Below are positions 1 through 64,000 of a DNA stretch of 64,000 nucleotides, one piece after another. The translations under genes were made by a program, and so were the position numbers. The notes below the pieces were generated by a model that was not told the origin of the DNA, searched no databases, and was given only the letters and a program-made list of their open reading frames with translations. The DNA comes from an uncultured Paracoccaceae bacterium (GTDB lineage Bacteria > Pseudomonadota > Alphaproteobacteria > Rhodobacterales > Rhodobacteraceae). Within the stretch, counting starts at the first letter, position 1; every line of letters begins with the position of its first letter. The stretch is taken from contig CANNFE010000001.1 in assembly GCA_947503775.1 (NCBI GenBank), forward strand, positions 434,001 to 498,000, in the 5' to 3' direction.

Positions 1-598
1 ACCAGGCCCGCACCGCGACATAGCCCGCAAAAAGCAGCACCAGCATCAGGCCCGGCAGGATCCCGGCCACGAAAAGCCGCGCGATGCTCTGCTCGGTTGC
101 CACGCCATAGACGATCAGGATGATCGAGGGCGGAATCAGCAGCCCCAGCGTCGCCGATCCCGCCAGCGTGCCCAGGATCAGCCCTTCGGGATAGCCGCGC
201 TTGGTCAGCTCCGGCACCGACATCCGCCCAATGGTCGCCGCCGTCGCCGCCGACGATCCCGAAACGGCGGCAAAGATCGCGCAGCCCAGAACGTTCACAT
301 GCAAAAGCCGCCCGGGCGCGCGCACCAGCCACGGCGCCAGCCCCGAGAACATGTCTTCGGAGAGCCGAGAGCGCAGCAGGATCTCTCCCATCAGGATAAA
401 AAGCGGCAGCGCCGCCAGCGCCCAGCTGTGGCTATGCCCCCACAGCGTCGTCGCCAGGATCAGCCCCGCAGGCGCGCCCGAAAACAGCGTGATCGCCACG
501 AACGCAACCAGCCCCAACGCCACCGCGATCCAGACGCCCGAGGCGAGCAGCGCGAACAGCACACCCAGCAGAACCAAGGCGGTAACGGGATCGCTCAC
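1..598 (-). CDS. dctM: TRAP transporter large permease DctM (partial, 3' end outside window)
   Basis: This is the large 12-TM-type membrane subunit of a TRAP transporter, which couples solute uptake to an ion gradient. The ORF track misses it because it leaves the window at base 1. Translating the minus strand from GTG at 598 gives MSDPVTALVLLGVLFALL, a hydrophobic protein that includes LPLFILMGEIL, AATAATIGRMSVPEL and GLLIPPSIILIVYG, all typical of DctM. The GTG lies one base past the dctQ stop codon, so the two are translationally coupled. About 199 codons are visible, roughly half of a normal DctM. Confidence 0.9.
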   Translation of the reverse strand, partial: MSDPVTALVLLGVLFALLASGVWIAVALGLVAFVAITLFSGAPAGLILATTLWGHSHSWALAALPLFILMGEILLRSRLSEDMFSGLAPWLVRAPGRLLHVNVLGCAIFAAVSGSSAATAATIGRMSVPELTKRGYPEGLILGTLAGSATLGLLIPPSIILIVYGVATEQSIARLFVAGILPGLMLVLLFAGYVAVRAW

Positions 599-599
599 C

Positions 600-1127
600 T
601 CAGATCTTCCACGCTTTGCAGGACCGAAGCTCTGCCGGACGGCGCACCAGCTCAATCGCGCTGTCCAAAGCCGCGACGGTGAACAGTCCCAGCCCCAGAA
701 CCAGCGGCACCTGCACGATCCAAAGCGGCACGGCCACGATTCCCGTCGAGGTATCGCCATAGCGCAGGCTCTCCTCGATCAGACTGCCCGCGTAGAAACT
801 CGCATAGCCCCCCGCCACCGCAACGAGCGCCAGCACCGCCACGCCCAGCCAGCGCCGAACACCCGGCCCGAACCGGTCCGTGACGAGCGTCACGCGCACA
901 TGCGCGCCCTCCCGCAGTGTATGCGGCATCGCCAGAAAGGTCGCCGCCGCCAGCATGAAGCCCGCGAAATCGGCATAGGACGGGATGGTCGAGGGCAGAA
1001 CGGGTCCGAAAATCCGCGCCGACAGGTTCAGCAGGATCTGCGCGCTGATCAGCAGACAGATCCCAAGGATCATCACACCGGCAAGAAACCCGGCGCCGCG
1101 ATAGACCCCGTCGAGGATCCTGCGCAT
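600..1127 (-). CDS. dctQ: TRAP transporter small permease DctQ
   Basis: This 175-residue protein has four hydrophobic segments, as expected of a TRAP small permease (DctQ, typically 160-200 residues). It contains the family-type stretch MPHTLREGAHVRVTLV, in which HVRV is characteristic. It lies between dctP (10 bases upstream) and dctM (1 base downstream) on the same strand, so the three form one operon. DctQ pairs with DctM in the inner membrane. The substrate cannot be told from this subunit. Confidence 0.9.
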   Translation of the reverse strand: MRRILDGVYRGAGFLAGVMILGICLLISAQILLNLSARIFGPVLPSTIPSYADFAGFMLAAATFLAMPHTLREGAHVRVTLVTDRFGPGVRRWLGVAVLALVAVAGGYASFYAGSLIEESLRYGDTSTGIVAVPLWIVQVPLVLGLGLFTVAALDSAIELVRRPAELRSCKAWKI

Positions 1128-1137
1128 AAGGCCCGCC

Positions 1138-2106
1138 CTAGTTGTTCTGATAGCCCGTCAGGATCGACTTGGCCTGATCGGACGCCGCATCCTCCCAAGT
1201 CTCCAGCATCTGCGTGCCAACGTCCAAAAGTTCGGCCATCAGCGCATCGCTCGGCGCGTAAACCTCGACCCCGTTCTCGGCCAGCACCGCCGTCTTCCCC
1301 TCGGCCTCGGCCGCCGACATCTCCCAGCCGCGCTGTTCGGCCGCCGCAGCGGCCTCCATCACCGCCGCCTGCGTCGCCTCGTCCAAACCGTCAAAGACCC
1401 GCTGGTTCACCACGACGATATTCTTGGGCAGCCACGCATTGATCGGGCTGAAATGGCTGACGAAATCCCAGGCCGAGGAATTGGCCCCGGTCGAGGGCGA
1501 CGTGATCATCGCCTCCACCTGACCCGTCGAAAAGGCCTGCGGAATGTCGGGCGCCTCCACCTGCACGGGCGCCGCGCCCACGATCTGCGCGAATTCTTCC
1601 AGCGAGGCGTTATAGGCCCGGAACCGCAATCCCCCCAGCCCGTCCACGCCCGCGATCTCTCCATTCGTGTAAAGCCCCTGCGCCGGCCACGGCACGGAAA
1701 AGAGCGGCATCAGCCCCTCTTCGGCGAGCAGCTCCGTGATCACCGGCTTCTGCGCCTCCCACAGCTTCTGCGCCTGCTCGTAGCTGGTCGCCAGAAACGG
1801 CTGCGTGTCCAGACCGTAAGCCGCATCCTCGTTCGACAGACGGCTCAGCAGAAACTCCCCGATCGGCACCTGCCGCGAGCGTACGGCATTCTTTATCTCG
1901 GCATGGGGAAAGAGCGATCCGGCCGAATGCACCGTGATGTCCAAAGCGCCATCCGTCGCCTCCCTCAGATCATCGGCGAATTGCGCGATATTCTGCGTGT
2001 GGAACGTGGCATCCCCATAAGGCGTCGGCATATCCCAGGCCTGAGCCAGGGCCCCGCCCGCGCTCAACATCATCCCCGCGACGGCAGCGATCCAGGTCTT
2101 CATCAT
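1138..2106 (-). CDS. dctP: TRAP transporter substrate-binding protein DctP
   Basis: This is the periplasmic solute receptor of the dctPQM operon, 322 residues. The ORF track extends it to 2271, but the start at 2106 (ATGATGAAG) has an AGGAGAG ribosome-binding site just upstream and gives a clean signal peptide ending at ALAQA. The mature part shows the DctP pattern: a TFHTQNIAQFADDL opening, then HSAGSLFPHAEIKNAVRSRQV, then GLRFRAYNASLEEFAQIVGAAPV and a segment like QAFSTGQVEAMITSPSTG. The substrate is unknown; it looks like a generic C4-dicarboxylate-type receptor and is distinct from the second TRAP receptor at 20373. Confidence 0.88.
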   Translation of the reverse strand: MMKTWIAAVAGMMLSAGGALAQAWDMPTPYGDATFHTQNIAQFADDLREATDGALDITVHSAGSLFPHAEIKNAVRSRQVPIGEFLLSRLSNEDAAYGLDTQPFLATSYEQAQKLWEAQKPVITELLAEEGLMPLFSVPWPAQGLYTNGEIAGVDGLGGLRFRAYNASLEEFAQIVGAAPVQVEAPDIPQAFSTGQVEAMITSPSTGANSSAWDFVSHFSPINAWLPKNIVVVNQRVFDGLDEATQAAVMEAAAAAEQRGWEMSAAEAEGKTAVLAENGVEVYAPSDALMAELLDVGTQMLETWEDAASDQAKSILTGYQNN

Positions 2107-2224
2107 CGTCTCTCCTGTCGAACCGGGGCTCTGGCAGCGGCCCCCTTCCGGCACCTCGACGGGCACCGTCTTGCATGGTGACGTAAAGTCAGCCGCAATG
2201 GCAATGGCCGATTGCCCTCGGACC

Positions 2225-2704
2225 CTAGCCCCCGTCTGGCTCCGCCAGTGAAACAGGCAGGGCTGCCGCAACCTTGGTCTGGCGCAGCACGAAATTGGTC
2301 ATCGCATTGCGCACCACACCCAGCCGCAACACCTCTTTCATGATGAAATGCTCCAGCGCCTCGGGATCGGTCTCGGCCACCTTCAGTACGTAATCGCTCT
2401 CCCCGGTGATCGACGCACACTCGATTACCTGAGCGCTCCCGTCCACGAACGCATTGAACGTCTCGACCGACACCTCGCTGTGATCGGTCAGCGAGATATG
2501 CACATAGGCAAACGCCTTCAGCCCTAGCTTCTTGCCGTCGAGAATGGCGGCATAGCGGCGGATATACCCCTCCTCCTCGAGCTTTCGGACCCGCCGCCAG
2601 CACGGCGATGGCGACAGCCCGACCGCCTGAGACAGATCCTGCATGCTTGCCCGCCCGTTCCGCTGAAGCTCCCGCAGGATCCGGCGCTCATAGACATCCA
2701 GCAT
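2225..2704 (-). CDS. Lrp/AsnC family transcriptional regulator
   Basis: This 159-residue regulator starts at ATG 2704 behind a GGGGGAAAG site; the longer track ORF begins in noncoding sequence. The N-terminal winged helix-turn-helix reads DVYERRILRELQRNGRASMQDLSQAVGLS, followed by the PCWRRVRKLEEEGYI recognition helix of the Lrp family. The C-terminal RAM ligand-binding domain includes TGESDYVLKV. It diverges from the phenylalanine hydroxylase gene, with 127 bases between the two starts. By analogy with Lrp-type activators of aromatic amino-acid catabolism it probably controls that gene. The ligand is inferred, not shown. Confidence 0.9.
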   Translation of the reverse strand: MLDVYERRILRELQRNGRASMQDLSQAVGLSPSPCWRRVRKLEEEGYIRRYAAILDGKKLGLKAFAYVHISLTDHSEVSVETFNAFVDGSAQVIECASITGESDYVLKVAETDPEALEHFIMKEVLRLGVVRNAMTNFVLRQTKVAAALPVSLAEPDGG

Positions 2705-2831
2705 GATCTTTCCCCCATTTTGCGCCTCAGCGGCAAAACCCACCTCAGATCTCGGCAAAACCGTCAACAACAGACAGAACCCTCCTCATTCAACATCATA
2801 TCCTGTCTTCAGACCAGTCAGGGAGGATCCG

Positions 2832-3629
2832 ATGCCAAATTCCACGAGCTACACCGCCAAGATACCGGACGAGAGCGGCCAGATCCCCTATACCGACGCC
2901 GAAAATGCCGTCTGGGCCGATCTCGTCGCCCGTCAGCAACCGAATGTCGACCGGTTCTCGGCTCCCGAATATCTCGCTGGCCAGCGCAAGCTCGACCTGC
3001 AGCACACCCGCATTCCGCAATGAAAGGACGTCTCGGCCCGGCTCCTCGATCTGACCGGCTGGCAGGTCGAGCCCGTCCCCGCGCTCATCGGTTTCAAGCA
3101 GTTCTTCGCCATGCTCGCGAACCGGACCTTCCCCGCCGCCTCCTTCATCCGCCGCCGCGAGGATTTCGACTATATCGAAGAGCCCGACATCTTTCACGAG
3201 ATCTACGGCCACACGCCGCTTCTCACCGATCCCCGCTTCGCCGCCTTCTCGCAAAAGATCGGAGAGACCGGCCGCGCCTGCGACAGCGCCGACTATGCCT
3301 GGCTGATCCGCCTTTACTGGTTCACCATCGAATTCGGCCTCATCCATTCGGGCAACGCGATCAAGGCGCTCGGCTCGGGGCTCGCCTCCTCGCCCACCGA
3401 ACTGATCCACGCGGTAGCCGGCACGGATCCGCAGCGCAAACCCTTCGACGTCATCGATATCCTGCGCACCCCCTACCGCATCGACATCCACCAGCCGATC
3501 TATTTCGTTCTCGAGGACGCGGATCAGCTCTTCGAGGCCGCCGAGCGCGACCTGCAGGCCGACATCCGCGCCGCCCGCGCGATGGGCCTGCACGCCCCGA
3601 CCTATGACCCCGAGGCAAAGGCCGGCTGA
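2832..3629 (+). pseudogene. phhA: phenylalanine 4-hydroxylase with in-frame premature TGA
   Basis: The reading frame from ATG 2832 (GGGAGG site upstream) is a bacterial pterin-dependent phenylalanine 4-hydroxylase of about 265 codons, but codon 64 (3021-3023) is TGA. Both track ORFs (2703-3023 and 3111-3629) are in the same frame, so this is a nonsense change and not a frameshift. Homology continues across it: RIPQ, stop, then KDVSARLLDLTGWQVEPVPALIGF, where family members continue without a break. The catalytic part is downstream and intact: EPDIFHEIYGH supplies the two iron-binding histidines, and IEFGL supplies the glutamate. A CGA to TGA change would explain it. It is either a true inactivation, a base error or a readthrough case. 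A 172-residue product from ATG 3111 lacks a clear ribosome-binding site. Confidence 0.85.
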
Positions 3630-3633
3630 CCCA

Positions 3634-3661
3634 AAAAGGGGCGGATCGCGCCGCCCCTTTT
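3634..3661. terminator. bidirectional intrinsic terminator
   Basis: AAAAGGGGCGG and CCGCCCCTTTT form an 11-bp stem around a 6-base loop. It lies between the convergent phhA and VWA genes. The A and T ends let it act on both strands. Confidence 0.8.
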
Positions 3662-3701
3662 GCACATCACGACACCTCTGGCATCCCCAAGCGCACCTCG
3701 A

Positions 3702-4772
3702 TCACCACGGATCCAGAAAATGCATCTCTCCCGGTGCAAGCACGATCGTCTCGACCTCAACCCCGTCCAGCACGACCGTGTAAGCGCCCGCTGGGATCTG
3801 CATCAAAGGGTGACCCTTCATGTGAAAGACCCGCCCGTCCGCGCGCCGCAGGTCGACCTCCACCCCGGGCACCAGCACGCCGATGCGCGCCAGCCCGAAA
3901 TCCCGCGCCAAGATCGTCCGAACATCGTTCGGCTCGGCAAAGAAGGGCGGCGAGGTGTAATCGGCAAAGACGAACTGATACGCCCCCGCCGGCAGCGGCT
4001 CGAACGCGGTCTTGGACAGACGCGTCAGCACCGTCCCGCTCGACGCGTCGATCACATCGACCGGCCCGGTCACATCGCCGCCCAAACGGATCTTCGCAAC
4101 CGCATCGGCCCTCTCTTCCGGCAAACGAAGGGCGGCGTCCCGGACAATCCTCTCCCGCAGCCTATCAAATGTCTGATACAGCGCATCCATCGTCTCGACC
4201 CCGTGAAACGCGCCCCCGGTGCTCTGCGCGACGCAGCTCAGGCTCTCGCGCATCCTCGCATCCACCCTGATCCCCACCACGTGAATGGTGACGTCGACCC
4301 CCTCGCGGCGCAGCTGGCGCGCCACCGCGCAGGGATCGCCGCCGCAGGTCTCGAACCCGTCGGACACCAGAACGACCGAAACCGCCGTGTCGCCCTGCCG
4401 GATCACCGCCCCCGCGCGCTGCAGGCTCGCCGCGATCGGCGTTCCCCCTCCGGGCCTGACATAGGCCAGCGAATAAAGCATATCCTCCCGCGACATCGCC
4501 CCCGGAGCGGCAATGAGCGTCACGCCATCGCACGCCCTGGGCCGCTCGTGACTATAGGACATCAGCCCCGCCTCGATCTCGTCGGGCAAGCCATCGATCA
4601 GCCCCGCCATGACATCCGTGGCCGCAGCGATCCTCGACACGCCATCGAGCGAGCGCATCATCGACCCCGACCCGTCCAAAATGAAAAGAACCCGCCCCCC
4701 GGGCGCCTCCTCCGACTGCAGGCCAGGCGCGAATGCCATGAAGGCCCCGATCAAAAAAGGTATGAAACGCAT
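3702..4772 (-). CDS. secreted von Willebrand factor A domain protein
   Basis: This 356-residue protein starts at ATG 4772 with a GGAG site; the track start at 5021 is too far upstream. A signal peptide (MRFIPFLIGAFMAFAPG) is followed by a VWA domain with the metal-ion adhesion motif DGSGSM at about residue 35. Further VWA elements are LVSDGFETCGGDPC and TIHVVGIRVDARM. The C-terminal third is a beta-rich region without a recognised domain (GAYQFVFADY, GAYTVVLDGVEVET). It is a lone gene that diverges from the small barrel gene. Its role is unknown; VWA proteins of this type bind metal and partner proteins in the periplasm. Confidence 0.82.
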   Translation of the reverse strand: MRFIPFLIGAFMAFAPGLQSEEAPGGRVLFILDGSGSMMRSLDGVSRIAAATDVMAGLIDGLPDEIEAGLMSYSHERPRACDGVTLIAAPGAMSREDMLYSLAYVRPGGGTPIAASLQRAGAVIRQGDTAVSVVLVSDGFETCGGDPCAVARQLRREGVDVTIHVVGIRVDARMRESLSCVAQSTGGAFHGVETMDALYQTFDRLRERIVRDAALRLPEERADAVAKIRLGGDVTGPVDVIDASSGTVLTRLSKTAFEPLPAGAYQFVFADYTSPPFFAEPNDVRTILARDFGLARIGVLVPGVEVDLRRADGRVFHMKGHPLMQIPAGAYTVVLDGVEVETIVLAPGEMHFLDPW

Positions 4773-5042
4773 GAAGATCTCCAGATCTCTGAAATGTCGT
4801 AAAAGAAACAAACGCTGACGGCTGTAAAAACAGCCGAAGGTTACCCAGCGATCCCTTGATTTCCAAATGAAAAAGCACAGGACGCTCTGATCCGCCCCGC
4901 GCCGATGGACGCCATGGAGCAGCCGACGCCCCGGCCTGTGCCTTTGCCACCACATCCCTCGAAGAAGGAACATATGGTGGATGCAGCAAACATCGGATCC
5001 ACTTACAGTAGAAAGCGTCAATCGAGCAAAAGGACAACAACG

Positions 5043-5630
5043 ATGACACGCTTTACAGGTTTAGCAGCAATTCTGATTTCAGTACCCGCGCTTTTATCCG
5101 CGCAAGACAGCTTCGGCATCCCGACCGGCCCATATGTAGGCCTCACGCTGGGCAGCACCCAATACGAGGGGGACGTTGACGTCGATGGAGGCGAGTTCGG
5201 TCTCGTTGCGGGCTTCGCAGGCACGCGAAACCGTCTCTATGGCGGTCTCGAGATCGAATATGCCTTCTCGGACGTGAGCGGCGAAGATGAATCCGGCGGC
5301 GTCGAGGTTGAGCTTAAGGAAGAAGACAAATTCATCGTCAGCGCCATGCTGGGCGGCGTCGTCGCTCCGAACTTCGTCCTCTACGGCAAGGTCAGCTCGA
5401 TGGCGATCGATTACGAACTTGAAGGCAGAGGCTTCGGTCAAAGCGTCTCGTTCGAGGATGGCAGCCGCGGCACCGGGCTTGGTATCGGCGCCCAGTATTT
5501 CGCCACCCCGCAGGTTTCCGTGCGCGGCGAAGTCATGAACTTCGAAGTCGATCTCGAATTCGACGATCTTGACCTCGAAAGCGATGCCGACGGCACCATG
5601 GCCAAGCTGGGCGTGATGTATCACTTCTAA
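5043..5630 (+). CDS. outer-membrane beta-barrel family protein
   Basis: This 195-residue protein starts at ATG 5043 behind AAAGGAC; the upstream extension in the track is noncoding. A signal peptide ends near LLSAQ. The rest alternates short amphipathic strands: [60 protein letters not shown]. It ends in [10 protein letters not shown], with the terminal phenylalanine usual for outer-membrane barrels. It resembles the OmpA-like or porin-family small eight-strand barrels. It is very acidic in its loops. It stands alone with its own terminator. Confidence 0.75.
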
Positions 5631-5656
5631 GCCTGATCCATCGCAGATATCACAAG

Positions 5657-5681
5657 AAGGGGGGCGATGGCTCCCCTTTTT
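5657..5681 (+). terminator. intrinsic terminator after the barrel gene
   Basis: AAGGGG and CCCCTT pair around a ten-base loop and run into TTTCTTT, 27 bases after the stop codon of the barrel gene. Confidence 0.7.
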
Positions 5682-5734
5682 CTTTGCATCATGGACGTCG
5701 GGACCTTGGGCTCACAACAGGATTCGGCAACCGT

Positions 5735-5748
5735 TGTTAGCGCAAACA
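5735..5748. promoter_or_regulatory. LacI-type operator upstream of edd
   Basis: TGTTAGCGCAAACA is an almost perfect 14-bp palindrome centred on GC, 46 bases before the edd start. The same motif occurs before fbaB (twice), pdhA and, more weakly, eda, and upstream of the second TRAP operon. It has the CG-centred form of LacI-family operators. The central-carbon regulator CceR of Rhodobacter is a natural candidate, but its exact motif was not checked. Confidence 0.6.
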
Positions 5749-5793
5749 CCGCATGCTAAACTCCGCTCGATCCCTCCCTTCAGGAGCAGCCCC

Positions 5794-7593
5794 ATGCCAC
5801 TCGACGACACCATCGCCCGCGTCACCGACCGGATCCGCGAACGCTCGCGCGACACTCGCACGGCCTACCTCTCCAACATGGCCCGCGCCGCCGAGGACGG
5901 CCCCCGCCGCGCGCATCTGAGCTGTGGCAACCAGGCCCATGCCTATGCCGCGATGGGCGAGGACAAGGACGCGCTCACCGGCACCGCGCCTAATATCGGC
6001 ATCATCACGGCCTACAACGACATGCTCAGCGCCCACCAACCCTTCGCCACCTATCCCGACCAGATCAAGGAGGCCGCCCGCGCAGCCGGGGCTACCGCCC
6101 AGGTCGCGGGCGGCGTGCCCGCCATGTGCGACGGCGTCACGCAAGGCCAGACTGGCATGGAGCTCTCCCTCTTCTCCCGCGACGTCATCGCGCTGGCCGC
6201 AGGCGTGGGCCTCTCGCACAACACCTTCGACGCCGCGCTCTATCTCGGCGTCTGCGACAAGATCGTCCCGGGTCTCATCATCGCCGCCGCCACCTTCGGA
6301 TACATCCCCGGCCTCTTCGTGCCCGCCGGTCCCATGACCTCGGGTCTGCCCAACGACCAAAAGGCCAAGGTCCGCCAGCAGTTCGCCGCCGGAGAGATCG
6401 GCCGCGACAAGCTGATGGAGGCCGAGATGGCCTCCTATCACGGCCCCGGCACCTGCACCTTCTACGGCACCGCCAATACCAATCAGATGCTCATGGAGTT
6501 CATGGGCCTCCACCTGCCCGGCGCCAGCTTCGTCAATCCCGGCACACCGCTGCGTGATGCGCTGACCAAGGCCGCTACCGAGCGTGCCGCCGAGATCACG
6601 GCGCTCGGCAACGCCTACACCCCCGTCAGCGAGGTCCTCGACGAGAAAGCCTTCGTCAACGGCCTCGTGGGCCTCATGGCCACCGGGGGCTCCACGAACC
6701 TTGTCATCCACCTGCCCGCCATGGCCCGCGCCGCCGGCATCCACATCACGCTCGAGGATTTCTCCGACATCTCCGAAGCCGTCCCGCAGATGGCCAAGGT
6801 CTATCCGAACGGCCTTGCCGACGTGAACCACTTTCACGCCGCCGGCGGGCTGGCCTACATGATCGGCAACCTGCTCAAATCGGGCCTTCTGCATGAGGAC
6901 GTCCGCACCGCGGCCGGCGACGGCCTCGAGCTCTACACGCAAGAGCCCAAGCTCGACGGAGACACCCTCACCTACGGCCCCGGCCCCACGGAAAGTCAGA
7001 ACGACCGCATCCTCCGCCCCGCCTCCGACCCCTTCTCGCCGCATGGCGGGCTCACCCAGCTCAAGGGCAATCTCGGCACCGGCGTCATCAAGACCTCCGC
7101 CGTCGACCCCTCCCGCCACATCATTGAGGCGCCTGCCCGCGTCTTCCACGACCAGCACGCCGTCAAGGCCGCCTTCCAGAACGGAGAATTCACCTCCGAC
7201 ACCATCGTCGTCCTGCGCTTCCAGGGCCCTAAATCCAACGGCATGCCGGAACTGCACGCCCTGACGCCCGTCCTGTCCGTTCTGCAGGACCGAGGGCTCA
7301 AGGTTGCCCTCGTCACCGACGGCCGCATGTCGGGCGCCTCAGGGAAGGTCCCGTCCGCCATCCATGTCTGCCCCGAAGCGGCGGCGGGTGGCCCCCTCGC
7401 CTATCTCCAGGACGGAGACATCGTCCGCCTCGACGCCACCACCGGCACAATCGAAACCCACGCCGATCTGACTGCCCGCCAGCCCGCCAAACCCGACCTC
7501 AGCGGCAACGGCACCGGCGTCGGCCGCGAGCTGTTCGAGGCCTTCCGCAAGAACTGCGGCATGGCCAGCGCAGGCGCGGGGGTGGTGGTGTGA
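5794..7593 (+). CDS. edd: phosphogluconate dehydratase
   Basis: Edd dehydrates 6-phosphogluconate to KDPG in the Entner-Doudoroff pathway. The start at ATG 5794 follows CAGGAG and gives 599 residues, the normal size. It belongs to the IlvD/Edd family: iron-sulfur cluster cysteines sit in [14 protein letters not shown] and in GVCDKIVPG, and [15 protein letters not shown] and [15 protein letters not shown] are conserved family blocks. A LacI-type operator lies directly upstream. In this genome segment eda is not adjacent but about 3.1 kb downstream, with unrelated genes between them, so edd is probably transcribed alone. Confidence 0.97.
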
Positions 7594-7708
7594 AGTCAAG
7601 TGCTCAAGGTTAGAAGTTAACGTTTTGTTAATACGTATGACCGATTACTAGTTATGTTTTAGTGGTTGATTCTAAGATATTAGACTCATTTTTTTGGAAG
7701 TGCGAGCA

Positions 7709-8512
7709 TTGGAAGAGAAAGAGGCGCAAAATTTTAATATTAGAGATATTGAGCTAGCGAGGGTCGAAGCGAAGATTGAGACGATAGATAGTTTACTTTC
7801 AAGTATTCATACAAAAGAGCATAAGGGAGTGTGGACTATTGGTATTTTTGCCAGCTTATTTACTCTTATATCACTTAGCTTTAATACTTGGAATACTAGC
7901 CTCTTCGACAGCGCAATAAAAGACGCGAAAAGAGAAATAGAGGTACTCGCGGGCATACTCAAGCCTGAGTCTGCATTTGTTCATGGCCTGCAGGGCCTCG
8001 ACGATAGCAATATTTTGATGGAAGCAGTAATAATTCCATCCTCTATTGAAGGTATCAAGTATTTTACGGTTACGCTTAGCGGTACAGTGATCGTAGGTGT
8101 CGAAGGAGGTCCTGGTCGTATTCTTGGATACAGCGGAGCAACTCAAGGGCCAATAGCGCAATTCGAGACCCGAACCTTTCACGGCGAGCTATCAGAAACG
8201 CAGAAGCAAAAGAGCGAGCTAGGCAGTTTTGACACAGAGGGGCTTGAGAACGGAAGAATCGTAACGGAAACCGCACCAATTCATGTAAACATTTATCGTA
8301 GGTCCAAATTTTTTAGTTGCGGTGAGGCAGCTAAGGCGATCGACGAACTAATTTCACTAGGAAACGATGTTGGCAAAGTTGGCATTGTTCCTTTTTTCTC
8401 TGGAATAGATGAACCTTTAGAGGAACACATTTTTTTTAATGTAACTATTGTCCGGGGAGATAACCCAACCTGCGAAAAGATGTCTGCAATGGCAAAATGG
8501 AACTTTCAGTGA
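7709..8512 (+). CDS. AT-rich orphan membrane-anchored protein
   Basis: I do not recognise this protein. The frame is open from TTG 7694; I prefer TTG 7709, which has GGAAG eight bases upstream and gives 267 residues. The N-terminus (about 35 residues) is charged and probably helical or coiled (RDIELARVEAKIETIDSLLSSI), followed by one membrane segment (GIFASLFTLISLSF) and a roughly 200-residue domain with two cysteines (SKFFSCGEA, NPTCEKM). Two 60-base lines counted by hand inside the gene are 35% G+C, against 72% in the last line of edd. Codon choice is clearly foreign. It sits between edd and eda, so it probably arrived by horizontal transfer. No integrase or repeat was seen around it. Confidence 0.6.
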   Translation: MEEKEAQNFNIRDIELARVEAKIETIDSLLSSIHTKEHKGVWTIGIFASLFTLISLSFNTWNTSLFDSAIKDAKREIEVLAGILKPESAFVHGLQGLDDSNILMEAVIIPSSIEGIKYFTVTLSGTVIVGVEGGPGRILGYSGATQGPIAQFETRTFHGELSETQKQKSELGSFDTEGLENGRIVTETAPIHVNIYRRSKFFSCGEAAKAIDELISLGNDVGKVGIVPFFSGIDEPLEEHIFFNVTIVRGDNPTCEKMSAMAKWNFQ

Positions 8513-8724
8513 TGACGTTGCTTCTCCTCAACAACCATATGGTGGGTGATTTCACCCATCATTCAAATCCACCACAGATCGCGGGACAGACCGGTCCACA
8601 CACACTTAAGCCTCTTTGACGTCCCGGACCTGACCCCGGATCTCTCTCTTACCACACGCGGACCCATTGCAACTGTCTCCACCAAACCCTACCCCCCCAC
8701 CCCCACTTCGGCTAAACCACCTCC

Positions 8725-9330
8725 ATGCCCACCTTCCTCACCTCCGAAGCCGACCTCGTCGCCCTCTACGGCACGCCGAAACCCGCCTCAACGGTCAAGG
8801 TCGCCCGCCACCTCACCCCAGAATACCGCGCCTGGATCGAAGCCGCGCCGTTCTGCGCTCTGGCCACTGTCGGGCCCGAGGGGACCGATTGCTCCCCGCG
8901 CGGCGATGATGGTGCTGTCGTGCAGATCGTCGGCGACACCACGCTCGCCCTGCCCGACCGGCGCGGCAACGACCGGCTCGACACGCTGCGCAACATCATC
9001 CGCGATCCGCGCCTGTCGCTGATGTTCCTCGTCCCAGGCTCGGCCACCGTGATCCGCATCAACGGCACCGGCCGCATCGCCGCCGATCCCGAGACGCTCG
9101 CCCGCTTCGCCGTTCAGGGCGCAGAGCCGCGCAGCGTTCTCTTCATCGAGATCCGCGAGGTCTATTTCCAATGCGCCCGCGCCGTTCTGCGCGCAGGCCT
9201 CTGGACCGGGCAAGACGCACCGGACCTGCCCAGCCCGGGAGAGATCCTGTCCACCATGAGCGAAGGAGAGGTCGGCGGCCCCGCCTATGACGCAGCCTGG
9301 CCTGCCCGCGCCGCCAAGACGATGTGGTAG
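8725..9330 (+). CDS. PPOX-type FMN-dependent flavoprotein
   Basis: This 201-residue protein belongs to the pyridoxamine 5'-phosphate oxidase-like split-barrel family, in the subgroup called MSMEG_1061 family. Supporting stretches are APFCALATVGPEGTDCSPRGD near residue 40, then DRRGNDRLDTLRNIIRDPRLSLMFLVPG, and the late IEIREVYFQCARAVLRAGLW. The pattern fits flavin-binding oxidoreductases acting on small molecules; the physiological substrate is unknown. Base composition has returned to the GC-rich genome norm, in contrast to the gene upstream. No strong ribosome-binding site precedes ATG 8725, but the family N-terminus fits this start. Confidence 0.85.
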   Translation: MPTFLTSEADLVALYGTPKPASTVKVARHLTPEYRAWIEAAPFCALATVGPEGTDCSPRGDDGAVVQIVGDTTLALPDRRGNDRLDTLRNIIRDPRLSLMFLVPGSATVIRINGTGRIAADPETLARFAVQGAEPRSVLFIEIREVYFQCARAVLRAGLWTGQDAPDLPSPGEILSTMSEGEVGGPAYDAAWPARAAKTMW

Positions 9331-9490
9331 GCGCGATCCGGCCCCCGGGACGTCGTCAAACCAAAGCGCATCCAAAGGCCGTTGCAGGCCTGCCAAGGCG
9401 CGCCGTCAGAACTCTGCTCCGCCGGGAAAATGGCTAGGATCCGGTCCCAAGCCGGTCTACTGATCTGAAAAAGCAGAACAAGGTCAGATC

Positions 9491-9778
9491 ATGCGCCGCA
9501 CGCCCCTCTTTATCCTTCTGGCGTCCATCCTCATCGCAGGCTGCACCCCGATGCCCGCCGACCGCACGGTGGTCCAGGGCGCCGGACCGGACGAGTTGCT
9601 CAAGCTCCGGGCCGGCCCCGGCCTTGGTCACCGCGTCATCCTGGGCTTGCCCGACGGAACCTCGCTCAACCGCCGCGACTGCGTCACCGAGGTCGGCCAA
9701 CTCTGGTGCCGCGTCTCCCTCACCGACGCCCCGAGGATCACCGGCTACGTCTCCGCCGACTATCTGTCGACGCGCTAA
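9491..9778 (+). CDS. small SH3-domain lipoprotein
   Basis: This 95-residue protein has a lipoprotein signal peptide with lipobox LIAGC (cysteine at residue 18), so it should be lipid-anchored. After a short linker comes a bacterial SH3 domain: LLKLRAGPGLGHRVILGLPDGTSL, then WCRVSL, then GYVSADYL, the classic SH3b pattern that often binds peptidoglycan or protein partners. It starts at ATG 9491 with AAGGTC upstream. It has no obvious operon partner. Confidence 0.8.
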   Translation: MRRTPLFILLASILIAGCTPMPADRTVVQGAGPDELLKLRAGPGLGHRVILGLPDGTSLNRRDCVTEVGQLWCRVSLTDAPRITGYVSADYLSTR

Positions 9779-9896
9779 CCGTGTTTTGTCCTCGCTGAGC
9801 GCAAAGAGCTGCGAACGGACCAGAAGGAACGATCGCCTCAACCTGCCCTTTTGAGCCAGTTGCGCAGGCCCGCCGTCCAGACGAGCCGGGCCGAGG

Positions 9897-10061
9897 TCAG
9901 TTCGACGGACAGGACCCCGGCGTCGGAGGCTCGGATTGAGGTGTCATTCCCCCGCGGGACATCTCCGCAAAGTACTCCATCGCAGCTGGGATCGGCCCAT
10001 AGCGTTCGATATATTCAGATAGTAGCCTTTCAAGCTGCTCAAGCCGTCCCGGTCCAGTCAC
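9897..10061 (-). CDS. possible small ORF (54 residues), unrecognised
   Basis: This is the C-terminal part of a longer minus-strand track ORF whose N-terminal part looks noncoding. From GTG 10061, with GAGG nine bases upstream, it reads VTGPGRLEQLERLLSEYI, then ERYGPIPAAMEYFAEMSRGG. The first half looks like an amphipathic helix with plausible protein composition. No family is recognised and no neighbour suggests a role. It could be chance. Confidence 0.25.
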   Translation of the reverse strand: MTGPGRLEQLERLLSEYIERYGPIPAAMEYFAEMSRGGMTPQSEPPTPGSCPSN

Positions 10062-10384
10062 GTCCAACGTCCTCGTAGAGATTGATTTAACAGACCTTAC
10101 ACTTGCTAAAATTTGAGAGACATTGATCAGTTTCGATTTTCTTGAATGGACTGATCGAACGTCGATGGATGATTTATGTACCATACGATCCTTGCATTGG
10201 CCTTGGATCACAGCAGCGGAGGCTCCGCGAAACACCCCCGGATTGCGCTCGCTGCGCCGCACCGCCGACAAAAACTGCGCATGTCGACTGCGCCCGCCGA
10301 GCGACCGCCATCCATGGTCGCCCAACCGACATCGCCAAGATCAAGCGGTCATCCCCCCGGGCCACAAGATCGCTTTACCTGACG

Positions 10385-10561
10385 CATAAGCGCCGACTTA
10401 TGGGACAGCAGAGCGAGAATTTCAGAAATATCGATAATCCCACCGCATATCCAACATTGTCACTATATTCGGGAAAATCCGCATCGTGCGCTTCGTTAAC
10501 CACGGGATCGGTGCGATTTGCCTCCTCCCATATGCCGACGGAATGCCGCCCGGATGCCGAC
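10385..10561 (-). repeat. copy A of a repeated intergenic element
   Basis: On the minus strand the element has a 19-mer GTCGGCATCCGGGCGGCAT (10543-10561), then GGGAGGAGGCAA (10518-10529), then the palindrome CATAAG-N6-CTTATG (10385-10402). The same three blocks occur in the same order at 33718-33850, with different spacing. The plus strand of the middle block reads CCTCCTCCC, an anti-Shine-Dalgarno-like sequence. Confidence 0.6.
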
Positions 10562-10658
10562 AGCCTGATTTTCCCGATGCCGCGGCGTTAACCGTCATGT
10601 CGCTCCCCGGCTAAGCGTCGATGCGTCTTGCCCTTCCATCTGGCAGCCAATCCGTTAC

Positions 10659-10672
10659 GTCTAGCGATAAAA
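10659..10672. promoter_or_regulatory. weak LacI-type operator upstream of eda
   Basis: GTCTAGCGATAAAA keeps the TAGCG-TAA core of the palindrome found before edd and fbaB. It lies 14 bases before the eda start and overlaps the ribosome-binding region. The match is partial. Confidence 0.35.
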
Positions 10673-10685
10673 GAAGGAGCCCCCG

Positions 10686-11327
10686 ATGACCCCGGACGAC
10701 ATGAGCAACGCCACCGAAGAGCTATGCCGGAAGGCCCCGGTCATCCCGGTTCTGATCGTCGAAAAAGTCAGTGATGCCAGACCCTTGGCCGAGGCTCTCG
10801 TCGCTGGCGGCCTGCCCTGTCTTGAGGTTACGTTGCGCACCGATGCCGCTCTGGAGGTTATCGCCGAGATGGCGCAAGTGGCGGGCGGACAGGTCGGCGC
10901 AGGAACGCTCCTGACCCCGCAAGACGTTGAAAACGCAAAGAAAGCGGGCGCGACCTTCGGCGTCTCTCCCGGCGCGACAGACCGGATCCTCGATGCAGCC
11001 CAGGCCAATGACCTGCCCCTCCTGCCGGGCGCTGCAACCGCAACCGAGGCCATGCAACTCCTTGAAAAGGGTTACAGAATCCAGAAATTCTTCCCCGCCG
11101 AAGCCAATGGAGGCGCCCCGGCCCTCAAGGCGCTCTCATCTCCGCTTCCGCAGATCCGCTTTTGCCCGACCGGCGGCGTCAGCCTGGCCAATGCGCCCGA
11201 TTATCTGGGGCTCTCCAACACGCTTTGCGTCGGCGGAAGCTGGGTCGCACCCGGCAAAGCGGTTGAGGCAAAGGATTGGAAAGAAATAGAAAATCTGGCC
11301 CAAGAGGCCGTCACTCGCCTGTCCTAG
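10686..11327 (+). CDS. eda: KDPG aldolase (2-keto-3-deoxy-6-phosphogluconate aldolase)
   Basis: Eda cleaves KDPG to pyruvate and glyceraldehyde 3-phosphate, the second step specific to the Entner-Doudoroff pathway. The protein is 213 residues, the usual size. The active-site landmarks are present: CLEVTLRT (catalytic glutamate), VGAGTLL, FGVSPGATD, RIQKFFPAEA (Schiff-base lysine), FCPTGGV and CVGGSWV (phosphate binding). ATG 10686 has AAGGAG upstream; ATG 10701 is a weaker alternative. It works with edd but is transcribed from its own region. Its 3' end overlaps the convergent small gene by 17 bases. Confidence 0.96.
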   Translation: MTPDDMSNATEELCRKAPVIPVLIVEKVSDARPLAEALVAGGLPCLEVTLRTDAALEVIAEMAQVAGGQVGAGTLLTPQDVENAKKAGATFGVSPGATDRILDAAQANDLPLLPGAATATEAMQLLEKGYRIQKFFPAEANGGAPALKALSSPLPQIRFCPTGGVSLANAPDYLGLSNTLCVGGSWVAPGKAVEAKDWKEIENLAQEAVTRLS

Positions 11328-11580
11328 CCCGCCGCCCCCCGCGCCGTCGCGGCTCGGCCATCGCGCCCAGCCCATCGCGCAGAACCTGCGTCATCGGATG
11401 GTCTGGCTCGAGTATTCCATAGGACATCAACAGGGTCTCGATCCGCGGCCTGACCGGTTCCCCGTCCGGCACATTGAGAACCCAGTCAAGAAAGATCGAC
11501 CGGCATTCAGGCAACGTGATGCCCTCTATGCGATAGGCTTCGCGCATCAGACCCTTGGGATCGATGTCCTTGTTTGTCAT
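11311..11580 (-). CDS. conserved small hypothetical protein
   Basis: This 89-residue protein starts MTNKDIDPKGLMREAYRIEGI and contains TLPECRSIFLDWVLNVPDG and PRIETLLMSYGILEPDHPMTQVL, followed by a basic tail (AEPRRRGGRRARTGE). It has balanced composition and looks like a real gene; similar small proteins are common in Rhodobacterales, from memory. There is no membrane segment or signal peptide. It lies 39 bases downstream of glnE on the same strand and may be co-transcribed with it. The function is unknown. Confidence 0.7.
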   Translation of the reverse strand: MTNKDIDPKGLMREAYRIEGITLPECRSIFLDWVLNVPDGEPVRPRIETLLMSYGILEPDHPMTQVLRDGLGAMAEPRRRGGRRARTGE

Positions 11581-11619
11581 GGCGTTTTTCCCCTGCTGAG
11601 GGATGACTTAGGGCGCCCC

Positions 11620-14337
11620 TCAGGGCCCGGCAAGGGCAGCGGAAATCCTGGCATCTGCGTCATCGGTCCGTTCGTCCAAGGCCGCTTTCAAAGCCTCCAT
11701 CGTCTCGAACCCGGTCTCTCTAAGCAGGAATGTTCTGGCGCCTTCTCCCGCTGTATCGGGATCGAAGCGACCCGCAGTCAGCAGCCGAATTCCGGTCTGA
11801 AGCGTCCGCAGAAATCCAGCAATCTCGGCAAGCCTGTCTTCCCCGGCAGCGGTCAGCTGAGGCGCGATCCTCCGCTCCGCAGAGCCGGATCGAAGCGTCA
11901 TTGCTTGAGCGAAAAGTTCAATATCCTGAAGGTGTCCCGGTCCGTCCTTAAAGTTCCAGGCATCCCCTGCTTTCGCCTCGAAAAGCCGCCGGCGCATATC
12001 GGCAAGATCGGTCAGAACCGCCTCCCGCCGACCAACATCGGCCAGCAGGTCCCTGCGGAACGCCTCGAATTCGGTGCTCAGTTCATCAGGCCCCGCGACA
12101 GCCCGGGCGCGGGTGAGCGCAAGGTGCTCCCACGTCCAGGCCTCGTTCCGCTGATAGCTCTGAAACGCCGTCCAGCCCGTCGCCACAGGCCCCTGTCGCC
12201 CGGACGGGCGCAGGCGCATATCGACCTCGTATAGGCGGCCCTCCGCCATCGGCGCAGACAGGGCCGTCACCAGGGCCTGCGTCAGTCGCGCATAATAAAC
12301 CCGGGCCGCCAAGGGACGCCGGCCGTCTGACTCCGCATCAGGCGCAGCGTCATAAATCACCAGCAAATCAAGGTCCGATGTCGCAGTCAGCCATTGCGCC
12401 CCGAGCGATCCCATCGCAACGACAAGGGCCGCCCCACCCCGAACGCGCCCGTGTTTGGCGGCGAATTCATCCGAAACGACCGGATAAAGCACCCGCACGA
12501 CCGCATCGGCCAGATCGGCGTAACTTGCAGCCGCCTCATCGGCATCGATCAGACCGCGCAGGTGATGAACGCCGACGCGAAAATGCCACTCCCGCGCCCA
12601 GCGGCGGGCCGTGTCGAGTTTGCGCTCGTAATCTCCTTCGGCGTCAAGGACTTGCAGCAGTGAAGCATACAGCCCCTCAACACCGGGCCAAGCGACAAAG
12701 AACTCCCCGCCAATGACCGCATCAAGCACACCGGAATGGCGCGACAGATAGGCCGCAAGCGCCGGAGAGGTCGCGCAGATATCCACGATGAGCGAAACAA
12801 GTTGCGGATTGGCCTCGAAAAGCGAAAACAGCTGAACGCCTGCTGGAAGACCGCGCAGAAAACTGTCGAACTGGTTCAGCGCCTCATCCGGGCGGGCCGC
12901 CCGGCGCAGTTGATCCAAGAGGTCGGGTTTGAGCCGATCGAAAATCTCGACCGCGCGCAGCGACCGAAGTGCGGGGTAAGTGGTCCATCGATCCACCATC
13001 TCTGCCCCGAAATCCGGCACCGGCGAAGTGTGCCCCTTTGCGGGTTCGAAAAAGTCGTCCGTCAGCTCCAAGACGGCGTCGAACCTGTCTTTCAGCTCCG
13101 CCTTCAGATCGGCTGCATCCCTGTCCATGAAGGCAGCAAGGTGATCAAACCCCTCGTCCCCCGTCGGCAGGACATGGGTTTGGGCATCGCGGATCATCTG
13201 CAGACGATGCTCGACCTCACGATTGGCCCGATAATGATCGATCAGCGCCGCAACCGTTTCGGGCGGGACCCACCCTGCTTCCGCTAGGCGGCCGAGCGCT
13301 TCGACCGTTCCGCGCACACGAAGGGACGGATCGCGTCCTCCGGCAATCAGTTGCCGGGTCTGGGTGAAGAACTCGATCTCGCGAATACCGCCCCGTCCCA
13401 GCTTAAGATCATATCCATCAAGCTTGCGTCCATGCAGCCCTTTGTGCTTGCGGATCTTGAGCCGCATATCATGGGCATCCTGGATCGCCGCAAAGTCGAG
13501 ATGTTTGCGCCAGACGAACGGGGTCAGTGTCCTCAGAAACCGCGCGCCAGCCTCGAGATCGCCGGCGCCGGGCCGCGCCTTGATATAGGCGGCGCGTTCC
13601 CAGGTACGCCCGACGCTTTCATAATAACGCTCTGCCGCCTCCATAGAAAGGCAGACCGGGGTGACGCTGGCATCCGGACGCAGCCGCAGATCGGTGCGAA
13701 AGACATAACCATCGGCCGTGCGATCATTCAAAAGAGCCGCCATCTTTCGAGTGACGCGGATCAAGGCCGCGCGTGCATCGGCATAGTCACACGGGTCATA
13801 CTGCGTCTCATCGAAGAGACAGATGAGATCGATATCCGATGAGTAATTCAGCTCTCTCGCGCCCATCTTCCCCATGGCCAGAACGGTCAAACCGGCCATC
13901 TGAGAAGTACCAGGCAGCCGCTTTCGCCGGCGCTCTGCGTCGATCAAAGCCGGCAGAGACGCAGCGATGGCGGCATCCGCAAGATCGGTCAGCCAGCCTG
14001 TCACCTGATCAAGCGTCCAGACCCCGCCCAGATCGGCAATCGCCGTCATGAGCGCAGTCCGGCGTTTCGCCTGCCGCAGACGCGGCCCAAGATCGGCAAG
14101 CGGAACGCAGAGTGTATCAAGCTCTGTTCGGCAGGCCTCTTCAGGGTGTTCCAGCGCCGCGCGGAACCACGCCTCTTCCTGGCGCAGAAGGTCTGACAGG
14201 TAGGGACTGCATCCCGCCGCACCGCGCAACAGCGCCTTAAGCTCAGGTTTCTGATCGGGAAAAAGAAGCGCGATATCGTCCCCACGGGAGGGATCGAACG
14301 GGCGCGGGCTTCGGGTGATCCGTGCGGCAAAGCTCAT
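11620..14337 (-). CDS. glnE: bifunctional glutamine synthetase adenylyltransferase/adenylyl-removing enzyme
   Basis: GlnE attaches and removes AMP on glutamine synthetase in response to PII, setting nitrogen assimilation. At 905 residues it is normal for the family. It has two nucleotidyltransferase domains in tandem: the N-terminal adenylyl-removing domain with MGKMGARELNYSSDIDLICL near residue 165, and the C-terminal adenylyltransferase domain with MGSLGAQWLTATSDLDLLV near residue 645. Each keeps the DxD catalytic pair. The linker and C-terminal helical region (GPGHLQDIELFAQAM) are also typical. It diverges from the DUF2852 gene. Confidence 0.96.
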   Translation of the reverse strand: MSFAARITRSPRPFDPSRGDDIALLFPDQKPELKALLRGAAGCSPYLSDLLRQEEAWFRAALEHPEEACRTELDTLCVPLADLGPRLRQAKRRTALMTAIADLGGVWTLDQVTGWLTDLADAAIAASLPALIDAERRRKRLPGTSQMAGLTVLAMGKMGARELNYSSDIDLICLFDETQYDPCDYADARAALIRVTRKMAALLNDRTADGYVFRTDLRLRPDASVTPVCLSMEAAERYYESVGRTWERAAYIKARPGAGDLEAGARFLRTLTPFVWRKHLDFAAIQDAHDMRLKIRKHKGLHGRKLDGYDLKLGRGGIREIEFFTQTRQLIAGGRDPSLRVRGTVEALGRLAEAGWVPPETVAALIDHYRANREVEHRLQMIRDAQTHVLPTGDEGFDHLAAFMDRDAADLKAELKDRFDAVLELTDDFFEPAKGHTSPVPDFGAEMVDRWTTYPALRSLRAVEIFDRLKPDLLDQLRRAARPDEALNQFDSFLRGLPAGVQLFSLFEANPQLVSLIVDICATSPALAAYLSRHSGVLDAVIGGEFFVAWPGVEGLYASLLQVLDAEGDYERKLDTARRWAREWHFRVGVHHLRGLIDADEAAASYADLADAVVRVLYPVVSDEFAAKHGRVRGGAALVVAMGSLGAQWLTATSDLDLLVIYDAAPDAESDGRRPLAARVYYARLTQALVTALSAPMAEGRLYEVDMRLRPSGRQGPVATGWTAFQSYQRNEAWTWEHLALTRARAVAGPDELSTEFEAFRRDLLADVGRREAVLTDLADMRRRLFEAKAGDAWNFKDGPGHLQDIELFAQAMTLRSGSAERRIAPQLTAAGEDRLAEIAGFLRTLQTGIRLLTAGRFDPDTAGEGARTFLLRETGFETMEALKAALDERTDDADARISAALAGP

Positions 14338-14393
14338 GAAATCAAGTGTGACGGCTCTGTCGATCCAGGGTCAACGCGTTTCTATCGCGTTCA

Positions 14394-14412
14394 ATGTAAA
14401 AAACTTTCACAT
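14394..14412. promoter_or_regulatory. inverted-repeat operator, copy 1 (ATGTAAA-N5-TTCACAT)
   Basis: A 19-bp inverted repeat in the glnE/DUF2852 divergent region. A second copy of the same design lies 59 bases downstream. The spacing between half-sites is five bases in both. The binding protein is not known. Confidence 0.5.
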
Positions 14413-14452
14413 TGCCTCTTGATCGAGAGAATACCCGTTCCCATCTTCATGG

Positions 14453-14471
14453 ATGTGAAACACCTTCACAT
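14453..14471. promoter_or_regulatory. inverted-repeat operator, copy 2 (ATGTGAA-N5-TTCACAT)
   Basis: This is a perfect inverted repeat with five-base spacer, 40 bases before the DUF2852 start. With the copy at 14394 it makes a tandem pair. It is close to a CRP-like TGTGA/TCACA site, but the spacer is one base too long. Confidence 0.55.
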
Positions 14472-14510
14472 AGAACTGCACCGCACTTTTGCTCAACAAA
14501 GGAGACCTGA

Positions 14511-14951
14511 ATGTACACCGCCTCGACTTACCCGCAAACCGCTCCGATGCGTCGGCCGAACTGGTTTGCCCGATCCGAAGCCTGGCTCGACGAGCGCGGC
14601 AAAGGCGCCTGGATTGCCGCGATGGTTTTGGGCTTCATCTTTGTCTGGCCCGTGGGTCTCGCGCTGCTGGCCTATATGATCTTTGGCAAGCGGATGTTCT
14701 CTGGCCATGGGTGCGCCTCTCGCAGAACGCATCACCCGCGCCGGTCGACAGGCAATAGCGCGTTCGACGCCTACAAGGCCGACACGTTGCGCCGCCTCGA
14801 GGACGAGCAGGCCAGCTTTGAGCAGTTCCTCGAGCGTCTGCGCGATGCAAAGGACAAGGCCGAGTTCGACCAGTTCATGGATGAACGCGCCCGCCGCCGC
14901 GACGATGAGGACGAGGACGACCAAGAGACACCGAACGGTCAGCCTGCCTGA
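14511..14951 (+). CDS. DUF2852 family membrane protein
   Basis: This 146-residue protein starts at ATG 14511 behind AAAGGAG. It has the DUF2852 layout: a short N-terminal tail, one membrane segment (GAWIAAMVLGFIFVWPVGLALLAYMIF, a family signature), and a charged cytoplasmic tail (NSAFDAYKADTLRRLEDEQASFEQFLERL) that looks helical, ending in an acidic run. The function of the family is not established. Two palindromic operators lie directly upstream, and the RDD gene follows, so the pair may be an envelope-related operon. Confidence 0.88.
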   Translation: MYTASTYPQTAPMRRPNWFARSEAWLDERGKGAWIAAMVLGFIFVWPVGLALLAYMIFGKRMFSGHGCASRRTHHPRRSTGNSAFDAYKADTLRRLEDEQASFEQFLERLRDAKDKAEFDQFMDERARRRDDEDEDDQETPNGQPA

Positions 14952-14965
14952 TCTTACGATATGAC

Positions 14966-14990
14966 GAGCGGCCCCTTATATGGGCCGCTC
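14966..14990 (+). terminator. hairpin between DUF2852 and RDD genes
   Basis: GAGCGGCCC and GGGCCGCTC form a 9-bp perfect stem with a 7-base loop, 15 bases after the DUF2852 stop codon. No T-run follows, so it may attenuate transcription or protect the upstream mRNA and may not be a full terminator. Confidence 0.5.
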
Positions 14991-15014
14991 AAGCCCCATG
15001 ATCCGGAGACTGAA

Positions 15015-15458
15015 ATGTCCGCTATTCTGACCCGCCTGCCCGACCCGGTTCATGCGCCGGATTTCTACGAAAGCGTCACGATCAAAAGAGCCCTGGCCTG
15101 GGGTGTCGATGTCACCCTCGTGGCAATCTTTTGCGTTCTGCTTCTTCCGTTCACGGCATTTCTGGGTCTGTTCGTCTTTCCCGCGATGATGCTTGTTGTC
15201 GGGGGGATCTATCGGTGGGTGACGATCTCGGCCCGCTCGGGCACATGGGGCATGCGGCTGATGGGGATCGAGCTGAGAAACAGCGACGGAGACCGTCTGA
15301 GCAGTGACCAGGCTTTCATGCACACGGCGATTTACACTGGCGCAGTTCTTGTGGCGCCGCTTCAGCTTATCTCGGTCGTCTCGATCCTGATGACGCCGCG
15401 CGGACAAGGCCTGCCCGATTTGGTCCTCGGAACGGCCATGCTCAACCGGACGGTGTAG
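15015..15458 (+). CDS. RDD family membrane protein
   Basis: This 147-residue protein starts at ATG 15015 with CCGGAGA upstream. The family-naming arrangement is present in KRALAWGVDVTLVAIFCVLLLPF (R..D) at the first membrane segment, followed by AFLGLFVFPAMMLVVGGIY, then SGTWGMRLMGIEL and a final hydrophobic stretch. RDD proteins are small integral membrane proteins, some linked to ion transport. The role here is unknown. It follows DUF2852 and may share its promoter. Confidence 0.85.
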   Translation: MSAILTRLPDPVHAPDFYESVTIKRALAWGVDVTLVAIFCVLLLPFTAFLGLFVFPAMMLVVGGIYRWVTISARSGTWGMRLMGIELRNSDGDRLSSDQAFMHTAIYTGAVLVAPLQLISVVSILMTPRGQGLPDLVLGTAMLNRTV

Positions 15459-15581
15459 GTCGCCCTTCAGGTTCGCGGGATGCGACCAAAGGCTTAAGGA
15501 TCATTTAAGCTTAAAGGCAAAGTCATCTTGGCCTTTGAGAAACGGCGCGCTAGTCTTTGGGGATCAACCTTAAGAAGTGTT

Positions 15582-16397
15582 ATGCGCCACACTCTTCCAA
15601 TTGCCCCTCAATTCTACGTCACGGCCCCCCAGCCGTGCCCGTATCTTGATGGCCGGATGGAACGGAAGCTGTTCACTGCCTTGCAAACCGACAATGCGGA
15701 AAAGCTGAATGACACGCTCTCAAGGCAGGGATTTCGCCGATCCCAGAATGTCCTTTATCGGCCGGCCTGCTCTGAATGCACGGCCTGCCTGTCGGCCCGG
15801 ATCCGCGTGGCCGACTTCAAACCCTCGAAAAGCCAGCGCCGCATCCTCAAACGCAACGGGGATCTCATTCGCAAGGTCAGCTCTCCCTGGGCGACCGACG
15901 ATCAGTACGCACTTTTTCGAACCTATCTCGACAGCCGCCATTCCGATGGCGGCATGGCGGATATGGATATCTACGAATTTGCCGCGATGATCGAGGAAAC
16001 GCCGATCCGCAGCCGGGTTGTCGAATATCATGAACAGGACGTGCTGCGCGGCGTCTGCCTGACAGATGTGCTCGAGGATGGTCTGTCGATGGTCTACAGC
16101 TTCTTCGATCCCAGGCTGGAGAAACGATCGCTTGGAACCCAGTTGATCCTCGATCATGTGGACATCGCCCGCGAGGCGGAGCTGCCATATGTCTATCTGG
16201 GCTACTGGGTCCCCGGATCGCCCAAGATGGGATATAAAAGCCGGTTCGGCGCGCTCGAGGTCTATCGCGGAGGAGAGTGGCAGCGTCTGACCGATCCATC
16301 GCATTTTGCCAGAGAAGCGCATCCGCTCTCTGTCGATCCGATCGCCGAACAAGTGGCCCGCATCCAACTGCCGGACAGTCGCCCCGCCAGCAAGTGA
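15582..16397 (+). CDS. bpt: aspartate/glutamate leucyltransferase (arginyltransferase family)
   Basis: This enzyme of the N-end rule pathway transfers leucine from leucyl-tRNA to proteins with N-terminal Asp or Glu, marking them for ClpAP. The start at ATG 15582 gives 271 residues. It has the ATE N-terminal cysteine-rich domain ([17 protein letters not shown] and [15 protein letters not shown]) and the C-terminal acyltransferase-like part ([40 protein letters not shown]). The ribosome-binding site (AAGAAG) is moderate. The VOC gene overlaps its stop codon. Confidence 0.93.
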
Positions 16398-16822
16398 CGC
16401 GGTCTCATCTGCACGCGGTTGCTCTTGTCGTTCCGGGCTACGATGCCGGGATCGCGTTTTATGTCGATGTGCTGGGGTTCGACCTGAAATGCGATGAGGA
16501 TCTGGGCGGCGGCAAACGGTGGGTGATCGTCGGCCCGAAGGGTGCCGAAACCGGGCTTCTCCTCGCGAGGGCGGTCACACCGGAGCAGTCGGCTGCTGTC
16601 GGCCGGCAAACCGGTGGGCGGGTCGGATTCTTTTTGCATACGGATGAGTTCAGCAGCGAGCATCGGCGGCTCGTCGAGGCAGGCGTCGATTTTGAGGAAA
16701 CGCCCCGGCACGAACCTTACGGAACGGTGGCCGTTTTCCGCGATCCGTTTGGAAATCGCTGGGATCTGTTGCAGCTTCTAGAGCAAGGCTTACCACATCC
16801 GGGCGCAGGCAAAATCTTCTAG
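16394..16822 (+). CDS. VOC family (glyoxalase/bleomycin-resistance-like) protein
   Basis: The true start is probably GTG 16394, overlapping the bpt stop codon as GTGA; the track ORF begins inside bpt. The 142-residue product has the two beta-alpha-beta-beta-beta modules of the vicinal oxygen chelate fold: [27 protein letters not shown] and [22 protein letters not shown], ending in [17 protein letters not shown]. Metal ligands are plausible (first His, late Glu positions), but substrate and activity are unknown. Translational coupling with bpt is likely. Confidence 0.85.
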
Positions 16823-16886
16823 AAGATTTTGTAGCCACTCTCCTTCCAGGAAGGAGAGTGGTCCAAGATTTTTCTAGAAAAATCTT
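16811..16886. terminator. three consecutive perfect palindromes (bidirectional terminator region)
   Basis: Three palindromes follow each other: AAAATCTTCTAGAAGATTTT (16811-16830), a 27-base hairpin with arms CCACTCTCCTTCC and GGAAGGAGAGTGG around one base (16835-16861), and a 22-base palindrome with arms AAGATTTTTCT and AGAAAAATCTT (16865-16886). They separate the convergent VOC and TRAP dctM genes. The first and third are sequence-related, with a central CTAG. Confidence 0.65.
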
Positions 16887-16897
16887 CCCCCCGACGG

Positions 16898-19249
16898 CTA
16901 GTTCAGGAGATTGGGAACGATCGTCACCACCCCCGGGAAGAGGGCCAGCAAAGTCAGGCCGATCACCTGGATGAAAACGAAGGGGATCACTCCCGCATAG
17001 ATATGGCCCGTGGTCACTTCCTTGGGCGCAACGCCCCGAAGATAAAAGAGCGCAAACCCGAAAGGCGGCGTCAGGAAAGAGGTCTGAAGATTGACCGCGA
17101 TCATGATCGTCACCCATTTGGGATCCATCGTACCCCCATAGATCACGGGACCTACGATCGGAACGACGATGTAGATGATCTCAAGAAAATCGAGCACGAA
17201 CCCCAGGATAAAGAGGACCAGCATCACGATCAGAAAAACCGTGAATTCGTTGTCAAAGCTTCTGAGGAATTGCTGGATGTAATGCTCTCCGCCGAAAGAG
17301 ATCACGACGAGGTTCAGCAACTGAGAGCCGATAAGGATCGTAAAGACCATGCTCGTGACCTTGGCCGTCTCGCGCACAACCGGTGTCAGAACGCCGCCGA
17401 GCCAAAGGACGGCGCAGCTGTAAAGAATGCCGAACATGGCGAAGAGAAAGCAGCTGAAAGCCGCAAGGAAGGCTGCCCAGCTTTGGAAATCCGCGCCAGG
17501 CCGGTTCACGCGCAGGTCGAAATTCACTCCGATGAGGATCATCGTCACGATCGCAAGCGTCGTCAGAATGACGATTATACCCGACCGATCCTGGTCCTTG
17601 AGGCGTCTGTAGGCCGCCAGAAGAAGCGCTCCGCCGGCGCCGAGCGCGGCGGCGGGTGTGGGGTTGGTGATGCCTCCAAGGATCGAGCCGAGAACCGCGA
17701 CGATCAGAACGAGAGGCGGGAAAACGACGCGCAAAAGCTCGTTCCGGCCCAGCAGAACCGCCGCCTTGGCGCAGCCGTAAAGAGCGAGCATCAGCGGGAT
17801 GGCGAGGATTAGCGTTCGCACTCCCGGCCGCATGGTCGGCCCCATCAGGACGATGTCCGCGATAAGAGCGAGAACAATACCGATCCCGCCGATGATCAGC
17901 GGCCTTGGATCAGCGGTCGGGGCAACCCCGCGCGCAACCGTCAGCCACAGGGCGAGCAAAAGGAACCCGACGGCGAGCCCCGTGCCGATGGGTGGTGCGT
18001 TGTCGATCCGCGCCTGCATCCGTTCGAGCCGTTCTTCGGGCGTGAGCTCTCTGGCCTGCTCGACGCCGCCGGCCTCGTTGATGGCGGCCTGCTCGGCCAA
18101 GGCAGTATCCCAGGCGCTCTGCCCATGCAGCTCGATCATGGCCTCCGCACATTGGGGCGAGACATTCGTGCGCAACGACGCGGATTGACCGGCATCCGAA
18201 AAGCTGTCGACGCGAATGGACTGGCTGCCGACGATATTGACCTGCCCCAAAGCGATCACGCCGATGATCAGGGCGGCAGGAATACCGAGGAACCAGGTGA
18301 GCGCCTCGTTCCGGGTGATAATCTCACCATTGGCGCTGCCCATCTCGACCGCGGGCGCTTTGGACGGATTGAGCAGCGCATATCCAAACGCATAGAGGCC
18401 GTAGAGAAGCGCAAGCAGGATCCCCGGCAGCAATGCCGCCTGAAAGAGCGTTCCAACCGAGACGACTGCAGGCTCGCCCAGATAGGTCAGCGCATCCGAA
18501 CAGCCGACATCCTGCGCGCGCTGTTCCTGGGCGGCCGAGTAGAGATCCCCGGCCAAGGTGCCCAGAAGAACGATGACGATGGAGGGCGGAATGATCTGCC
18601 CCAGCGTACCGGAGGCGGCAATCACGCCCGTGGAAAGCTGCGGCGAATACCCGTTCTTGAGCATTGTCGGCAGCGACAGAAGGCCCATCGTCACCACGGT
18701 CGCCCCGACGATGCCGGTCGAGGCGGCAAGGAAAGCGCCCACAACGACGACCGAAACGGCCAGACCGCCGGGCAGCGGGCCAAAGACCCGGGCCATGGTC
18801 TTGAGAAGATCGTCGGCGATCCGCGACCGCTCCAGCGTGATGCCCATCAGAACGAACATCAGAACGGCCAAAAGCGTCTCGATGGATTGACCGGCCAGCA
18901 CGCGTTCGTTGATGCGGTTCACGATAAAGGAGACATTGCGGTCCAGCGCCGTCTCCCAGCCCTGAATGAAAACAGGCTCTCCGATCCGCGGCAGGTCTGG
19001 GTATCGGAAAACCGATATCGTGTCGGGTCTCAATCCCTCAGCGACAAGAGCCCTATACTGCTCGGACGAGGTATCGATAGCCTGATGGATCAGCAGGCCC
19101 GCGCTGTCGAGCGCCGCTATGATGGCAAAGGAGATGATGGCAGAGCCACCAATGGCAAAGGCCACCGGAAAACCCGACAGGATCCCGGCAAAGAGCGTCA
19201 GAAAGACGATGAGGAGCCCGATTTCAACTCCGTCTAGACCGAATAGCAT
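16898..19249 (-). CDS. oversized TRAP transporter large permease (DctM type)
   Basis: The N-terminus (GVEIGLLIVFLTLFAGILSGFPVAFAIGG) and later blocks such as GAFLAASTGIVGATVVTMGLLSLPTML, GQIIPPSIVIVLLGTLAGD, IPFVFIQVIGLTLLALFPG identify a DctM permease. At 783 residues it is almost twice the usual 425-460. Extra sequence includes a loop near residues 55-110, another near 240-265 (CSDALTYLGEP), and a long soluble segment around 355-430 (SPQCAEAMIELHGQSAWDTAL, LTPEERLERMQARI), followed by additional membrane helices. It lies downstream of its dctQ by 12 bases. Large DctM forms of this kind go with TakP-like receptors; function of the insert is unknown. Confidence 0.88.
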   Translation of the reverse strand: MLFGLDGVEIGLLIVFLTLFAGILSGFPVAFAIGGSAIISFAIIAALDSAGLLIHQAIDTSSEQYRALVAEGLRPDTISVFRYPDLPRIGEPVFIQGWETALDRNVSFIVNRINERVLAGQSIETLLAVLMFVLMGITLERSRIADDLLKTMARVFGPLPGGLAVSVVVVGAFLAASTGIVGATVVTMGLLSLPTMLKNGYSPQLSTGVIAASGTLGQIIPPSIVIVLLGTLAGDLYSAAQEQRAQDVGCSDALTYLGEPAVVSVGTLFQAALLPGILLALLYGLYAFGYALLNPSKAPAVEMGSANGEIITRNEALTWFLGIPAALIIGVIALGQVNIVGSQSIRVDSFSDAGQSASLRTNVSPQCAEAMIELHGQSAWDTALAEQAAINEAGGVEQARELTPEERLERMQARIDNAPPIGTGLAVGFLLLALWLTVARGVAPTADPRPLIIGGIGIVLALIADIVLMGPTMRPGVRTLILAIPLMLALYGCAKAAVLLGRNELLRVVFPPLVLIVAVLGSILGGITNPTPAAALGAGGALLLAAYRRLKDQDRSGIIVILTTLAIVTMILIGVNFDLRVNRPGADFQSWAAFLAAFSCFLFAMFGILYSCAVLWLGGVLTPVVRETAKVTSMVFTILIGSQLLNLVVISFGGEHYIQQFLRSFDNEFTVFLIVMLVLFILGFVLDFLEIIYIVVPIVGPVIYGGTMDPKWVTIMIAVNLQTSFLTPPFGFALFYLRGVAPKEVTTGHIYAGVIPFVFIQVIGLTLLALFPGVVTIVPNLLN

Positions 19250-19261
19250 ACCGTCCGCCCC

Positions 19262-20245
19262 TTATTGCCGTGCGAGATGCTCGGGCGCGGCCATTTCGAC
19301 CTCACCTGGTTCAAGAACGTCTCTGTCGAGATATTTGCCGGCGCTGTCTTCGCCCTCTTTCCACTCCAGGAAGGAGCGGAAGAAAAAGGCAATGCCTTGC
19401 AGAAAGACGAGGCCTGCAAAGGCCACTAGCAGCACTTTGAACAGGAAGTAGGCGTCGAACCCGTTGGGAGAGAAGCCGATTGTCTCGACATTCCAGCGTA
19501 GGGCGCGGCTTTTCATCATCAGCCGATCCAGCGTGTCCGATGCCGATGGGTTCGGTGTCACCAGGTGGCGCCAGAGGAAGAACCAGCCATAGAGCCAGAC
19601 TAGGATGGCAACTGGCATCATGAAGACCAGCGAGCCAAACATATCGATGACCCGCTTGGCCCGGTGGCCAATGGCGGAATAGACCAGATCGACGCGCACA
19701 TGGCCGCCTTGCACGAAGGTGTAGGTGCAGCACAATGTCACCACGAGCGCGTTCTCGAACTTCAGCATTTCAGCCCACCAGCTGATATCCTTTGTGAAGG
19801 AGGTGCCGATACCGAGTGAGATCTGCGACGCCGTGAAAATCCGCTGCATGAAAACGATAAGGATCTGCTGGAGCACCATCAGAAGACCGGCCCAGGCGAA
19901 GATGCGACCGATCAGGTTCGCCCCTCCTTCGAGGCCTCGCACGACGCCCCACATGAATTCATTTCGGATGAACCCGATGATCGCGATCACCAATACGATC
20001 AGCAGCACCGCAAAGAAAAATTCGACCGAGCCGCCGAAGTAGATGAAACGCATGAGCGCTTCTTTGTCAGACCAGTTGAGCCAGGCCGCAGGCTGCGCGA
20101 GTGCCGCGCCTATGTTGTAGAAGGCTTCAAGAAGATTGCCGAAAAACCACTGTATCGCGCCGCTCTCTTGAAATGCATCCAGACAGCTGAGCGTGTCTTC
20201 ATCGCGGGCCCGAAAAAATCCGGTGCAGGCGGTTTCGTTTTCCAT
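19262..20245 (-). CDS. TRAP transporter small permease (long DctQ type)
   Basis: The start at ATG 20245 gives 327 residues, longer than usual for DctQ because of an N-terminal extension of about 100 residues that contains its own membrane segment (FFFAVLLIVLVIAIIGFIR). The core has the DctQ features: IFAWAGLLMVLQQILIVFMQR, TLCCTYTFVQGGHVRVDLVYSAIG (HVRVD signature) and FGSLVFMMPVAILVWLYGWFF. It lies between the receptor gene and the oversized DctM gene, 12 bases from the latter, so the two oversized subunits form a matched pair. The weakly G-rich stretch GGGGGC precedes the start. Confidence 0.88.
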   Translation of the reverse strand: MENETACTGFFRARDEDTLSCLDAFQESGAIQWFFGNLLEAFYNIGAALAQPAAWLNWSDKEALMRFIYFGGSVEFFFAVLLIVLVIAIIGFIRNEFMWGVVRGLEGGANLIGRIFAWAGLLMVLQQILIVFMQRIFTASQISLGIGTSFTKDISWWAEMLKFENALVVTLCCTYTFVQGGHVRVDLVYSAIGHRAKRVIDMFGSLVFMMPVAILVWLYGWFFLWRHLVTPNPSASDTLDRLMMKSRALRWNVETIGFSPNGFDAYFLFKVLLVAFAGLVFLQGIAFFFRSFLEWKEGEDSAGKYLDRDVLEPGEVEMAAPEHLARQ

Positions 20246-20310
20246 GGTAAAGCCCCCGATAGAACAAGGCCGCTCCAAGCACTATGTGCATCCCTGCGGT
20301 CTTGTTTTTC

Positions 20311-20342
20311 GTCAGGCCCTTCCCGGATGGAAAGGGCCTGAC
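20311..20342 (-). terminator. hairpin between receptor and permease genes of the second TRAP operon
   Basis: GTCAGGCCCTT and AAGGGCCTGAC pair over 11 bp around a ten-base centre. It lies between dctP and dctQ with no T-run on the transcribed strand. It probably reduces or shields transcription so that receptor outnumbers permease. Confidence 0.55.
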
Positions 20343-20372
20343 GCGATCGTCGTGCGGATTTTATCCGGGCAA

Positions 20373-21455
20373 TCAGCCCAGGATACGATCCCGCTGGGTC
20401 CGGTACACACCCTCGGAGCGCGTGATCCAGTTGGAAGAGGAGCGCATCGACTCCATCGCACTTCCATGGATCTGAGCGTAAAGCTCGTCATCCATATACT
20501 GGTTGAGCGTTTCCTCAGCCGCAGTGCCCATCGCATCCCAGACGCTGTCGGGGAATTCGAGGATCTTCACACCACCGGACTGCAGACGCTGAAGCGCCGA
20601 ACCATTGTTGGCGAGGAACTGAGCAAGGTTCCATTGGTGCGCTTCGGCGCTGGCGATCTCGATGATCTTCTGCTGCGCGGGTGTCAGCTCGTCAAAGACG
20701 TCGCGGTTCGTCGCAAGCGACAGACCTGCGCCGGGCTCGTGGAAGCCTGCAGCATAGTAAAACTGCGTGATTTCCTGGAAACCGGCCTTTTCGTCGGCCC
20801 AGGGTCCGATCCATTCGGTGCCGTCGATCGCACCCGAAGCGAGCGCTTGATAGACTTCCGCACCCGGAAGGTTCTGAACCGATGCACCCATCTTGCCAAG
20901 TGCTTCGCCGCCAAGACCCGGCATCCGGAACTTCAGACCGTTGAAATCGCCCGGTCCGGTAATCTCCTGACGGAACCAGCCGCCAGCCTGCGCACCCGTG
21001 TTGCCCGCCAGGAACGACTTCAGACCGAAGATCTGACCCAGTTCGTCGTGCAGGTCCATGCCGCCGCCGAAATGATACCAATTGGTCAATTCCTGCGCTG
21101 TCATGCCGAAGGGCACGGCGGTAAAGAACGCGTAGCCCGGGTGCTGACCGACGAAGTAGTAGTCAGCGCCATGATACATGTCCGCCTGACCGGCGGTCAC
21201 GGCGTCGAAAACTTCGAATGCGCCAACGAGCTCGCCGGCGGCTTTGACGTCGATGGTCAGCTGGCCATCGGACATTTCGGTAATCGTGTCGGCGACACGT
21301 TGAGCCGCATCAAAGACGCCAGCAAGTCCGCGGCCCCACGTGGTGACCATGGTCAATGTGCGATTGCCCTGTGCGTAAGCCGGTGCTGCCAGCGTGGTCG
21401 CTGCTGCTGCCGAGCCGCCCAGAGCCGACGTCTTCAGAAAAGAACGACGATCCAT
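20373..21455 (-). CDS. TRAP transporter substrate-binding protein, TakP-like (2-oxoacid type)
   Basis: The start at ATG 21455 has GGGAGG upstream and begins MDRRSFLKTSALGG, a twin-arginine export signal ending near APAYAQ; the product is 360 residues. The mature protein resembles TakP of Rhodobacter sphaeroides, the receptor for 2-oxoacids such as pyruvate: DMYHGADYYFVGQHPGYAFF, FHFGGGMDLHDE-like YHFGGGMDLHDEL, GNTGAQAGGWFRQEI and AIDGTEWIGPWADEKAGF. The substrate is inferred from this resemblance. Two LacI-type palindromes lie upstream (21562 and 21625). Confidence 0.88.
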   Translation of the reverse strand: MDRRSFLKTSALGGSAAAATTLAAPAYAQGNRTLTMVTTWGRGLAGVFDAAQRVADTITEMSDGQLTIDVKAAGELVGAFEVFDAVTAGQADMYHGADYYFVGQHPGYAFFTAVPFGMTAQELTNWYHFGGGMDLHDELGQIFGLKSFLAGNTGAQAGGWFRQEITGPGDFNGLKFRMPGLGGEALGKMGASVQNLPGAEVYQALASGAIDGTEWIGPWADEKAGFQEITQFYYAAGFHEPGAGLSLATNRDVFDELTPAQQKIIEIASAEAHQWNLAQFLANNGSALQRLQSGGVKILEFPDSVWDAMGTAAEETLNQYMDDELYAQIHGSAMESMRSSSNWITRSEGVYRTQRDRILG

Positions 21456-21561
21456 AGGTGGTATCCTCCCATTTTTATAAGAACCTGCCCCCTCCCCCGG
21501 GGACTGGCCAACTCGTTGCAAGTGGCGCGAGACTAGCGTCTGAGACCGGGGTGTAAATAGC

Positions 21562-21576
21562 TGAAAAGCGCTTCCA
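21562..21576. promoter_or_regulatory. second LacI-type palindrome upstream of TRAP dctP
   Basis: TGAAAAGCGCTTCCA is a near-palindrome with an AAGCGCTT core, like catabolite-type LacI operators. It is about 107 bases before the receptor start and differs from the TTAGCG motif at 21625. Confidence 0.4.
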
Positions 21577-21624
21577 TTTGGCGCATTTGCCTGATCTTTC
21601 ATCGATATTTGAAGAGACACCTCA

Positions 21625-21638
21625 TGTTAGCGATCACA
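21625..21638. promoter_or_regulatory. LacI-type operator upstream of TRAP operon
   Basis: TGTTAGCGATCACA matches 12 of 14 positions of TGTTAGCGCTAACA, the palindrome suggested by the edd, fbaB and pdhA sites. It lies about 170 bases before the TRAP receptor gene and 166 bases before the ilv leader peptide. Confidence 0.45.
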
Positions 21639-21803
21639 GACCGCGCCTCGGTCGAAAAGAGCACGCATTTCCAGATTCGGCACTCACATTGACCTGCCTG
21701 AAAGGAAATTGCGAAAAATCGCACGTCTGCGACACAATCTCCAAAGAGCTGTTGACCTTAATGAGGAAGACCGGCATAGCTGCATCTCACGATGGAGAAG
21801 ATG

Positions 21804-21851
21804 ATGAAGCTCGTACTCATTCTTGTAGGACAAAGGCGCATGGGTCGATAA
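21804..21851 (+). CDS. ilv operon leader peptide (attenuation)
   Basis: This gene is too short for the ORF track. Behind GGAGAAG, ATG 21804 (or ATG 21801, giving MMKLVLILVGQRRMGR) encodes a 15-residue peptide with six branched-chain residues in a row, LVLILV. It ends at TAA 21851, just before a terminator hairpin and about 110 bases before ilvI. This is the classical arrangement of branched-chain amino-acid attenuation: scarcity of Leu, Val or Ile tRNA stalls the ribosome here and lets transcription enter ilvIH. The call rests on position, composition and the paired RNA structures. Confidence 0.85.
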   Translation: MKLVLILVGQRRMGR

Positions 21852-21905
21852 TCGACAACCAGACCGGTTCCCATGCGCCCCCGATACAATCGGGGGCTTT
21901 TTTTT
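21835..21905 (+). promoter_or_regulatory. ilv attenuator (antiterminator and intrinsic terminator)
   Basis: GGCGCATGGG (21835-21844, inside the leader codons) is perfectly complementary to CCCATGCGCC (21870-21879). The second block overlaps the 5' arm of the terminator GCCCCCGAT-ACA-ATCGGGGGC (21877-21897), which is followed by eight T (21898-21905). The two pairings compete: a ribosome stalled at the LVLILV codons leaves 21835-21844 free and favours antitermination, and one at the stop codon covers it and favours termination. Confidence 0.85.
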
Positions 21906-21959
21906 GCCCAACGCATGTATGATGACGCGCAAAACTGACGACAAACGGAGATCTTCAAG

Positions 21960-23705
21960 ATGACACGTCAGATGACCGGAGCAAAAATGGTGGTTCAAGC
22001 GCTGAAGGATCAGGGCGTGGACACGGTATTTGGATATCCCGGTGGCGCTGTCCTTCCGATCTATGACGAGATTTTCCAGCAGAACGAGATCCAGCATATC
22101 CTTGTCCGGCACGAGCAAGGTGCGGTCCACGCCGCCGAAGGCTATGCCCGCTCGACCGGAAAGCCGGGCGTTGCGCTGGTCACGTCCGGCCCCGGGGCGA
22201 CCAATGCGGTCACCGGCCTCACGGATGCCTTGATGGATTCGATCCCGATCATCGTGCTGACCGGGCAGGTTCCGACTTTCATGATCGGCTCCGATGCCTT
22301 TCAGGAGGCCGACACAGTCGGGATCACCCGCCCCTGCACCAAGCACAATTGGCTGGTCAAAGAGACCGACCGTCTGTCCGCCACGATCCACGAAGCGTTC
22401 CATGTCGCAACCCACGGCCGTCCGGGGCCGGTTCTGATCGACATTCCCAAGGATGTTCAATTCGCAACGGGCGCCTACAGCCCGGCCCATGCGGTCGAAA
22501 CGCATTACGCTCCGCGGACCGACGGCGATCCCGAGGCGATCGATGCGCTCGTCGACCTGATAGAGACAGCGACGCGCCCTGTCTTCTATACGGGCGGCGG
22601 CGTCATCAATTCAGGCCCCGAGGCGAGCCAGCTGCTTCGCGAGCTTGTCGCCGAAACCGATTTTCCGATCACCTCGACCCTGATGGGGCTCGGCGCCTAT
22701 CCCGCTTCCGGCAAGAACTGGCTGGGCATGCTGGGGATGCACGGCCTCTACGAGGCCAACATGGCGATGCATGACTGCGATCTCATGATCAATATCGGCG
22801 CCCGTTTCGATGACCGCATCACGGGGCGCACCGATGCGTTCAGTCCCAAATCGAAAAAGGCGCATATCGATATCGATCCCTCCTCGATCAACAAGGTCAT
22901 CCATGTCGATGTCCCGATCCTGGGCGATGTCGCGACCGTGCTGAAGGCCGTTCTGGCGCGCTGGAAAGAGCGTGGATCGAAAACCGCCGATATCAGCGCG
23001 TGGTGGGACGAGATCAAGGAATGGCGCAAGATCAACTGCCTGGCCTTCACCCAGGAAGGTCCGTCGATCAAACCGCAATACGCTCTGGAACGGCTCGAGG
23101 CGCTGACGAAGGATCATGATCGGTACATCTGCACCGAGGTCGGCCAGCACCAGATGTGGGCCGCGCAGTATCTTGGCTTCGAAGAGCCGAACCGATGGAT
23201 GACCTCCGGCGGGCTCGGGACGATGGGCTACGGTCACCCCGCCTCCATCGGCGTGCAACTGGCACATCCCGATGCGCTCGTCATCAATGTCGCGGGCGAG
23301 GCGTCCTGGCTGATGAACATGCAGGAGATGGGAACGTCGGTCCAATACCGCCTGCCCGTCAAACAGTTCATCCTGAATAACGAGCGGCTCGGCATGGTGC
23401 GCCAATGGCAGGAGCTGCTGCATGGCGAGCGCTATTCGCAAAGCTGGTCTGAGGCCCTGCCCGACTTCGTCAAACTGGCCGAGGCCTTTGGGGCCAAGGG
23501 GATCATGGTGTCGGACCCCGCCGATCTGGACGACGCGATCCAAGAGATGATCAATCACGACGGCCCGGTTCTCTTCGATTGCCTGGTGGAGAAACACGAG
23601 AACTGCTTCCCAATGATCCCCTCGGGCAAAGCGCATAACGAGATGCTGCTTGCCAATGCTCAGACCCAAGGTCAGATCACGGCCACGGGGGCAGTGCTTG
23701 TCTAG
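21960..23705 (+). CDS. ilvI: acetolactate synthase large subunit
   Basis: This is the catalytic ThDP-dependent subunit that makes acetolactate or acetohydroxybutyrate for valine, leucine and isoleucine. The length is 581 residues. Domain order is standard: N-terminal pyrimidine-binding domain with the catalytic glutamate in VRHEQGAVHAAEGYARSTG, the central FAD/transhydrogenase-like domain (PVFYTGGGVINSG), and the C-terminal diphosphate-binding domain. In the last, the metal motif reads GEASW with NN 24 residues later, so Glu replaces the usual Asp of GDG. It is controlled by the attenuator upstream. Its partner ilvH is separated by two unrelated genes. Confidence 0.96.
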   Translation: MTRQMTGAKMVVQALKDQGVDTVFGYPGGAVLPIYDEIFQQNEIQHILVRHEQGAVHAAEGYARSTGKPGVALVTSGPGATNAVTGLTDALMDSIPIIVLTGQVPTFMIGSDAFQEADTVGITRPCTKHNWLVKETDRLSATIHEAFHVATHGRPGPVLIDIPKDVQFATGAYSPAHAVETHYAPRTDGDPEAIDALVDLIETATRPVFYTGGGVINSGPEASQLLRELVAETDFPITSTLMGLGAYPASGKNWLGMLGMHGLYEANMAMHDCDLMINIGARFDDRITGRTDAFSPKSKKAHIDIDPSSINKVIHVDVPILGDVATVLKAVLARWKERGSKTADISAWWDEIKEWRKINCLAFTQEGPSIKPQYALERLEALTKDHDRYICTEVGQHQMWAAQYLGFEEPNRWMTSGGLGTMGYGHPASIGVQLAHPDALVINVAGEASWLMNMQEMGTSVQYRLPVKQFILNNERLGMVRQWQELLHGERYSQSWSEALPDFVKLAEAFGAKGIMVSDPADLDDAIQEMINHDGPVLFDCLVEKHENCFPMIPSGKAHNEMLLANAQTQGQITATGAVLV

Positions 23706-23718
23706 TAAAGGTGATCGG

Positions 23719-24573
23719 ATGAGCGAGACATCGACCCTCGAACAGAAAGAGATCGTGACCGTAGACACCTGCTTCGGTCCGATCGAAGCCTATGAGAACG
23801 ACCTCATCACCGAACATCTCGAGCAATTCGGGAATCTCACCAGACCAGAATTCGCCTTCGCAACGAGTGTCGTGACGCCCCACACCAAGATGTTCGATCT
23901 TGGCGCGCATATCGGCACGTTCTCGATGACAGCCATGGCCAAGATGTCCTCCAGAGCGCAGATCTTGGCGGTCGAGGGAAGCCCTGCCACCGCGGCTATT
24001 TTAAGTCGAAATATCAACCGTCTAACGCTGACGGCGAGTGGAACCCAGATCGATGAGCGACCGCACGTTACGGTCTTAAACGCCCTAATGGTCCCGTCCC
24101 GAGACCGGTTCTCCCTGGCAGAGAACGAGACCAATACCGGCGCCAGCAGGCTTTCTCTGGAACAACACGGGGCAGGTTCCGAAACAGAGATCCCGCAGTT
24201 CGGGATCGATCAGCTTGTCGAGAAATATTTCCGGCCCGATTACATCAAGATCGACCTGGAGAGTATAGAAGGTCTGCTTCTTGGCTCCTCCACATATGTT
24301 TCAGCGACCAAGCCGCTGATCTACATGGAAGTTGCCAGACATGCGATGGGCAGTTTCGGAACAAAACTGACTGACCTCGATGCGTTCATGAAGAAGCTCG
24401 GATACGTCTTTTACGTGAACGATTTCGACCGAAACGGCCCTCATGACATCTTCAGAGTTCGCCGCATCAACGATCTTGCAACATATAGAAAGTTCTTCGA
24501 CGTCCTATGCGTGCCCGAAAGCAGCGAGTTGAGCGGTACCTTTAGCCGGTATTTCGGGACGCGAGGCTGCTGA
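23719..24573 (+). CDS. FkbM family SAM-dependent methyltransferase
   Basis: This 284-residue protein starts at ATG 23719 behind AAAGGTG, 13 bases after ilvI. It shows the FkbM methyltransferase arrangement: SAM-binding MFDLGAHIGTFSMTAMA near residue 67, AVEGSPATAAILSRNI, and the family block DYIKIDLESIEGLLLG, which corresponds to the usual KIDVEG motif. One line counted inside is 50% G+C against 58% in ilvI, so it may be a later insertion. The target is unknown (FkbM members methylate sugars, polyketides or lipids). It lies inside the ilv operon without an obvious metabolic link. Confidence 0.82.
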   Translation: MSETSTLEQKEIVTVDTCFGPIEAYENDLITEHLEQFGNLTRPEFAFATSVVTPHTKMFDLGAHIGTFSMTAMAKMSSRAQILAVEGSPATAAILSRNINRLTLTASGTQIDERPHVTVLNALMVPSRDRFSLAENETNTGASRLSLEQHGAGSETEIPQFGIDQLVEKYFRPDYIKIDLESIEGLLLGSSTYVSATKPLIYMEVARHAMGSFGTKLTDLDAFMKKLGYVFYVNDFDRNGPHDIFRVRRINDLATYRKFFDVLCVPESSELSGTFSRYFGTRGC

Positions 24574-24660
24574 AATGCTAAGTCTAAGCTTCAACGTGGC
24601 CATAGCAATTCGCCTCAGTCAAGATTTGCAGCTCCCTCAGCAGTCCGGGGTCCCGAAGAG

Positions 24661-25050
24661 ATGATCGAGAAGAAAGATCGCTCCAAGGGTTTCGACCCCG
24701 CAAGGCGCAAAGCAAAAGACAATGCGCGTCAACGCAAGATCGCGGCCAACAGCTCTGACAAGGCCGCCCGCAAGCATGCCAGAAAGCTAAAGGCAATGGA
24801 GAACCGTCGTATCAGGCGGATCGGAAAGGTCGGTCTTGCGGAACGTCCTGAAGAATATGCGGATGCCCTTCGCCCTTCCCATCGCCATAAAGACAGACAC
24901 TGGGGCACCGAGAACGCAGCCAAACGCAGAGCACAGCGCACCGAAGAGCGCGCTTTACTTGATGAAACAGCTGGTCAGCCCCCCTCCGGCCGAAGCCGCG
25001 TTTCGCTGATCCGAATGGGTTTGCGGAACTATAACAAGGAAGAAGAATGA
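24661..25050 (+). CDS. small highly basic protein of unknown function
   Basis: This 129-residue protein, from ATG 24661, is dominated by Lys and Arg (KDRSKGFDPARRKAKDNARQRK, AARKHARKLKAMENRRIRRI) with no membrane segment or signal peptide. The composition suggests nucleic-acid or ribosome binding, but no family is recognised. It ends three bases before the ilvH start, and its 3' end carries the AAGGAAGAAG ribosome-binding site of ilvH, so the two are translationally linked. Whether it affects ilvH is unknown. Confidence 0.6.
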   Translation: MIEKKDRSKGFDPARRKAKDNARQRKIAANSSDKAARKHARKLKAMENRRIRRIGKVGLAERPEEYADALRPSHRHKDRHWGTENAAKRRAQRTEERALLDETAGQPPSGRSRVSLIRMGLRNYNKEEE

Positions 25051-25053
25051 GAT

Positions 25054-25611
25054 ATGTCAGCCCTAAAGATCAAAAAAGGCGCCACAAGCCACTCTGCCTA
25101 TAACCTGAGGCCTGCTTTTTCCGAAACGATCGAGCGGCACACCCTCGCGGTCGTCGTCGGCAACGAGCCGGGCGTTCTGGCGCGGGTGATCGGGCTTTTC
25201 TCCGGACGCGGCTACAACATCGAGAGCCTGACGGTCGCCGAAATCGATCATGAGGGGCACCGCTCGCGCATCACGATCGTCACGACCGGCACGCCGCAGG
25301 TGATCGAGCAGATCCGTGCGCAGCTTGGCCGGATCGTCTCGGTGCACGAGGTTCACGATCTCACGGTGGAGGGACCATCCGTGGAGCGGGAGCTGGCTTT
25401 GCTAAAGGTGAAGGGAACGGGCGACAAACGGCTCGAGGCGATGAGGATGGCCGATATCTTTCGGGCCAAGGCCGTCGACAGCACGCTGGAAAGCTTTGTT
25501 TTCGAGCTGACCGGAACACCCGAAAAGATCGATGCCTTCATCGATCTGATGCGTCCGCTTGGTCTGTCGGATATTGCGCGAACCGGTGTTGCCGCCTTGT
25601 CGCGAGGTTAA
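25054..25611 (+). CDS. ilvH: acetolactate synthase regulatory (small) subunit
   Basis: This subunit binds valine and confers feedback inhibition on IlvI. The 185-residue protein has an N-terminal ACT domain (RHTLAVVVGNEPGVLARVIGLFSGRGYNIESLTVAEIDHEGHRSRITIV, with the GVLARV and GYNIESL motifs) and a C-terminal domain (KAVDSTLESFVFELTGTPEKIDAFIDLMRPLGL). The size is normal for proteobacterial forms, allowing for an N-terminal extension of about 25 residues. It is read from the same transcript as ilvI and the two intervening genes. Confidence 0.96.
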   Translation: MSALKIKKGATSHSAYNLRPAFSETIERHTLAVVVGNEPGVLARVIGLFSGRGYNIESLTVAEIDHEGHRSRITIVTTGTPQVIEQIRAQLGRIVSVHEVHDLTVEGPSVERELALLKVKGTGDKRLEAMRMADIFRAKAVDSTLESFVFELTGTPEKIDAFIDLMRPLGLSDIARTGVAALSRG

Positions 25612-25613
25612 AA

Positions 25614-25657
25614 TCCGCCGCCTCCCGGGGGGAAGATAGAGAGGGGAAGGCGGCGGA
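25614..25657. terminator. hairpin after ilvH
   Basis: TCCGCCGCCT and AGGCGGCGGA form a perfect 10-bp stem around a 24-base centre, between the convergent ilvH and EF-hand genes. Confidence 0.6.
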
Positions 25658-25665
25658 AGTCGGTC

Positions 25666-25908
25666 TTAGCCGCCCGAGGGGACGAGACCGTTGGCTTCGG
25701 CTGCCGCCATTTCCTCGACATCGGCCGCACCATCGGCGTTCACGTCGATTGCCGTGAACAGGTCTTCCGTCATGTCGGGATATGCAGCGGTCAGCTCGGG
25801 GTAGCTGTAAAGCCCGTCACCATCGGTATCGATCGCCGGATCGACTTCCTGAGCGATGGCGGGAAGGGCAAAACCAATTGCAGCAAGGGTCAAGACAAGC
25901 TTTTTCAT
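25666..25908 (-). CDS. small secreted EF-hand-like protein
   Basis: This 80-residue protein has a clear signal peptide (MKKLVLTLAAIGFALPAIAQ) and two EF-hand-like loops: DTDGDGLYSYPE and DVNADGAADVEE, each with acidic residues at calcium-binding positions. The ATG at 25908 has AGGAG eight bases upstream. It should bind calcium in the periplasm or outside the cell. It is transcribed alone on the minus strand from a 281-base upstream region in which no other gene is seen. Confidence 0.8.
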   Translation of the reverse strand: MKKLVLTLAAIGFALPAIAQEVDPAIDTDGDGLYSYPELTAAYPDMTEDLFTAIDVNADGAADVEEMAAAEANGLVPSGG

Positions 25909-26189
25909 TGTAAGTACTCCTGTTGATCACTGTTAAGAGAACCGCCTGTATCTGCGTCCTCGAGATCAATCTGACAGCAGCCCGCACCGCATCGCCACCC
26001 CGACTACCGATTGCACGATATCCACGCGGAGCTTCGCTTGACGGCCCATTTTTGAGGCGCGGCTTTCCGCGCGAAGGGGGTCCGGGGGCCTTTTTCGGCG
26101 GATTGACACCATGAAAAACAGGAGGTCTGAGCGGCGCGTGGCCGGATTTGGCCGATCTGAAAGAGCCGAAAAGCGAATCGGGGACCCGG

Positions 26190-27305
26190 CTAGAAAGCGA
26201 TTTTTGACAGATTTTCGGGATCTGTGATCGATCCGCCGCAGCACGGGGCCGCGACGCCTGTCGATCCGGGTGCGGATATGGGCCATCCTTGCACGCTTCG
26301 CGCGGCGAGAAAGGCGAAGGCCTGCGCTTCGAGCATGTCACCATCAAGACCGAAGGCCTCGACAGGGTCGACAAGCGTTCCGGCCCGCTCCGCGATCATC
26401 GACATCAGCACCGGATTGCGCCTCCCGCCGCCGGTGACCAGCACCCGGTTCGGGCGGGACGGGCATTGGGCGAACCCTGCACTCACGGTTGCAGCGGTGA
26501 TGGCGCAAAGCGTTGCTGCGGCATCCGCATCGGGCAAAGCCCCAACACGCTCCGTCAGGTCGGCGACATCCAGACGATCCAATGACTTTGGCGGGACCTT
26601 CGCATAAAACGGGTCGGTCAGGACAGCGGCGACGATATCCTCGCGGACCCGGCCGGTTGCGGAAAGCTGGCCGTCGCGATCCTCGGGCAGACCGCAGCGC
26701 AGGGTCATCAAATCGTTGAGCGGCGCATTCGCGGGCCCGGTGTCAAAGGCAAGCAGCGCCCCGTCCTCTGCCGGATCCAGGATCCGGGGATTGCACCAGG
26801 TCAGATTGGCGATGCCCCCTAGGTTGAGAAAGGCGACAGGCTCGTCCGCCCCCATCCAGCGGGCGCAGGCGTGGTGATAGAAAGGCGCCAGCGGCGCCCC
26901 CTGCCCCCCGGCCGCGACATCCGCCGATCTGAAATCCCAGACCACGGGCGCGCCCAGCTTTTCGGCAAGCCGGTCGCCAGAGCCAACCTGCAAAGTTCTG
27001 CCGTTTGCCGGATCATGGGACAATGTCTGCCCATGAAAGCCGACAAGTTCGATCTTTTCGAAACGCGACAGAAGGTCGATATGCGCCGAGGTCACGACAT
27101 CCGCCGCCGCATCGACCTCAGGACCCGCCCAAAGCCCGAAGCCCGCCCGGATCACGTCCCGCTCCTCTTCCGTATATTCGCGATAATCGCTTGGCCCAAA
27201 GGAGATGATCCGCTCCCCGTCCGTTTCGATCACTGCGGCATCGACACCGTCGAGCGATGTGCCCGACATGGACCCAAGAACGCGCCGGACAGACCCTTTC
27301 GACAT
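26190..27305 (-). CDS. anmK: anhydro-N-acetylmuramic acid kinase
   Basis: AnmK phosphorylates and opens 1,6-anhydro-MurNAc, returning peptidoglycan fragments to the cytoplasmic recycling route. The start at ATG 27305 gives 371 residues (the track start 27323 is a GTG without a better site). Family motifs are in place: VLGSMSGTSLDGVDAAV for ATP and phosphate, VGFHGQTLSHDP with the substrate-binding residues, FLNLGGIANLT, DTGPANAPLNDL and LVTGGGRRNPVLM. It diverges from tyrS with 66 bases between starts, an arrangement often seen in this bacterial group, from memory. Confidence 0.95.
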   Translation of the reverse strand: MSKGSVRRVLGSMSGTSLDGVDAAVIETDGERIISFGPSDYREYTEEERDVIRAGFGLWAGPEVDAAADVVTSAHIDLLSRFEKIELVGFHGQTLSHDPANGRTLQVGSGDRLAEKLGAPVVWDFRSADVAAGGQGAPLAPFYHHACARWMGADEPVAFLNLGGIANLTWCNPRILDPAEDGALLAFDTGPANAPLNDLMTLRCGLPEDRDGQLSATGRVREDIVAAVLTDPFYAKVPPKSLDRLDVADLTERVGALPDADAAATLCAITAATVSAGFAQCPSRPNRVLVTGGGRRNPVLMSMIAERAGTLVDPVEAFGLDGDMLEAQAFAFLAARSVQGWPISAPGSTGVAAPCCGGSITDPENLSKIAF

Positions 27306-27371
27306 GCTGCTTTCCCTGACCACGGACCGCCACTATAGAAGGCCTCACCCGCAAATCTAGAGAACGGTCCC

Positions 27372-28625
27372 ATGACATACCATCCGAAATCGGACTTCAT
27401 CGCCATCATGATGGAGCGCGGCTTCGTCGCCGATTGCACAGATTATCAGGGCCTTGACGAGGCTTTGGCCAAGGGAACCGTTGCGGGATATATCGGCTTT
27501 GATGCGACTGCCTCCTCGCTGCATGTCGGCTCGTTGATCCAGATCATGCTTTTGCGCTGGCTGCAAAAGACCGGTCACAGGCCGATCACGCTCATGGGCG
27601 GCGGCACAACGAAGGTCGGCGATCCGAGTTTCCGCTCGGATGAGCGTCCCCTCCTTGGACCAGAGCAGATCGACGAGAATATCGCCGGTATCCGCAAGGT
27701 CTTTGCGGGATATCTGACCTATGGTGACGGTCCAACGGACGCGATGATGATCAACAACGCCGAATGGCTGGACGATCTGAACTACCTCGATTTCTTGCGG
27801 GATATCGGTCGGCATTTCTCGATCAATCGAATGCTGTCCTTCGACAGTGTCAAGTCGCGGCTGGATCGCGAGCAATCACTGTCTTTCCTCGAATTCAACT
27901 ACATGATCCTGCAAGCCTATGACTTCCTGGAGCTCAACCGGCGCTATGGCTGCCTTCTGCAGATGGGCGGCTCGGACCAGTGGGGCAATATCGTCAACGG
28001 CATCGACCTGACCCGCCGGGTTCTCGATCACGAGATCTATGGGCTGACCTCGCCTCTTTTGACGACGTCCGATGGGCGCAAGATGGGGAAATCGGCCGGC
28101 GGCGCAGTCTGGCTGGATAGCGATCTGCTGTCGCCCTACGAGTTCTGGCAGTACTGGCGCAACACCACCGATGCCGATACGGGCCGGTTCCTCAAGCTCT
28201 ACACCGAGCTTCCTATCGAGGACTGCGAACGGCTCGGCGCGCTCGAGGGGGCCGAGATCAACGAAGCCAAGATCCGTCTTGCCAACGAGGTGACGACGCT
28301 TCTTCACGGAGCCGAGGCGGCGAAGGCGGCCGAGACGACGGCGCGCGAGGTGTTCGAAAAAGGCGGGGTTGGAGATGATCTTCCAACGCTATCGCTTAGC
28401 TCGGACGATCTGGGCGACGGCATTTCCGTGGTTCAGCTTCTGGTGCGGTCGGGGCTTGCCCCCTCCGGCAAGGAGGCCAAACGCATGATCGAAGGCGGCG
28501 GCGCGCGGCTGGATGACCAACCGCTGACGGATACAGGCCGGTTCTTCGACCGCGAGGCTTTGTCCTCACCGCTTAAGCTGAGCGCCGGAAAAAAGCGGCA
28601 CGCCTTGATCCGGCTGGAGGACTGA
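27372..28625 (+). CDS. tyrS: tyrosyl-tRNA synthetase
   Basis: This class I aminoacyl-tRNA synthetase charges tRNA-Tyr. The 417-residue protein has the Rossmann catalytic domain with [19 protein letters not shown] (HIGH-type motif), [24 protein letters not shown] for tyrosine binding, and [13 protein letters not shown] (KMSKS-type loop written KMGKS). A C-terminal S4 RNA-binding domain follows (residues about 350-417, [24 protein letters not shown]). No T-box or leader is seen in the short divergent region shared with anmK. Confidence 0.97.
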
Positions 28626-28651
28626 CGCCACCAGCGTCACGGCAGCCGATA

Positions 28652-28683
28652 GATCCCCGCAGAGCATATGATCTGCGGGGATC
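28652..28683. terminator. terminator between tyrS and cyclophilin gene
   Basis: GATCCCCGCAGA and TCTGCGGGGATC make a perfect 12-bp stem around an 8-base loop between the convergent tyrS and cyclophilin genes. Confidence 0.7.
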
Positions 28684-28688
28684 GTTCG

Positions 28689-29237
28689 TTATTCCGTGAC
28701 GCTCACGGATTGCATGACATCCGCCTCGCCGACAACAGCGCCGTTGCCGCCTGTTCCGCGCTTGATCGCGTCAAGCGTCTCCAGCCCGTCGGTGACTTCG
28801 CCGACAACTGTGTATTGCCCATTCAGATGCGGGGCCGCGTCGAACATGATGAAAAACTGGCTGTTGGCCGAATTAAGATCATCCCGGCTGCGCGCCATCC
28901 CAACCGTTCCCCGATCGAAGGAGCGATCGGAAAACTCCGCTTCAAGATCCGGCCGCGACGATCCGCCGGTGCCAGCCCGGTTCAGATCACCCGAGGCCAG
29001 ACCGAATTCGACATCGCCCGTCTGGGCCATGAAGCCGTCGATCACGCGGTGAAAGACCACCCCGTCATAGGCGCCTTCGCTGGCCAAGGCGGTGATCTGT
29101 TCGACATGGTTCGGCGCCACATCCTCGAAGAGATCGATGGTGATCGTGCCTTTCGCTTCTCCGGCAACCTCGATCTGCAGGCCCGTCGCCGCGGCCGGAC
29201 CGGCCGCCAGCATCGCCAGGATCAGAACACTACGCAT
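28689..29237 (-). CDS. secreted peptidyl-prolyl cis-trans isomerase (cyclophilin)
   Basis: This 182-residue cyclophilin has a signal peptide ([19 protein letters not shown]), so it should act on folding in the periplasm. Catalytic-site motifs are [16 protein letters not shown] (with the active-site arginine), [25 protein letters not shown]. It overlaps the 3' end of the upstream cyclophilin by eight bases and is read from the same transcript. The two paralogues share most of the core and differ mainly in the export signal. Confidence 0.93.
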   Translation of the reverse strand: MRSVLILAMLAAGPAAATGLQIEVAGEAKGTITIDLFEDVAPNHVEQITALASEGAYDGVVFHRVIDGFMAQTGDVEFGLASGDLNRAGTGGSSRPDLEAEFSDRSFDRGTVGMARSRDDLNSANSQFFIMFDAAPHLNGQYTVVGEVTDGLETLDAIKRGTGGNGAVVGEADVMQSVSVTE

Positions 29238-29736
29238 CGGCAGCCACCTTCACGCTGACCATCCGGTCCGGGCTCATGGGCGGCTCGCCTCGGTTGATCT
29301 TGTCGACATGCTCCATCCCTTCGATGACACGGCCATAGACGGTGTATTGTCCGTTCAGGAAATGGTTGTCACTGAAGTTGATGAAGAATTGCGAATTGGC
29401 CGAGTTGGGACTCTGCGAGCGTGCGGCGCCAAGCGTTCCCCTGTCATGCGGAAGCTTTGAAAACTCGGCAGGCAAATCCGGCAGATCCGACCCGCCCGTC
29501 CCGGCAGAGCGGATGTTGAAATCCTTCTCCATATTGCCATTCGCGACATCACCCGTCTGCGCCATGAACCCGTCGATCACCCGGTGGAAGGCCACGTTGT
29601 CATAGGCTCCGGACCGGGCAAGCTCTTTCATCCGTTCCGCGTGCTTGGGCGCCACGTCGGAATAAAGCTCGATCATGACCGGGCCATCCTTCAGTTCGAT
29701 GATGATCGTATTTTCGGGGTCTTTGATGTCGGCCAT
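29230..29736 (-). CDS. cytoplasmic peptidyl-prolyl cis-trans isomerase (cyclophilin)
   Basis: This 168-residue cyclophilin has no signal peptide ([20 protein letters not shown]) and should act in the cytoplasm. It has [51 protein letters not shown] and the usual PPI barrel layout. It is the first gene of a two-gene cyclophilin operon and diverges from pgk, with 126 bases between the two starts. The GGAGG of its ribosome-binding region lies in CAAGGAGGCCC. Confidence 0.93.
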
Positions 29737-29862
29737 CTGGGCCTCCTTGAACTTTCAGTTGGAGCGAACCTAGGGCCCAGCCCCTCCTTTGCCAAGGCTG
29801 AGACCTTGACCGATGCCCATCCTCGGGCGATCAACCGCTTAACATCAAGAAGGAGCCTCGGC

Positions 29863-31056
29863 ATGGGATGGACCAGCCTCGACGATCTCGATCTGGCGGA
29901 CAAACGCGTTCTGGTGCGGGTCGATATCAACGTGCCGATGGAGGATGGCAACGTCACCGATGCGACCCGGATCGAACGGATCGCACCCACGATAGCCGAT
30001 ATTCTCTCGAAGGGCGGGCGCCCCATCCTGCTTGCGCATTTCGGGCGTCCGAAGGGCGAACGGGTGCCCGAGATGTCGCTGCGACCACTTCTGCCCGCAC
30101 TCAAAGAGACCTTTGGCGTGCCGGTCCGGTTTGCCGCAGATTGCATCGGAGCCGAAGCACAATCGGCGGCCGGCGCTCTGCCGGCAGGAGAGGTCCTTCT
30201 TCTTGAAAACACACGCTTTCACAGCGGGGAAGAGGGCAACGATCCGGATTTTGCCGCCGATCTTGCAAAGATCGGGGAGGCCTATGTCAACGATGCCTTT
30301 TCCGCCGCGCACCGTGCGCATGCCTCGACCGAAGGTATCGCGCGCCTGCTGCCGTCTGCGGCAGGCCGATTGATGGAGCGTGAGCTCAAGGCGCTCGAAC
30401 AGGCGCTCGAGGATCCCGAACGTCCTCTGATCGCGGTGGTCGGGGGGGCCAAGGTGTCGACCAAGCTCGATCTGCTGTCGCATATCGTCACCCGGGTCGA
30501 TACGCTCGTGATCGGGGGCGGTATGGCGAACACGTTTCTGGCCGCTCAAGGGCACGAGATCGGGACATCCCTTGCGGAAAGAGAGATGACGGACACCGCC
30601 TTGAAGATCATCGAAGCGGCGGAAAAGGCCGGGTGCCGAATCCTCTTGCCGGTCGATATCGTCGTCGCCCGCACCTTTGAGGCCCATGCCGATCACGAGA
30701 CCGTCGAGGCCTCCACCTGCCCTGAGGATGCGATGATCCTCGATGCCGGGCCAAAGACCGTGGACGAGATCAAGACGGCGATCGACAGCTCCAAGACCTT
30801 GATCTGGAACGGTCCTTTGGGCGCGTTCGAGCTTGAGCCCTTCGATGCGGCGACCGTCGCCGCAGCTCGGCATGCGGCGGACCGGACCGCCGAGGGTGCA
30901 CTGGTTTCCGTCGCGGGGGGAGGAGATACGGTGGCCGCGCTCAACGCTGCGGAGGTGGCGGAGCGATTCAGCTATGTCTCGACGGCGGGCGGGGCCTTTC
31001 TGGAATGGATGGAAGGCAAGACCTTGCCCGGAGTCGCGGCTCTGCAAACGCGCTGA
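29863..31056 (+). CDS. pgk: phosphoglycerate kinase
   Basis: Pgk interconverts 1,3-bisphosphoglycerate and 3-phosphoglycerate in glycolysis and gluconeogenesis. The start at ATG 29863 behind AAGAAGGAG gives 397 residues; the longer track ORF is artefactual. Motifs: [16 protein letters not shown] and [12 protein letters not shown] for 3-phosphoglycerate, [30 protein letters not shown] and [14 protein letters not shown] for nucleotide. A looser palindromic stretch (ATCAACCGCTTAACAT) lies just upstream, only distantly like the LacI-type operator of edd. Confidence 0.97.
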
Positions 31057-31102
31057 TACGTTTTTTCGACTTTTCCTAATATATTACAAAAGGATTTTGT
31101 AC

Positions 31103-32662
31103 ATGAAATTAGCAACTTACGCTCTCACAGCGGCCTCTTTCGCCCTTTGGACGCCCGCGCTGCAGGCGCAGGAAACAGATCAGCCCAGCCTGCTGGATTT
31201 GCTCACGCTCGAGTCGCTGGCCACGCGTTTTCTGCAAAGCGGCGTGTCGATGGCGCGATCCGTTGCCGACATCACCTATGACGGTCTAAGCGCCGATCCC
31301 TATACCAGCCGGTACAGCCTTGTCGGCCTGGTGGTGCGCCCTGATCTGGAGGACATCGCCGGGGCAGACTGTTCGATCTCGACCGAGCGTCTGATCCTCA
31401 GCGGCGCGCCCCTCACCTCGATCGAGACAATCCGACTGACCGCGACGTTGGATGAAGTTGTCATTGATTACGATTGCTTACCACGCGAAGTTCGTCCTGT
31501 TGTCGGCATGGCGGGGATTGAGGATATCGGCATTCCACGGCTGCGGTTCGATATCGAATACCACATTCCATCCGGGCAGGTTCAAACCTCCATGATCGCC
31601 GATGTCGCCGACCTCATCTCGATCTCGGGCCATATGGATGCCGATTATGTCAGCTATCGGATGGCTCCCCAGACCGGCGAGACGAGGATCCGGGTCGATC
31701 TGGAGGGGCTGCGGCTCAGCATCGAGGATCAGGGGATCTGGAGCCGGGTGGAGCAGATTGTCCCGCAAGAGGCGCGCAGCGGGGAGGCATTGGCGGAGCT
31801 TGTTGAAGATATTCTAACCGATGCGTTCACCGGATCGAACGATCCTCTCGATCCCGACCTGTCGCCAGAGCAGGTTCAATTTATCGCGCAAGCCACTGAT
31901 ATCGCATCCGATTTCGAAACAGAGCCTCGCCGGATCATTCTGAATATGCAGCCGTCAGGCCCCATCCGGATAGGCCCGGAAGAGGACTTTGACACCAAGG
32001 GGCTGTTCTCGGATCTGAACCCGCAGCTGACAACGCAACTGCCGGAGCTGTCGCAAGCGCTGCCGCTGGATCTGCTGGAAAGCGCGATCTCGGGTGATCT
32101 TGAGGATGGCGAGCGGCTCGACATCGGGACGGCGCTTGCCAGCGGGGTCGGGGCGCCGCGTGATCAGAGCCTTGCCCGCGATATCCTCGCGCCGATCGCG
32201 GACGCCTCGCCCGAGGCGGCCCTCTTGATGGCCGAGCTGACGGAGGATCGCGACGAGGCCTATCTTTATGCGAGGACCGCCGCCGCCACAGGGATGGGGG
32301 AAGCCCTCAGCCTCATGGATCGCTTTGAAAAAAAGATTACTTTTCAGGATCTTGTGAGGCTTCAAAGCACGGACCAGATCGATGCGTCGATCTACGGATC
32401 GGTCGGGGCCATGCGCCAGCAGGCCCTTTCGCGACTTATCGGGACGCGCCTGCCGCGCAGCTATGAGCGGGCCTATTATTGGGCGGTTCTGGCCGCTGCG
32501 GCGGGGGACCGCCCGTCGGCGGATCTGAGGGACGAGATAGACGAGATGATGCGCGCCCGGGGCGCTGAAGAGGCGTGGCAGCCGATCGCGGCCCGGATCA
32601 GCCGCGCGGCCCTTCAGACATGGATCGATCGCGATCTGCCGGAGGCGCTGTCGTCCGAGTGA
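31103..32662 (+). CDS. large secreted hypothetical protein with Sel1-like C-terminus
   Basis: The start at ATG 31103 behind AAAAGGA gives 519 residues; the track start lies inside pgk. A signal peptide ends near LQAQE. The next 300 residues are a beta-rich domain I do not recognise, with two cysteines (ADCSIS, DYDCLP). The C-terminal 170 residues contain alanine-rich helices like Sel1/TPR repeats: ASGVGAPRDQSLARDILAPIADASPEAALLMAEL, AYLYARTAAATGMGEALSLM and YERAYYWAVLAAAAGDRPSA. Such repeats usually bind proteins. The gene lies alone between pgk and fbaB. Confidence 0.65.
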   Translation: MKLATYALTAASFALWTPALQAQETDQPSLLDLLTLESLATRFLQSGVSMARSVADITYDGLSADPYTSRYSLVGLVVRPDLEDIAGADCSISTERLILSGAPLTSIETIRLTATLDEVVIDYDCLPREVRPVVGMAGIEDIGIPRLRFDIEYHIPSGQVQTSMIADVADLISISGHMDADYVSYRMAPQTGETRIRVDLEGLRLSIEDQGIWSRVEQIVPQEARSGEALAELVEDILTDAFTGSNDPLDPDLSPEQVQFIAQATDIASDFETEPRRIILNMQPSGPIRIGPEEDFDTKGLFSDLNPQLTTQLPELSQALPLDLLESAISGDLEDGERLDIGTALASGVGAPRDQSLARDILAPIADASPEAALLMAELTEDRDEAYLYARTAAATGMGEALSLMDRFEKKITFQDLVRLQSTDQIDASIYGSVGAMRQQALSRLIGTRLPRSYERAYYWAVLAAAAGDRPSADLRDEIDEMMRARGAEEAWQPIAARISRAALQTWIDRDLPEALSSE

Positions 32663-32670
32663 GCGGAAGA

Positions 32671-32684
32671 TGTTAGCGAAAACA
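32671..32684. promoter_or_regulatory. LacI-type operator upstream of fbaB, distal copy
   Basis: TGTTAGCGAAAACA matches the left half and core of the edd operator exactly. It lies 22 bases centre-to-centre from the proximal copy, two helical turns, so both can be bound on the same DNA face. Confidence 0.55.
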
Positions 32685-32692
32685 GGGACTTC

Positions 32693-32706
32693 TGTTGGCG
32701 CTAACC
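32693..32706. promoter_or_regulatory. LacI-type operator upstream of fbaB, proximal copy
   Basis: TGTTGGCGCTAACC has the GCGCTAAC right half of the palindrome TGTTAGCGCTAACA. It is about 63 bases before the fbaB start. Confidence 0.55.
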
Positions 32707-32768
32707 ATTTGCAACTGGCCCCGTCGCGGGTCAGGACGGCAGGGAACACGGCAAAAGAGGGTAGAGCT

Positions 32769-33698
32769 ATGAAAGCGACGCGCGCGGTACAGAAGATCCT
32801 GGCGAATTACGAAGGTGAAGCTCCGGGCGTGAAGGCCAATCTGTGCCGGATGCTGATGACCGGCAAGCTTGGCGGCACCGGCAAGATGATAATTTTGCCG
32901 GTAGATCAAGGGTTTGAGCACGGGCCTGCGCGATCCTTTGCGCCCAATCCCGATGGGTATGACCCGCATTACCACTACAAATTGGCCCTCGATGCGGGGC
33001 TCAATGCCTATGCGGCGCCGCTTGGCATGCTCGAGGCGGGGGCGGATACCTTTGCCGGTCAGATCCCGACGATCCTCAAGGTGAACTCGGCTAACTCCTT
33101 GATGCCAAACGCACAATCCAAGGATCAGGCCATTACGGCAAGCGTCGATGATGCGTTGCGGATCGGGGCATCGGCAATCGGGTTCACGATCTACCCGGGT
33201 TCGTCCTCGGGCCTGGAAATGTTTCAGGAAATCAAGGAGATGCGGCGCGAAGCCCAGTCGAAAGGCGTGGCGACTGTGATCTGGTCCTATCCGCGCGGCG
33301 AGGCGCTCGACAAGGATGGTGAGACGGCGATCGACATTGCGGCCTATGCCGCGCAGATCGCCGCCTTGCTGGGGGCGCATATCATCAAGATCAAGCTCTC
33401 GACCGATCATCTGTCGCTGCCCGAGGCGAAAAAAGTCTACGAATCCCAAGGGATAGCCATCAAGGAGCAAGCAGAGCGCGTGCGCCATTGCGTGCAGTCG
33501 GCCTTTAACGGGCGGCGGATTATGGTCTTTTCCGGCGGATCGAAAAAGGGCGAAGACGACGTCTTCGACGATGCGCGGGCGATCCGGGACGGGGGCGGGA
33601 ACGGCTCGATCATCGGGCGGAACTCGTTCCAGAGAAGCCGGGACGACGCGCTCACGATGCTCGGCAAGCTGGTGGATATTTACCGCGACAAGGCCTGA
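32769..33698 (+). CDS. fbaB: class I fructose-bisphosphate aldolase (DhnA type)
   Basis: This aldolase interconverts fructose 1,6-bisphosphate with triose phosphates. The start at ATG 32769 gives 309 residues. It belongs to the DhnA-type class I family, with MIILPVDQGFEHGPARSFA near the N-terminus, TIYPGSSSGLEM, VIWSYPRGEAL, the Schiff-base lysine in HIIKIKLSTDHL, and VFSGGSKKGEDD plus GSIIGRNSFQR for phosphate binding. Two LacI-type operators sit upstream. With an Entner-Doudoroff pathway in the same window, the gluconeogenic direction is a likely main role. Confidence 0.95.
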   Translation: MKATRAVQKILANYEGEAPGVKANLCRMLMTGKLGGTGKMIILPVDQGFEHGPARSFAPNPDGYDPHYHYKLALDAGLNAYAAPLGMLEAGADTFAGQIPTILKVNSANSLMPNAQSKDQAITASVDDALRIGASAIGFTIYPGSSSGLEMFQEIKEMRREAQSKGVATVIWSYPRGEALDKDGETAIDIAAYAAQIAALLGAHIIKIKLSTDHLSLPEAKKVYESQGIAIKEQAERVRHCVQSAFNGRRIMVFSGGSKKGEDDVFDDARAIRDGGGNGSIIGRNSFQRSRDDALTMLGKLVDIYRDKA

Positions 33699-33717
33699 CT
33701 CCGGCAGGCGGCATTGC

Positions 33718-33850
33718 GTCGGCATCCGGGCGGCATCCGGGAGGAGGCAATTGTGGCAAACCGCCGGTTTGGCGCCGAAACGGGGCTGAAACCGGTAAAA
33801 CCCATAAGCGCGGGCTTATGGATGCGGTTTTGCATAAGTCGTCGCTTATC
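33718..33850 (+). repeat. copy B of a repeated intergenic element
   Basis: GTCGGCATCCGGGCGGCAT (33718-33736), GGGAGGAGGCAA (33739-33750), and two palindromes CATAAG-N6-CTTATG (33803-33820) and CATAAG-N6-CTTATC (33833-33850) follow in order. Copy A at 10385-10561 has the first two blocks unchanged and one palindrome, on the opposite strand. A 39-codon GTG frame (33753) starts just after the SD-like block, but its counterpart in copy A is not clearly preserved. Confidence 0.6.
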
Positions 33851-33868
33851 TATCCCGCCCATCGCCGG

Positions 33869-35452
33869 TTAGGCCGGGCCGAGACGCTCCAGAATTGCAT
33901 CGTCATCGATCCCGGTCATGGCGCCCGGAGTGAGGCCGCGATTAGCTTCGAGGCGGGTTGCGATATAACCGTCGGCGACCGGACCCGGCGCGGTTCTGAG
34001 CAGGACGGATGCCGTCAGAAGCGTCGCGGCCCGTTCAGTAAAGAGGCGGGCATCGATTTCCTCTACCCCGCCCCCGAACCGGCCGTCATGCGCGGCGAGC
34101 GCGGCGTCGTATCGCCGGTCCGCGCCGGTGGCGGCGGCCAGGTCCAGGCGGAGGGCCTCCGCGGCCTCGGGATCGCGGGTAAGGCTGCGCAGGACGTCGA
34201 GGCAGATGACATTGCCCGAGCCCTCCCAGATCCCGTTGAGCGGCGCCTCGCGGTAGAGCATGGGCATCGGGGTCTCTTCGACATAGCCCATGCCGCCGAG
34301 CACCTCCATCGCCTCGGCGGTGACGACCGGGCAGCGCTTGTTCGAGAGGTACTTGGCCAGCGCCACTGCGATCCGGGCGAAGGGGCGCTGCGCGGGATCG
34401 TCGAACGCAGCGGCAACGCGCAGACCGAGCGCCGTCGCGCCCTCCCAATCGAGTGCGAGATCGGCGAGGACGCGGCGCATGAGCGGCTGATCGATGAGCT
34501 TGCGCTGGAAGGCGGTGCGACGGGCGGTCCACCAATGGGCCTCGGCGAGTGCGGCGCGCATGATCCCGGCGGGCGCCATGGCGGTGTCGAGCCGGGTGTG
34601 ATGGACCATCTCGATGATGGTGGCCACGCCGCGTCCCTCCTCCCCGAGGCGATAGGCCAGGGCGCCGTGATATTCGATCTCGGCCGAGGCGTTGGCGTGA
34701 TTGCCGAGTTTGTCCTTGAGCCGCATCAGGTGGATCGCGTTGGGACCGTGATCCAGCCAGCGGGGGACGAGAAAGCAGGTCAGGCCGGCCGGTGCCTGCG
34801 CCAGGGTGAGAAAGCCGTCGGACATGGGCGCCGAGCAAAACCATTTATGGCCGGTCAGCCGGTAGTGATCGCCCGCCGGTTCGGCCCGGGTCGTGTTGGC
34901 GCGCACGTCCGAGCCGCCCTGCTTTTCGGTCATCGCCATGCCGAGCGTCGCGGCGCCCTTGGTCTCGATAGGCCGCGCGGCGGGGTGATAGCCGCGCGCG
35001 GTCAGCTTGGGGATCCACGTGGCCGCCAGATCGGGATCGGCGCGCAGGGCGGGCACGGCGGCATAGCTCATCGTCATCGGGCAGCAGACGCCTGGTTCGA
35101 TCTGGGTCACCAGATAGACCAGCGCAGCATGGGTCGCGTGGCTGCCGCCGGTCCAGGGGGCGGCGGAGTAGCCCGCCTCCATCCCCAGCGTCATCAGGCG
35201 GTGATAGGCGGGATGAAACTCAACCACGTCGGATCGCCGCCCGGTCCGGTCGAAGGCGATCAGCCGGGGCGGCATGCGCCGCGCTTCTTCCCCGAGCGTC
35301 CAGGCATCCAGTTCGGCGGCGGCGCGCCCGAACGCCTCTTGCGGGATGCCGCCCTGGGCAGCGAGGTGCTGCTGAAGGGTCGGATCGTCCGCCCAGGGAT
35401 CGCGCGGCCCCGTCCGGTGCGGCTGGTTGAAAACCTCATGCGTGGCAGACAT
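33869..35452 (-). CDS. acyl-CoA dehydrogenase, AidB-like subfamily
   Basis: This 527-residue flavoprotein (ATG 35452) has the acyl-CoA dehydrogenase core: AMTEKQGGSDVRANTTRA near residue 175, YRLTGHKWFCSAPMSDGFL, and EVLGGMGYVEETPMPMLYREAPLNGIWEGSGNVICLD near residue 400. The N-terminal extension (FNQPHRTGPRDPWADDPTL) and the order of motifs fit the AidB subfamily, long members that protect against alkylating agents in enteric bacteria or act on unknown acyl-CoAs. The physiological substrate cannot be read from the sequence. It diverges from ftsB and converges on fbaB. Confidence 0.9.
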   Translation of the reverse strand: MSATHEVFNQPHRTGPRDPWADDPTLQQHLAAQGGIPQEAFGRAAAELDAWTLGEEARRMPPRLIAFDRTGRRSDVVEFHPAYHRLMTLGMEAGYSAAPWTGGSHATHAALVYLVTQIEPGVCCPMTMSYAAVPALRADPDLAATWIPKLTARGYHPAARPIETKGAATLGMAMTEKQGGSDVRANTTRAEPAGDHYRLTGHKWFCSAPMSDGFLTLAQAPAGLTCFLVPRWLDHGPNAIHLMRLKDKLGNHANASAEIEYHGALAYRLGEEGRGVATIIEMVHHTRLDTAMAPAGIMRAALAEAHWWTARRTAFQRKLIDQPLMRRVLADLALDWEGATALGLRVAAAFDDPAQRPFARIAVALAKYLSNKRCPVVTAEAMEVLGGMGYVEETPMPMLYREAPLNGIWEGSGNVICLDVLRSLTRDPEAAEALRLDLAAATGADRRYDAALAAHDGRFGGGVEEIDARLFTERAATLLTASVLLRTAPGPVADGYIATRLEANRGLTPGAMTGIDDDAILERLGPA

Positions 35453-35554
35453 GCGCAAAGCCTAGCGAAAGGGGATTCACAAAGCGAATCGGATATGCGA
35501 GTCTGCCTTGAACCGAAGGCGTTCAGATCTTCGGCACTGAGGCATTGGCAGGTT

Positions 35555-35854
35555 ATGACAGTACGGTCGCGATCGGCGTTGGGCGGTCTTCTTTACGGCG
35601 GAGGCACATTGCTTCTGGCGCTTTATTTTACCTTTGCCGCGGTGCAAGGCGATTATGGCCTGTTTCGCCGGGCCGAGATCGATGCCGAGGCCGCGCAACT
35701 GACGGCCGAGCTTGAGGCGCTGAACCACGACGTGGCCGAGATGGAGATCCTCACCCGGCGCTTGTCGGACGATTTTCTGGACCTGGATCTGCTGGACGAG
35801 CGCGCGCGCGACATGCTGGGCATGGTGCGCGCAGACGAGATCGTTATTCGCTGA
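35555..35854 (+). CDS. septum formation initiator family protein (FtsB/DivIC-like)
   Basis: The true gene is the last 99 codons of a long track ORF, starting at ATG 35555. It has one membrane segment (GGLLYGGGTLLLALYFTFAAVQG) followed by a coiled coil (EIDAEAAQLTAELEALNHDVAEMEILTRRL) and a C-terminal DERARDMLGMVRADEIVIR. This is the layout of FtsB/DivIC, the divisome bitopic protein that pairs with FtsL. In this bacterial group it normally precedes the pyruvate dehydrogenase operon, and that is seen here with pdhA 158 bases downstream. Confidence 0.9.
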   Translation: MTVRSRSALGGLLYGGGTLLLALYFTFAAVQGDYGLFRRAEIDAEAAQLTAELEALNHDVAEMEILTRRLSDDFLDLDLLDERARDMLGMVRADEIVIR

Positions 35855-35966
35855 AGAAACTCCCCATTTTCAAGGAACCGGACCGGCACGAGAGGCTTGT
35901 CTCGCCAAGGGAAATGCGACCGAAGGAATTGGGGGTCGCAATCCTGAAAAGGCTGGGCTAGGGATT

Positions 35967-35980
35967 GTTTAGCGTTAAAC
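35967..35980. promoter_or_regulatory. LacI-type operator upstream of pdhA
   Basis: GTTTAGCGTTAAAC is a near-perfect 14-bp palindrome with the same TTAGCG-TAA core as the edd and fbaB sites, 33 bases before the pdhA start. Confidence 0.5.
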
Positions 35981-36012
35981 TATCCTCAAACCTCGCCCCA
36001 GGGAGGTGCCGA

Positions 36013-37029
36013 ATGGCCGCACGCAAGACGACGAAAAAGCCCAATATCTCGGCCGAAGAGCTGACGCATTACTACCGGGAGATGCTCCTAATCCGGCGGT
36101 TCGAGGAGAAGGCGGGTCAGCTTTACGGGATGGGGCTGATCGGCGGCTTTTGCCATCTTTACATCGGTCAGGAAGCGGTCGTCGTGGGCCTTGAGGCGGC
36201 GGCGGAGGAGGGCGACAAGCGCGTGACATCCTACCGCGACCACGGGCATATGCTGGCCTGCGGCATGGATCCCAAGGGCGTCATGGCCGAGCTGACGGGC
36301 CGCGAGGGCGGGTATTCGCGCGGCAAGGGCGGCTCGATGCATATGTTCTCGAAGGAAAAGCATTTCTATGGCGGGCACGGGATCGTGGCTGCGCAGGTGC
36401 CGATCGGCGCGGGGCTTGCCTTTTCGGACAAGTATCGGGGCGATGACCGCGTGACGTTTACCTATTTCGGCGACGGGGCGGCCAATCAGGGGCAGGTCTA
36501 CGAGACCTACAACATGGCCGAGCTGTGGGATCTGCCGGTCGTCTTCGTGATCGAGAACAACCAATATGCGATGGGCACCTCCGTCAAGCGGTCGACCAAG
36601 TCGCCGTCCTTGTGGGAGCGTGGGGCGGCCTATGGCATCCCGGGCGAAGAGGTCGACGGGATGGACGTGCTGGCCGTCAAGGCGGCTGGAGAGAAGGCGG
36701 TCGCGCACTGCCGCGCCGGGAAGGGCCCCTACATCCTCGAGGTGAAGACCTACCGCTATCGCGGCCATTCGATGTCGGATCCGGCCAAGTACCGCACCCG
36801 CGAGGAAGTCCAGAAGATGCGCGAGGAGCGCGATCCGATCGAGGGCGTCAAGCAGATGCTGCTGACCGGCAAACATGCCAGCGAGGACGATCTCAAGGCG
36901 ATCGACAAGGAGATCAAGGATATCGTCAACGAAGCGGCGGAGTTCTCCAAGGAAAGCCCCGAGCCCGATGTCAGCGAGCTTTGGACCGATATCCTGACCG
37001 ACGAAGTGCCGCAGGAGGTATCGGCTTGA
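36013..37029 (+). CDS. pdhA: pyruvate dehydrogenase E1 component alpha subunit
   Basis: PdhA with PdhB forms the ThDP-dependent E1 that decarboxylates pyruvate and loads acetyl groups on the lipoyl domains. The start at ATG 36013 behind GGGAGGTG gives 338 residues. It has TSYRDHGHMLACGMD, the ThDP motif FGDGAANQGQVYETYNMAELW with NN about 28 residues later (IENNQYAMG), and the loop RYRGHSMSDPAKYRTREEV. It begins the operon pdhA-TM protein-pdhB-small ORF-pdhC, and a palindromic operator lies just upstream. Confidence 0.97.
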   Translation: MAARKTTKKPNISAEELTHYYREMLLIRRFEEKAGQLYGMGLIGGFCHLYIGQEAVVVGLEAAAEEGDKRVTSYRDHGHMLACGMDPKGVMAELTGREGGYSRGKGGSMHMFSKEKHFYGGHGIVAAQVPIGAGLAFSDKYRGDDRVTFTYFGDGAANQGQVYETYNMAELWDLPVVFVIENNQYAMGTSVKRSTKSPSLWERGAAYGIPGEEVDGMDVLAVKAAGEKAVAHCRAGKGPYILEVKTYRYRGHSMSDPAKYRTREEVQKMREERDPIEGVKQMLLTGKHASEDDLKAIDKEIKDIVNEAAEFSKESPEPDVSELWTDILTDEVPQEVSA

Positions 37030-37032
37030 TCC

Positions 37033-37485
37033 GTGGAGCCCTCCGACCTGCCATCGATCCCGTTTCCGCCGTTCTGGGTTCTGCTGCTTGGCATCGCACT
37101 TGTCGTGGTCATCTCTCCGGTTGTCGCTCTGGTGGTTCGCAAGGTGATGCGCCCGCAGGTCGATCTGCCCTTTGCTCAGACGCTGGAAATCGTGGGGTCC
37201 GCCCTGCTCGCCTGGATGGTAACCGCGCTGGTGATCGCACCCCTCCTGCTCTTTCTGACGGGGCTGAGCCGCGTCTTTCCATCGGTCGCGGGTGGCGCGC
37301 CGCTGGGCATCCTCGCCTACTGGCTGACGTTTCGATACCTGATCGGGCGGCACGTGCCGGGGGGCACTCCAACCGGGCGCGCCACGATCTGGGGCGTGGT
37401 CACGGCGCTCGGCGTGCAGGCCGGGCTGGCTTTCCTCTTTTTCGCGATCGTGTCCGCGATGTTTTCGGGCCATTCGGGCCTGTAA
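37033..37485 (+). CDS. four-helix membrane protein inserted in the pdh operon
   Basis: This 150-residue protein starts at GTG 37033, three bases past the pdhA stop codon, with no strong ribosome-binding site except the distant GGAGGT inside pdhA. It has four hydrophobic segments (WVLLLGIALVVVISPVVALVV, IVGSALLAWMVTALVIAPLLLFL, GAPLGILAYWLTF, GVVTALGVQAGLAFLFFAIVSAM). No family is recognised. The position between E1-alpha and E1-beta is unusual for the pdh operon. Coupling to pdhA suggests co-regulation, not necessarily a part in the complex. Confidence 0.7.
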   Translation: MEPSDLPSIPFPPFWVLLLGIALVVVISPVVALVVRKVMRPQVDLPFAQTLEIVGSALLAWMVTALVIAPLLLFLTGLSRVFPSVAGGAPLGILAYWLTFRYLIGRHVPGGTPTGRATIWGVVTALGVQAGLAFLFFAIVSAMFSGHSGL

Positions 37486-37524
37486 CGGCGGATCCTGGCA
37501 TTCCCCCCTCTTCGGAGATCTTCC

Positions 37525-38901
37525 ATGGCAACTGAAATCCTCATGCCCGCCCTGTCCCCGACGATGGAGGAAGGCACGCTCGCCAAATGGCTCAAGAAGG
37601 AGGGCGATGCGGTTTCTTCGGGCGATATCATCGCCGAGATCGAAACCGACAAGGCGACGATGGAGTTCGAGGCCGTCGATGAGGGCATCCTCGGCAAGAT
37701 CCTGGTCGAGGAAGGCACCGAGGGGGTCAAGGTGAACGCCCCCATCGCCGTGCTGGTCGAGGACGGAGAGGACGCCTCCGATGTCGAGGTGTCCGAGGCG
37801 CCGGCCCAGGCCCCTGCCCCGGCCGACAAGGAGCAATCCTCCGAAACCGCGCCTGCCGCCGCAAAAAGCCATCCCGAGCCGCAGGTCGACCGCTCGCCGG
37901 ACTGGGCCGAGGGCACCGAGCTGAAATCGATGACGGTCCGCGAGGCGCTGCGGGATGCGATGGCCGAAGAGATGCGCAGCACCGACGAGGTCTTCGTCAT
38001 GGGCGAGGAGGTCGCCGAATATCAGGGCGCCTACAAGATCACCCAAGGTCTGCTGGACGAGTTCGGCGACAAGCGGGTGATCGACACACCGATCACCGAA
38101 CACGGTTTTGCCGGTCTGGGCGTCGGCGCGGCCTTCGGCGGCCTGCGCCCGATCGTGGAGTTCATGACGTTCAACTTCGCCATGCAAGCCATTGACCAGA
38201 TTATCAATTCGGCAGCCAAGACGCTCTATATGTCAGGCGGTCAGATGGGCTGCCCCATCGTCTTTCGCGGCCCGAATGGCGCGGCGGCCCGGGTGGGCGC
38301 GCAGCATTCCCAGGACTACGCGGCCTGGTATTCGATGGTCCCCGGCCTGAAGGTCGCGATGCCCTATACGGCCGCGGATGCGAAGGGGCTTCTGAAAAGC
38401 GCCATTCGCGATCCCAACCCGGTGATCTTTCTGGAAAACGAGATCCTTTACGGCCGCTCCTTCGACGTGCCCGTGCTCGATGATTTCACGGTCCCCTTCG
38501 GCAAGGCGCGGATCGCCCGGACAGGCTCGGACGTGACGATCGTCAGCTTCGGGATCGGCATGACCTATGCGATGGAGGCGGCCGAGCGGCTGGCAGGCGA
38601 CGGGATCGAGGCGGAGGTGATCGACCTGCGCACCCTGCGCCCGATGGATCGCGGCGCGATCATCGAAAGCGTCAAGAAAACCAACCGCTGCGTGACGGTC
38701 GAGGAAGGCTGGCCTGTCGGCTCGATCGGGAACCATATCTCGGCGGTGCTGATGGAAGAGGCGTTCGACTATCTCGACGCGCCGGTCATCAACTGCACAG
38801 GCAAGGACGTGCCGATGCCCTATGCGGCCAACCTCGAAAAGCTGGCGCTGGTGACCACCGACGAAGTGGTCGAGGCGGCGCGGAAGGTGACCTATTCGTG
38901 A
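37525..38901 (+). CDS. pdhB: pyruvate dehydrogenase E1 component beta subunit with lipoyl domain
   Basis: This 458-residue E1-beta carries an N-terminal lipoyl domain ([22 protein letters not shown] and [17 protein letters not shown], with the lipoylated lysine in DKA), a flexible Ala/Pro linker around residues 95-130, and the transketolase-like E1-beta domain ([68 protein letters not shown]). A lipoyl domain on E1-beta is typical of alphaproteobacterial pdh. It joins PdhA to form E1. Confidence 0.96.
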
Positions 38902-39161
38902 GCGTCCGGATCGATGTGAGGGGCCGCGATGCGGCGGCAGAGACCTACCGGCTGACCGTGCTTCTGCCGGGCGGTCCGGTCGATGTGGCGCTGCCGGAGC
39001 GACTGGCCGGGCAGGCTCCGTCGCACCAGACGGCCTACGACTTCATCGCCAGCCGCAGCGCCGCCATCGCCGCCGCGACCGAGGCTCGCCTGGCAGGCCG
39101 GACGCCCCGCGCACCTTATGATACTCTCACCCTGATCGGGGAGCCGACCCATGCCGACTGA
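38898..39161 (+). CDS. small protein between pdhB and pdhC, DUF1488-like (uncertain)
   Basis: This 87-residue protein starts at GTG 38898, overlapping the pdhB stop codon as GTGA, and its 3' end overlaps pdhC by 11 bases, so all three are translated together. It reads [23 protein letters not shown], then [23 protein letters not shown]. The layout of a short beta region followed by a helix resembles DUF1488, but I am not sure. No catalytic motif, signal or membrane segment is seen. Confidence 0.6.
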
Positions 39162-40494
39162 AATCCTGATGCCCGCGCTCTCGCCCACTATGGAAGAGGG
39201 CACGCTTGCCAAATGGCTGGTCAAGGAGGGCGACACCGTCTCTTCGGGCGATCTTCTGGCCGAGATCGAGACCGACAAGGCCACGATGGAATTCGAGGCC
39301 GTCGACGAGGGCACGGTCGGCAAGATCCTCGTCGCGGACGGCACCGAAGGCGTCAAGGTGAACTCGCCCATCGCGGTGCTCCTCGAGGATGGCGAAAGCG
39401 CGGAGGATATCGGCGACGTCTCCTCCGAGCCGAAGGACGCGCCTGCCTCCGCCGAAGCCGCTCCGGCGGAGCCGTCGGCGCAGACCGAACCGGCCGAGGG
39501 CTATGGCCGCAATGGCGCAGCGCAGGATGCAGAAAGAGACCCCGGATCAAGTCCGGGGCGCGCCCCGTCAGGCCGCGTCTTCGCCTCCCCTCTCGCCCGC
39601 CGGATCGCCAAGGACAAGGGGCTCGATCTGGCCGCGATCAAGGGATCCGGGCCGAAAGGGCGGATCATCAAGGCGGATGTGGAGGGCCACGAGCCGTCCA
39701 AATCCGTCCCGGCGTCCGAGGCCGCACCCCGCGCCGCAAGCGAGGCCCCTAAGGCAGCCGCCGGTCCGTCAGCGCAGGCCGTGCTCAAAATGTACGAGGA
39801 TCGCGACACCGAGGAGGTCACGCTCGACGGGATGCGCAAGACGATCGCGGCCCGCCTGACCGAGGCCAAGCAGACGATCCCGCATTTCTACCTGCGCCGC
39901 GATATCCAGCTTGACGCGTTGCTCAAATTCCGCGGCGATCTGAACAAACAGCTCGAGGGCCGCGGCGTGAAGCTGTCGGTCAACGATTTCATCATCAAGG
40001 CGGGGGCCCTGGCCCTCCAAGCCGTGCCCGACGCCAATGCCGTCTGGGCCGAGGACCGGATCCTTAAGCTCAAACCCTCCGATGTCGCGGTCGCCGTTGC
40101 CATCGAAGGCGGTCTCTTCACCCCTGTCCTCAGGGACGCGCATCTCAAATCCCTCTCGGCGCTCTCCGCCGAGATGAAAGATCTGGCCACCCGCGCCCGC
40201 GACCGCAAGCTCGCACCGCATGAATATCAGGGCGGCAGCTTTGCGATTTCGAACCTCGGGATGTTCGGGATCGACAATTTCGACGCGGTCATCAACCCGC
40301 CGCATGGCTCGATCCTGGCGGTCGGCGCGGGCACCAAGAAGCCGATCGTCGGCAAGGACGGAGAGCTCACCACCGCCACCGTCATGTCGGTCACGCTCAG
40401 CGTCGATCATCGGGTCATCGATGGCGCGCTCGGGGCGGAGTTCCTGCAGGCCATGGTCGACAACCTCGAAAACCCGGTCGTCATGCTGGCCTGA
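39151..40494 (+). CDS. pdhC: dihydrolipoamide acetyltransferase (E2 of pyruvate dehydrogenase)
   Basis: E2 accepts the acetyl group from E1 and passes it to CoA, and it forms the core of the complex. The 447-residue protein has an N-terminal lipoyl domain ([19 protein letters not shown]), an Ala/Pro/Glu linker, the peripheral subunit-binding domain ([29 protein letters not shown], near residue 148) and the catalytic domain with the active-site histidine in [16 protein letters not shown]. It is the last gene of the operon; no E3 gene (lpd) follows in this window, and a hairpin with arms TTCAAGGGGC and GCCCCTTGAA follows. Confidence 0.97.
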
Positions 40495-40531
40495 GGTCCA
40501 TCTTCACCTGGCGCGAAATATGCCGGGGATT

Positions 40532-40554
40532 TTCAAGGGGCAGCGCCCCTTGAA
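40532..40554. terminator. terminator after pdhC
   Basis: TTCAAGGGGC and GCCCCTTGAA make a 10-bp stem around AGC between convergent pdhC and cysE. The GGGGC-N3-GCCCC core recurs in the hairpins near 56.65 kb. Confidence 0.6.
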
Positions 40555-40609
40555 GGCCTGCGTGGCCTGAACGCAAAAGGATCTCGCGTGGCGCAGCCAC
40601 TCCGGCGGA

Positions 40610-41413
40610 TCACTGGCCCAAAAGCTGATCCATGGTCACGGAAGGCTGCGAGCAGCCCGCCTCGCCCACGATCCGGGCGGGAACGCCCGCCACGGTCTTC
40701 ATCGGCGGCACGTCTTCCAGTACCACCGATCCGGCCGCGATCCGGCTGCAATGGCCAACGGTGATATTGCCCAGCACCTTCGCCCCCGCGCCGATCAGCA
40801 CGCCGTTCTCGATCTTGGGATGACGATCGTCATCCTCCTTGCCGGTCCCGCCCAGCGTCACCGAATGCAGCATCGAGACATTGTCGCCCACGACCGCCGT
40901 CTCTCCGATGACGATGGAATGGGCGTGATCGATCATGATCCCGCGCCCGATCCGGGCGGCCGGATGGATATCGATGCCGAAGACTTCGCTCACGCGCATC
41001 TGCACGAAATAGGCCAGATCCCGGTGCCCCTCCTCCCACAGCCAATGGCCCAGCCGGTAGGCCTGAACCGCCTGAAATCCTTTGAAATACAAAAGCGGCT
41101 GCATCAGCCGGTGGCAGGCGGGATCGCGTTCATAGACCGCCACCAGATCGGCGCGCGCGGCCGCGATCAACGCTCCATCTTCGGCGAAGGCCTCGTCAGC
41201 CAACTCGCGCAGGATCTGCTCGGACATCTCCGCCGAGGCCAGTTTCAGCGAAATCCGGAAGGCGAGCGCGCCCTCCAAAGACCGGTGATGCAGGATCGAG
41301 GAATGGACAAGGCCGCCCAAAAGCGGCTCGGACCGAACGGCCTCTTCGGCTTCGGTCTCGATACGGGACCAGACAGGATCGATCTGGGCCAGGCTCTTTT
41401 TGACGGTCGCCAT
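40610..41413 (-). CDS. cysE: serine O-acetyltransferase
   Basis: CysE acetylates serine with acetyl-CoA, the entry step of cysteine synthesis. The 267-residue protein has the N-terminal helical domain (VWSRIETEAEEAVRSEPLLGGLVHSSIL) and a C-terminal left-handed beta helix of hexapeptide repeats (FGIDIHPAARIGRGIMIDHAHSIVIGETAVVGDN, IENGVLIGAGAKVLGNITVG). Catalytic histidines are in DIHPAA and IDHAHS. It is transcribed on the same strand as the GTA cluster, 78 bases after the DUF7742 gene. Confidence 0.95.
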   Translation of the reverse strand: MATVKKSLAQIDPVWSRIETEAEEAVRSEPLLGGLVHSSILHHRSLEGALAFRISLKLASAEMSEQILRELADEAFAEDGALIAAARADLVAVYERDPACHRLMQPLLYFKGFQAVQAYRLGHWLWEEGHRDLAYFVQMRVSEVFGIDIHPAARIGRGIMIDHAHSIVIGETAVVGDNVSMLHSVTLGGTGKEDDDRHPKIENGVLIGAGAKVLGNITVGHCSRIAAGSVVLEDVPPMKTVAGVPARIVGEAGCSQPSVTMDQLLGQ

Positions 41414-41491
41414 CTCGGGATCTCCTCGCTCGTGTCCCTGATTATGGCAAATAGGCGTTTGCTGCCAAGATCAAAGATGTGGACAAGGATA

Positions 41492-41809
41492 TCACGATTT
41501 GGAATGCCGGTCGCTGCGGCGGGCGGGAACCTGCCTCCAATCGTCCAGACCGGTCAGCGCGGTGCGCAGGATATCGGTCCAGACGGGGTCGTAACGAGGC
41601 CGCGCAGGCGCCAGAGCGCCGGCCAGCGCGGCCGCCGCCAGCGTGCCGTCCCCCCAATCGGGATGGGCCCGCCCTGTCCGCCGGCGCCAAAGATCGGCCA
41701 TATGCGCGCGTTCGCATAAGGCGCGCATCGCGGCGGGCCGCTCGGGCGCGGGCAGGCGCAAAAGCGCCCGCGCCGCAAGGTCGATATCGACAGAAAGAAC
41801 CGCGCGCAT
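41492..41809 (-). CDS. small DUF7742-type protein downstream of GTA g15
   Basis: This 105-residue protein starts at ATG 41809, overlapping the g15 stop codon by one base as TGATG (GTG 41812 is an alternative). It reads MRAVLSVDIDLAARALLRLPAPERPAAMRALCERAHMADLWRRRTG, with a basic, mostly helical composition. A protein of this kind follows g15 in several Rhodobacterales, from memory, and is annotated as DUF7742. Coupling suggests it belongs to the GTA operon, but no role is known. Confidence 0.6.
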   Translation of the reverse strand: MRAVLSVDIDLAARALLRLPAPERPAAMRALCERAHMADLWRRRTGRAHPDWGDGTLAAAALAGALAPARPRYDPVWTDILRTALTGLDDWRQVPARRSDRHSKS

Positions 41810-44800
41810 CACAAGGCGAAGGTCCGCCGGACAAAGGGCCCTGGCCCGAACCGGTCCGAGACCTGCGCCACGCCGATCTGGACCGATCCGGCAATGCCAT
41901 CCGCCGCCTGCGCGGCCGCCGTGTAGCGCCAGTTCGGCGCGTCCAGCAGGACCTCGCGCAGAACCGCTTCGGCCCGGTAGACCCGCAGGATGTATTGCTC
42001 GCGATCCTCGCCCAGCGGCACGTCGAGACCCGCCCAGCTGTCCCCGTCAATCCGGGTTCTGCGGATCCATGTCAGATCCAGATCGGTGCCAGAGAGAGCG
42101 CCGGACAGATGACCCGGGCGATAGGGCCGCAGACCGTTCCCCTGAAACGTCTGGACAAGATAATCATAGGCCGGATCGTCGATGGGCCGCTGCGCCGGTC
42201 CATAGCGGAAATGCTGCTCGCCCCCCCTCAGCGACGCGGGCATCTCAAGCTGCCGGGGCGCCCCATCAAGAAGCACGAACCGCGATCCCGGCGGCCAATC
42301 CGCCGGAGCGATCCCGTCGCTGCCCGCCTGACCGCGTAGGCGCAGCGTCAGATCATAGGTCTCCTCGCCCACCAGGGTCGCGGTAGCGAACTGAAAGACC
42401 TCCCAGCGATCCGGCGATCCGTCCCCGATGGCCGCGACATTGGCGCCCGAGAAGAGACGCTCCAGCGCGACGCTGCTCAACTCTCCACGGACCAGCTTGA
42501 CCCTGAGCCCGGCCCCCCGGTCCAGCACGCCGGGTCTGGCCTGAAAGAGCGGCGTCTGCGTAATCCCGACCACGGACCGCGCGGCGAAGATATCGCTCAG
42601 CGCGTAGTCGCTGTCCTGCGTCGAGCCATAGAGCGCGACCGATCCCGGCCATGGCACCCCGGTAAAGGCCACATGCGGCGCATGGGGAGCCTCGTCCCCG
42701 CTCAGAAGCGGCAGATCGAGGAAGGTGGCCGCAACCGGCACCGGCGCCAGGAAGGCGCTTTTTGGAACGCCCTCCTCGAGCAATTCATGCGGGCGATAGG
42801 TCTCGGGCTCGACCCGCGTCGCCTCGATCATCTGGGCCTCTGTCTGCTCGACCCGGTCGACCCGGAAGAGCCCGCGCTCGGGCACCTGAACGACATCGCC
42901 CGCGCCCACATCGAGCCGCGAGGGCGGCAGCGTGAGCGTGAGCGTGTCGCGCGCCACCCGCGCTTCGGAGAGCCAGCGTTCGGCGATCCGCTGCCCTTCG
43001 GCGCGGGTCAGGACCAAGGACAGATCCGATTGCGAAACTGAGGCCGACCCATCGCCCGGAAAGACCGCTTCGGAGGAGGCCACCGCATAGCTGTCATCGC
43101 CTTCGACATAGCTTACCCGCACGCGGCCCGATGTTTCGGCCTCGGGCAGGCGCACCGCCTCCACCGGTCCGTCCGCATCCGCCTCTTGTACCAGATGATC
43201 GAGCGTCACAGCCCGGCTTTCGCGCCCGGTCCGGGTCTGAAAGACGATCTTGCCGTCCCGCTCGACCGCATCGAAGCCGTAGGCGATCATGAGCGGCTGA
43301 AGCGCCGCCCGCGCCGTTGTCACATCGCTGAGGGCATAGCCGCGCACGAGCCCCCACAGCTCGGACGTGTCGTAGTCGCTGAGGCCTGCACGTTCGCAAA
43401 TTTCCTCGACCACCGAGGCAAGCGGACGGGCCGACGCGCGCCCCGTGATCCAATGACCGCGCGCGTGATTGGCCCCGTCGCTCCAGGTGTCGCGGTCGTT
43501 GGGGAAGAACGGAAAGGGCCGCGCGTCCCAGGCCCAGACATGGGACCGGTTGAACCGAAGCAAGCGAACGCCTGTTTCGGGCAGGATCGGATTGTTCCAT
43601 TCCTGCGAATAGAAAAGGAACATCGCCCGCAGATATTGCAGTTGCATGAAATCGTCGCGCAGCCCGTTCGAATAGCGGGGCAGGCTGGATTCCGAGGATT
43701 TCGGGTCGACGAATTTGTTGGGCTGGTTGGTGCCCTTGTCGATGGCCGCGCAGCCCAGCTCGGTGAACCAGATCTGCTTTGATCCCGGCACCCAAGGGGT
43801 CGGATCGGACTGGCGCACCCCGCCGATGCGGTTGTGATGCGCATTCGACCACCAGCCCTTGAGATCCTTGTAGCGAAAGACCCAAGGTTCGTTATAGGCG
43901 CCATCGGTGATCGGCGTGCGGATCTGCGCGGCCCGCGCTTCGGGCGAATGGTAGTACCAGTCGTAGCCCTCCCCGCCCGCGATATTCGAGGTCAGGTATT
44001 GGAGGTTGTAGATCGATCCCCAATGGGCATCGGCGTGATCTTCGCCATCGCGCCAGTCCGAGAGCGGCATGTAATTGTCAATGCCGATGAAATCGATCGC
44101 GTCATCCGCCCAAAGCGGGTCGAGATGGAAAAAGACATCGCCCGATCCATCCTGGGGATGGTAGCCGAAATATTCCGACCAGTCGGCGGCATAGCCAATA
44201 TTGGTCTCGGGCCCGAGGATCGCGCGCACCTCGCGGGCCAGCCGGACAAGCTCGGCGACCGCCGGAAAGCTGTTCCCGGCCCCGCGGATCTGCGTCAGGC
44301 CGCGCATTTCGGAGCCGATGCAAAAGCTGTCGATCCCGCCCGCCGCCGCGCAAAGATGCGCGTAATGCAGAATGAAGCGGCGATAGGACCATTCGGGCGG
44401 TCCGGAATAGGTGATCGTCGAGCCATCGCGGCGGAAATGCTCGGGGCGCGCCTCGCCAAAGAACGCGGCGACCTCGGCGTCGGCCGCCGCCGTGCCATCG
44501 GTCGAGCCGGGCTGGCCCGGCGCCTTGAGCGTCGTGATCCGCCCGCGCCAGGGCAGCACCGCCTGATCGGGCGCATCGCTGTAAGGATCTGCGCGTCCGT
44601 TTCCGGCAAGCTGCTCCATCAGGATGAACGGATAAAAGACGACGCGCTTTTGCTGGCCCGCCAGATGCTGGATCGACTGGATCACCGACGCATCCGACGG
44701 CGTGCCGCCATAGACCGGCCTTCCCTCCTCGGTCGGCACGACCTCGGCCTGGCTGCGACCGGTTCCCGAAACCTGCCAGCCTCCGCCCCCATCCGAGCGT

Positions 44801-45714
44801 TCGACCTTGGGTTTCAGCCGGCAATTGCCCGCCCGCAGATCGTCCCCGAACCACGACACGATCAGCGAGACCGAGACGCATTTCGGCACCTCTTCGACCA
44901 GCGCCTCGACCGAGGTGACGAAATCGGTCTTGCCCGACGGCGTGTTAATATTGGCGATCTCGGTGCGGCCATACTCGATCTGCCGCCGCACCGGAGAGGT
45001 GGCGAGCGAAAACTCACCGCTGCCCGGCATCATTGCGACAGCCTGCACGATCTGCGGGATATCCTGGGGCGGCAGATCCTCGGGCACCGGGCGCATCACC
45101 TCGAACGAGAGCTGCGGGATCCGGTTGCCGAACTGGCCAAGCGGCAGATCGTCGAGCACGACATAGGCCGTCCCGCGATAGGCGGGGACATTGCCCGCCC
45201 CCTCGATCGCCTCGATCTTGGCGTCGGGAAGCTGATCGGCGCTGCCCGTATAGACGCGCATGTTCAGATCGTCGCGCGCGATCTCGATCCCATCGGCCCA
45301 GACCCGCCCGACGCGGCTGATCTCGCCATCGCACAAGGCAAGCGCCATGTTGACGTAGTAGCTGTATTCCTTGGTCTTGGGCTGGCTCGGCGCGCCGCCT
45401 TTGCCGCCGCCGCCTCCGCCCGATGTCTTCGTCCTTTCGCGAAACTTCGACGCCCAGATCACCTGGCCAGAGATCCGCATCCGTCCGAAGACGCGCGGGA
45501 TCGCCGTCCCTTCGCTGGCGCCCGTCAGACGGAACCGGTCGACGCGCCCGACCTCGACCGTCTGGCTGCCCGATCCCATGAGGCGCTGGTCGATCACCCG
45601 GCCAAGCGCCGCCCCGGCGGCCCGCCCGATGACGGCTGTCGAAAGGCCAAGGACCGATCCGCCGATCGTGCCGCCAATGGCCATGCCCGCCGCGGAAAGA
45701 ACAAGTGTCGCCAT
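41809..45714 (-). CDS. GTA host-specificity/baseplate protein (g15-like)
   Basis: This 1301-residue protein is the largest gene of the GTA cluster. It opens with a glycine-rich hydrophobic segment (MATLVLSAAGMAIGGTIGGSVLGLS) and the stretch VGRVDRFRLTGASEGTAIPRVFGRMRISGQVIW. A central TIM-barrel-like domain, annotated in this family as GTA TIM-barrel, spans about residues 420-720 (SYRRFILHYAHLCAAAGGIDSFCIGSEMRGL, IDFIGIDNYMPLSDWRDGEDH). The C-terminal half resembles the phage tail protein Phage-tail_3. In RcGTA the homologue sits at the tail tip and contributes to host contact. It follows g14. Confidence 0.93.
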   Translation of the reverse strand: MATLVLSAAGMAIGGTIGGSVLGLSTAVIGRAAGAALGRVIDQRLMGSGSQTVEVGRVDRFRLTGASEGTAIPRVFGRMRISGQVIWASKFRERTKTSGGGGGGKGGAPSQPKTKEYSYYVNMALALCDGEISRVGRVWADGIEIARDDLNMRVYTGSADQLPDAKIEAIEGAGNVPAYRGTAYVVLDDLPLGQFGNRIPQLSFEVMRPVPEDLPPQDIPQIVQAVAMMPGSGEFSLATSPVRRQIEYGRTEIANINTPSGKTDFVTSVEALVEEVPKCVSVSLIVSWFGDDLRAGNCRLKPKVERSDGGGGWQVSGTGRSQAEVVPTEEGRPVYGGTPSDASVIQSIQHLAGQQKRVVFYPFILMEQLAGNGRADPYSDAPDQAVLPWRGRITTLKAPGQPGSTDGTAAADAEVAAFFGEARPEHFRRDGSTITYSGPPEWSYRRFILHYAHLCAAAGGIDSFCIGSEMRGLTQIRGAGNSFPAVAELVRLAREVRAILGPETNIGYAADWSEYFGYHPQDGSGDVFFHLDPLWADDAIDFIGIDNYMPLSDWRDGEDHADAHWGSIYNLQYLTSNIAGGEGYDWYYHSPEARAAQIRTPITDGAYNEPWVFRYKDLKGWWSNAHHNRIGGVRQSDPTPWVPGSKQIWFTELGCAAIDKGTNQPNKFVDPKSSESSLPRYSNGLRDDFMQLQYLRAMFLFYSQEWNNPILPETGVRLLRFNRSHVWAWDARPFPFFPNDRDTWSDGANHARGHWITGRASARPLASVVEEICERAGLSDYDTSELWGLVRGYALSDVTTARAALQPLMIAYGFDAVERDGKIVFQTRTGRESRAVTLDHLVQEADADGPVEAVRLPEAETSGRVRVSYVEGDDSYAVASSEAVFPGDGSASVSQSDLSLVLTRAEGQRIAERWLSEARVARDTLTLTLPPSRLDVGAGDVVQVPERGLFRVDRVEQTEAQMIEATRVEPETYRPHELLEEGVPKSAFLAPVPVAATFLDLPLLSGDEAPHAPHVAFTGVPWPGSVALYGSTQDSDYALSDIFAARSVVGITQTPLFQARPGVLDRGAGLRVKLVRGELSSVALERLFSGANVAAIGDGSPDRWEVFQFATATLVGEETYDLTLRLRGQAGSDGIAPADWPPGSRFVLLDGAPRQLEMPASLRGGEQHFRYGPAQRPIDDPAYDYLVQTFQGNGLRPYRPGHLSGALSGTDLDLTWIRRTRIDGDSWAGLDVPLGEDREQYILRVYRAEAVLREVLLDAPNWRYTAAAQAADGIAGSVQIGVAQVSDRFGPGPFVRRTFAL

Positions 45715-46148
45715 CAGATAGTCCTTTCAGGAAAGGCAAACCGCGCCACGATCCGGCGGCGCCAAGGTGCGCTCAGCGGGCTTTCGACCACGCCGTGCCC
45801 GGAATAGGCGTGAATGAACGAGGCTTCGGCGCAGATGCGCGCCTGAAGCCCAAGATGCTTGGCCACCGCGCCGGGCCGCATCCGAAAAAGGAGGACATCT
45901 CCGGGCGCCTCATCGACAAGATCGCGCGCCTCAAGATGCCGCACAGCCGCGCGCCAGAGCACCTCGTCGCCCTGCGGCTCGGACCAGTCGGCGCTGTAGG
46001 GCGGCACGCGTTCGGGCTCGGATCCATAGCAGTCGCGCCAGACGCCGCGCAGCAGGCCAAGGCAATCCGTGCCCGCCCCCTTGACCGAGGCCTGATGCAG
46101 GTAAGGCGTGCCGATCCAATCGCGCGCCGCCGCGACGACCGCGCTCAT
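45714..46148 (-). CDS. GTA NlpC/P60-type peptidase (g14-like)
   Basis: This 144-residue protein has the NlpC/P60 core: DWIGTPYLHQASVKGAGTDCLGLLRGVW, with the catalytic cysteine in TDCLGL, then PGDVLLFRM and KHLGLQARI with the catalytic histidine. Such tail-tip peptidases cleave peptidoglycan at DNA entry. Its start overlaps the end of g13 by four bases (ATGA), and it overlaps g15 by one base, a tightly coupled stretch. Confidence 0.92.
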   Translation of the reverse strand: MSAVVAAARDWIGTPYLHQASVKGAGTDCLGLLRGVWRDCYGSEPERVPPYSADWSEPQGDEVLWRAAVRHLEARDLVDEAPGDVLLFRMRPGAVAKHLGLQARICAEASFIHAYSGHGVVESPLSAPWRRRIVARFAFPERTI

Positions 46149-47023
46149 CGCGTCCGGCTCCCGCCGCTATTGTCACCCGAACGCGTCGGTACGCTGATCA
46201 GCCAGTCCTCGCCGGGGATATCCGGAAAGCCCTGAAAGTTGAGGTAGTTGTTGAACTTGAGCCGACAGGTCTCGGCCCGCTTGTCGCAGCCTGCCGTCAT
46301 CCGCAGCGTATCGCCCTCGGCCACATCCGCCCGGATCGGAGCCCAAAGCTCCACCACGCGCACCCCGTCGATGACGCGGTCATGCTTGATGACACCCGAC
46401 AGCCCCACGGCCGCGCCGTTCGTCAGCGTCAGCGTGCCGCGCTCGAACCAGCGGTCCTCGAAATCCAGAAGACCGGGAAAGCGAAAAACCTGACCCTCCG
46501 TCTCCGCGCTCGCAATTTGGGTCGTTACATAGCCGTCCGCGCTAAGATCGAAGCGGCAGTCCTCATCGCCCAGAACCGCGCCGCAGCCGCGCTGAAAGAC
46601 GCGGCCCATCGGCTCGTTCAGCTTTTCGGCCAGACCGCGCAGCTCGGCGTGGAAGGCGCCGCCCTGACGCCGGATCTCTCCGATCGAGCCCTTGAACTGC
46701 AGCATCCGCTCGCTGACATCGGACCAGTTGACCAGCCAGGCGCGCACCTCGGCGCCATCGAAGCGCCCCGCCTCGATATCGGCCTCGCGGATCGACGCAT
46801 CGCTCAGCGCGCCCATCGCCTCGGTATTGTCCACGGACAGGCCGGTCGTCTGGCTCAGCGCCTTGGCGGTCAGACCGCTATCGGCCCGGAACGAGATATC
46901 CTCGAAGCTCAACTCGACATCGTGATCGGTAAATCCCAGAACCGTCCCGTCCGCCCGCGTCACCGCCCAGCAGCGACAAACCGTGGTCGTCCCGGTCCCG
47001 AGATGCTCCAGAAGCGCGCTCAT
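46145..47023 (-). CDS. GTA g13-like tail protein (DUF2163)
   Basis: This 292-residue protein is a DUF2163/phage BR0599-like protein. It opens MSALLEHLGTGTTTVCRCWAVTRADGTVLGFTDHDVELSFEDISF, the family signature, and has a late cysteine cluster (GRVFQRGCGAVLGDEDCRFDL and MTAGCDKRAETCRLKFNNYLNFQG) that in RcGTA-type tail proteins binds an iron-sulfur cluster. Overlaps with g12 and g14 by four bases each suggest translational coupling. Confidence 0.92.
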   Translation of the reverse strand: MSALLEHLGTGTTTVCRCWAVTRADGTVLGFTDHDVELSFEDISFRADSGLTAKALSQTTGLSVDNTEAMGALSDASIREADIEAGRFDGAEVRAWLVNWSDVSERMLQFKGSIGEIRRQGGAFHAELRGLAEKLNEPMGRVFQRGCGAVLGDEDCRFDLSADGYVTTQIASAETEGQVFRFPGLLDFEDRWFERGTLTLTNGAAVGLSGVIKHDRVIDGVRVVELWAPIRADVAEGDTLRMTAGCDKRAETCRLKFNNYLNFQGFPDIPGEDWLISVPTRSGDNSGGSRTR

Positions 47024-47655
47024 ACCCGCACCTCGACGATGGGCACGTTCGGCACTTCGCCCGCGCGAAAGCTGGCGACCGAGGTCTGGATCCGGTCGAT
47101 ATCGAACCGCACCGGCACGTCGAATTCAAAGCCGGCCCGGATCGTCGCCCCCTTGGTGGGCGGTTCGGTAAAGGACACAAGCCCCGTCGCCAGGTCGATC
47201 TCGAAATCGATGCTTTCCTGAAGCTCGACCTGCCCCAGCGCGATCCGCACCGTGCCCGCAACCGGTTTGCGGATCGGACGGGCATAGCACTGCTCGCCCG
47301 ACGCATAGTCCTTGATCAGGGGAAAGACATCTTGCTGATCAGGCGTCCCATACCCGATAATTTGGTCAAAGGCCGTCACCTCCTTGGAGGGCAGGCTCGA
47401 CTTGAAATCCCCCCAGTCCTTCCAGCGAAACCCGAACAGCTGCCCCTGACGCGCCTCGAAGAACGCGATCAGTGCCTCGACATCATCCAGCGACCGCAGA
47501 CCCACGCCCGCATCGTAGCGCCTGCGCGAATCCCTCCAGGGCGTGTTGCGCTCTTCGAACCCGTTGGCCAGCGTCACGACCTCCGTGCGCCGCTCGGGGC
47601 CCCCGACCGAGCCAAAGCTCAGCGCGGCGGGAAATCTCACCTCGTGAAAGCTCAT
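47020..47655 (-). CDS. GTA g12-like distal tail protein (DUF2460)
   Basis: This 211-residue protein starts MSFHEVRFPAALSFGSVGGPERRTEVVTLANGFEERNTPW and contains GVGLRSLDDVEALIAFFEARQGQLFGFRWKDWGDFKS, both characteristic of DUF2460 (phage TIGR02217). It is the tail hub or distal tail component of GTA particles. It follows g11 by ten bases and overlaps g13 by four. Confidence 0.93.
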   Translation of the reverse strand: MSFHEVRFPAALSFGSVGGPERRTEVVTLANGFEERNTPWRDSRRRYDAGVGLRSLDDVEALIAFFEARQGQLFGFRWKDWGDFKSSLPSKEVTAFDQIIGYGTPDQQDVFPLIKDYASGEQCYARPIRKPVAGTVRIALGQVELQESIDFEIDLATGLVSFTEPPTKGATIRAGFEFDVPVRFDIDRIQTSVASFRAGEVPNVPIVEVRV

Positions 47656-47665
47656 CTACTGCTCC

Positions 47666-48316
47666 TCATGCGTTGCGCTGGCCGCGGCCCAGCATCCGGC
47701 TCATCTGAGCGGCGATCTGACCCTGGCTGCGCTGGAACCCGACGACATCGGGTGTTGTGATGTTCATGACGACCTGCGACGCGCCGCCGCCCTGCGCGCG
47801 CACGCCCAGACGCCCGTCGGCGCCGCGCGTCAGCGGCATGATCGCCTCGGGCCCCGCCTCGCCCATCAGGCCCATGCCGCCGCGCATCGGAAAGGTCACC
47901 GGCCCGCTGACGACGCCGCCCTTGGCAAAGGGCGTCACCCGCCCCGAGGTGAAGGCGCCGCCTTTCTCGAACGGCATCAGCCCGCTGACGATCGAGTTGA
48001 TCCCGTCCGAGATCAGCCCGCCGAAATGATCCGTCACCGGACGCATCGCGCTGTTGTAGGCGGTGTCGATGATCGACCGGCCCAGCACATCAAGCGCATC
48101 GGCCAGCTTCATCCCGTCAAAGGCCAGCCCATCAAAGGCGCGCCTGAGGCCCCGGCTGATCCCGCTTTCCAGATTGCCCAGATCGCGCACCGTGCCGTCC
48201 ATCCCGCCGCGCAGGCTCGCCAGTTCGGCGCCAAAGGCCGCCGTCATGCGGCTTGCCTCGCCCAGATCGCTCTCCAGCCCGTTCAGCTCCGAGCCAAGCT
48301 CGTCATAGTCCGCCAT
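47666..48316 (-). CDS. GTA tape measure protein (g11-like)
   Basis: The start at ATG 48316 (GGAGGACAGG upstream) gives 216 residues, the compact size of RcGTA g11. The N-terminal region is a coiled coil (DELGSELNGLESDLGEASRMTAAFGAELASLRGGM), followed by a hydrophobic segment and a glycine-rich region with FEKGGAFTSGRVTPFAKGGVV and GLMGEAGPEAIMPLTRG, which is typical of phage tape measure proteins. The short length fits the short GTA tail. It overlaps g10.1 by 14 bases. Confidence 0.9.
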   Translation of the reverse strand: MADYDELGSELNGLESDLGEASRMTAAFGAELASLRGGMDGTVRDLGNLESGISRGLRRAFDGLAFDGMKLADALDVLGRSIIDTAYNSAMRPVTDHFGGLISDGINSIVSGLMPFEKGGAFTSGRVTPFAKGGVVSGPVTFPMRGGMGLMGEAGPEAIMPLTRGADGRLGVRAQGGGASQVVMNITTPDVVGFQRSQGQIAAQMSRMLGRGQRNA

Positions 48317-48509
48317 CCTGTCCTCCGTCCGCGTCGGGATATGCCGCCGCCAGTTCCTCAAGCCGGGACCGCCCCAGCGGCGCCTCAGCCGCGCTGCGTC
48401 CCAGCACAAACATCAGCTCTGCCGGGCTCAGCGCCCAGAACTCTGCCGGCCGCAAACCGGCACCATGCAGCCCGGCCCGCATCAGGCCGGGCCAGTCGAG
48501 CCCCCTCAT
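48303..48509 (-). CDS. GTA g10.1-like tail assembly chaperone
   Basis: This 68-residue protein (MRGLDWPGLMRAGLHGAGLRPAEFWALSPAELMFVLG) matches the small tail assembly protein family found between g10 and g11 in RcGTA (rcc01693 type). It overlaps g10 by four bases and g11 by 14. The PAEFWALSPAEL segment is its clearest mark. Confidence 0.85.
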   Translation of the reverse strand: MRGLDWPGLMRAGLHGAGLRPAEFWALSPAELMFVLGRSAAEAPLGRSRLEELAAAYPDADGGQDGGL

Positions 48510-48817
48510 GGCTGCGAAAAAGCCCGCGCCAAAAGCGCCGCCGCCGCCTTAGCCGCGCCCACCGGGCCGCCTTCGATCTCGGCGGTCAGCAGATCCGCCC
48601 GGCGCCCTTGCCAGCCGCCACCGCGTAGGCCCGCCACGACCAGCGCCATGACATCGCCCGCGCGGAACCCGCCCGCCTCGAACCGCTCGACCAGATCGAC
48701 GATCCCCTCGCTTTCAAGCTCGGCCTCCAGTTCGGCCAGCGCGCCCAGCGTCAGCTTGCAGACATGCCGCTGGCCATCGATCACCAGGCTCACCTCTCCT
48801 GCGAAGGGATTGCCCAT
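48506..48817 (-). CDS. GTA g10-like protein
   Basis: This 103-residue protein starts at ATG 48817, overlapping the g9 stop codon by one base (TGATG). MGNPFAGEVSLVIDGQRHVCKLTLGALAELEAEL is the conserved start of the GTA gp10 family, in which LxIDGxxxxLxLTLGALAELE is the family block. In GTA and related phages the family assists tail assembly. The neighbours on both sides are GTA tail genes, which supports the call. Confidence 0.9.
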   Translation of the reverse strand: MGNPFAGEVSLVIDGQRHVCKLTLGALAELEAELESEGIVDLVERFEAGGFRAGDVMALVVAGLRGGGWQGRRADLLTAEIEGGPVGAAKAAAALLARAFSQP

Positions 48818-49230
48818 CACAAAGCCACGAAGCTCAGCTCACCGGCCGAGGCCATGCTCAGCTCATAGGTCGCCTCGCCCTGAAGCTGGCCCGCATATTC
48901 GATCGACGCGATCTGGAACGCGCCTTCGATCGTGCCGAAATCAGGGATGATGACCTGAAAGTTCGGCACCTCTCCATCGAAAAAGACCTGCCGGATCCGC
49001 TCGTCCGTCGCCGCATCCTTGAAGATGCCCGACCCCGAGAGCGCCGCGCTTTTCACGCCCGCGCCGCCCAGCAATTCGCGCCAGCCGCCCTGGCTTTCCA
49101 GCGAGGTCACATCGACGCTTTCCGCGTTGAAGCTGATCCGCGTCGCCCGCAACCCGGCGGCGGTCTCAAACAGGCCATCGCCTGTCATGTCGATCTTGAT
49201 AAGAAGGTCCTTGCCGTTCTGAGCCGCCAT
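48817..49230 (-). CDS. GTA major tail tube protein (g9-like, TP901-1 family)
   Basis: This 137-residue protein is a phage major tail protein of the TP901-1 family. The N-terminal MAAQNGKDLLIKIDMTGDGLFETAAGLRATRISFNAESVDVTSLESQGGWREL and the following ALSGSGIFKDAATDERI are typical. It forms the tail tube of the particle. It is followed by g10 with a one-base overlap and preceded by g8 with a gap of 24 bases. Confidence 0.93.
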   Translation of the reverse strand: MAAQNGKDLLIKIDMTGDGLFETAAGLRATRISFNAESVDVTSLESQGGWRELLGGAGVKSAALSGSGIFKDAATDERIRQVFFDGEVPNFQVIIPDFGTIEGAFQIASIEYAGQLQGEATYELSMASAGELSFVAL

Positions 49231-49254
49231 GAACTTTACTCCATAAGTCGTTGA

Positions 49255-49647
49255 TTAAGCGTCGTCGTCGACGATCGCGCGAAAGATGAGATCGATCCGC
49301 CGGACCCCCTCCTGAGAGGTCCGCCGCGCCCGGGCTCGCAGGAAATCCAGCGCGACCAGCGTGCCGCGCTCGAGCGTCAGATCGGCATCCGAGAGAAGAT
49401 CGCTGATCTCTCCGGCCACCGCCTTGGCGCCGCGAAACCCGCTGGCATCGCTGATCACCGAAACAGTGAAATCGTGCCGCGCGACCTTCGCGCCCGCCCC
49501 CGACCGGTCGCGGACCGTCTCCGGGCCCAGCGTCACGTAAAGCTCGGGCAGAGGTCCGGCGGGCAGCGCATCGAAAACCGGCGCGCTGATCGCCTCCAGC
49601 GCCCCGTAAACGGCGGCCTGCAGCGCCTGCGAGATGGCATAGCTCAT
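49255..49647 (-). CDS. GTA g8-like tail terminator/completion protein (DUF3168)
   Basis: This 130-residue protein has the DUF3168 form: MSYAISQALQAAVYGALEAISAPVFDALPAG near the start, then VTLGPETVRDRSGAGAKVARHDFTVSVISDASG, then LERGTLVALDFLRARARR. It is a tail completion or neck protein. It overlaps g7 by four bases. Confidence 0.9.
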   Translation of the reverse strand: MSYAISQALQAAVYGALEAISAPVFDALPAGPLPELYVTLGPETVRDRSGAGAKVARHDFTVSVISDASGFRGAKAVAGEISDLLSDADLTLERGTLVALDFLRARARRTSQEGVRRIDLIFRAIVDDDA

Positions 49648-49976
49648 ACGGTCACCTCCTCGGCGCTGCAGACCAGATACCGGCGGCTCGCATCGCGCTC
49701 GGCGACCGCATCGATCCGGTAGAACCGGCCGCCGTCGCGGAACCGCTGCCCAGGGGCAGGCCGCGACCGCGCACCCACGGGCGCGGCCCGCACGGTGATC
49801 CGGTAGGGCACGGCCGAGACCGCCGTCGTCACGCCTGCCTTGGCGCGTCCCCGCCCCGGCGTGATCTCGGCCCAGAGCGATCCGAGGATCTCCCAGCTCG
49901 AGCTGTAGCCCCCCGCCCCATCCGGCGCCTCGACCCGGTGCTCAAGAACCAGCGCGCGGTTCAGATGCGGGATCAT
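49644..49976 (-). CDS. GTA head-tail adaptor protein (g7-like)
   Basis: The real gene starts at ATG 49976, overlapping g6 by four bases; the longer track ORF is a shadow of g6. The 110-residue protein (MIPHLNRALVLEHRVEAPDGAGGYSSSWEILGSLWAEI, then RPAPGQRFRDGGRFYRIDAVAERD) has the head-tail adaptor form, in which the SxxWxxxGxLWAxI block is typical. It sits between portal/connector and tail. Confidence 0.88.
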   Translation of the reverse strand: MIPHLNRALVLEHRVEAPDGAGGYSSSWEILGSLWAEITPGRGRAKAGVTTAVSAVPYRITVRAAPVGARSRPAPGQRFRDGGRFYRIDAVAERDASRRYLVCSAEEVTV

Positions 49977-50572
49977 CGCGCCGCTCCCGGCCCGATCCGG
50001 CGGGCCTTGTAGCGCTCGATCAACGCGGTCACGCCGAACGGCATGCAGCCATCGCCCAAAGCGGTCTCGTGGCGGTATTCGTAGTAATGCGCGGCCAGCA
50101 GCAGCACCGCCTGCGCCAGATCGGACGGCAGCGCGTCCCAGCTTGCGCCATAGCCCGCGCGCAGCCGGATCATCACCGCCCCGCCCACCGGGATCGCGGG
50201 CAACGCGCCCGACACCGCCACGAGCCAGGGCACCTGCGCATCCGGCTCCAGCCGAAGGCTCGAGGCGGCAACCGCGCTCTCCGATCCGTCCCGCGCCACC
50301 GCGCGGACCGACGTGATCTCCTGCACCGGTGCCAAGGGCAGCGGCTGCGCGCCGGTATTGCGCCACATCGTCAGACGCAGCAAAAAGTCCCGCGTGATCA
50401 GCGCCTTGCCGGTTCGCCCTTCAATCCCGGCAATCGCGGCACGCAAGAAACTCTCCAGCACGCCATCCTGCAATCCGGTCTCGCCAAAGCCCGTGCCAAG
50501 CCGCAGGTGGTCTTTGAATTGCGCGACCGGCAGCGCGCCCACGGGCACGGCGGTCTCTTCGGTCAACATCAT
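49973..50572 (-). CDS. GTA head-tail connector protein (g6-like)
   Basis: This 199-residue protein is a phage connector of the gp6 family. It starts MMLTEETAVPVGALPVAQFKDHLRLGTGFGE and has EGRTGKALITRDFLLRLTMW and QAVLLLAAHYYEYRHETAL, which is the family's characteristic C-terminal helix. It attaches to the portal and to the g7 adaptor. It is preceded by a 161-base gap from the capsid gene that contains a small hairpin (CCGGCT and AGCCGG near 50691-50709) but no gene. Confidence 0.88.
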   Translation of the reverse strand: MMLTEETAVPVGALPVAQFKDHLRLGTGFGETGLQDGVLESFLRAAIAGIEGRTGKALITRDFLLRLTMWRNTGAQPLPLAPVQEITSVRAVARDGSESAVAASSLRLEPDAQVPWLVAVSGALPAIPVGGAVMIRLRAGYGASWDALPSDLAQAVLLLAAHYYEYRHETALGDGCMPFGVTALIERYKARRIGPGAAR

Positions 50573-50733
50573 CGTCGGTCTCCAGCAAAAGGCCGTTCAG
50601 GTCAGGTGGGCGCACGCCACCGCACCCCTCGGACGGAAGGAAGCAGCTAGACGGTGCGGCTTGCCTCATGGCGTGCGCCCGTCGGGATGGACCGGCTCTG
50701 ACCGAGCCGGACCACCCCATCCGCAGGTCCCGC

Positions 50734-51915
50734 TTAGGTGGTCGACGCCTTGAGGACCTTGATCGCAGCGAAATCGCTCACATCCCCGCCCACACGCTTG
50801 GTCGCGTAGAAAAGAACATGCGGCTTGGCCGAGAACGGATCGCGCAGGATACGCAGGTCGGGCCGCTCGGCGACGGTATAGCCGGTCGCGAAATCGCCGA
50901 AGGCGATCGAGTGGGATCCGGACGCCAGATCGGGCATGTCCTCGGCGATCAGAACGGGATAGCCGACCAGCCGCGCAGGCTCTCCGGCGGCCAGACCGTC
51001 GGACCACAGGAAGCGGCCGTCATTGTCCTTGAGCTTGCGGATCTTGCCCGCCGTCTTGGAGTTCATCACGAATGTGCCGTTGGCGCGGTATTCGGCGCCC
51101 AGCGCATAAACCAGCTCGATGATCGCATCGGCATCCGTGATGTCGCCATCGCTGCCCGAGGGTACATAACCCAGCTCGCCCCATTCCTCGGTGCCATCGG
51201 CCACGATGGGATGACCCAGGAACCCTTTGGGCTTGTCGACACCGTCGCCCGAGACGAAGGCCTGCGCCTCGGAGCGGGCGAATTTCTGCGCGATCCGGCC
51301 CGCGAGCCACCCCTCGATATCGAAGGCCGCATCATCGAGCAGCCGCTGCGACGCCTTGGGCAGAGCCGACAGCTCATGGAGCGGGATCGAAATCCGGTCG
51401 ATGCGCGGCGTATCCGTCTCCGTCACGCCGCCCGCTTCGGCGACCCAGCCTGCGCCCATTTCGGTGTGATCGACGAGCACGTCAAAGGATGTGCTTTCGA
51501 CCTGCACGACATTGGCGATAGACCGCAGGGAGGCGGTCGAGCTCAGCGTCGATTTCACCGTCTCGGAGGTCTGCGGATCGACCAGATAGCCGCCATCAGC
51601 CGCAACAGAGGTGCCCAGCGCCTTGCCTTCCAGCTCCAGCCCGCGCAGCCCGTCATCATCGCCCGAGCGCAGATAGGCGGCAAAGGCCTTCTGATGGGGC
51701 TGGCCCTCTTCGGCCTTGGTGTCCAGAAGCGGGCGGCGCGCCGCCAGGGTCTTGCGATCGAGTAGGGTCATACGGTCGTCCTGCCTTTGAAGTTTGGTTT
51801 GAATGTCGTCCTTGAACGTCTTGATCTCGCTGGCGAACCCGCTCATCGCGGCCGCCAGATCGCTGGCCGGAGACACAAGCTCCCCGGCCCGAGCCTTCAT
51901 CTCGGTCTTGCTCAT
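50734..51915 (-). CDS. GTA major capsid protein (g5-like, HK97 fold)
   Basis: This 393-residue protein is an HK97-type major capsid protein. The first roughly 110 residues are a helical, coiled delta region (AGELVSPASDLAAAMSGFASEIKTFKDDIQTKLQRQDDRM) that the prohead protease should remove. The mature part begins around KALGTSVAADGGYLVDPQTSETV and has VWVAEAGGVTETD-type GWVAEAGGVTETDTPRIDRISIPLHELSALPKAS, followed by the C-terminal GDFATGYTVAERPDLRILRDPFS. It follows the protease gene by 33 bases. Confidence 0.95.
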   Translation of the reverse strand: MSKTEMKARAGELVSPASDLAAAMSGFASEIKTFKDDIQTKLQRQDDRMTLLDRKTLAARRPLLDTKAEEGQPHQKAFAAYLRSGDDDGLRGLELEGKALGTSVAADGGYLVDPQTSETVKSTLSSTASLRSIANVVQVESTSFDVLVDHTEMGAGWVAEAGGVTETDTPRIDRISIPLHELSALPKASQRLLDDAAFDIEGWLAGRIAQKFARSEAQAFVSGDGVDKPKGFLGHPIVADGTEEWGELGYVPSGSDGDITDADAIIELVYALGAEYRANGTFVMNSKTAGKIRKLKDNDGRFLWSDGLAAGEPARLVGYPVLIAEDMPDLASGSHSIAFGDFATGYTVAERPDLRILRDPFSAKPHVLFYATKRVGGDVSDFAAIKVLKASTT

Positions 51916-51948
51916 TCTTGATCCTCTGTCAGTTTCGAGAGTGCCGGC

Positions 51949-52503
51949 TCAGGTCCCGGCAAGCAGACGGCGTCCTTCCTCGATCGCCGCCGCCAGATCG
52001 CGCATCCGGGCCGCTTCGGGATCCTCTCCCTTGGCGTCCACGCGCGCTTGAGGAAGCATCGGGAACGTCACCAGCGACACTTCCCAAAGCTCCAGTTCCG
52101 ACAAGAGCCGTTCGCCCTTCGCCGATGTTCCCGCCTTCACCGTCCGGTAGCCGATCGAGAGCCCGTCGATAGCCCCCGCCGCGACCAAAGCCGCCGCCTC
52201 CCGCGCCTGCGCTACCTCGTCCAGAAGGCGTCCTTTGACGTAAAGGCCTCGCTTGTCTTCGCGCACCTCGTCCCAGACGCCGATAGGCTGCGCCGGATCG
52301 TGCTGCCACAGCATCTTGACCCGTCCGCCCGCCTCCGTCAGCCGCGTCAGCGACGCGCCATAGGCCCCCGCCTCGACGATATCGCCGCCCTGATCGCAGA
52401 CCCCGAAAAGCGAGGCATAGCCTTCGATCACCGCGCCTCCGGCCGCCGCTTCGCGCACCGAAACCTCGCCGCCCAGGCGGCAGAATTTGTGTTCCAGATC
52501 CAT
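51949..52503 (-). CDS. GTA prohead protease (g4-like, HK97 family)
   Basis: The start at ATG 52503 gives 184 residues. The protein has the HK97 prohead protease form: VIEGYASLFGVCDQGGDIVEAGAY, MLWQHDPAQPIGVWDEVREDKRGLYVKGRL and GAIDGLSIGYRTVKAGTSAKGERLLSELELWEVSLVTFPM. The histidine of WQHD and the serine of LSIGY are the expected catalytic residues of this serine protease family. It processes the capsid protein encoded next. Confidence 0.93.
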   Translation of the reverse strand: MDLEHKFCRLGGEVSVREAAAGGAVIEGYASLFGVCDQGGDIVEAGAYGASLTRLTEAGGRVKMLWQHDPAQPIGVWDEVREDKRGLYVKGRLLDEVAQAREAAALVAAGAIDGLSIGYRTVKAGTSAKGERLLSELELWEVSLVTFPMLPQARVDAKGEDPEAARMRDLAAAIEEGRRLLAGT

Positions 52504-52514
52504 GCTCGTTCCCC

Positions 52515-52742
52515 CTATGGCGCCACAGTCAGGATCGACTGAAACGCTTGCGCCAAAATCACGCCCACCACGCCGTAGACGGTGAGCCACAGCCGCTTGT
52601 CGAGCCGCTCCATCATCGCTTCGATCTTCTCCAGCCGCGTATCGAGCTGCGCGAATTGCAGCGCCGCGATCCGCTCATGCGCCGCGATCCGCATACCGGG
52701 CGCGCAATCGAAAGCCTCGAACCCGAAACGCTCCTCGCTCAC
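52515..52742 (-). CDS. GTA g3.5-like small protein with coiled coil and TM segment
   Basis: The start is probably GTG 52742, overlapping the portal stop codon as GTGA, which gives 75 residues (the track start lies inside the portal gene). It has a coiled-coil stretch (RIAALQFAQLDTRLEKIEAMMERLDKRL) followed by one membrane segment (WLTVYGVVGVILAQAFQSIL). In RcGTA the position between portal and protease is occupied by a small orphan, g3.5, with the same size and layout. Confidence 0.8.
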   Translation of the reverse strand: MSEERFGFEAFDCAPGMRIAAHERIAALQFAQLDTRLEKIEAMMERLDKRLWLTVYGVVGVILAQAFQSILTVAP

Positions 52743-53896
52743 GTCTCCATCTCCCGCGGCGGCAAGCCCAGTAGACGCCGCTTCTCGGCCTCTGTCAGGA
52801 ACTCGGCCTCCCCGACGCGCCGCCAAAGCGCCTCTCGCTCCATCGACAGCGCCGGCACGCCGTCCAGATCCGGCGCGAGCGTCAACGTCTCGCCCATGAA
52901 ATCGGACAGCCAGTCGCCCAGCGCGCCCAGCGCCCGGCTGGCAAAGGGCAGCACCGTCAGCCGGTAGAAGGCCCGGTTCGCCTCGGCGTAATTGGCATAG
53001 GTCGCATCCCCGGGGATCCCCAGCAGCATCGGAGGCACCCCGAACGCGACCGAGATCTCCCGCGCCGCCGCTTCCTTGGTCTGCTGAAATTCCATATCCG
53101 ATGGCGAAAAGCCCATCGGCTTCCAGTCCAGCCCGCCTTCCAGCAGCATCGGCCGCCCCGCATTGCGCGCGCCCTGATGCTGGCTCTCCATCTCCGATTG
53201 CAGCCGGTCGAACTGATCGGCCGACAACTGCCCCTGCCCATCGATACCCCGGTAGACGATCGCGCCCGAGGGCCGCGCCGCATTGTCCAGCAGCGCCTTC
53301 GACCAGCGCGACGCCGCATTATGCACATCGATGGCCTGCGCCGCCGCCTGCATCGGGCTCAGCCCGTAATGGTCGTCCTGCGGATGAAAGCTCCGGACAT
53401 GGCAGATCGGAGAGACCCCGCCGCTCAGATCGAACCGATGCTTGCGCCCGCCCACGGCATATTCGTAAGCCACCGGCCAGCCATCGGCGCCGGGCACCAG
53501 GCTTATCCGGTCCGAGCGCAGCACATGCAGCTCCACCGGACGCTCCTCGCCCACGGCCTCCACATAGCCGTTGCCGGTCAGCAGGATCTGCCCGTATAGC
53601 GCCTCGAGGAACGCCTCGCCGCCCTGCCCCAGATTGGGCCGCGCCAGCAGATCGATCATCGGATGTTCGGCATAGCGCGTCTGCCGGTCCTGCAGGCCCA
53701 GCGGCAGCGTCGCCGCGGCCTCGGCGATCAGCTTGACCGCGCGAAAGCCCACCGGATTTCCGGAAAATCCCGTCCGCGTCAGCGAGGCGGCATCGCGCGG
53801 GCTCCACGCCACGCGGCCCGCGCTGGCATGCGCGATCACCCGGCCCGTCGCCGAGGCTTTCGCCTGGGGTGCGCTGCGCTTCAGAAAGTCGAACAT
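52739..53896 (-). CDS. GTA portal protein (g3-like)
   Basis: The start at ATG 53896 behind GAGGAG gives 385 residues, normal for the HK97 portal family. Landmarks are NPVGFRAVKLIAEAAATLPLGL, FLEALYGQILLTGNGYVEAV, the DRISLVPG stretch, GLSPMQAAAQAIDVHNAASRW and GVPPMLLGIPGDATYANYAEANRAFYRLTVLPF. It is the first GTA gene on this strand in the window; the expected terminase genes g1 and g2 do not precede it. A 121-base gap separates it from urtE. Confidence 0.95.
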   Translation of the reverse strand: MFDFLKRSAPQAKASATGRVIAHASAGRVAWSPRDAASLTRTGFSGNPVGFRAVKLIAEAAATLPLGLQDRQTRYAEHPMIDLLARPNLGQGGEAFLEALYGQILLTGNGYVEAVGEERPVELHVLRSDRISLVPGADGWPVAYEYAVGGRKHRFDLSGGVSPICHVRSFHPQDDHYGLSPMQAAAQAIDVHNAASRWSKALLDNAARPSGAIVYRGIDGQGQLSADQFDRLQSEMESQHQGARNAGRPMLLEGGLDWKPMGFSPSDMEFQQTKEAAAREISVAFGVPPMLLGIPGDATYANYAEANRAFYRLTVLPFASRALGALGDWLSDFMGETLTLAPDLDGVPALSMEREALWRRVGEAEFLTEAEKRRLLGLPPREMET

Positions 53897-54017
53897 GCCC
53901 GTCTCCTCGAATCCCGACCTCGCGTTTCCGCGTCGTTGAAAGAGGTTTTGACGGCAAAGCCTGAACGAGCCCTGACAGCTCCGCGCGGTGGGTGTTGCGG
54001 CCCGGAGGGGCGCAGCC

Positions 54018-54707
54018 TCAGACCGAGACCAGCCCCAGCACCTCGCTCCGATCCGCCTCGCTGCGGGGGCGATCATGGATCACCGCCCCGCCGCGCATCA
54101 CGACGATCCGGTCGGCGATCTCCCAGGCGAATTCGAACCGCTGCTCGACCAGAACGATGGCCATGTCGCCTTGCGCCTTCAGACGCGCGATCACCCGCCC
54201 GATCTCGGCGATGATCGAGGGCTGGATGCCTTCGGTCGGCTCGTCCAGCAGTAAAACCCGGGGCCGCGTGACCAAAGCGCGCGCGATCGCCAGTTGCTGC
54301 TGCTGCCCGCCCGACAGATCCCCGCCCCGGCGGCCCGCCATCTCGCGCAGGATCGGGAACAGCTCAAACACCGTCTCGGGCACGGCCCGCTCGGCGCGCG
54401 GCAGACAGGCGAACCCGGTCTCGAGGTTTTCCTGCACGGTCAGCAGCGGGAAGATCTCGCGCCCCTGCGGCACGTAAGCCAGCCCCGCCCGCGCCCGGGC
54501 CTGCGCCCCGCGCGGCAGCGCCGCCCCATCTAGCCGCACCTGCCCGCCCGACGGATGCCGCCCGGCCAAGGCCGACAAAAGCGAGGTCTTGCCGACCCCG
54601 TTCAGACCCATCACCGCCGTCACCTCGCCCACGCGGGCACCGAAATCGACGCCGTTCAGCACCGTCGCACCGCCATAGGCCAGCGTCAGATGATCCGCCT
54701 CCAGCAT
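54018..54707 (-). CDS. urtE: urea ABC transporter ATP-binding protein UrtE
   Basis: This 229-residue ATPase has Walker A GLNGVGKTSL, signature LSGGQQQQLAIARAL and Walker B RVLLLDEPTEGIQPS. EGIQPS and the opening MLEADHLTLAYGGATVLNGVDF mark branched-chain amino-acid/urea-type ATPases of the LivF/UrtE group. It is the last gene of urtABCDE, overlapping urtD by one base, and it lies directly before the GTA cluster. Confidence 0.93.
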   Translation of the reverse strand: MLEADHLTLAYGGATVLNGVDFGARVGEVTAVMGLNGVGKTSLLSALAGRHPSGGQVRLDGAALPRGAQARARAGLAYVPQGREIFPLLTVQENLETGFACLPRAERAVPETVFELFPILREMAGRRGGDLSGGQQQQLAIARALVTRPRVLLLDEPTEGIQPSIIAEIGRVIARLKAQGDMAIVLVEQRFEFAWEIADRIVVMRGGAVIHDRPRSEADRSEVLGLVSV

Positions 54708-55444
54708 CAGCCCCGCCCCAGATAGACGTCGATCACCTGCGGATCGGCCGTCACGTGATCCAGCGATCCCTCGGCCAGTACCCGCCCTTCATGCAGAACG
54801 GTCACGCGGCAATTCAGGCGGCGCACGAATTCCATGTCATGCTCGACGACGACGACAGCGCGCGTCTTGGCGGCCTCGCGCAGGATCGTCGTTGTCTTCT
54901 CGCGCTCGGACGGGGTCATCCCGGCAGCCGGCTCGTCCACCAGCAAAAGGCGCGGCTCGGAGGCAAGAAGCATCCCGATCTCGAGCCACTGCTTTTGCCC
55001 GTGGCTCAGCTCGCCCGCCCGGCGATCCAGCGCCCCCTTCAGCCCCACATCGGCCGCCAGCGCGGGAATACGCTCCGGGTCGGCCCCCGCCCGCGCCAGA
55101 ACGCGCAAGGGCCGCCGCACCGCCCTCAGCGCAAGGGCGAGGTTTTCCCAAACGCTCTGATCCTCGAAGACCGTGGGCTTTTGAAACTTGCGCCCGATCC
55201 CCTCGCGCGCGATGCGGCTTTCGGACAGGCGCGTCAGATCGAGGATCCGCTCGCCCCAGCGAATGGTCCCGCTATCGGGCCGCGTCTTGCCGGTGACCAG
55301 ATCCATGAAGGTCGTCTTGCCCGCTCCGTTCGGGCCGATCACGGCGCGCATCTCGGGCTCTCCGATCGCAAAAGACAGACCGTCGATCGCCTTGAACCCG
55401 TCAAAGGATTTCGACACGCCCGACACTTCAAGCAGCGCGCTCAT
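54707..55444 (-). CDS. urtD: urea ABC transporter ATP-binding protein UrtD
   Basis: The start at ATG 55444 overlaps the urtC stop codon by four bases (ATGA) and gives 245 residues. Walker A is GPNGAGKTTF, the signature is LSHGQKQWLEIGM (typical of UrtD/LivG) and Walker B is LLLVDEPAAGMTP. EREKTTTILREAAKTRAVVVVEHDMEFV is the H-loop region. Together with UrtE it powers urea import. Confidence 0.94.
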   Translation of the reverse strand: MSALLEVSGVSKSFDGFKAIDGLSFAIGEPEMRAVIGPNGAGKTTFMDLVTGKTRPDSGTIRWGERILDLTRLSESRIAREGIGRKFQKPTVFEDQSVWENLALALRAVRRPLRVLARAGADPERIPALAADVGLKGALDRRAGELSHGQKQWLEIGMLLASEPRLLLVDEPAAGMTPSEREKTTTILREAAKTRAVVVVEHDMEFVRRLNCRVTVLHEGRVLAEGSLDHVTADPQVIDVYLGRG

Positions 55445-56646
55445 TCGCCCGGCTCTGCCCGGGCAGCCTCCAGCGTCCGCGCCGGCGCCTCGGGGCGGCG
55501 ACGCGCCAGCCGCAGGACAAGCCCCGCCAGCCCTTGGGGCGCGAGCAGCGTGACCGCCACGAAGCCAAGCCCCAGCAGCACGAGCCACCAATCGGTCCAA
55601 CGGATGACGTAGACGCCCAGATCGATATCCGGCGCCCCGCCCCCGGTGAACCACGACGACAGAAGCGACACCGCCGCCGCTCCCAGGATCGCGCCCCACA
55701 GATGCCCGCGCCCGCCGATGGCGACCCAGACCGCCAGATAGATCGAGGCGATGGGCGCGATCTCGGCCGGGTTCACGATGCCCGCCTGCGGATAATAAAG
55801 CGCCCCCGCCACGCCGCAGGCCATGGAGGTGCCAGTAAAGACCACCAGCTTGAAGCCTTCCACGTCATAGCCCAGAAACCGTAGCCGCGCCTCGTCGTCG
55901 CGGATCGCCCGCAAGGCCGAGCCGAAGCGGGCGGCCACCGTCCAGCGGGCAAGAACGTAAAAGCCCCCCAGCGCCGCGGCAGAGGCCCAGAGGAACCACA
56001 GCGACAGCGTCGATTGCGGCACATGGGTCAGGCCCGGGATGTTCTGCAGACCCGACAGGCCGTTATTGCCGCGCAGCCCGCTATCGTTCTGAAAGAGCCA
56101 GAGCGACAGGGCCAGCGTGCCCGCCTGCGTCAGGATCGACAGGTAGACCCCCGTCACCCGGCTGCGAAAGGCGAGCCAGCCAAAGACCAGCGCCAGAAGG
56201 CCGGGGACCAGCACGACGGCCAGAAGCTGCACCCAGAGCATATCGGCAAAGACCCACATCCACGGAAACGTGTCCGAGCCGACGACACCGAAGATCTGCG
56301 TCGCCGCCGCCTGATCGACCTCCGCCGGGGTCGGCGGCAGCGGCCTCTGGGCCAGTTGGGCGGCCACGACGTCTTCGGTGCGCGCGCGCATCAGCCACAT
56401 GCCGATCGCATAGCCTCCGATCCCGAAAAAGGCCATGTGCCCGAGGCTGAGAATGCCGGTATAGCCCCAGACCAGATCCATCGCGACGGCGGCCAGACAC
56501 AGGCACAGCGTCTTGCCCAGCGTCTTGACGAAGGAGGTCGAGATCAGGCCCGCCTCGGCCATCAACGTGGCCCCCAGCGTCAGGACGGCCAGGCAGGACA
56601 GGACGGCGATCACGTCCGGGCGGCGGATGAGGGGCGTGCGGGTCAT
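55441..56646 (-). CDS. urtC: urea ABC transporter permease UrtC
   Basis: This 401-residue permease has about nine hydrophobic segments, including the family marks MDLVWGYTGILSLGHMAFFGIGGYAIGMWL and NNGLSGLQNIPGLTH and VAIGGRGHLWGAILGAAAVSLLSSWF. These fit the LivM/UrtC family. It overlaps urtD by four bases. A 91-base gap with tandem GC hairpins separates it from urtB. Confidence 0.94.
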   Translation of the reverse strand: MTRTPLIRRPDVIAVLSCLAVLTLGATLMAEAGLISTSFVKTLGKTLCLCLAAVAMDLVWGYTGILSLGHMAFFGIGGYAIGMWLMRARTEDVVAAQLAQRPLPPTPAEVDQAAATQIFGVVGSDTFPWMWVFADMLWVQLLAVVLVPGLLALVFGWLAFRSRVTGVYLSILTQAGTLALSLWLFQNDSGLRGNNGLSGLQNIPGLTHVPQSTLSLWFLWASAAALGGFYVLARWTVAARFGSALRAIRDDEARLRFLGYDVEGFKLVVFTGTSMACGVAGALYYPQAGIVNPAEIAPIASIYLAVWVAIGGRGHLWGAILGAAAVSLLSSWFTGGGAPDIDLGVYVIRWTDWWLVLLGLGFVAVTLLAPQGLAGLVLRLARRRPEAPARTLEAARAEPGE

Positions 56647-56704
56647 GGGGCTGCGCCCCTTGGCAGGCCGGGCCGGGGGCGCTGCCCCCGCGCGCGAGGC
56701 GCGC
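56647..56704. repeat. tandem GC hairpins between urtB and urtC
   Basis: Three GC-rich hairpins occur in a row: GGGGC-TGC-GCCCC (56647-56659), GGGGGC-GCT-GCCCCC (56675-56689) and GCGCGC-GAG-GCGCGC (56690-56704). Related intergenic repeats with GGGGGCGCTGCCCCC and a following CGAGGTATTT are common in Rhodobacterales genomes, from memory. The terminator after pdhC uses the same GGGGC/GCCCC arms. Confidence 0.55.
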
Positions 56705-56737
56705 TCCCCCGAGGTATTTCTGGCAAGATGAGGAGGA

Positions 56738-58663
56738 TCATTGCGCGAAGCGTCCCTTTTGCGGAACGATCCCGCGGGGGCGGATCTGGATGAAGGCGAT
56801 GATGAAGAGGATCATGAAGGTCTGCGCCGCCAGCGTGTTCGAGGGGTTCAGCCACTCGATCCCCTTTTGCAGCCCGCCGATCAGGCCGGCGCCCGCCAGC
56901 GTGCCGAAGACGCTGCCAACGCCGCCCACGACGACCGTCATGAAGCTTTGCACGATATAGCCCGCCCCCATCTCGGACGTGACCTGCGCATAAAGCCCGA
57001 TCGCCACGCCCGCCACGCCCGCGATACCCGAGCCCAGCCCGAAGGTCAGCATCCCGATCCGGCCGGGATCGATGCCCATGCTGGCGGCCATACCCGGGTT
57101 CTGCGTCACCGCCCGGACCTCGAGCCCCAGCCGGGTCCGGCGCAGTAGGGCAACGATGGCCGCCAGAAAGACCAGCGCCAGCACGAAAATCGCCACCCGG
57201 ATCCAGGAGATCGAGATCGCATCCGAGATGATCCACGAGCCCGCCAGCCAGTCCGGCGATGTCAGGGGCCGCGCCTGCGTGCCAAAGACGTTCTTGGCGA
57301 TCTGCTGCAGCGCCACCGAGATCCCGAAGGTCGCCAGCAGCGTCTCGAGCGGGCGGTGCATCAGATGGCGGATCACCAGCCGTTCAAGCGCCACGCCCGC
57401 CAGTCCCGCCGTGCAGAAGGCCAGCGGCAGCGCCACGATCAGGCTGAGCGTGTAGTCGGGGATGATCGTCTGCACGACATAGCCGGTATACGCGCCGATC
57501 ATGATGAACTCACCATGGGCCATGTTGATGACGCCCATCACCCCGAAGGTGACGGCCAATCCGATCGCCGCCAGAAAATAGATCGAGGCCAGCGACAGCG
57601 CATCGAGCCCCAGATCCACCGCCCCATGCCGCGCCAGCCGCGCCGATTGCGCGGCGCTGGCGGCCTCGGCTGCGGCGATCACGCCCGCATCGGCCTCGCG
57701 GTAGATATCGAGAACGGCGTGGGACGCCAGCGCCTCGGCGATGGCCGCCTCGGCCGGGCGCGGCCGGGCGGCGCCGCCTGCGGCCAGCGCCTCATAGGCC
57801 TCCCAGCGGGCGGCCTCGCTCTCCAACGTGGCGACGGGCCGCCCGGCGACCATCCCATCGGTGATCGCGACGGTCAGGGCCATATCGCGGGCCATGCGCG
57901 TGACCGGCGCAGGCGCCAGACCGGCCTCGACCAGCAGCGCCAGGCGCTCGGCCTCGTCCAGATCGGACGGGCCGGCGACGATCGCGCCCTCGGGCGCCGC
58001 GCCGCCTTCGGCGACGATGCGATCGGTGGCAAGGATCCGCGACAGGACGGCGCGATCCTGAACCGACGCGCCCAGCCGGTCGATGGCGGCGATGCGCGCG
58101 GCGGGATCCTCGCCGAACCGGGCCGTCAGGCGCCGCTCGAGATCGGTCTTCAGCGCGCGGATCGCCGGATCGGGCTCGTCCTCGATCGAGGCGCGCAAGG
58201 CGGGCAGCAGCGCCGCGTCGGGATCCCGCTCGAGCGAGGCGAGCGCGGCCCGCCGCGCGCCGGGCCGAGGATCGGAAAGCTGGAACTGCACCAAAGCGGC
58301 CGCGATCACCCCGCGCACGCCCGCATTCGGTTTGAGCTGCCTGGCCGCGCGCCGGTCCACCGTCCCGGCCTCGGCGCCGCTGTCGATATCGGTCAGTGCC
58401 CAGACATCGCCCTCGCGCTGGCCGTAGTAAAAAAGCCCGTCCTCGGCGCGCACGACGCCCTTGTCCTGCCAGGCTTCCAGAAAGGGCTGCAGGTTCGGCG
58501 AGCCGTTGGCGGCCAGCGTCTCGAGCACCTCTTCGACATGGCGGCGCGAGGCGCGCTCCACCCGCTCGGCCTCGGCCTGAAGCGCCGGTTGCAGATCCTG
58601 CGCGAGGACAGGACCAGGCCCCAGCAGCATCAGGGCAAGTGCAAGGCGAAGGATCAGGGTCAT
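56738..58663 (-). CDS. urtB: urea ABC transporter permease UrtB (with long periplasmic N-terminus)
   Basis: The start at ATG 58663 gives 641 residues with a signal peptide (MTLILRLALALMLLGPGPVLAQ). The first 340 residues form a helical periplasmic region with HEAT-like repeats (ARRAALASLERDPDAALLPALRASI, RALKTDLERRLTARFG). The last 300 residues are the LivH/UrtB permease domain: FGVMGVINMAHGEFIMIGAYTGYVVQ, LATFGISVALQQIAKN, VVVGGVGSVFGTLAGAGLIGGLQKGI. Long UrtB proteins of this kind are usual for urea transporters. The role of the N-terminal part is unknown. Confidence 0.92.
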   Translation of the reverse strand: MTLILRLALALMLLGPGPVLAQDLQPALQAEAERVERASRRHVEEVLETLAANGSPNLQPFLEAWQDKGVVRAEDGLFYYGQREGDVWALTDIDSGAEAGTVDRRAARQLKPNAGVRGVIAAALVQFQLSDPRPGARRAALASLERDPDAALLPALRASIEDEPDPAIRALKTDLERRLTARFGEDPAARIAAIDRLGASVQDRAVLSRILATDRIVAEGGAAPEGAIVAGPSDLDEAERLALLVEAGLAPAPVTRMARDMALTVAITDGMVAGRPVATLESEAARWEAYEALAAGGAARPRPAEAAIAEALASHAVLDIYREADAGVIAAAEAASAAQSARLARHGAVDLGLDALSLASIYFLAAIGLAVTFGVMGVINMAHGEFIMIGAYTGYVVQTIIPDYTLSLIVALPLAFCTAGLAGVALERLVIRHLMHRPLETLLATFGISVALQQIAKNVFGTQARPLTSPDWLAGSWIISDAISISWIRVAIFVLALVFLAAIVALLRRTRLGLEVRAVTQNPGMAASMGIDPGRIGMLTFGLGSGIAGVAGVAIGLYAQVTSEMGAGYIVQSFMTVVVGGVGSVFGTLAGAGLIGGLQKGIEWLNPSNTLAAQTFMILFIIAFIQIRPRGIVPQKGRFAQ

Positions 58664-58690
58664 GTCTCGTCCCGGGCCACCAAAAGGAGA

Positions 58691-58721
58691 CCCCGCGCCG
58701 CCCATAAAACGCGGCGCGGGG
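58691..58721 (-). terminator. hairpin between urtA and urtB
   Basis: CCCCGCGCCGC and GCGGCGCGGGG form a perfect 11-bp stem around a 9-base loop, 19 bases after urtA. It probably limits read-through so that the receptor is made in excess. Confidence 0.6.
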
Positions 58722-58739
58722 CCTGAACCACGGATCCGG

Positions 58740-60020
58740 TCAGTAATTCGACTGGATCTGCACGCAGCTCTCGGTCTGAGTGTTGTACATCCCGCAGCCC
58801 AGACCCGGCCAATCGGAGGTGAGAACCGCCGATTCGGGCAGGTAATCGGTCCAGGCATCGCCCGGCACTTCCTCGGTCTGGCTGACGATGTCGAACTGAC
58901 CGTCCTCGGTGATCTCGCCGATCAGCACGGGCTTGGTCAGGTGGTGGTTGGGCAGCATCACCGCCGTGCCGCCGGTCAGGTTCTCGACCTCCTGACCATA
59001 CATCGCATCGCGCACGGCATCGACCTCTACGGTGCCTGCCTGCTCGGCGGCCTGCACCCACATGTTGAAGCCGATATAATGGGCCTCCATCGGATCGTTG
59101 GTCACACGATCCTCGCCCATCCGGGCCTTCCAGGCGGCGACCCATTCCTCGTTGGCGGCGGTATCGGCAGACTGAAAGTAGTTCCAGGCGGCCAGATGAC
59201 CGACCAGATCGGCGGTATCGAGGCCCGACAGTTCTTCCTCACCGACCGAGAAGGCGACAACCGGAATGTCGGAGGCATCGACGCCCTGCGCAGCCAGCTC
59301 CTTGTAAAAGCCGACATTGGCGTCGCCGTTGATGGTGGAGATGACGCCGACGGGACGCCCCTCATCGGCCATCGCGACCACGTCCGACACGATGGTCGCC
59401 CAGTCCGAATGACCGAAAGGCGTGTAGTTGATGAAGATATCCTCCTCGGCCACGCCGTTCTGGCCCAGATAGGCCTCCAGGATGTTGTTGGTCGTCCGCG
59501 GATAGACATAGTCGGTGCCCAGAAGTGCGAAGCGTTCGATGCCCAGCTCTTCAAGGAAGTAATCGACCGCCGGGATCGCCTGCTGATTGGGCGCGGCCCC
59601 GGTGTAAAAGACGTTCTTGGAGCTTTCCTCGCCCTCATATTGCACCGGGTAGAACAGCAGCCCGTTCAGTTCCTCGATCACCGGCAGCACCGATTTGCGG
59701 CTGACCGACGTCCAGTTGCCAAAGATCACGTCGACCTCGTGGACAGTCAGCAGCTCCCGCGCCTTTTCCGCAAACAGCGGCCAGTCCGAGGCCGGATCGA
59801 CGACCACCGCCTCAAGATCGCAGCCCAGAAGGCCACCGGCCTCGTTCTGCTGCTCGACCAGCATCTCGACCGTGTCCTTCAGCGTGGTCTCCGAAATGGC
59901 CATCGTTCCGGACAGCGAGTGCAGAACGCCCACCTTGATCGGGCAACTGGCCTCCTGGGCGGCGGCTGCGGAAGACAGCGCAAGAACGGCGGCCCCGCCG
60001 CAAAGCATGTGTCGGATCAT
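58740..60020 (-). CDS. urtA: urea ABC transporter substrate-binding protein UrtA
   Basis: This 426-residue periplasmic receptor starts at ATG 60020 behind GGGGAG with a signal peptide (MIRHMLCGGAAVLALSSAAAAQ). Family features: IKVGVLHSLSGTMAISETTLKDTVEMLVEQQNEAGGLLG, NWTSVSRKSVLPVIEELNGLLFYPVQYEGEESSKNVFYTGAAPNQQAIPAVDYF (QYEGEES is a UrtA mark) and ERFALLGTDYVYPRTTNNILEAYL. It starts the operon urtABCDE; no urease genes are in the window. Confidence 0.95.
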   Translation of the reverse strand: MIRHMLCGGAAVLALSSAAAAQEASCPIKVGVLHSLSGTMAISETTLKDTVEMLVEQQNEAGGLLGCDLEAVVVDPASDWPLFAEKARELLTVHEVDVIFGNWTSVSRKSVLPVIEELNGLLFYPVQYEGEESSKNVFYTGAAPNQQAIPAVDYFLEELGIERFALLGTDYVYPRTTNNILEAYLGQNGVAEEDIFINYTPFGHSDWATIVSDVVAMADEGRPVGVISTINGDANVGFYKELAAQGVDASDIPVVAFSVGEEELSGLDTADLVGHLAAWNYFQSADTAANEEWVAAWKARMGEDRVTNDPMEAHYIGFNMWVQAAEQAGTVEVDAVRDAMYGQEVENLTGGTAVMLPNHHLTKPVLIGEITEDGQFDIVSQTEEVPGDAWTDYLPESAVLTSDWPGLGCGMYNTQTESCVQIQSNY

Positions 60021-60276
60021 CGAAAAACTCCCCTTCTAACGGTGCACGAACCCTGTGCCGGAAAAACCGACAGGATGAGGAGCGTGGGTGCAATCCGCGG
60101 GGGCCCATCAACGGGACGCCGCCGGGGATTGCCGCTTTTTTGGGCGAAGCGGCACGAGATCTGCTGTCCCTGCGGCGAAACCGGGACGCCGGGAGGCGCC
60201 TTTTCCAAGGGCAAATGCCGGGAACCGGCCCGATCTGCCGATCAAAGAGGCATATGCCTGCCGCCGCCGCGCCGTC

Positions 60277-61104
60277 TTAGCCCAGCTCCAGCGTTCCGAC
60301 CGAATAGACCGCATCGCCCCGGGGCGGCGGCGTGCCGCGATACATCCGCGCGGTCCGAAAGCCCGGCGCCAGTCCCATCGCAAGGCAGCGTTCCGCCAGC
60401 CCGTCCGAGCCGCCGGGCAGATCCACGATCACCTCCGGCCCCATCTCGGCCGCCGCATGACAAAGCAGCGCCACCGCCGCCTCCACATCCGGCGCGACCA
60501 GCGGCCCGATCTTCGCGCCCCTCCGGCACCGGCGGATCGTCACCGACCCTGTGATCCCCCCGCCGCCTTCATGCACGAAGGTCCGCCGGGTCTCGCGCTC
60601 TGCGAACCAGGCGGTCATGAAGGCCGGTTTCGCCGCCCCCGACGCCCCCGCCTCCAGCGCGATCAGCGCCGGCAGATCCGCCTCCGCCGCAGGCCGGATC
60701 CCGGCCTCGCGCTGCCCTCGCAGCTCTCCGCCATAGCGAACCGTCTCGCCCGCCTGCGCAAAACCCGAGCGCAGGTAATTGCCCTGCTGCTCCGGCACCC
60801 CGTCCAGCCCGATCACGCGGTCCGCCGCATGGGCGATCGCATGGCGCCAAAGGCCGTACCCGATCCCGCGCCCGCGATGCGACGCCAGACAAAGATAAAG
60901 CCCCAGAAAGGCGAATGCGGCGCTGTGGTTCACCACCGAAATCGCCGCCACCGGCCTGTCGTCCTCTTCGGCCAGAAAGAACCCGCCCGGATCGGCGGCA
61001 AAAAACGCCTCCGCATCCTCCAGACCGGGGTTCCACCCCTCCTCCGCCGCCCAGTCCAGCACTGCCTCAAGATCGCGCACGTCCATCCTCCGGTGCCGGA
61101 TCAT
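60277..61104 (-). CDS. GNAT family acetyltransferase
   Basis: This 275-residue protein has an N-terminal GNAT domain: GFFLAEEDDRPVAAISVVNHSAAFAFLGLYLCLASHRGRGIGYGLWRHAI, in which SHRGRGIGYGLW is the acetyl-CoA-binding motif A. The C-terminal third (ITGSVTIRRCRRGAKIGPLVAPDVEAAVALL) resembles the second GNAT-like domain (DUF/Acetyltransf_18) found in larger family members. The acceptor is unknown. Its start overlaps, as ATGA, the end of a GntR-like remnant. Confidence 0.88.
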   Translation of the reverse strand: MIRHRRMDVRDLEAVLDWAAEEGWNPGLEDAEAFFAADPGGFFLAEEDDRPVAAISVVNHSAAFAFLGLYLCLASHRGRGIGYGLWRHAIAHAADRVIGLDGVPEQQGNYLRSGFAQAGETVRYGGELRGQREAGIRPAAEADLPALIALEAGASGAAKPAFMTAWFAERETRRTFVHEGGGGITGSVTIRRCRRGAKIGPLVAPDVEAAVALLCHAAAEMGPEVIVDLPGGSDGLAERCLAMGLAPGFRTARMYRGTPPPRGDAVYSVGTLELG

Positions 61105-61241
61105 CCGCCAAGCGCCCCGCGCAGCGACAACGTCCGATGCTCTCTCGGATCCACCAGATATCCCTTCATCAGCCTCTCCGCCTCGGCCCCGTCGCCCGCC
61201 CGCAGCGCCTTATGCGCATGCCACCCGCACAGCGCCTTCCG
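61101..61241 (-). pseudogene. remnant of a GntR/FCD regulator (C-terminal fragment)
   Basis: The minus frame from 61241 is open for 46 codons, RKALCGWHAHKALRAGDGAE, then AERLMKGYLVDPREHRTLSL, and ends at TGA 61103-61101. HKALRAGDGAEAERLMKGYL has the form of the C-terminal helix of GntR regulators with an FCD domain. An in-frame TGA lies at 61244, there is no start codon with a ribosome-binding site, and no helix-turn-helix is seen. The call is by pattern only. The stop overlaps the GNAT start. Confidence 0.4.
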
Positions 61242-61246
61242 TCAAA

Positions 61247-61258
61247 ATCGTATACGAT
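61247..61258. promoter_or_regulatory. perfect palindrome ATCGTATACGAT (GntR/FCD-type operator)
   Basis: The 12-bp palindrome has the GTATAC core often bound by GntR regulators of the FCD group. It lies just beyond the regulator remnant and about 140 bases before the ABC ATPase start. Confidence 0.5.
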
Positions 61259-61399
61259 CCACGCCCATTTCGCACACTTTCGCAAGACGGCGCCGCTCAG
61301 GAAACGGGCAATCGTCGCACGGGCAGCTCCCCGAATGCCCCAACCCGTCGCCAATCCGCGCCGTTCCGCAAAGACTGCGAAAGCAGCGGGAGACCTCAC

Positions 61400-62383
61400 A
61401 TGCGATCCGATCTCGACCTCGAACTGGTCGGCCTGACCAAGCGCTATGGCGACACCGTCGCGGTGGACGGGATCGACCATCTCTTTCGCACCGGCAGCTA
61501 TGTCTGCCTGCTCGGCCCCTCGGGCTGCGGCAAATCCTCGACCCTGCGGATGATCGCGGGCCACGAGGCGGCGACAGACGGCGCGATCCTTCTGGCGGGC
61601 CGCGATATCTCGCACCTGCCCCCCGCCAAGCGCGGCACCGCGATGATGTTCCAGAACTACGCGCTTTTCCCGCATCTGAGCGTGCGCGACAACGTCGCCT
61701 TCAGCCTGCGGATGTCCGGCATGCCCGCCGCCGCCCGCCATGCCCGCGCGATGGAGCTGCTAGAGCTCGTGGACATGACCGCCTTCGCACCCCGCCTGCC
61801 CGCCCAGCTTTCGGGCGGCCAGCAGCAGCGCGTCGCGCTCGCCCGCGCCCTGATCACCGAACCGCAGGTTCTCCTTCTTGATGAGCCCTTGAGCGCGCTC
61901 GATCCCTTCTTGCGCGTGCGCATGCGCGCAGAGCTGCGGCGCCTGCAACGCGAACTTGGCATCACCTTCCTGCATGTCACCCACGGTCAGGACGAGGCGC
62001 TCGCGCTCGCCGACGAGATCGTCGTGATGAACGACGCCCGGATCGAACAGGCAGGGCCAGCGCGCGAGGTCTTCGACGCGCCGCGCACCGCCTTCGTCGC
62101 CCGCTTCATCGGGGCCCATAACGTCATCGCGCTGGCCGAAGGGCGCATCGCCATCCGCTCGGACGAGCTGCGCCTGACCGCGCCTCAGGCCGCCCGCCTC
62201 GAAGGGCGCATCACCGGCATCGAATATCAGGGCACCCATGTCGCGCTGACCGCCGCCATCGCCGGCGATCAGGAAGTGACGGCCCTTCTGACGGACAGGG
62301 ATTTCTTCGGCGCGCCGAAGGAGCCGGGCGAGGCGGTCGGCCTCGGCTGGGACGACCGGGCGGCACACAAGCTGCACGCCTGA
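61400..62383 (+). CDS. ABC transporter ATP-binding protein, PotA-like
   Basis: This 327-residue ATPase has Walker A GPSGCGKSST, signature LSGGQQQRVALARAL, Walker B QVLLLDEPLSALDPFLRVRMRAELRRLQRELGITFLHVTHGQDEALALADEIVV, and a C-terminal TOBE-like domain (LRLTAPQAARLEGRITGIEYQGTHVALTAAIAG). This is the PotA/CUT1 layout of polyamine, sulfate or iron importers. It begins an operon with a receptor and permease; the substrate is unknown but putrescine/spermidine-type is likeliest. Confidence 0.9.
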   Translation: MRSDLDLELVGLTKRYGDTVAVDGIDHLFRTGSYVCLLGPSGCGKSSTLRMIAGHEAATDGAILLAGRDISHLPPAKRGTAMMFQNYALFPHLSVRDNVAFSLRMSGMPAAARHARAMELLELVDMTAFAPRLPAQLSGGQQQRVALARALITEPQVLLLDEPLSALDPFLRVRMRAELRRLQRELGITFLHVTHGQDEALALADEIVVMNDARIEQAGPAREVFDAPRTAFVARFIGAHNVIALAEGRIAIRSDELRLTAPQAARLEGRITGIEYQGTHVALTAAIAGDQEVTALLTDRDFFGAPKEPGEAVGLGWDDRAAHKLHA

Positions 62384-62416
62384 CAAAAAACGAAAAAACC
62401 AACGGGAAACACGACT

Positions 62417-63691
62417 ATGACATCCATCTCAAAGGTCCGCTATTCGCGCCGCTCCATGCTCAAGACCGGCGCCGCCGCCATGGCAGGCGCCACCCTGCCC
62501 GCCCCCATGGTCTGGGGTCAGCAGACAAAGGACATCACCCTGCGCCAGTTCGGCACCGGCGTGTCGAACCTCAACGACGTGGCCAACAAGGTCAAAGAGG
62601 ATCTCGGCTTCACGCTGGAAATGACGGCACTGGATTCCGACAGCGTCACCCAGCGCGCCGCGACCCAGCCGGGGAGCTTCGACATCGCCGATATCGAATA
62701 CTGGATCTGCAAGAAGGTCTGGCCCACGGGCAACCTGCAGGCGATGGAGACCGCGCGGATCGCCAATTACGACAAGATCGTCGGCATCTTCCGCAACGGG
62801 CTTCTGACCCCGGACAGCACCATCGCCCAGGGCACCGCGCCCCATACGGTGGGGTTCGTCGAAGGCCCCGGCGGCACCGAATTCGTGGACGAGGAATCCG
62901 GCTGGATGACGCTGATCCCCACGATCTACAACGCCGATACGCTGGGCATCCGCCCCGACCTGATCGGCCGCCCGATCTCCAACTGGTCCGAGCTTCTGAA
63001 CCCCGAATTCGCGGGCAAGGCGTCGATCCTCGACATCTCCTCCATCGGGATCATGGACATGGCCATGGTCTGCGAATCGATGGGAGAGATCACCTATGCC
63101 GACAAGGGCAACATGACCCGCGAGGAGATCGACCAGACCATCGCGATCTTCACCGAAGCCAAGCAGAACGGCCAGTTCCGCGCCTTCTGGAAAAGCTTCG
63201 ATGAAAGTGTCAACCTCATGGCCTCGGGCGAGGTCGTGATCCAGTCCATGTGGTCGCCCGCCATCACGGCCGTCAAATCCCGCGGCATCCCCTGCATCTA
63301 CCAGCCCCTCGAAGAGGGCTATCGCAGCTGGGGCGGCGGCATCGGCCTCTCCTCCAATCTAAGCGGCATGGAGCTCGATGCGGCCTACGACTATATCAAC
63401 TGGTATCTCTCCGGCTGGGTCGGCGGCTATCTGATGCGGCAGGGCTATTACTCTGCGGTGCCCGAGACCTCCAGGGACTTCATGACCGAAAACGAATGGG
63501 GCTACTGGTTCGAAGGCAAGGAAGCCACCGACGTCATCACCTCCCCCACCGGCGACGCGCTGGCCCAGGCCGGCGAGGTGCGCGACGGCGGCTCCTTCCA
63601 AGAGCGTATGGGCGCCGTCGCCTGCTGGAACGCGGTGATGGACGAAAACCAGTACATGGTCCGCAAATGGAACGAGTTCATCGCCGCCTGA
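62417..63691 (+). CDS. ABC transporter substrate-binding protein with Tat signal, polyamine type
   Basis: This 424-residue receptor begins MTSISKVRYSRRSMLKTGAAAMAGATLPAPMVWG, a twin-arginine signal (YSRRSML). The mature protein resembles PotD-type receptors: LRQFGTGVSNLNDVANKVKEDL, DIADIEYWICKKVWPTGNLQAM, GWMTLIPTIYNADTLGIRPDLIGRPISNWSELLNPEFAGKASIL and GVASVDF-like VVIQSMWSPAITAVKSRGIPCIYQPLEEGYRSWGGGIGLS. The substrate is inferred only from the class. A GC-rich hairpin (63708-63732) follows. Confidence 0.88.
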   Translation: MTSISKVRYSRRSMLKTGAAAMAGATLPAPMVWGQQTKDITLRQFGTGVSNLNDVANKVKEDLGFTLEMTALDSDSVTQRAATQPGSFDIADIEYWICKKVWPTGNLQAMETARIANYDKIVGIFRNGLLTPDSTIAQGTAPHTVGFVEGPGGTEFVDEESGWMTLIPTIYNADTLGIRPDLIGRPISNWSELLNPEFAGKASILDISSIGIMDMAMVCESMGEITYADKGNMTREEIDQTIAIFTEAKQNGQFRAFWKSFDESVNLMASGEVVIQSMWSPAITAVKSRGIPCIYQPLEEGYRSWGGGIGLSSNLSGMELDAAYDYINWYLSGWVGGYLMRQGYYSAVPETSRDFMTENEWGYWFEGKEATDVITSPTGDALAQAGEVRDGGSFQERMGAVACWNAVMDENQYMVRKWNEFIAA

Positions 63692-63707
63692 TCCATCCCG
63701 GTCCCCG

Positions 63708-63732
63708 CCCCGGCCCACCTCCGGGGCCGGGG
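63708..63732 (+). terminator. hairpin between the Pot-type receptor and permease genes
   Basis: CCCCGGCCC (63708-63716) and GGGCCGGGG (63724-63732) pair over nine bases, 17 bases after the receptor gene. No T-run follows. Confidence 0.5.
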
Positions 63733-63755
63733 CATCCCTCTCCGACAGGCCCAGA

Positions 63756-64000
63756 ATGACCGAGCAGACCGCCTCCCTCGACGCCCCCGCCGCCGCGCGG
63801 GCCAAGCCCCGGCGCGCGCCCTCGCGCCATGCGGCCGGATGGCTTCTGGCCGCGCCGCTGGCGGCGGTCCTCGGCCTCTTTCTGGTCCTGCCGATCCTGA
63901 TGATCGCCATCGTCAGCTTCTGGGGCGCCACCGAATTCTCGATCTACCCGGCCTTCCAGTTCGACAACTACGCCTTTCTCTTCGGCTCGGACGTGACCTA
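63756..64000 (+). CDS. ABC transporter permease, PotB type (partial)
   Basis: The window ends inside this gene. From ATG 63756 the translation is MTEQTASLDAPAAARAKPRR, then HAAGWLLAAPLAAVLGLFLVLPILMIAIVSFWGATEFSIY. A positively charged N-terminus, the first membrane helix, and the FWGATEF stretch with a following FDNYAFLFG are typical of the first permease of Pot-type operons. The ATG is not in the track because the ORF has no stop codon in the window. Confidence 0.85.
   Translation, partial: MTEQTASLDAPAAARAKPRRAPSRHAAGWLLAAPLAAVLGLFLVLPILMIAIVSFWGATEFSIYPAFQFDNYAFLFGSDVT

Follow-up and report, generated by a model that had tools for sequence, protein, structure and literature searches.

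A compositionally foreign reading frame directly downstream of edd, probably acquired by lateral transfer

An orphan reading frame of foreign base composition separates edd from a PNPOx-like gene in the 64-kb window, the whole stretch of Rhodobacteraceae DNA analysed here. The reading that we favour is that it is a laterally acquired ORFan that came with about 1.1 kb of foreign sequence; its product would be an envelope protein with a single membrane pass. The features of the locus are collected in Table 1; in the window, edd and the PNPOx-like gene lie 1131 bp apart.

Table 1. Features of the edd-eda interval and its flanks (window coordinates)
Feature	Position	Strand	Evidence or remarks
edd, phosphogluconate dehydratase (left flank)	5794-7593	+	TIGR01196, E=7.8e-280, above cut-off
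AT-rich leader, edd stop to orphan start	7594-7708	+	~36% G+C locally
Orphan ORF, 267 aa	7709-8512	+	Open frame significant against shuffles
Non-coding spacer	8513-8724		Absent in relatives with an empty joint; 57.5% G+C over 8546-8724
10-bp hairpin, ATGGTGGGTG/CACCCATCAT	8538-8563	+	~26 bases past the orphan stop codon; without T-run
PNPOx-like gene (right flank)	8725-9330	+	PF01243, E=4.3e-18
SH3-domain gene	9491-9778		
eda, KDPG aldolase	10686-11327	+	PF01081, E=2.7e-66; TIGR01182

Base composition sets the orphan apart from its surroundings. The initial annotation had described a long orphan frame with strongly deviating G+C right after edd, and this is confirmed: the ORF has 42.7% G+C, whereas edd reaches 68% and the window averages 63.4%. 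The lowest value, 35.5%, is found at 7600-7799, and G+C stays at 35.5-36.5% across 7600-7899. At third codon positions the G+C fraction of the orphan is 0.39, far from every neighbour measured, most of which fall at 0.67-0.90. As a background, 224 kb of the same contig was used, in which 819-bp windows have a mean G+C of 63.3% with a standard deviation of 3.2 points; nowhere else in these 224 kb does G+C fall under 50% over 600 bp.

Hydropathy predicts one transmembrane helix in the product, at residues 40-58 (mean 1.78; about 40-60), which bears out the single membrane helix proposed at the outset. The N-terminus (residues 1-38) is charged and helix-prone, and the C-terminal domain (~85-267, ~180 residues) is acidic, with a pI of about 4.9, and contains Cys204 and Cys255. 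Lysines just before the helix and an aspartate just after it suggest an N-in/C-out topology. Structure prediction, which the initial annotation had named as a way to place the domain, was carried out with AlphaFold on the single sequence without an alignment; two runs returned pLDDT values of only 32 and 31. As these gave no trustworthy model, we infer the domain boundaries and the topology from the features of the sequence.

Searches of the orphan against Pfam, NCBIfam, PHROGs and PADLOC profiles returned no credible match, in agreement with the earlier impression that its domain fits no known family, and the same was true of PDB sequences; Rfam gave no match. The best PDB alignment, over 76 residues with E=0.005, was to the N-terminal cupredoxin domain of multicopper oxidases (6xiz, 6z0j). 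The likeness is marginal and lies around GYSGATQGP/GYNGSILGP, but where the oxidase has HWH in the alignment the orphan has FDT, so that the copper-binding HxH is missing, and the Pfam Cu-oxidase models did not match even at E up to 10. An assignment as a multicopper oxidase was rejected, and the alignment was taken as a chance match, because it has neither HxH nor Pfam support.

No relative was found among plasmids, phages and viral contigs; the plasmid and phage matches, with E of 0.8 or worse, fell within an iron ABC permease and within an RNA polymerase and were attributed to chance. A peptide-pattern scan of an 85k-species genome collection, which reaches close relatives only, was also negative. 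The orphan occurs once in its own genome, with no further copy of its DNA there, and is absent from 396 other genomes of the family (397 including its own). No orthologue was detected in 385 genomes of the class or in 399 of the phylum, and none in two other classes of the phylum, represented by 78 genomes (a small class, centred on G516) and 321 genomes (centred on G411). These genome samples overlap and together cover well over 1,000 genomes; these collections are samples, and nr could hold relatives. Weak genome matches with E of 0.007-0.08 (L002-L012, L033) were scored again, and the stronger ones among them were inspected. These are partial and local, fall in unrelated or non-coding frames, and lack the architecture of the orphan, and the matches were dismissed as chance.

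At the orphan locus itself, no transposase or transposon, integrase, terminal repeat or target-site duplication of note was found, and there is no tRNA nearby. A RYYYAAC/GTTRRRY pair, as expected of an attC site after the stop codon, is absent at 7560-8760, which argues against an integron gene cassette. This agrees with the initial view that no mobile element flanks the gene. Ten neighbouring proteins had no match to PADLOC models, and all that Pfam recognised among them belong to the usual stock of a chromosome: TRAP transporter parts, a VWA protein, an outer-membrane barrel and an arginyl-tRNA-protein transferase.

These results bear on the suggestion, made in the initial annotation, that the orphan is phage-derived or defence-related cargo. 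As such it could be a superinfection exclusion gene or a membrane effector. Prophage morons and defence effectors often look like this, as AT-rich ORFans that stand alone and encode a membrane helix; the orphan shares this look, and nothing that we found contradicts such an identity. The suggestion is nevertheless unsupported, because neither a mobility element nor a phage or defence neighbour was found, and PHROGs, PADLOC and the phage, plasmid and viral-contig collections yielded no counterpart; the surroundings, too, are those of an ordinary chromosome. We regard it as unlikely.

The same locus was compared in 80 edd loci from public named genomes, mostly of Rhodobacteraceae (Roseivivax, Loktanella, Salipiger, Harenicola). 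The orphan is present in none of the 80, and in most of them eda lies directly 3′ of edd. L053 and L074, together with L014 from the genome search, have a different order, in which edd is followed after ~30 bp by a PNPOx-like gene and then by eda. The very short joints suggest that edd-PNPOx-eda is an operon variant present in a few Rhodobacteraceae. Because the joint that holds the orphan here measures only about 30 bp in these relatives, the comparison identifies about 1.1 kb, comprising the orphan, its leader and the spacer, as sequence gained between edd and the PNPOx-like gene. The edd-eda gap appears to tolerate insertions generally, since L044, L046 and L063 carry unrelated genes of normal G+C in it. 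Separately, facing copies of sequences like CCTCCGGCGGGGATATTT ... AAATATCCCCGCCGGAGG were seen by eye in the edd-eda gap of L036, L058, L060 and L064, as a recurring palindromic intergenic element.

Composition, the ~30-bp joint, the 80 edd loci without the orphan and its absence from the family genomes thus support the initial description of a foreign orphan inserted next to edd, and no orthologue with normal codon use was found in GC-rich Rhodobacterales, either at the 80 edd loci or among the 397 family genomes. The same evidence weighs on a native origin, in which the orphan would be an old or fast-evolving gene of its genus, with unsampled relatives and an AT-rich composition produced by relaxed or peculiar selection. 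The genus is represented by a single genome, this one, which leaves room for such a gene. Against it stand a GC3 unlike that of any neighbour measured, the lack of a trace in the 396 other family genomes and the short joint in relatives, and we consider a native origin rather improbable.

The initial annotation had also held that the orphan disrupts the usual closeness of edd and eda. It does lie in the gap, but it does not account for their separation alone, because the interval also contains the PNPOx-like gene, the SH3-domain gene and, between the latter and eda (9779-10685), ~0.9 kb with little coding content. A second, milder dip in G+C, to 46.5%, occurs at 9961-10220. By tblastx, a short ORF on the minus strand (9897-10325) is weakly similar to DNA of Pseudooceanicola marinus (L054:15514-15689, E=1.6e-4).

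The limits of the gene itself had initially been placed at 7594-8540, so that they extended over the leader and into the spacer; the ORF instead runs from 7709, or from 7694, to 8512. The open frame spans 278 codons, longer than the longest frame in any of 1000 dinucleotide shuffles of the region (mean 83, maximum 186). Its likeliest start is the TTG at 7709, which is preceded at a distance of 8 nt by GGAAG (7696-7700) and yields 267 codons, and a second TTG at 7694 is an alternative. G+C by codon position is 0.50/0.39/0.39 in the orphan and 0.67/0.49/0.88 in edd. On the grounds of length and codon-position composition the frame is read as coding, and the segment as a whole is real, probably coding, and compositionally foreign. 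A promoter scan found no sigma-70-like promoter upstream, and the hairpin downstream is a candidate for either a weak terminator or a palindrome.

A decaying or non-coding foreign fragment, with the ORF as a leftover or unexpressed, would be consistent with the lack of an ATG start and of a strong promoter, and with the attachment of non-coding DNA of 57.5% G+C. This is very unlikely in view of a frame that far exceeds those of the shuffles, the dependence of its G+C on codon position and the plausible Shine-Dalgarno sequence before the TTG. An assembly or binning artefact, in the form of a chimeric contig, is scarcely credible for a locus that is embedded in a 633-kb contig and flanked on either side by host sequence, in an assembly that is 99.27% complete and 0.13% contaminated.

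Taken together, these data argue for lateral acquisition, an origin that we infer from composition and phyletic absence, since no donor or relative was found. About 1.1 kb of foreign DNA with one gene would have entered between edd and the PNPOx-like gene, from a donor of lower G+C and by a recombination event that left no recognisable signature. The product would be a 267-residue inner-membrane protein with a single pass, held by one signal-anchor helix. Its short charged helix is likely to lie on the cytoplasmic side and its domain of ~180 residues in the periplasm, where Cys204 and Cys255 could pair. Its biochemical action is not derivable by homology. Architecture alone permits a tentative guess, namely that it is an accessory protein tethered to the envelope, with a periplasmic or surface role in, for example, exclusion or stress. 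It is a long shot that the orphan represents a novel single-pass envelope protein family, for example of phage-exclusion factors, whose genes travel as lone mobile cargo and enter chromosomes without a recognisable mobility element.

As a kind, the orphan is ordinary. Like other AT-rich ORFans, or taxonomically restricted genes, it is a single gene with G+C below that of its host and without detectable homologues, confined to one lineage and set amid housekeeping genes; it differs in being, at 267 aa, longer than many of them, and in that no link to phages could be demonstrated. Its deviating composition, the absence of homologues in the sampled collections and the empty site in relatives are those of a laterally acquired AT-rich ORFan. 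It would matter more only with a function shown, in defence, exclusion or envelope stress, for a protein that fits no known family; as it stands, the locus adds one clean, well-bounded example of a foreign ORFan for which the empty site can be measured.
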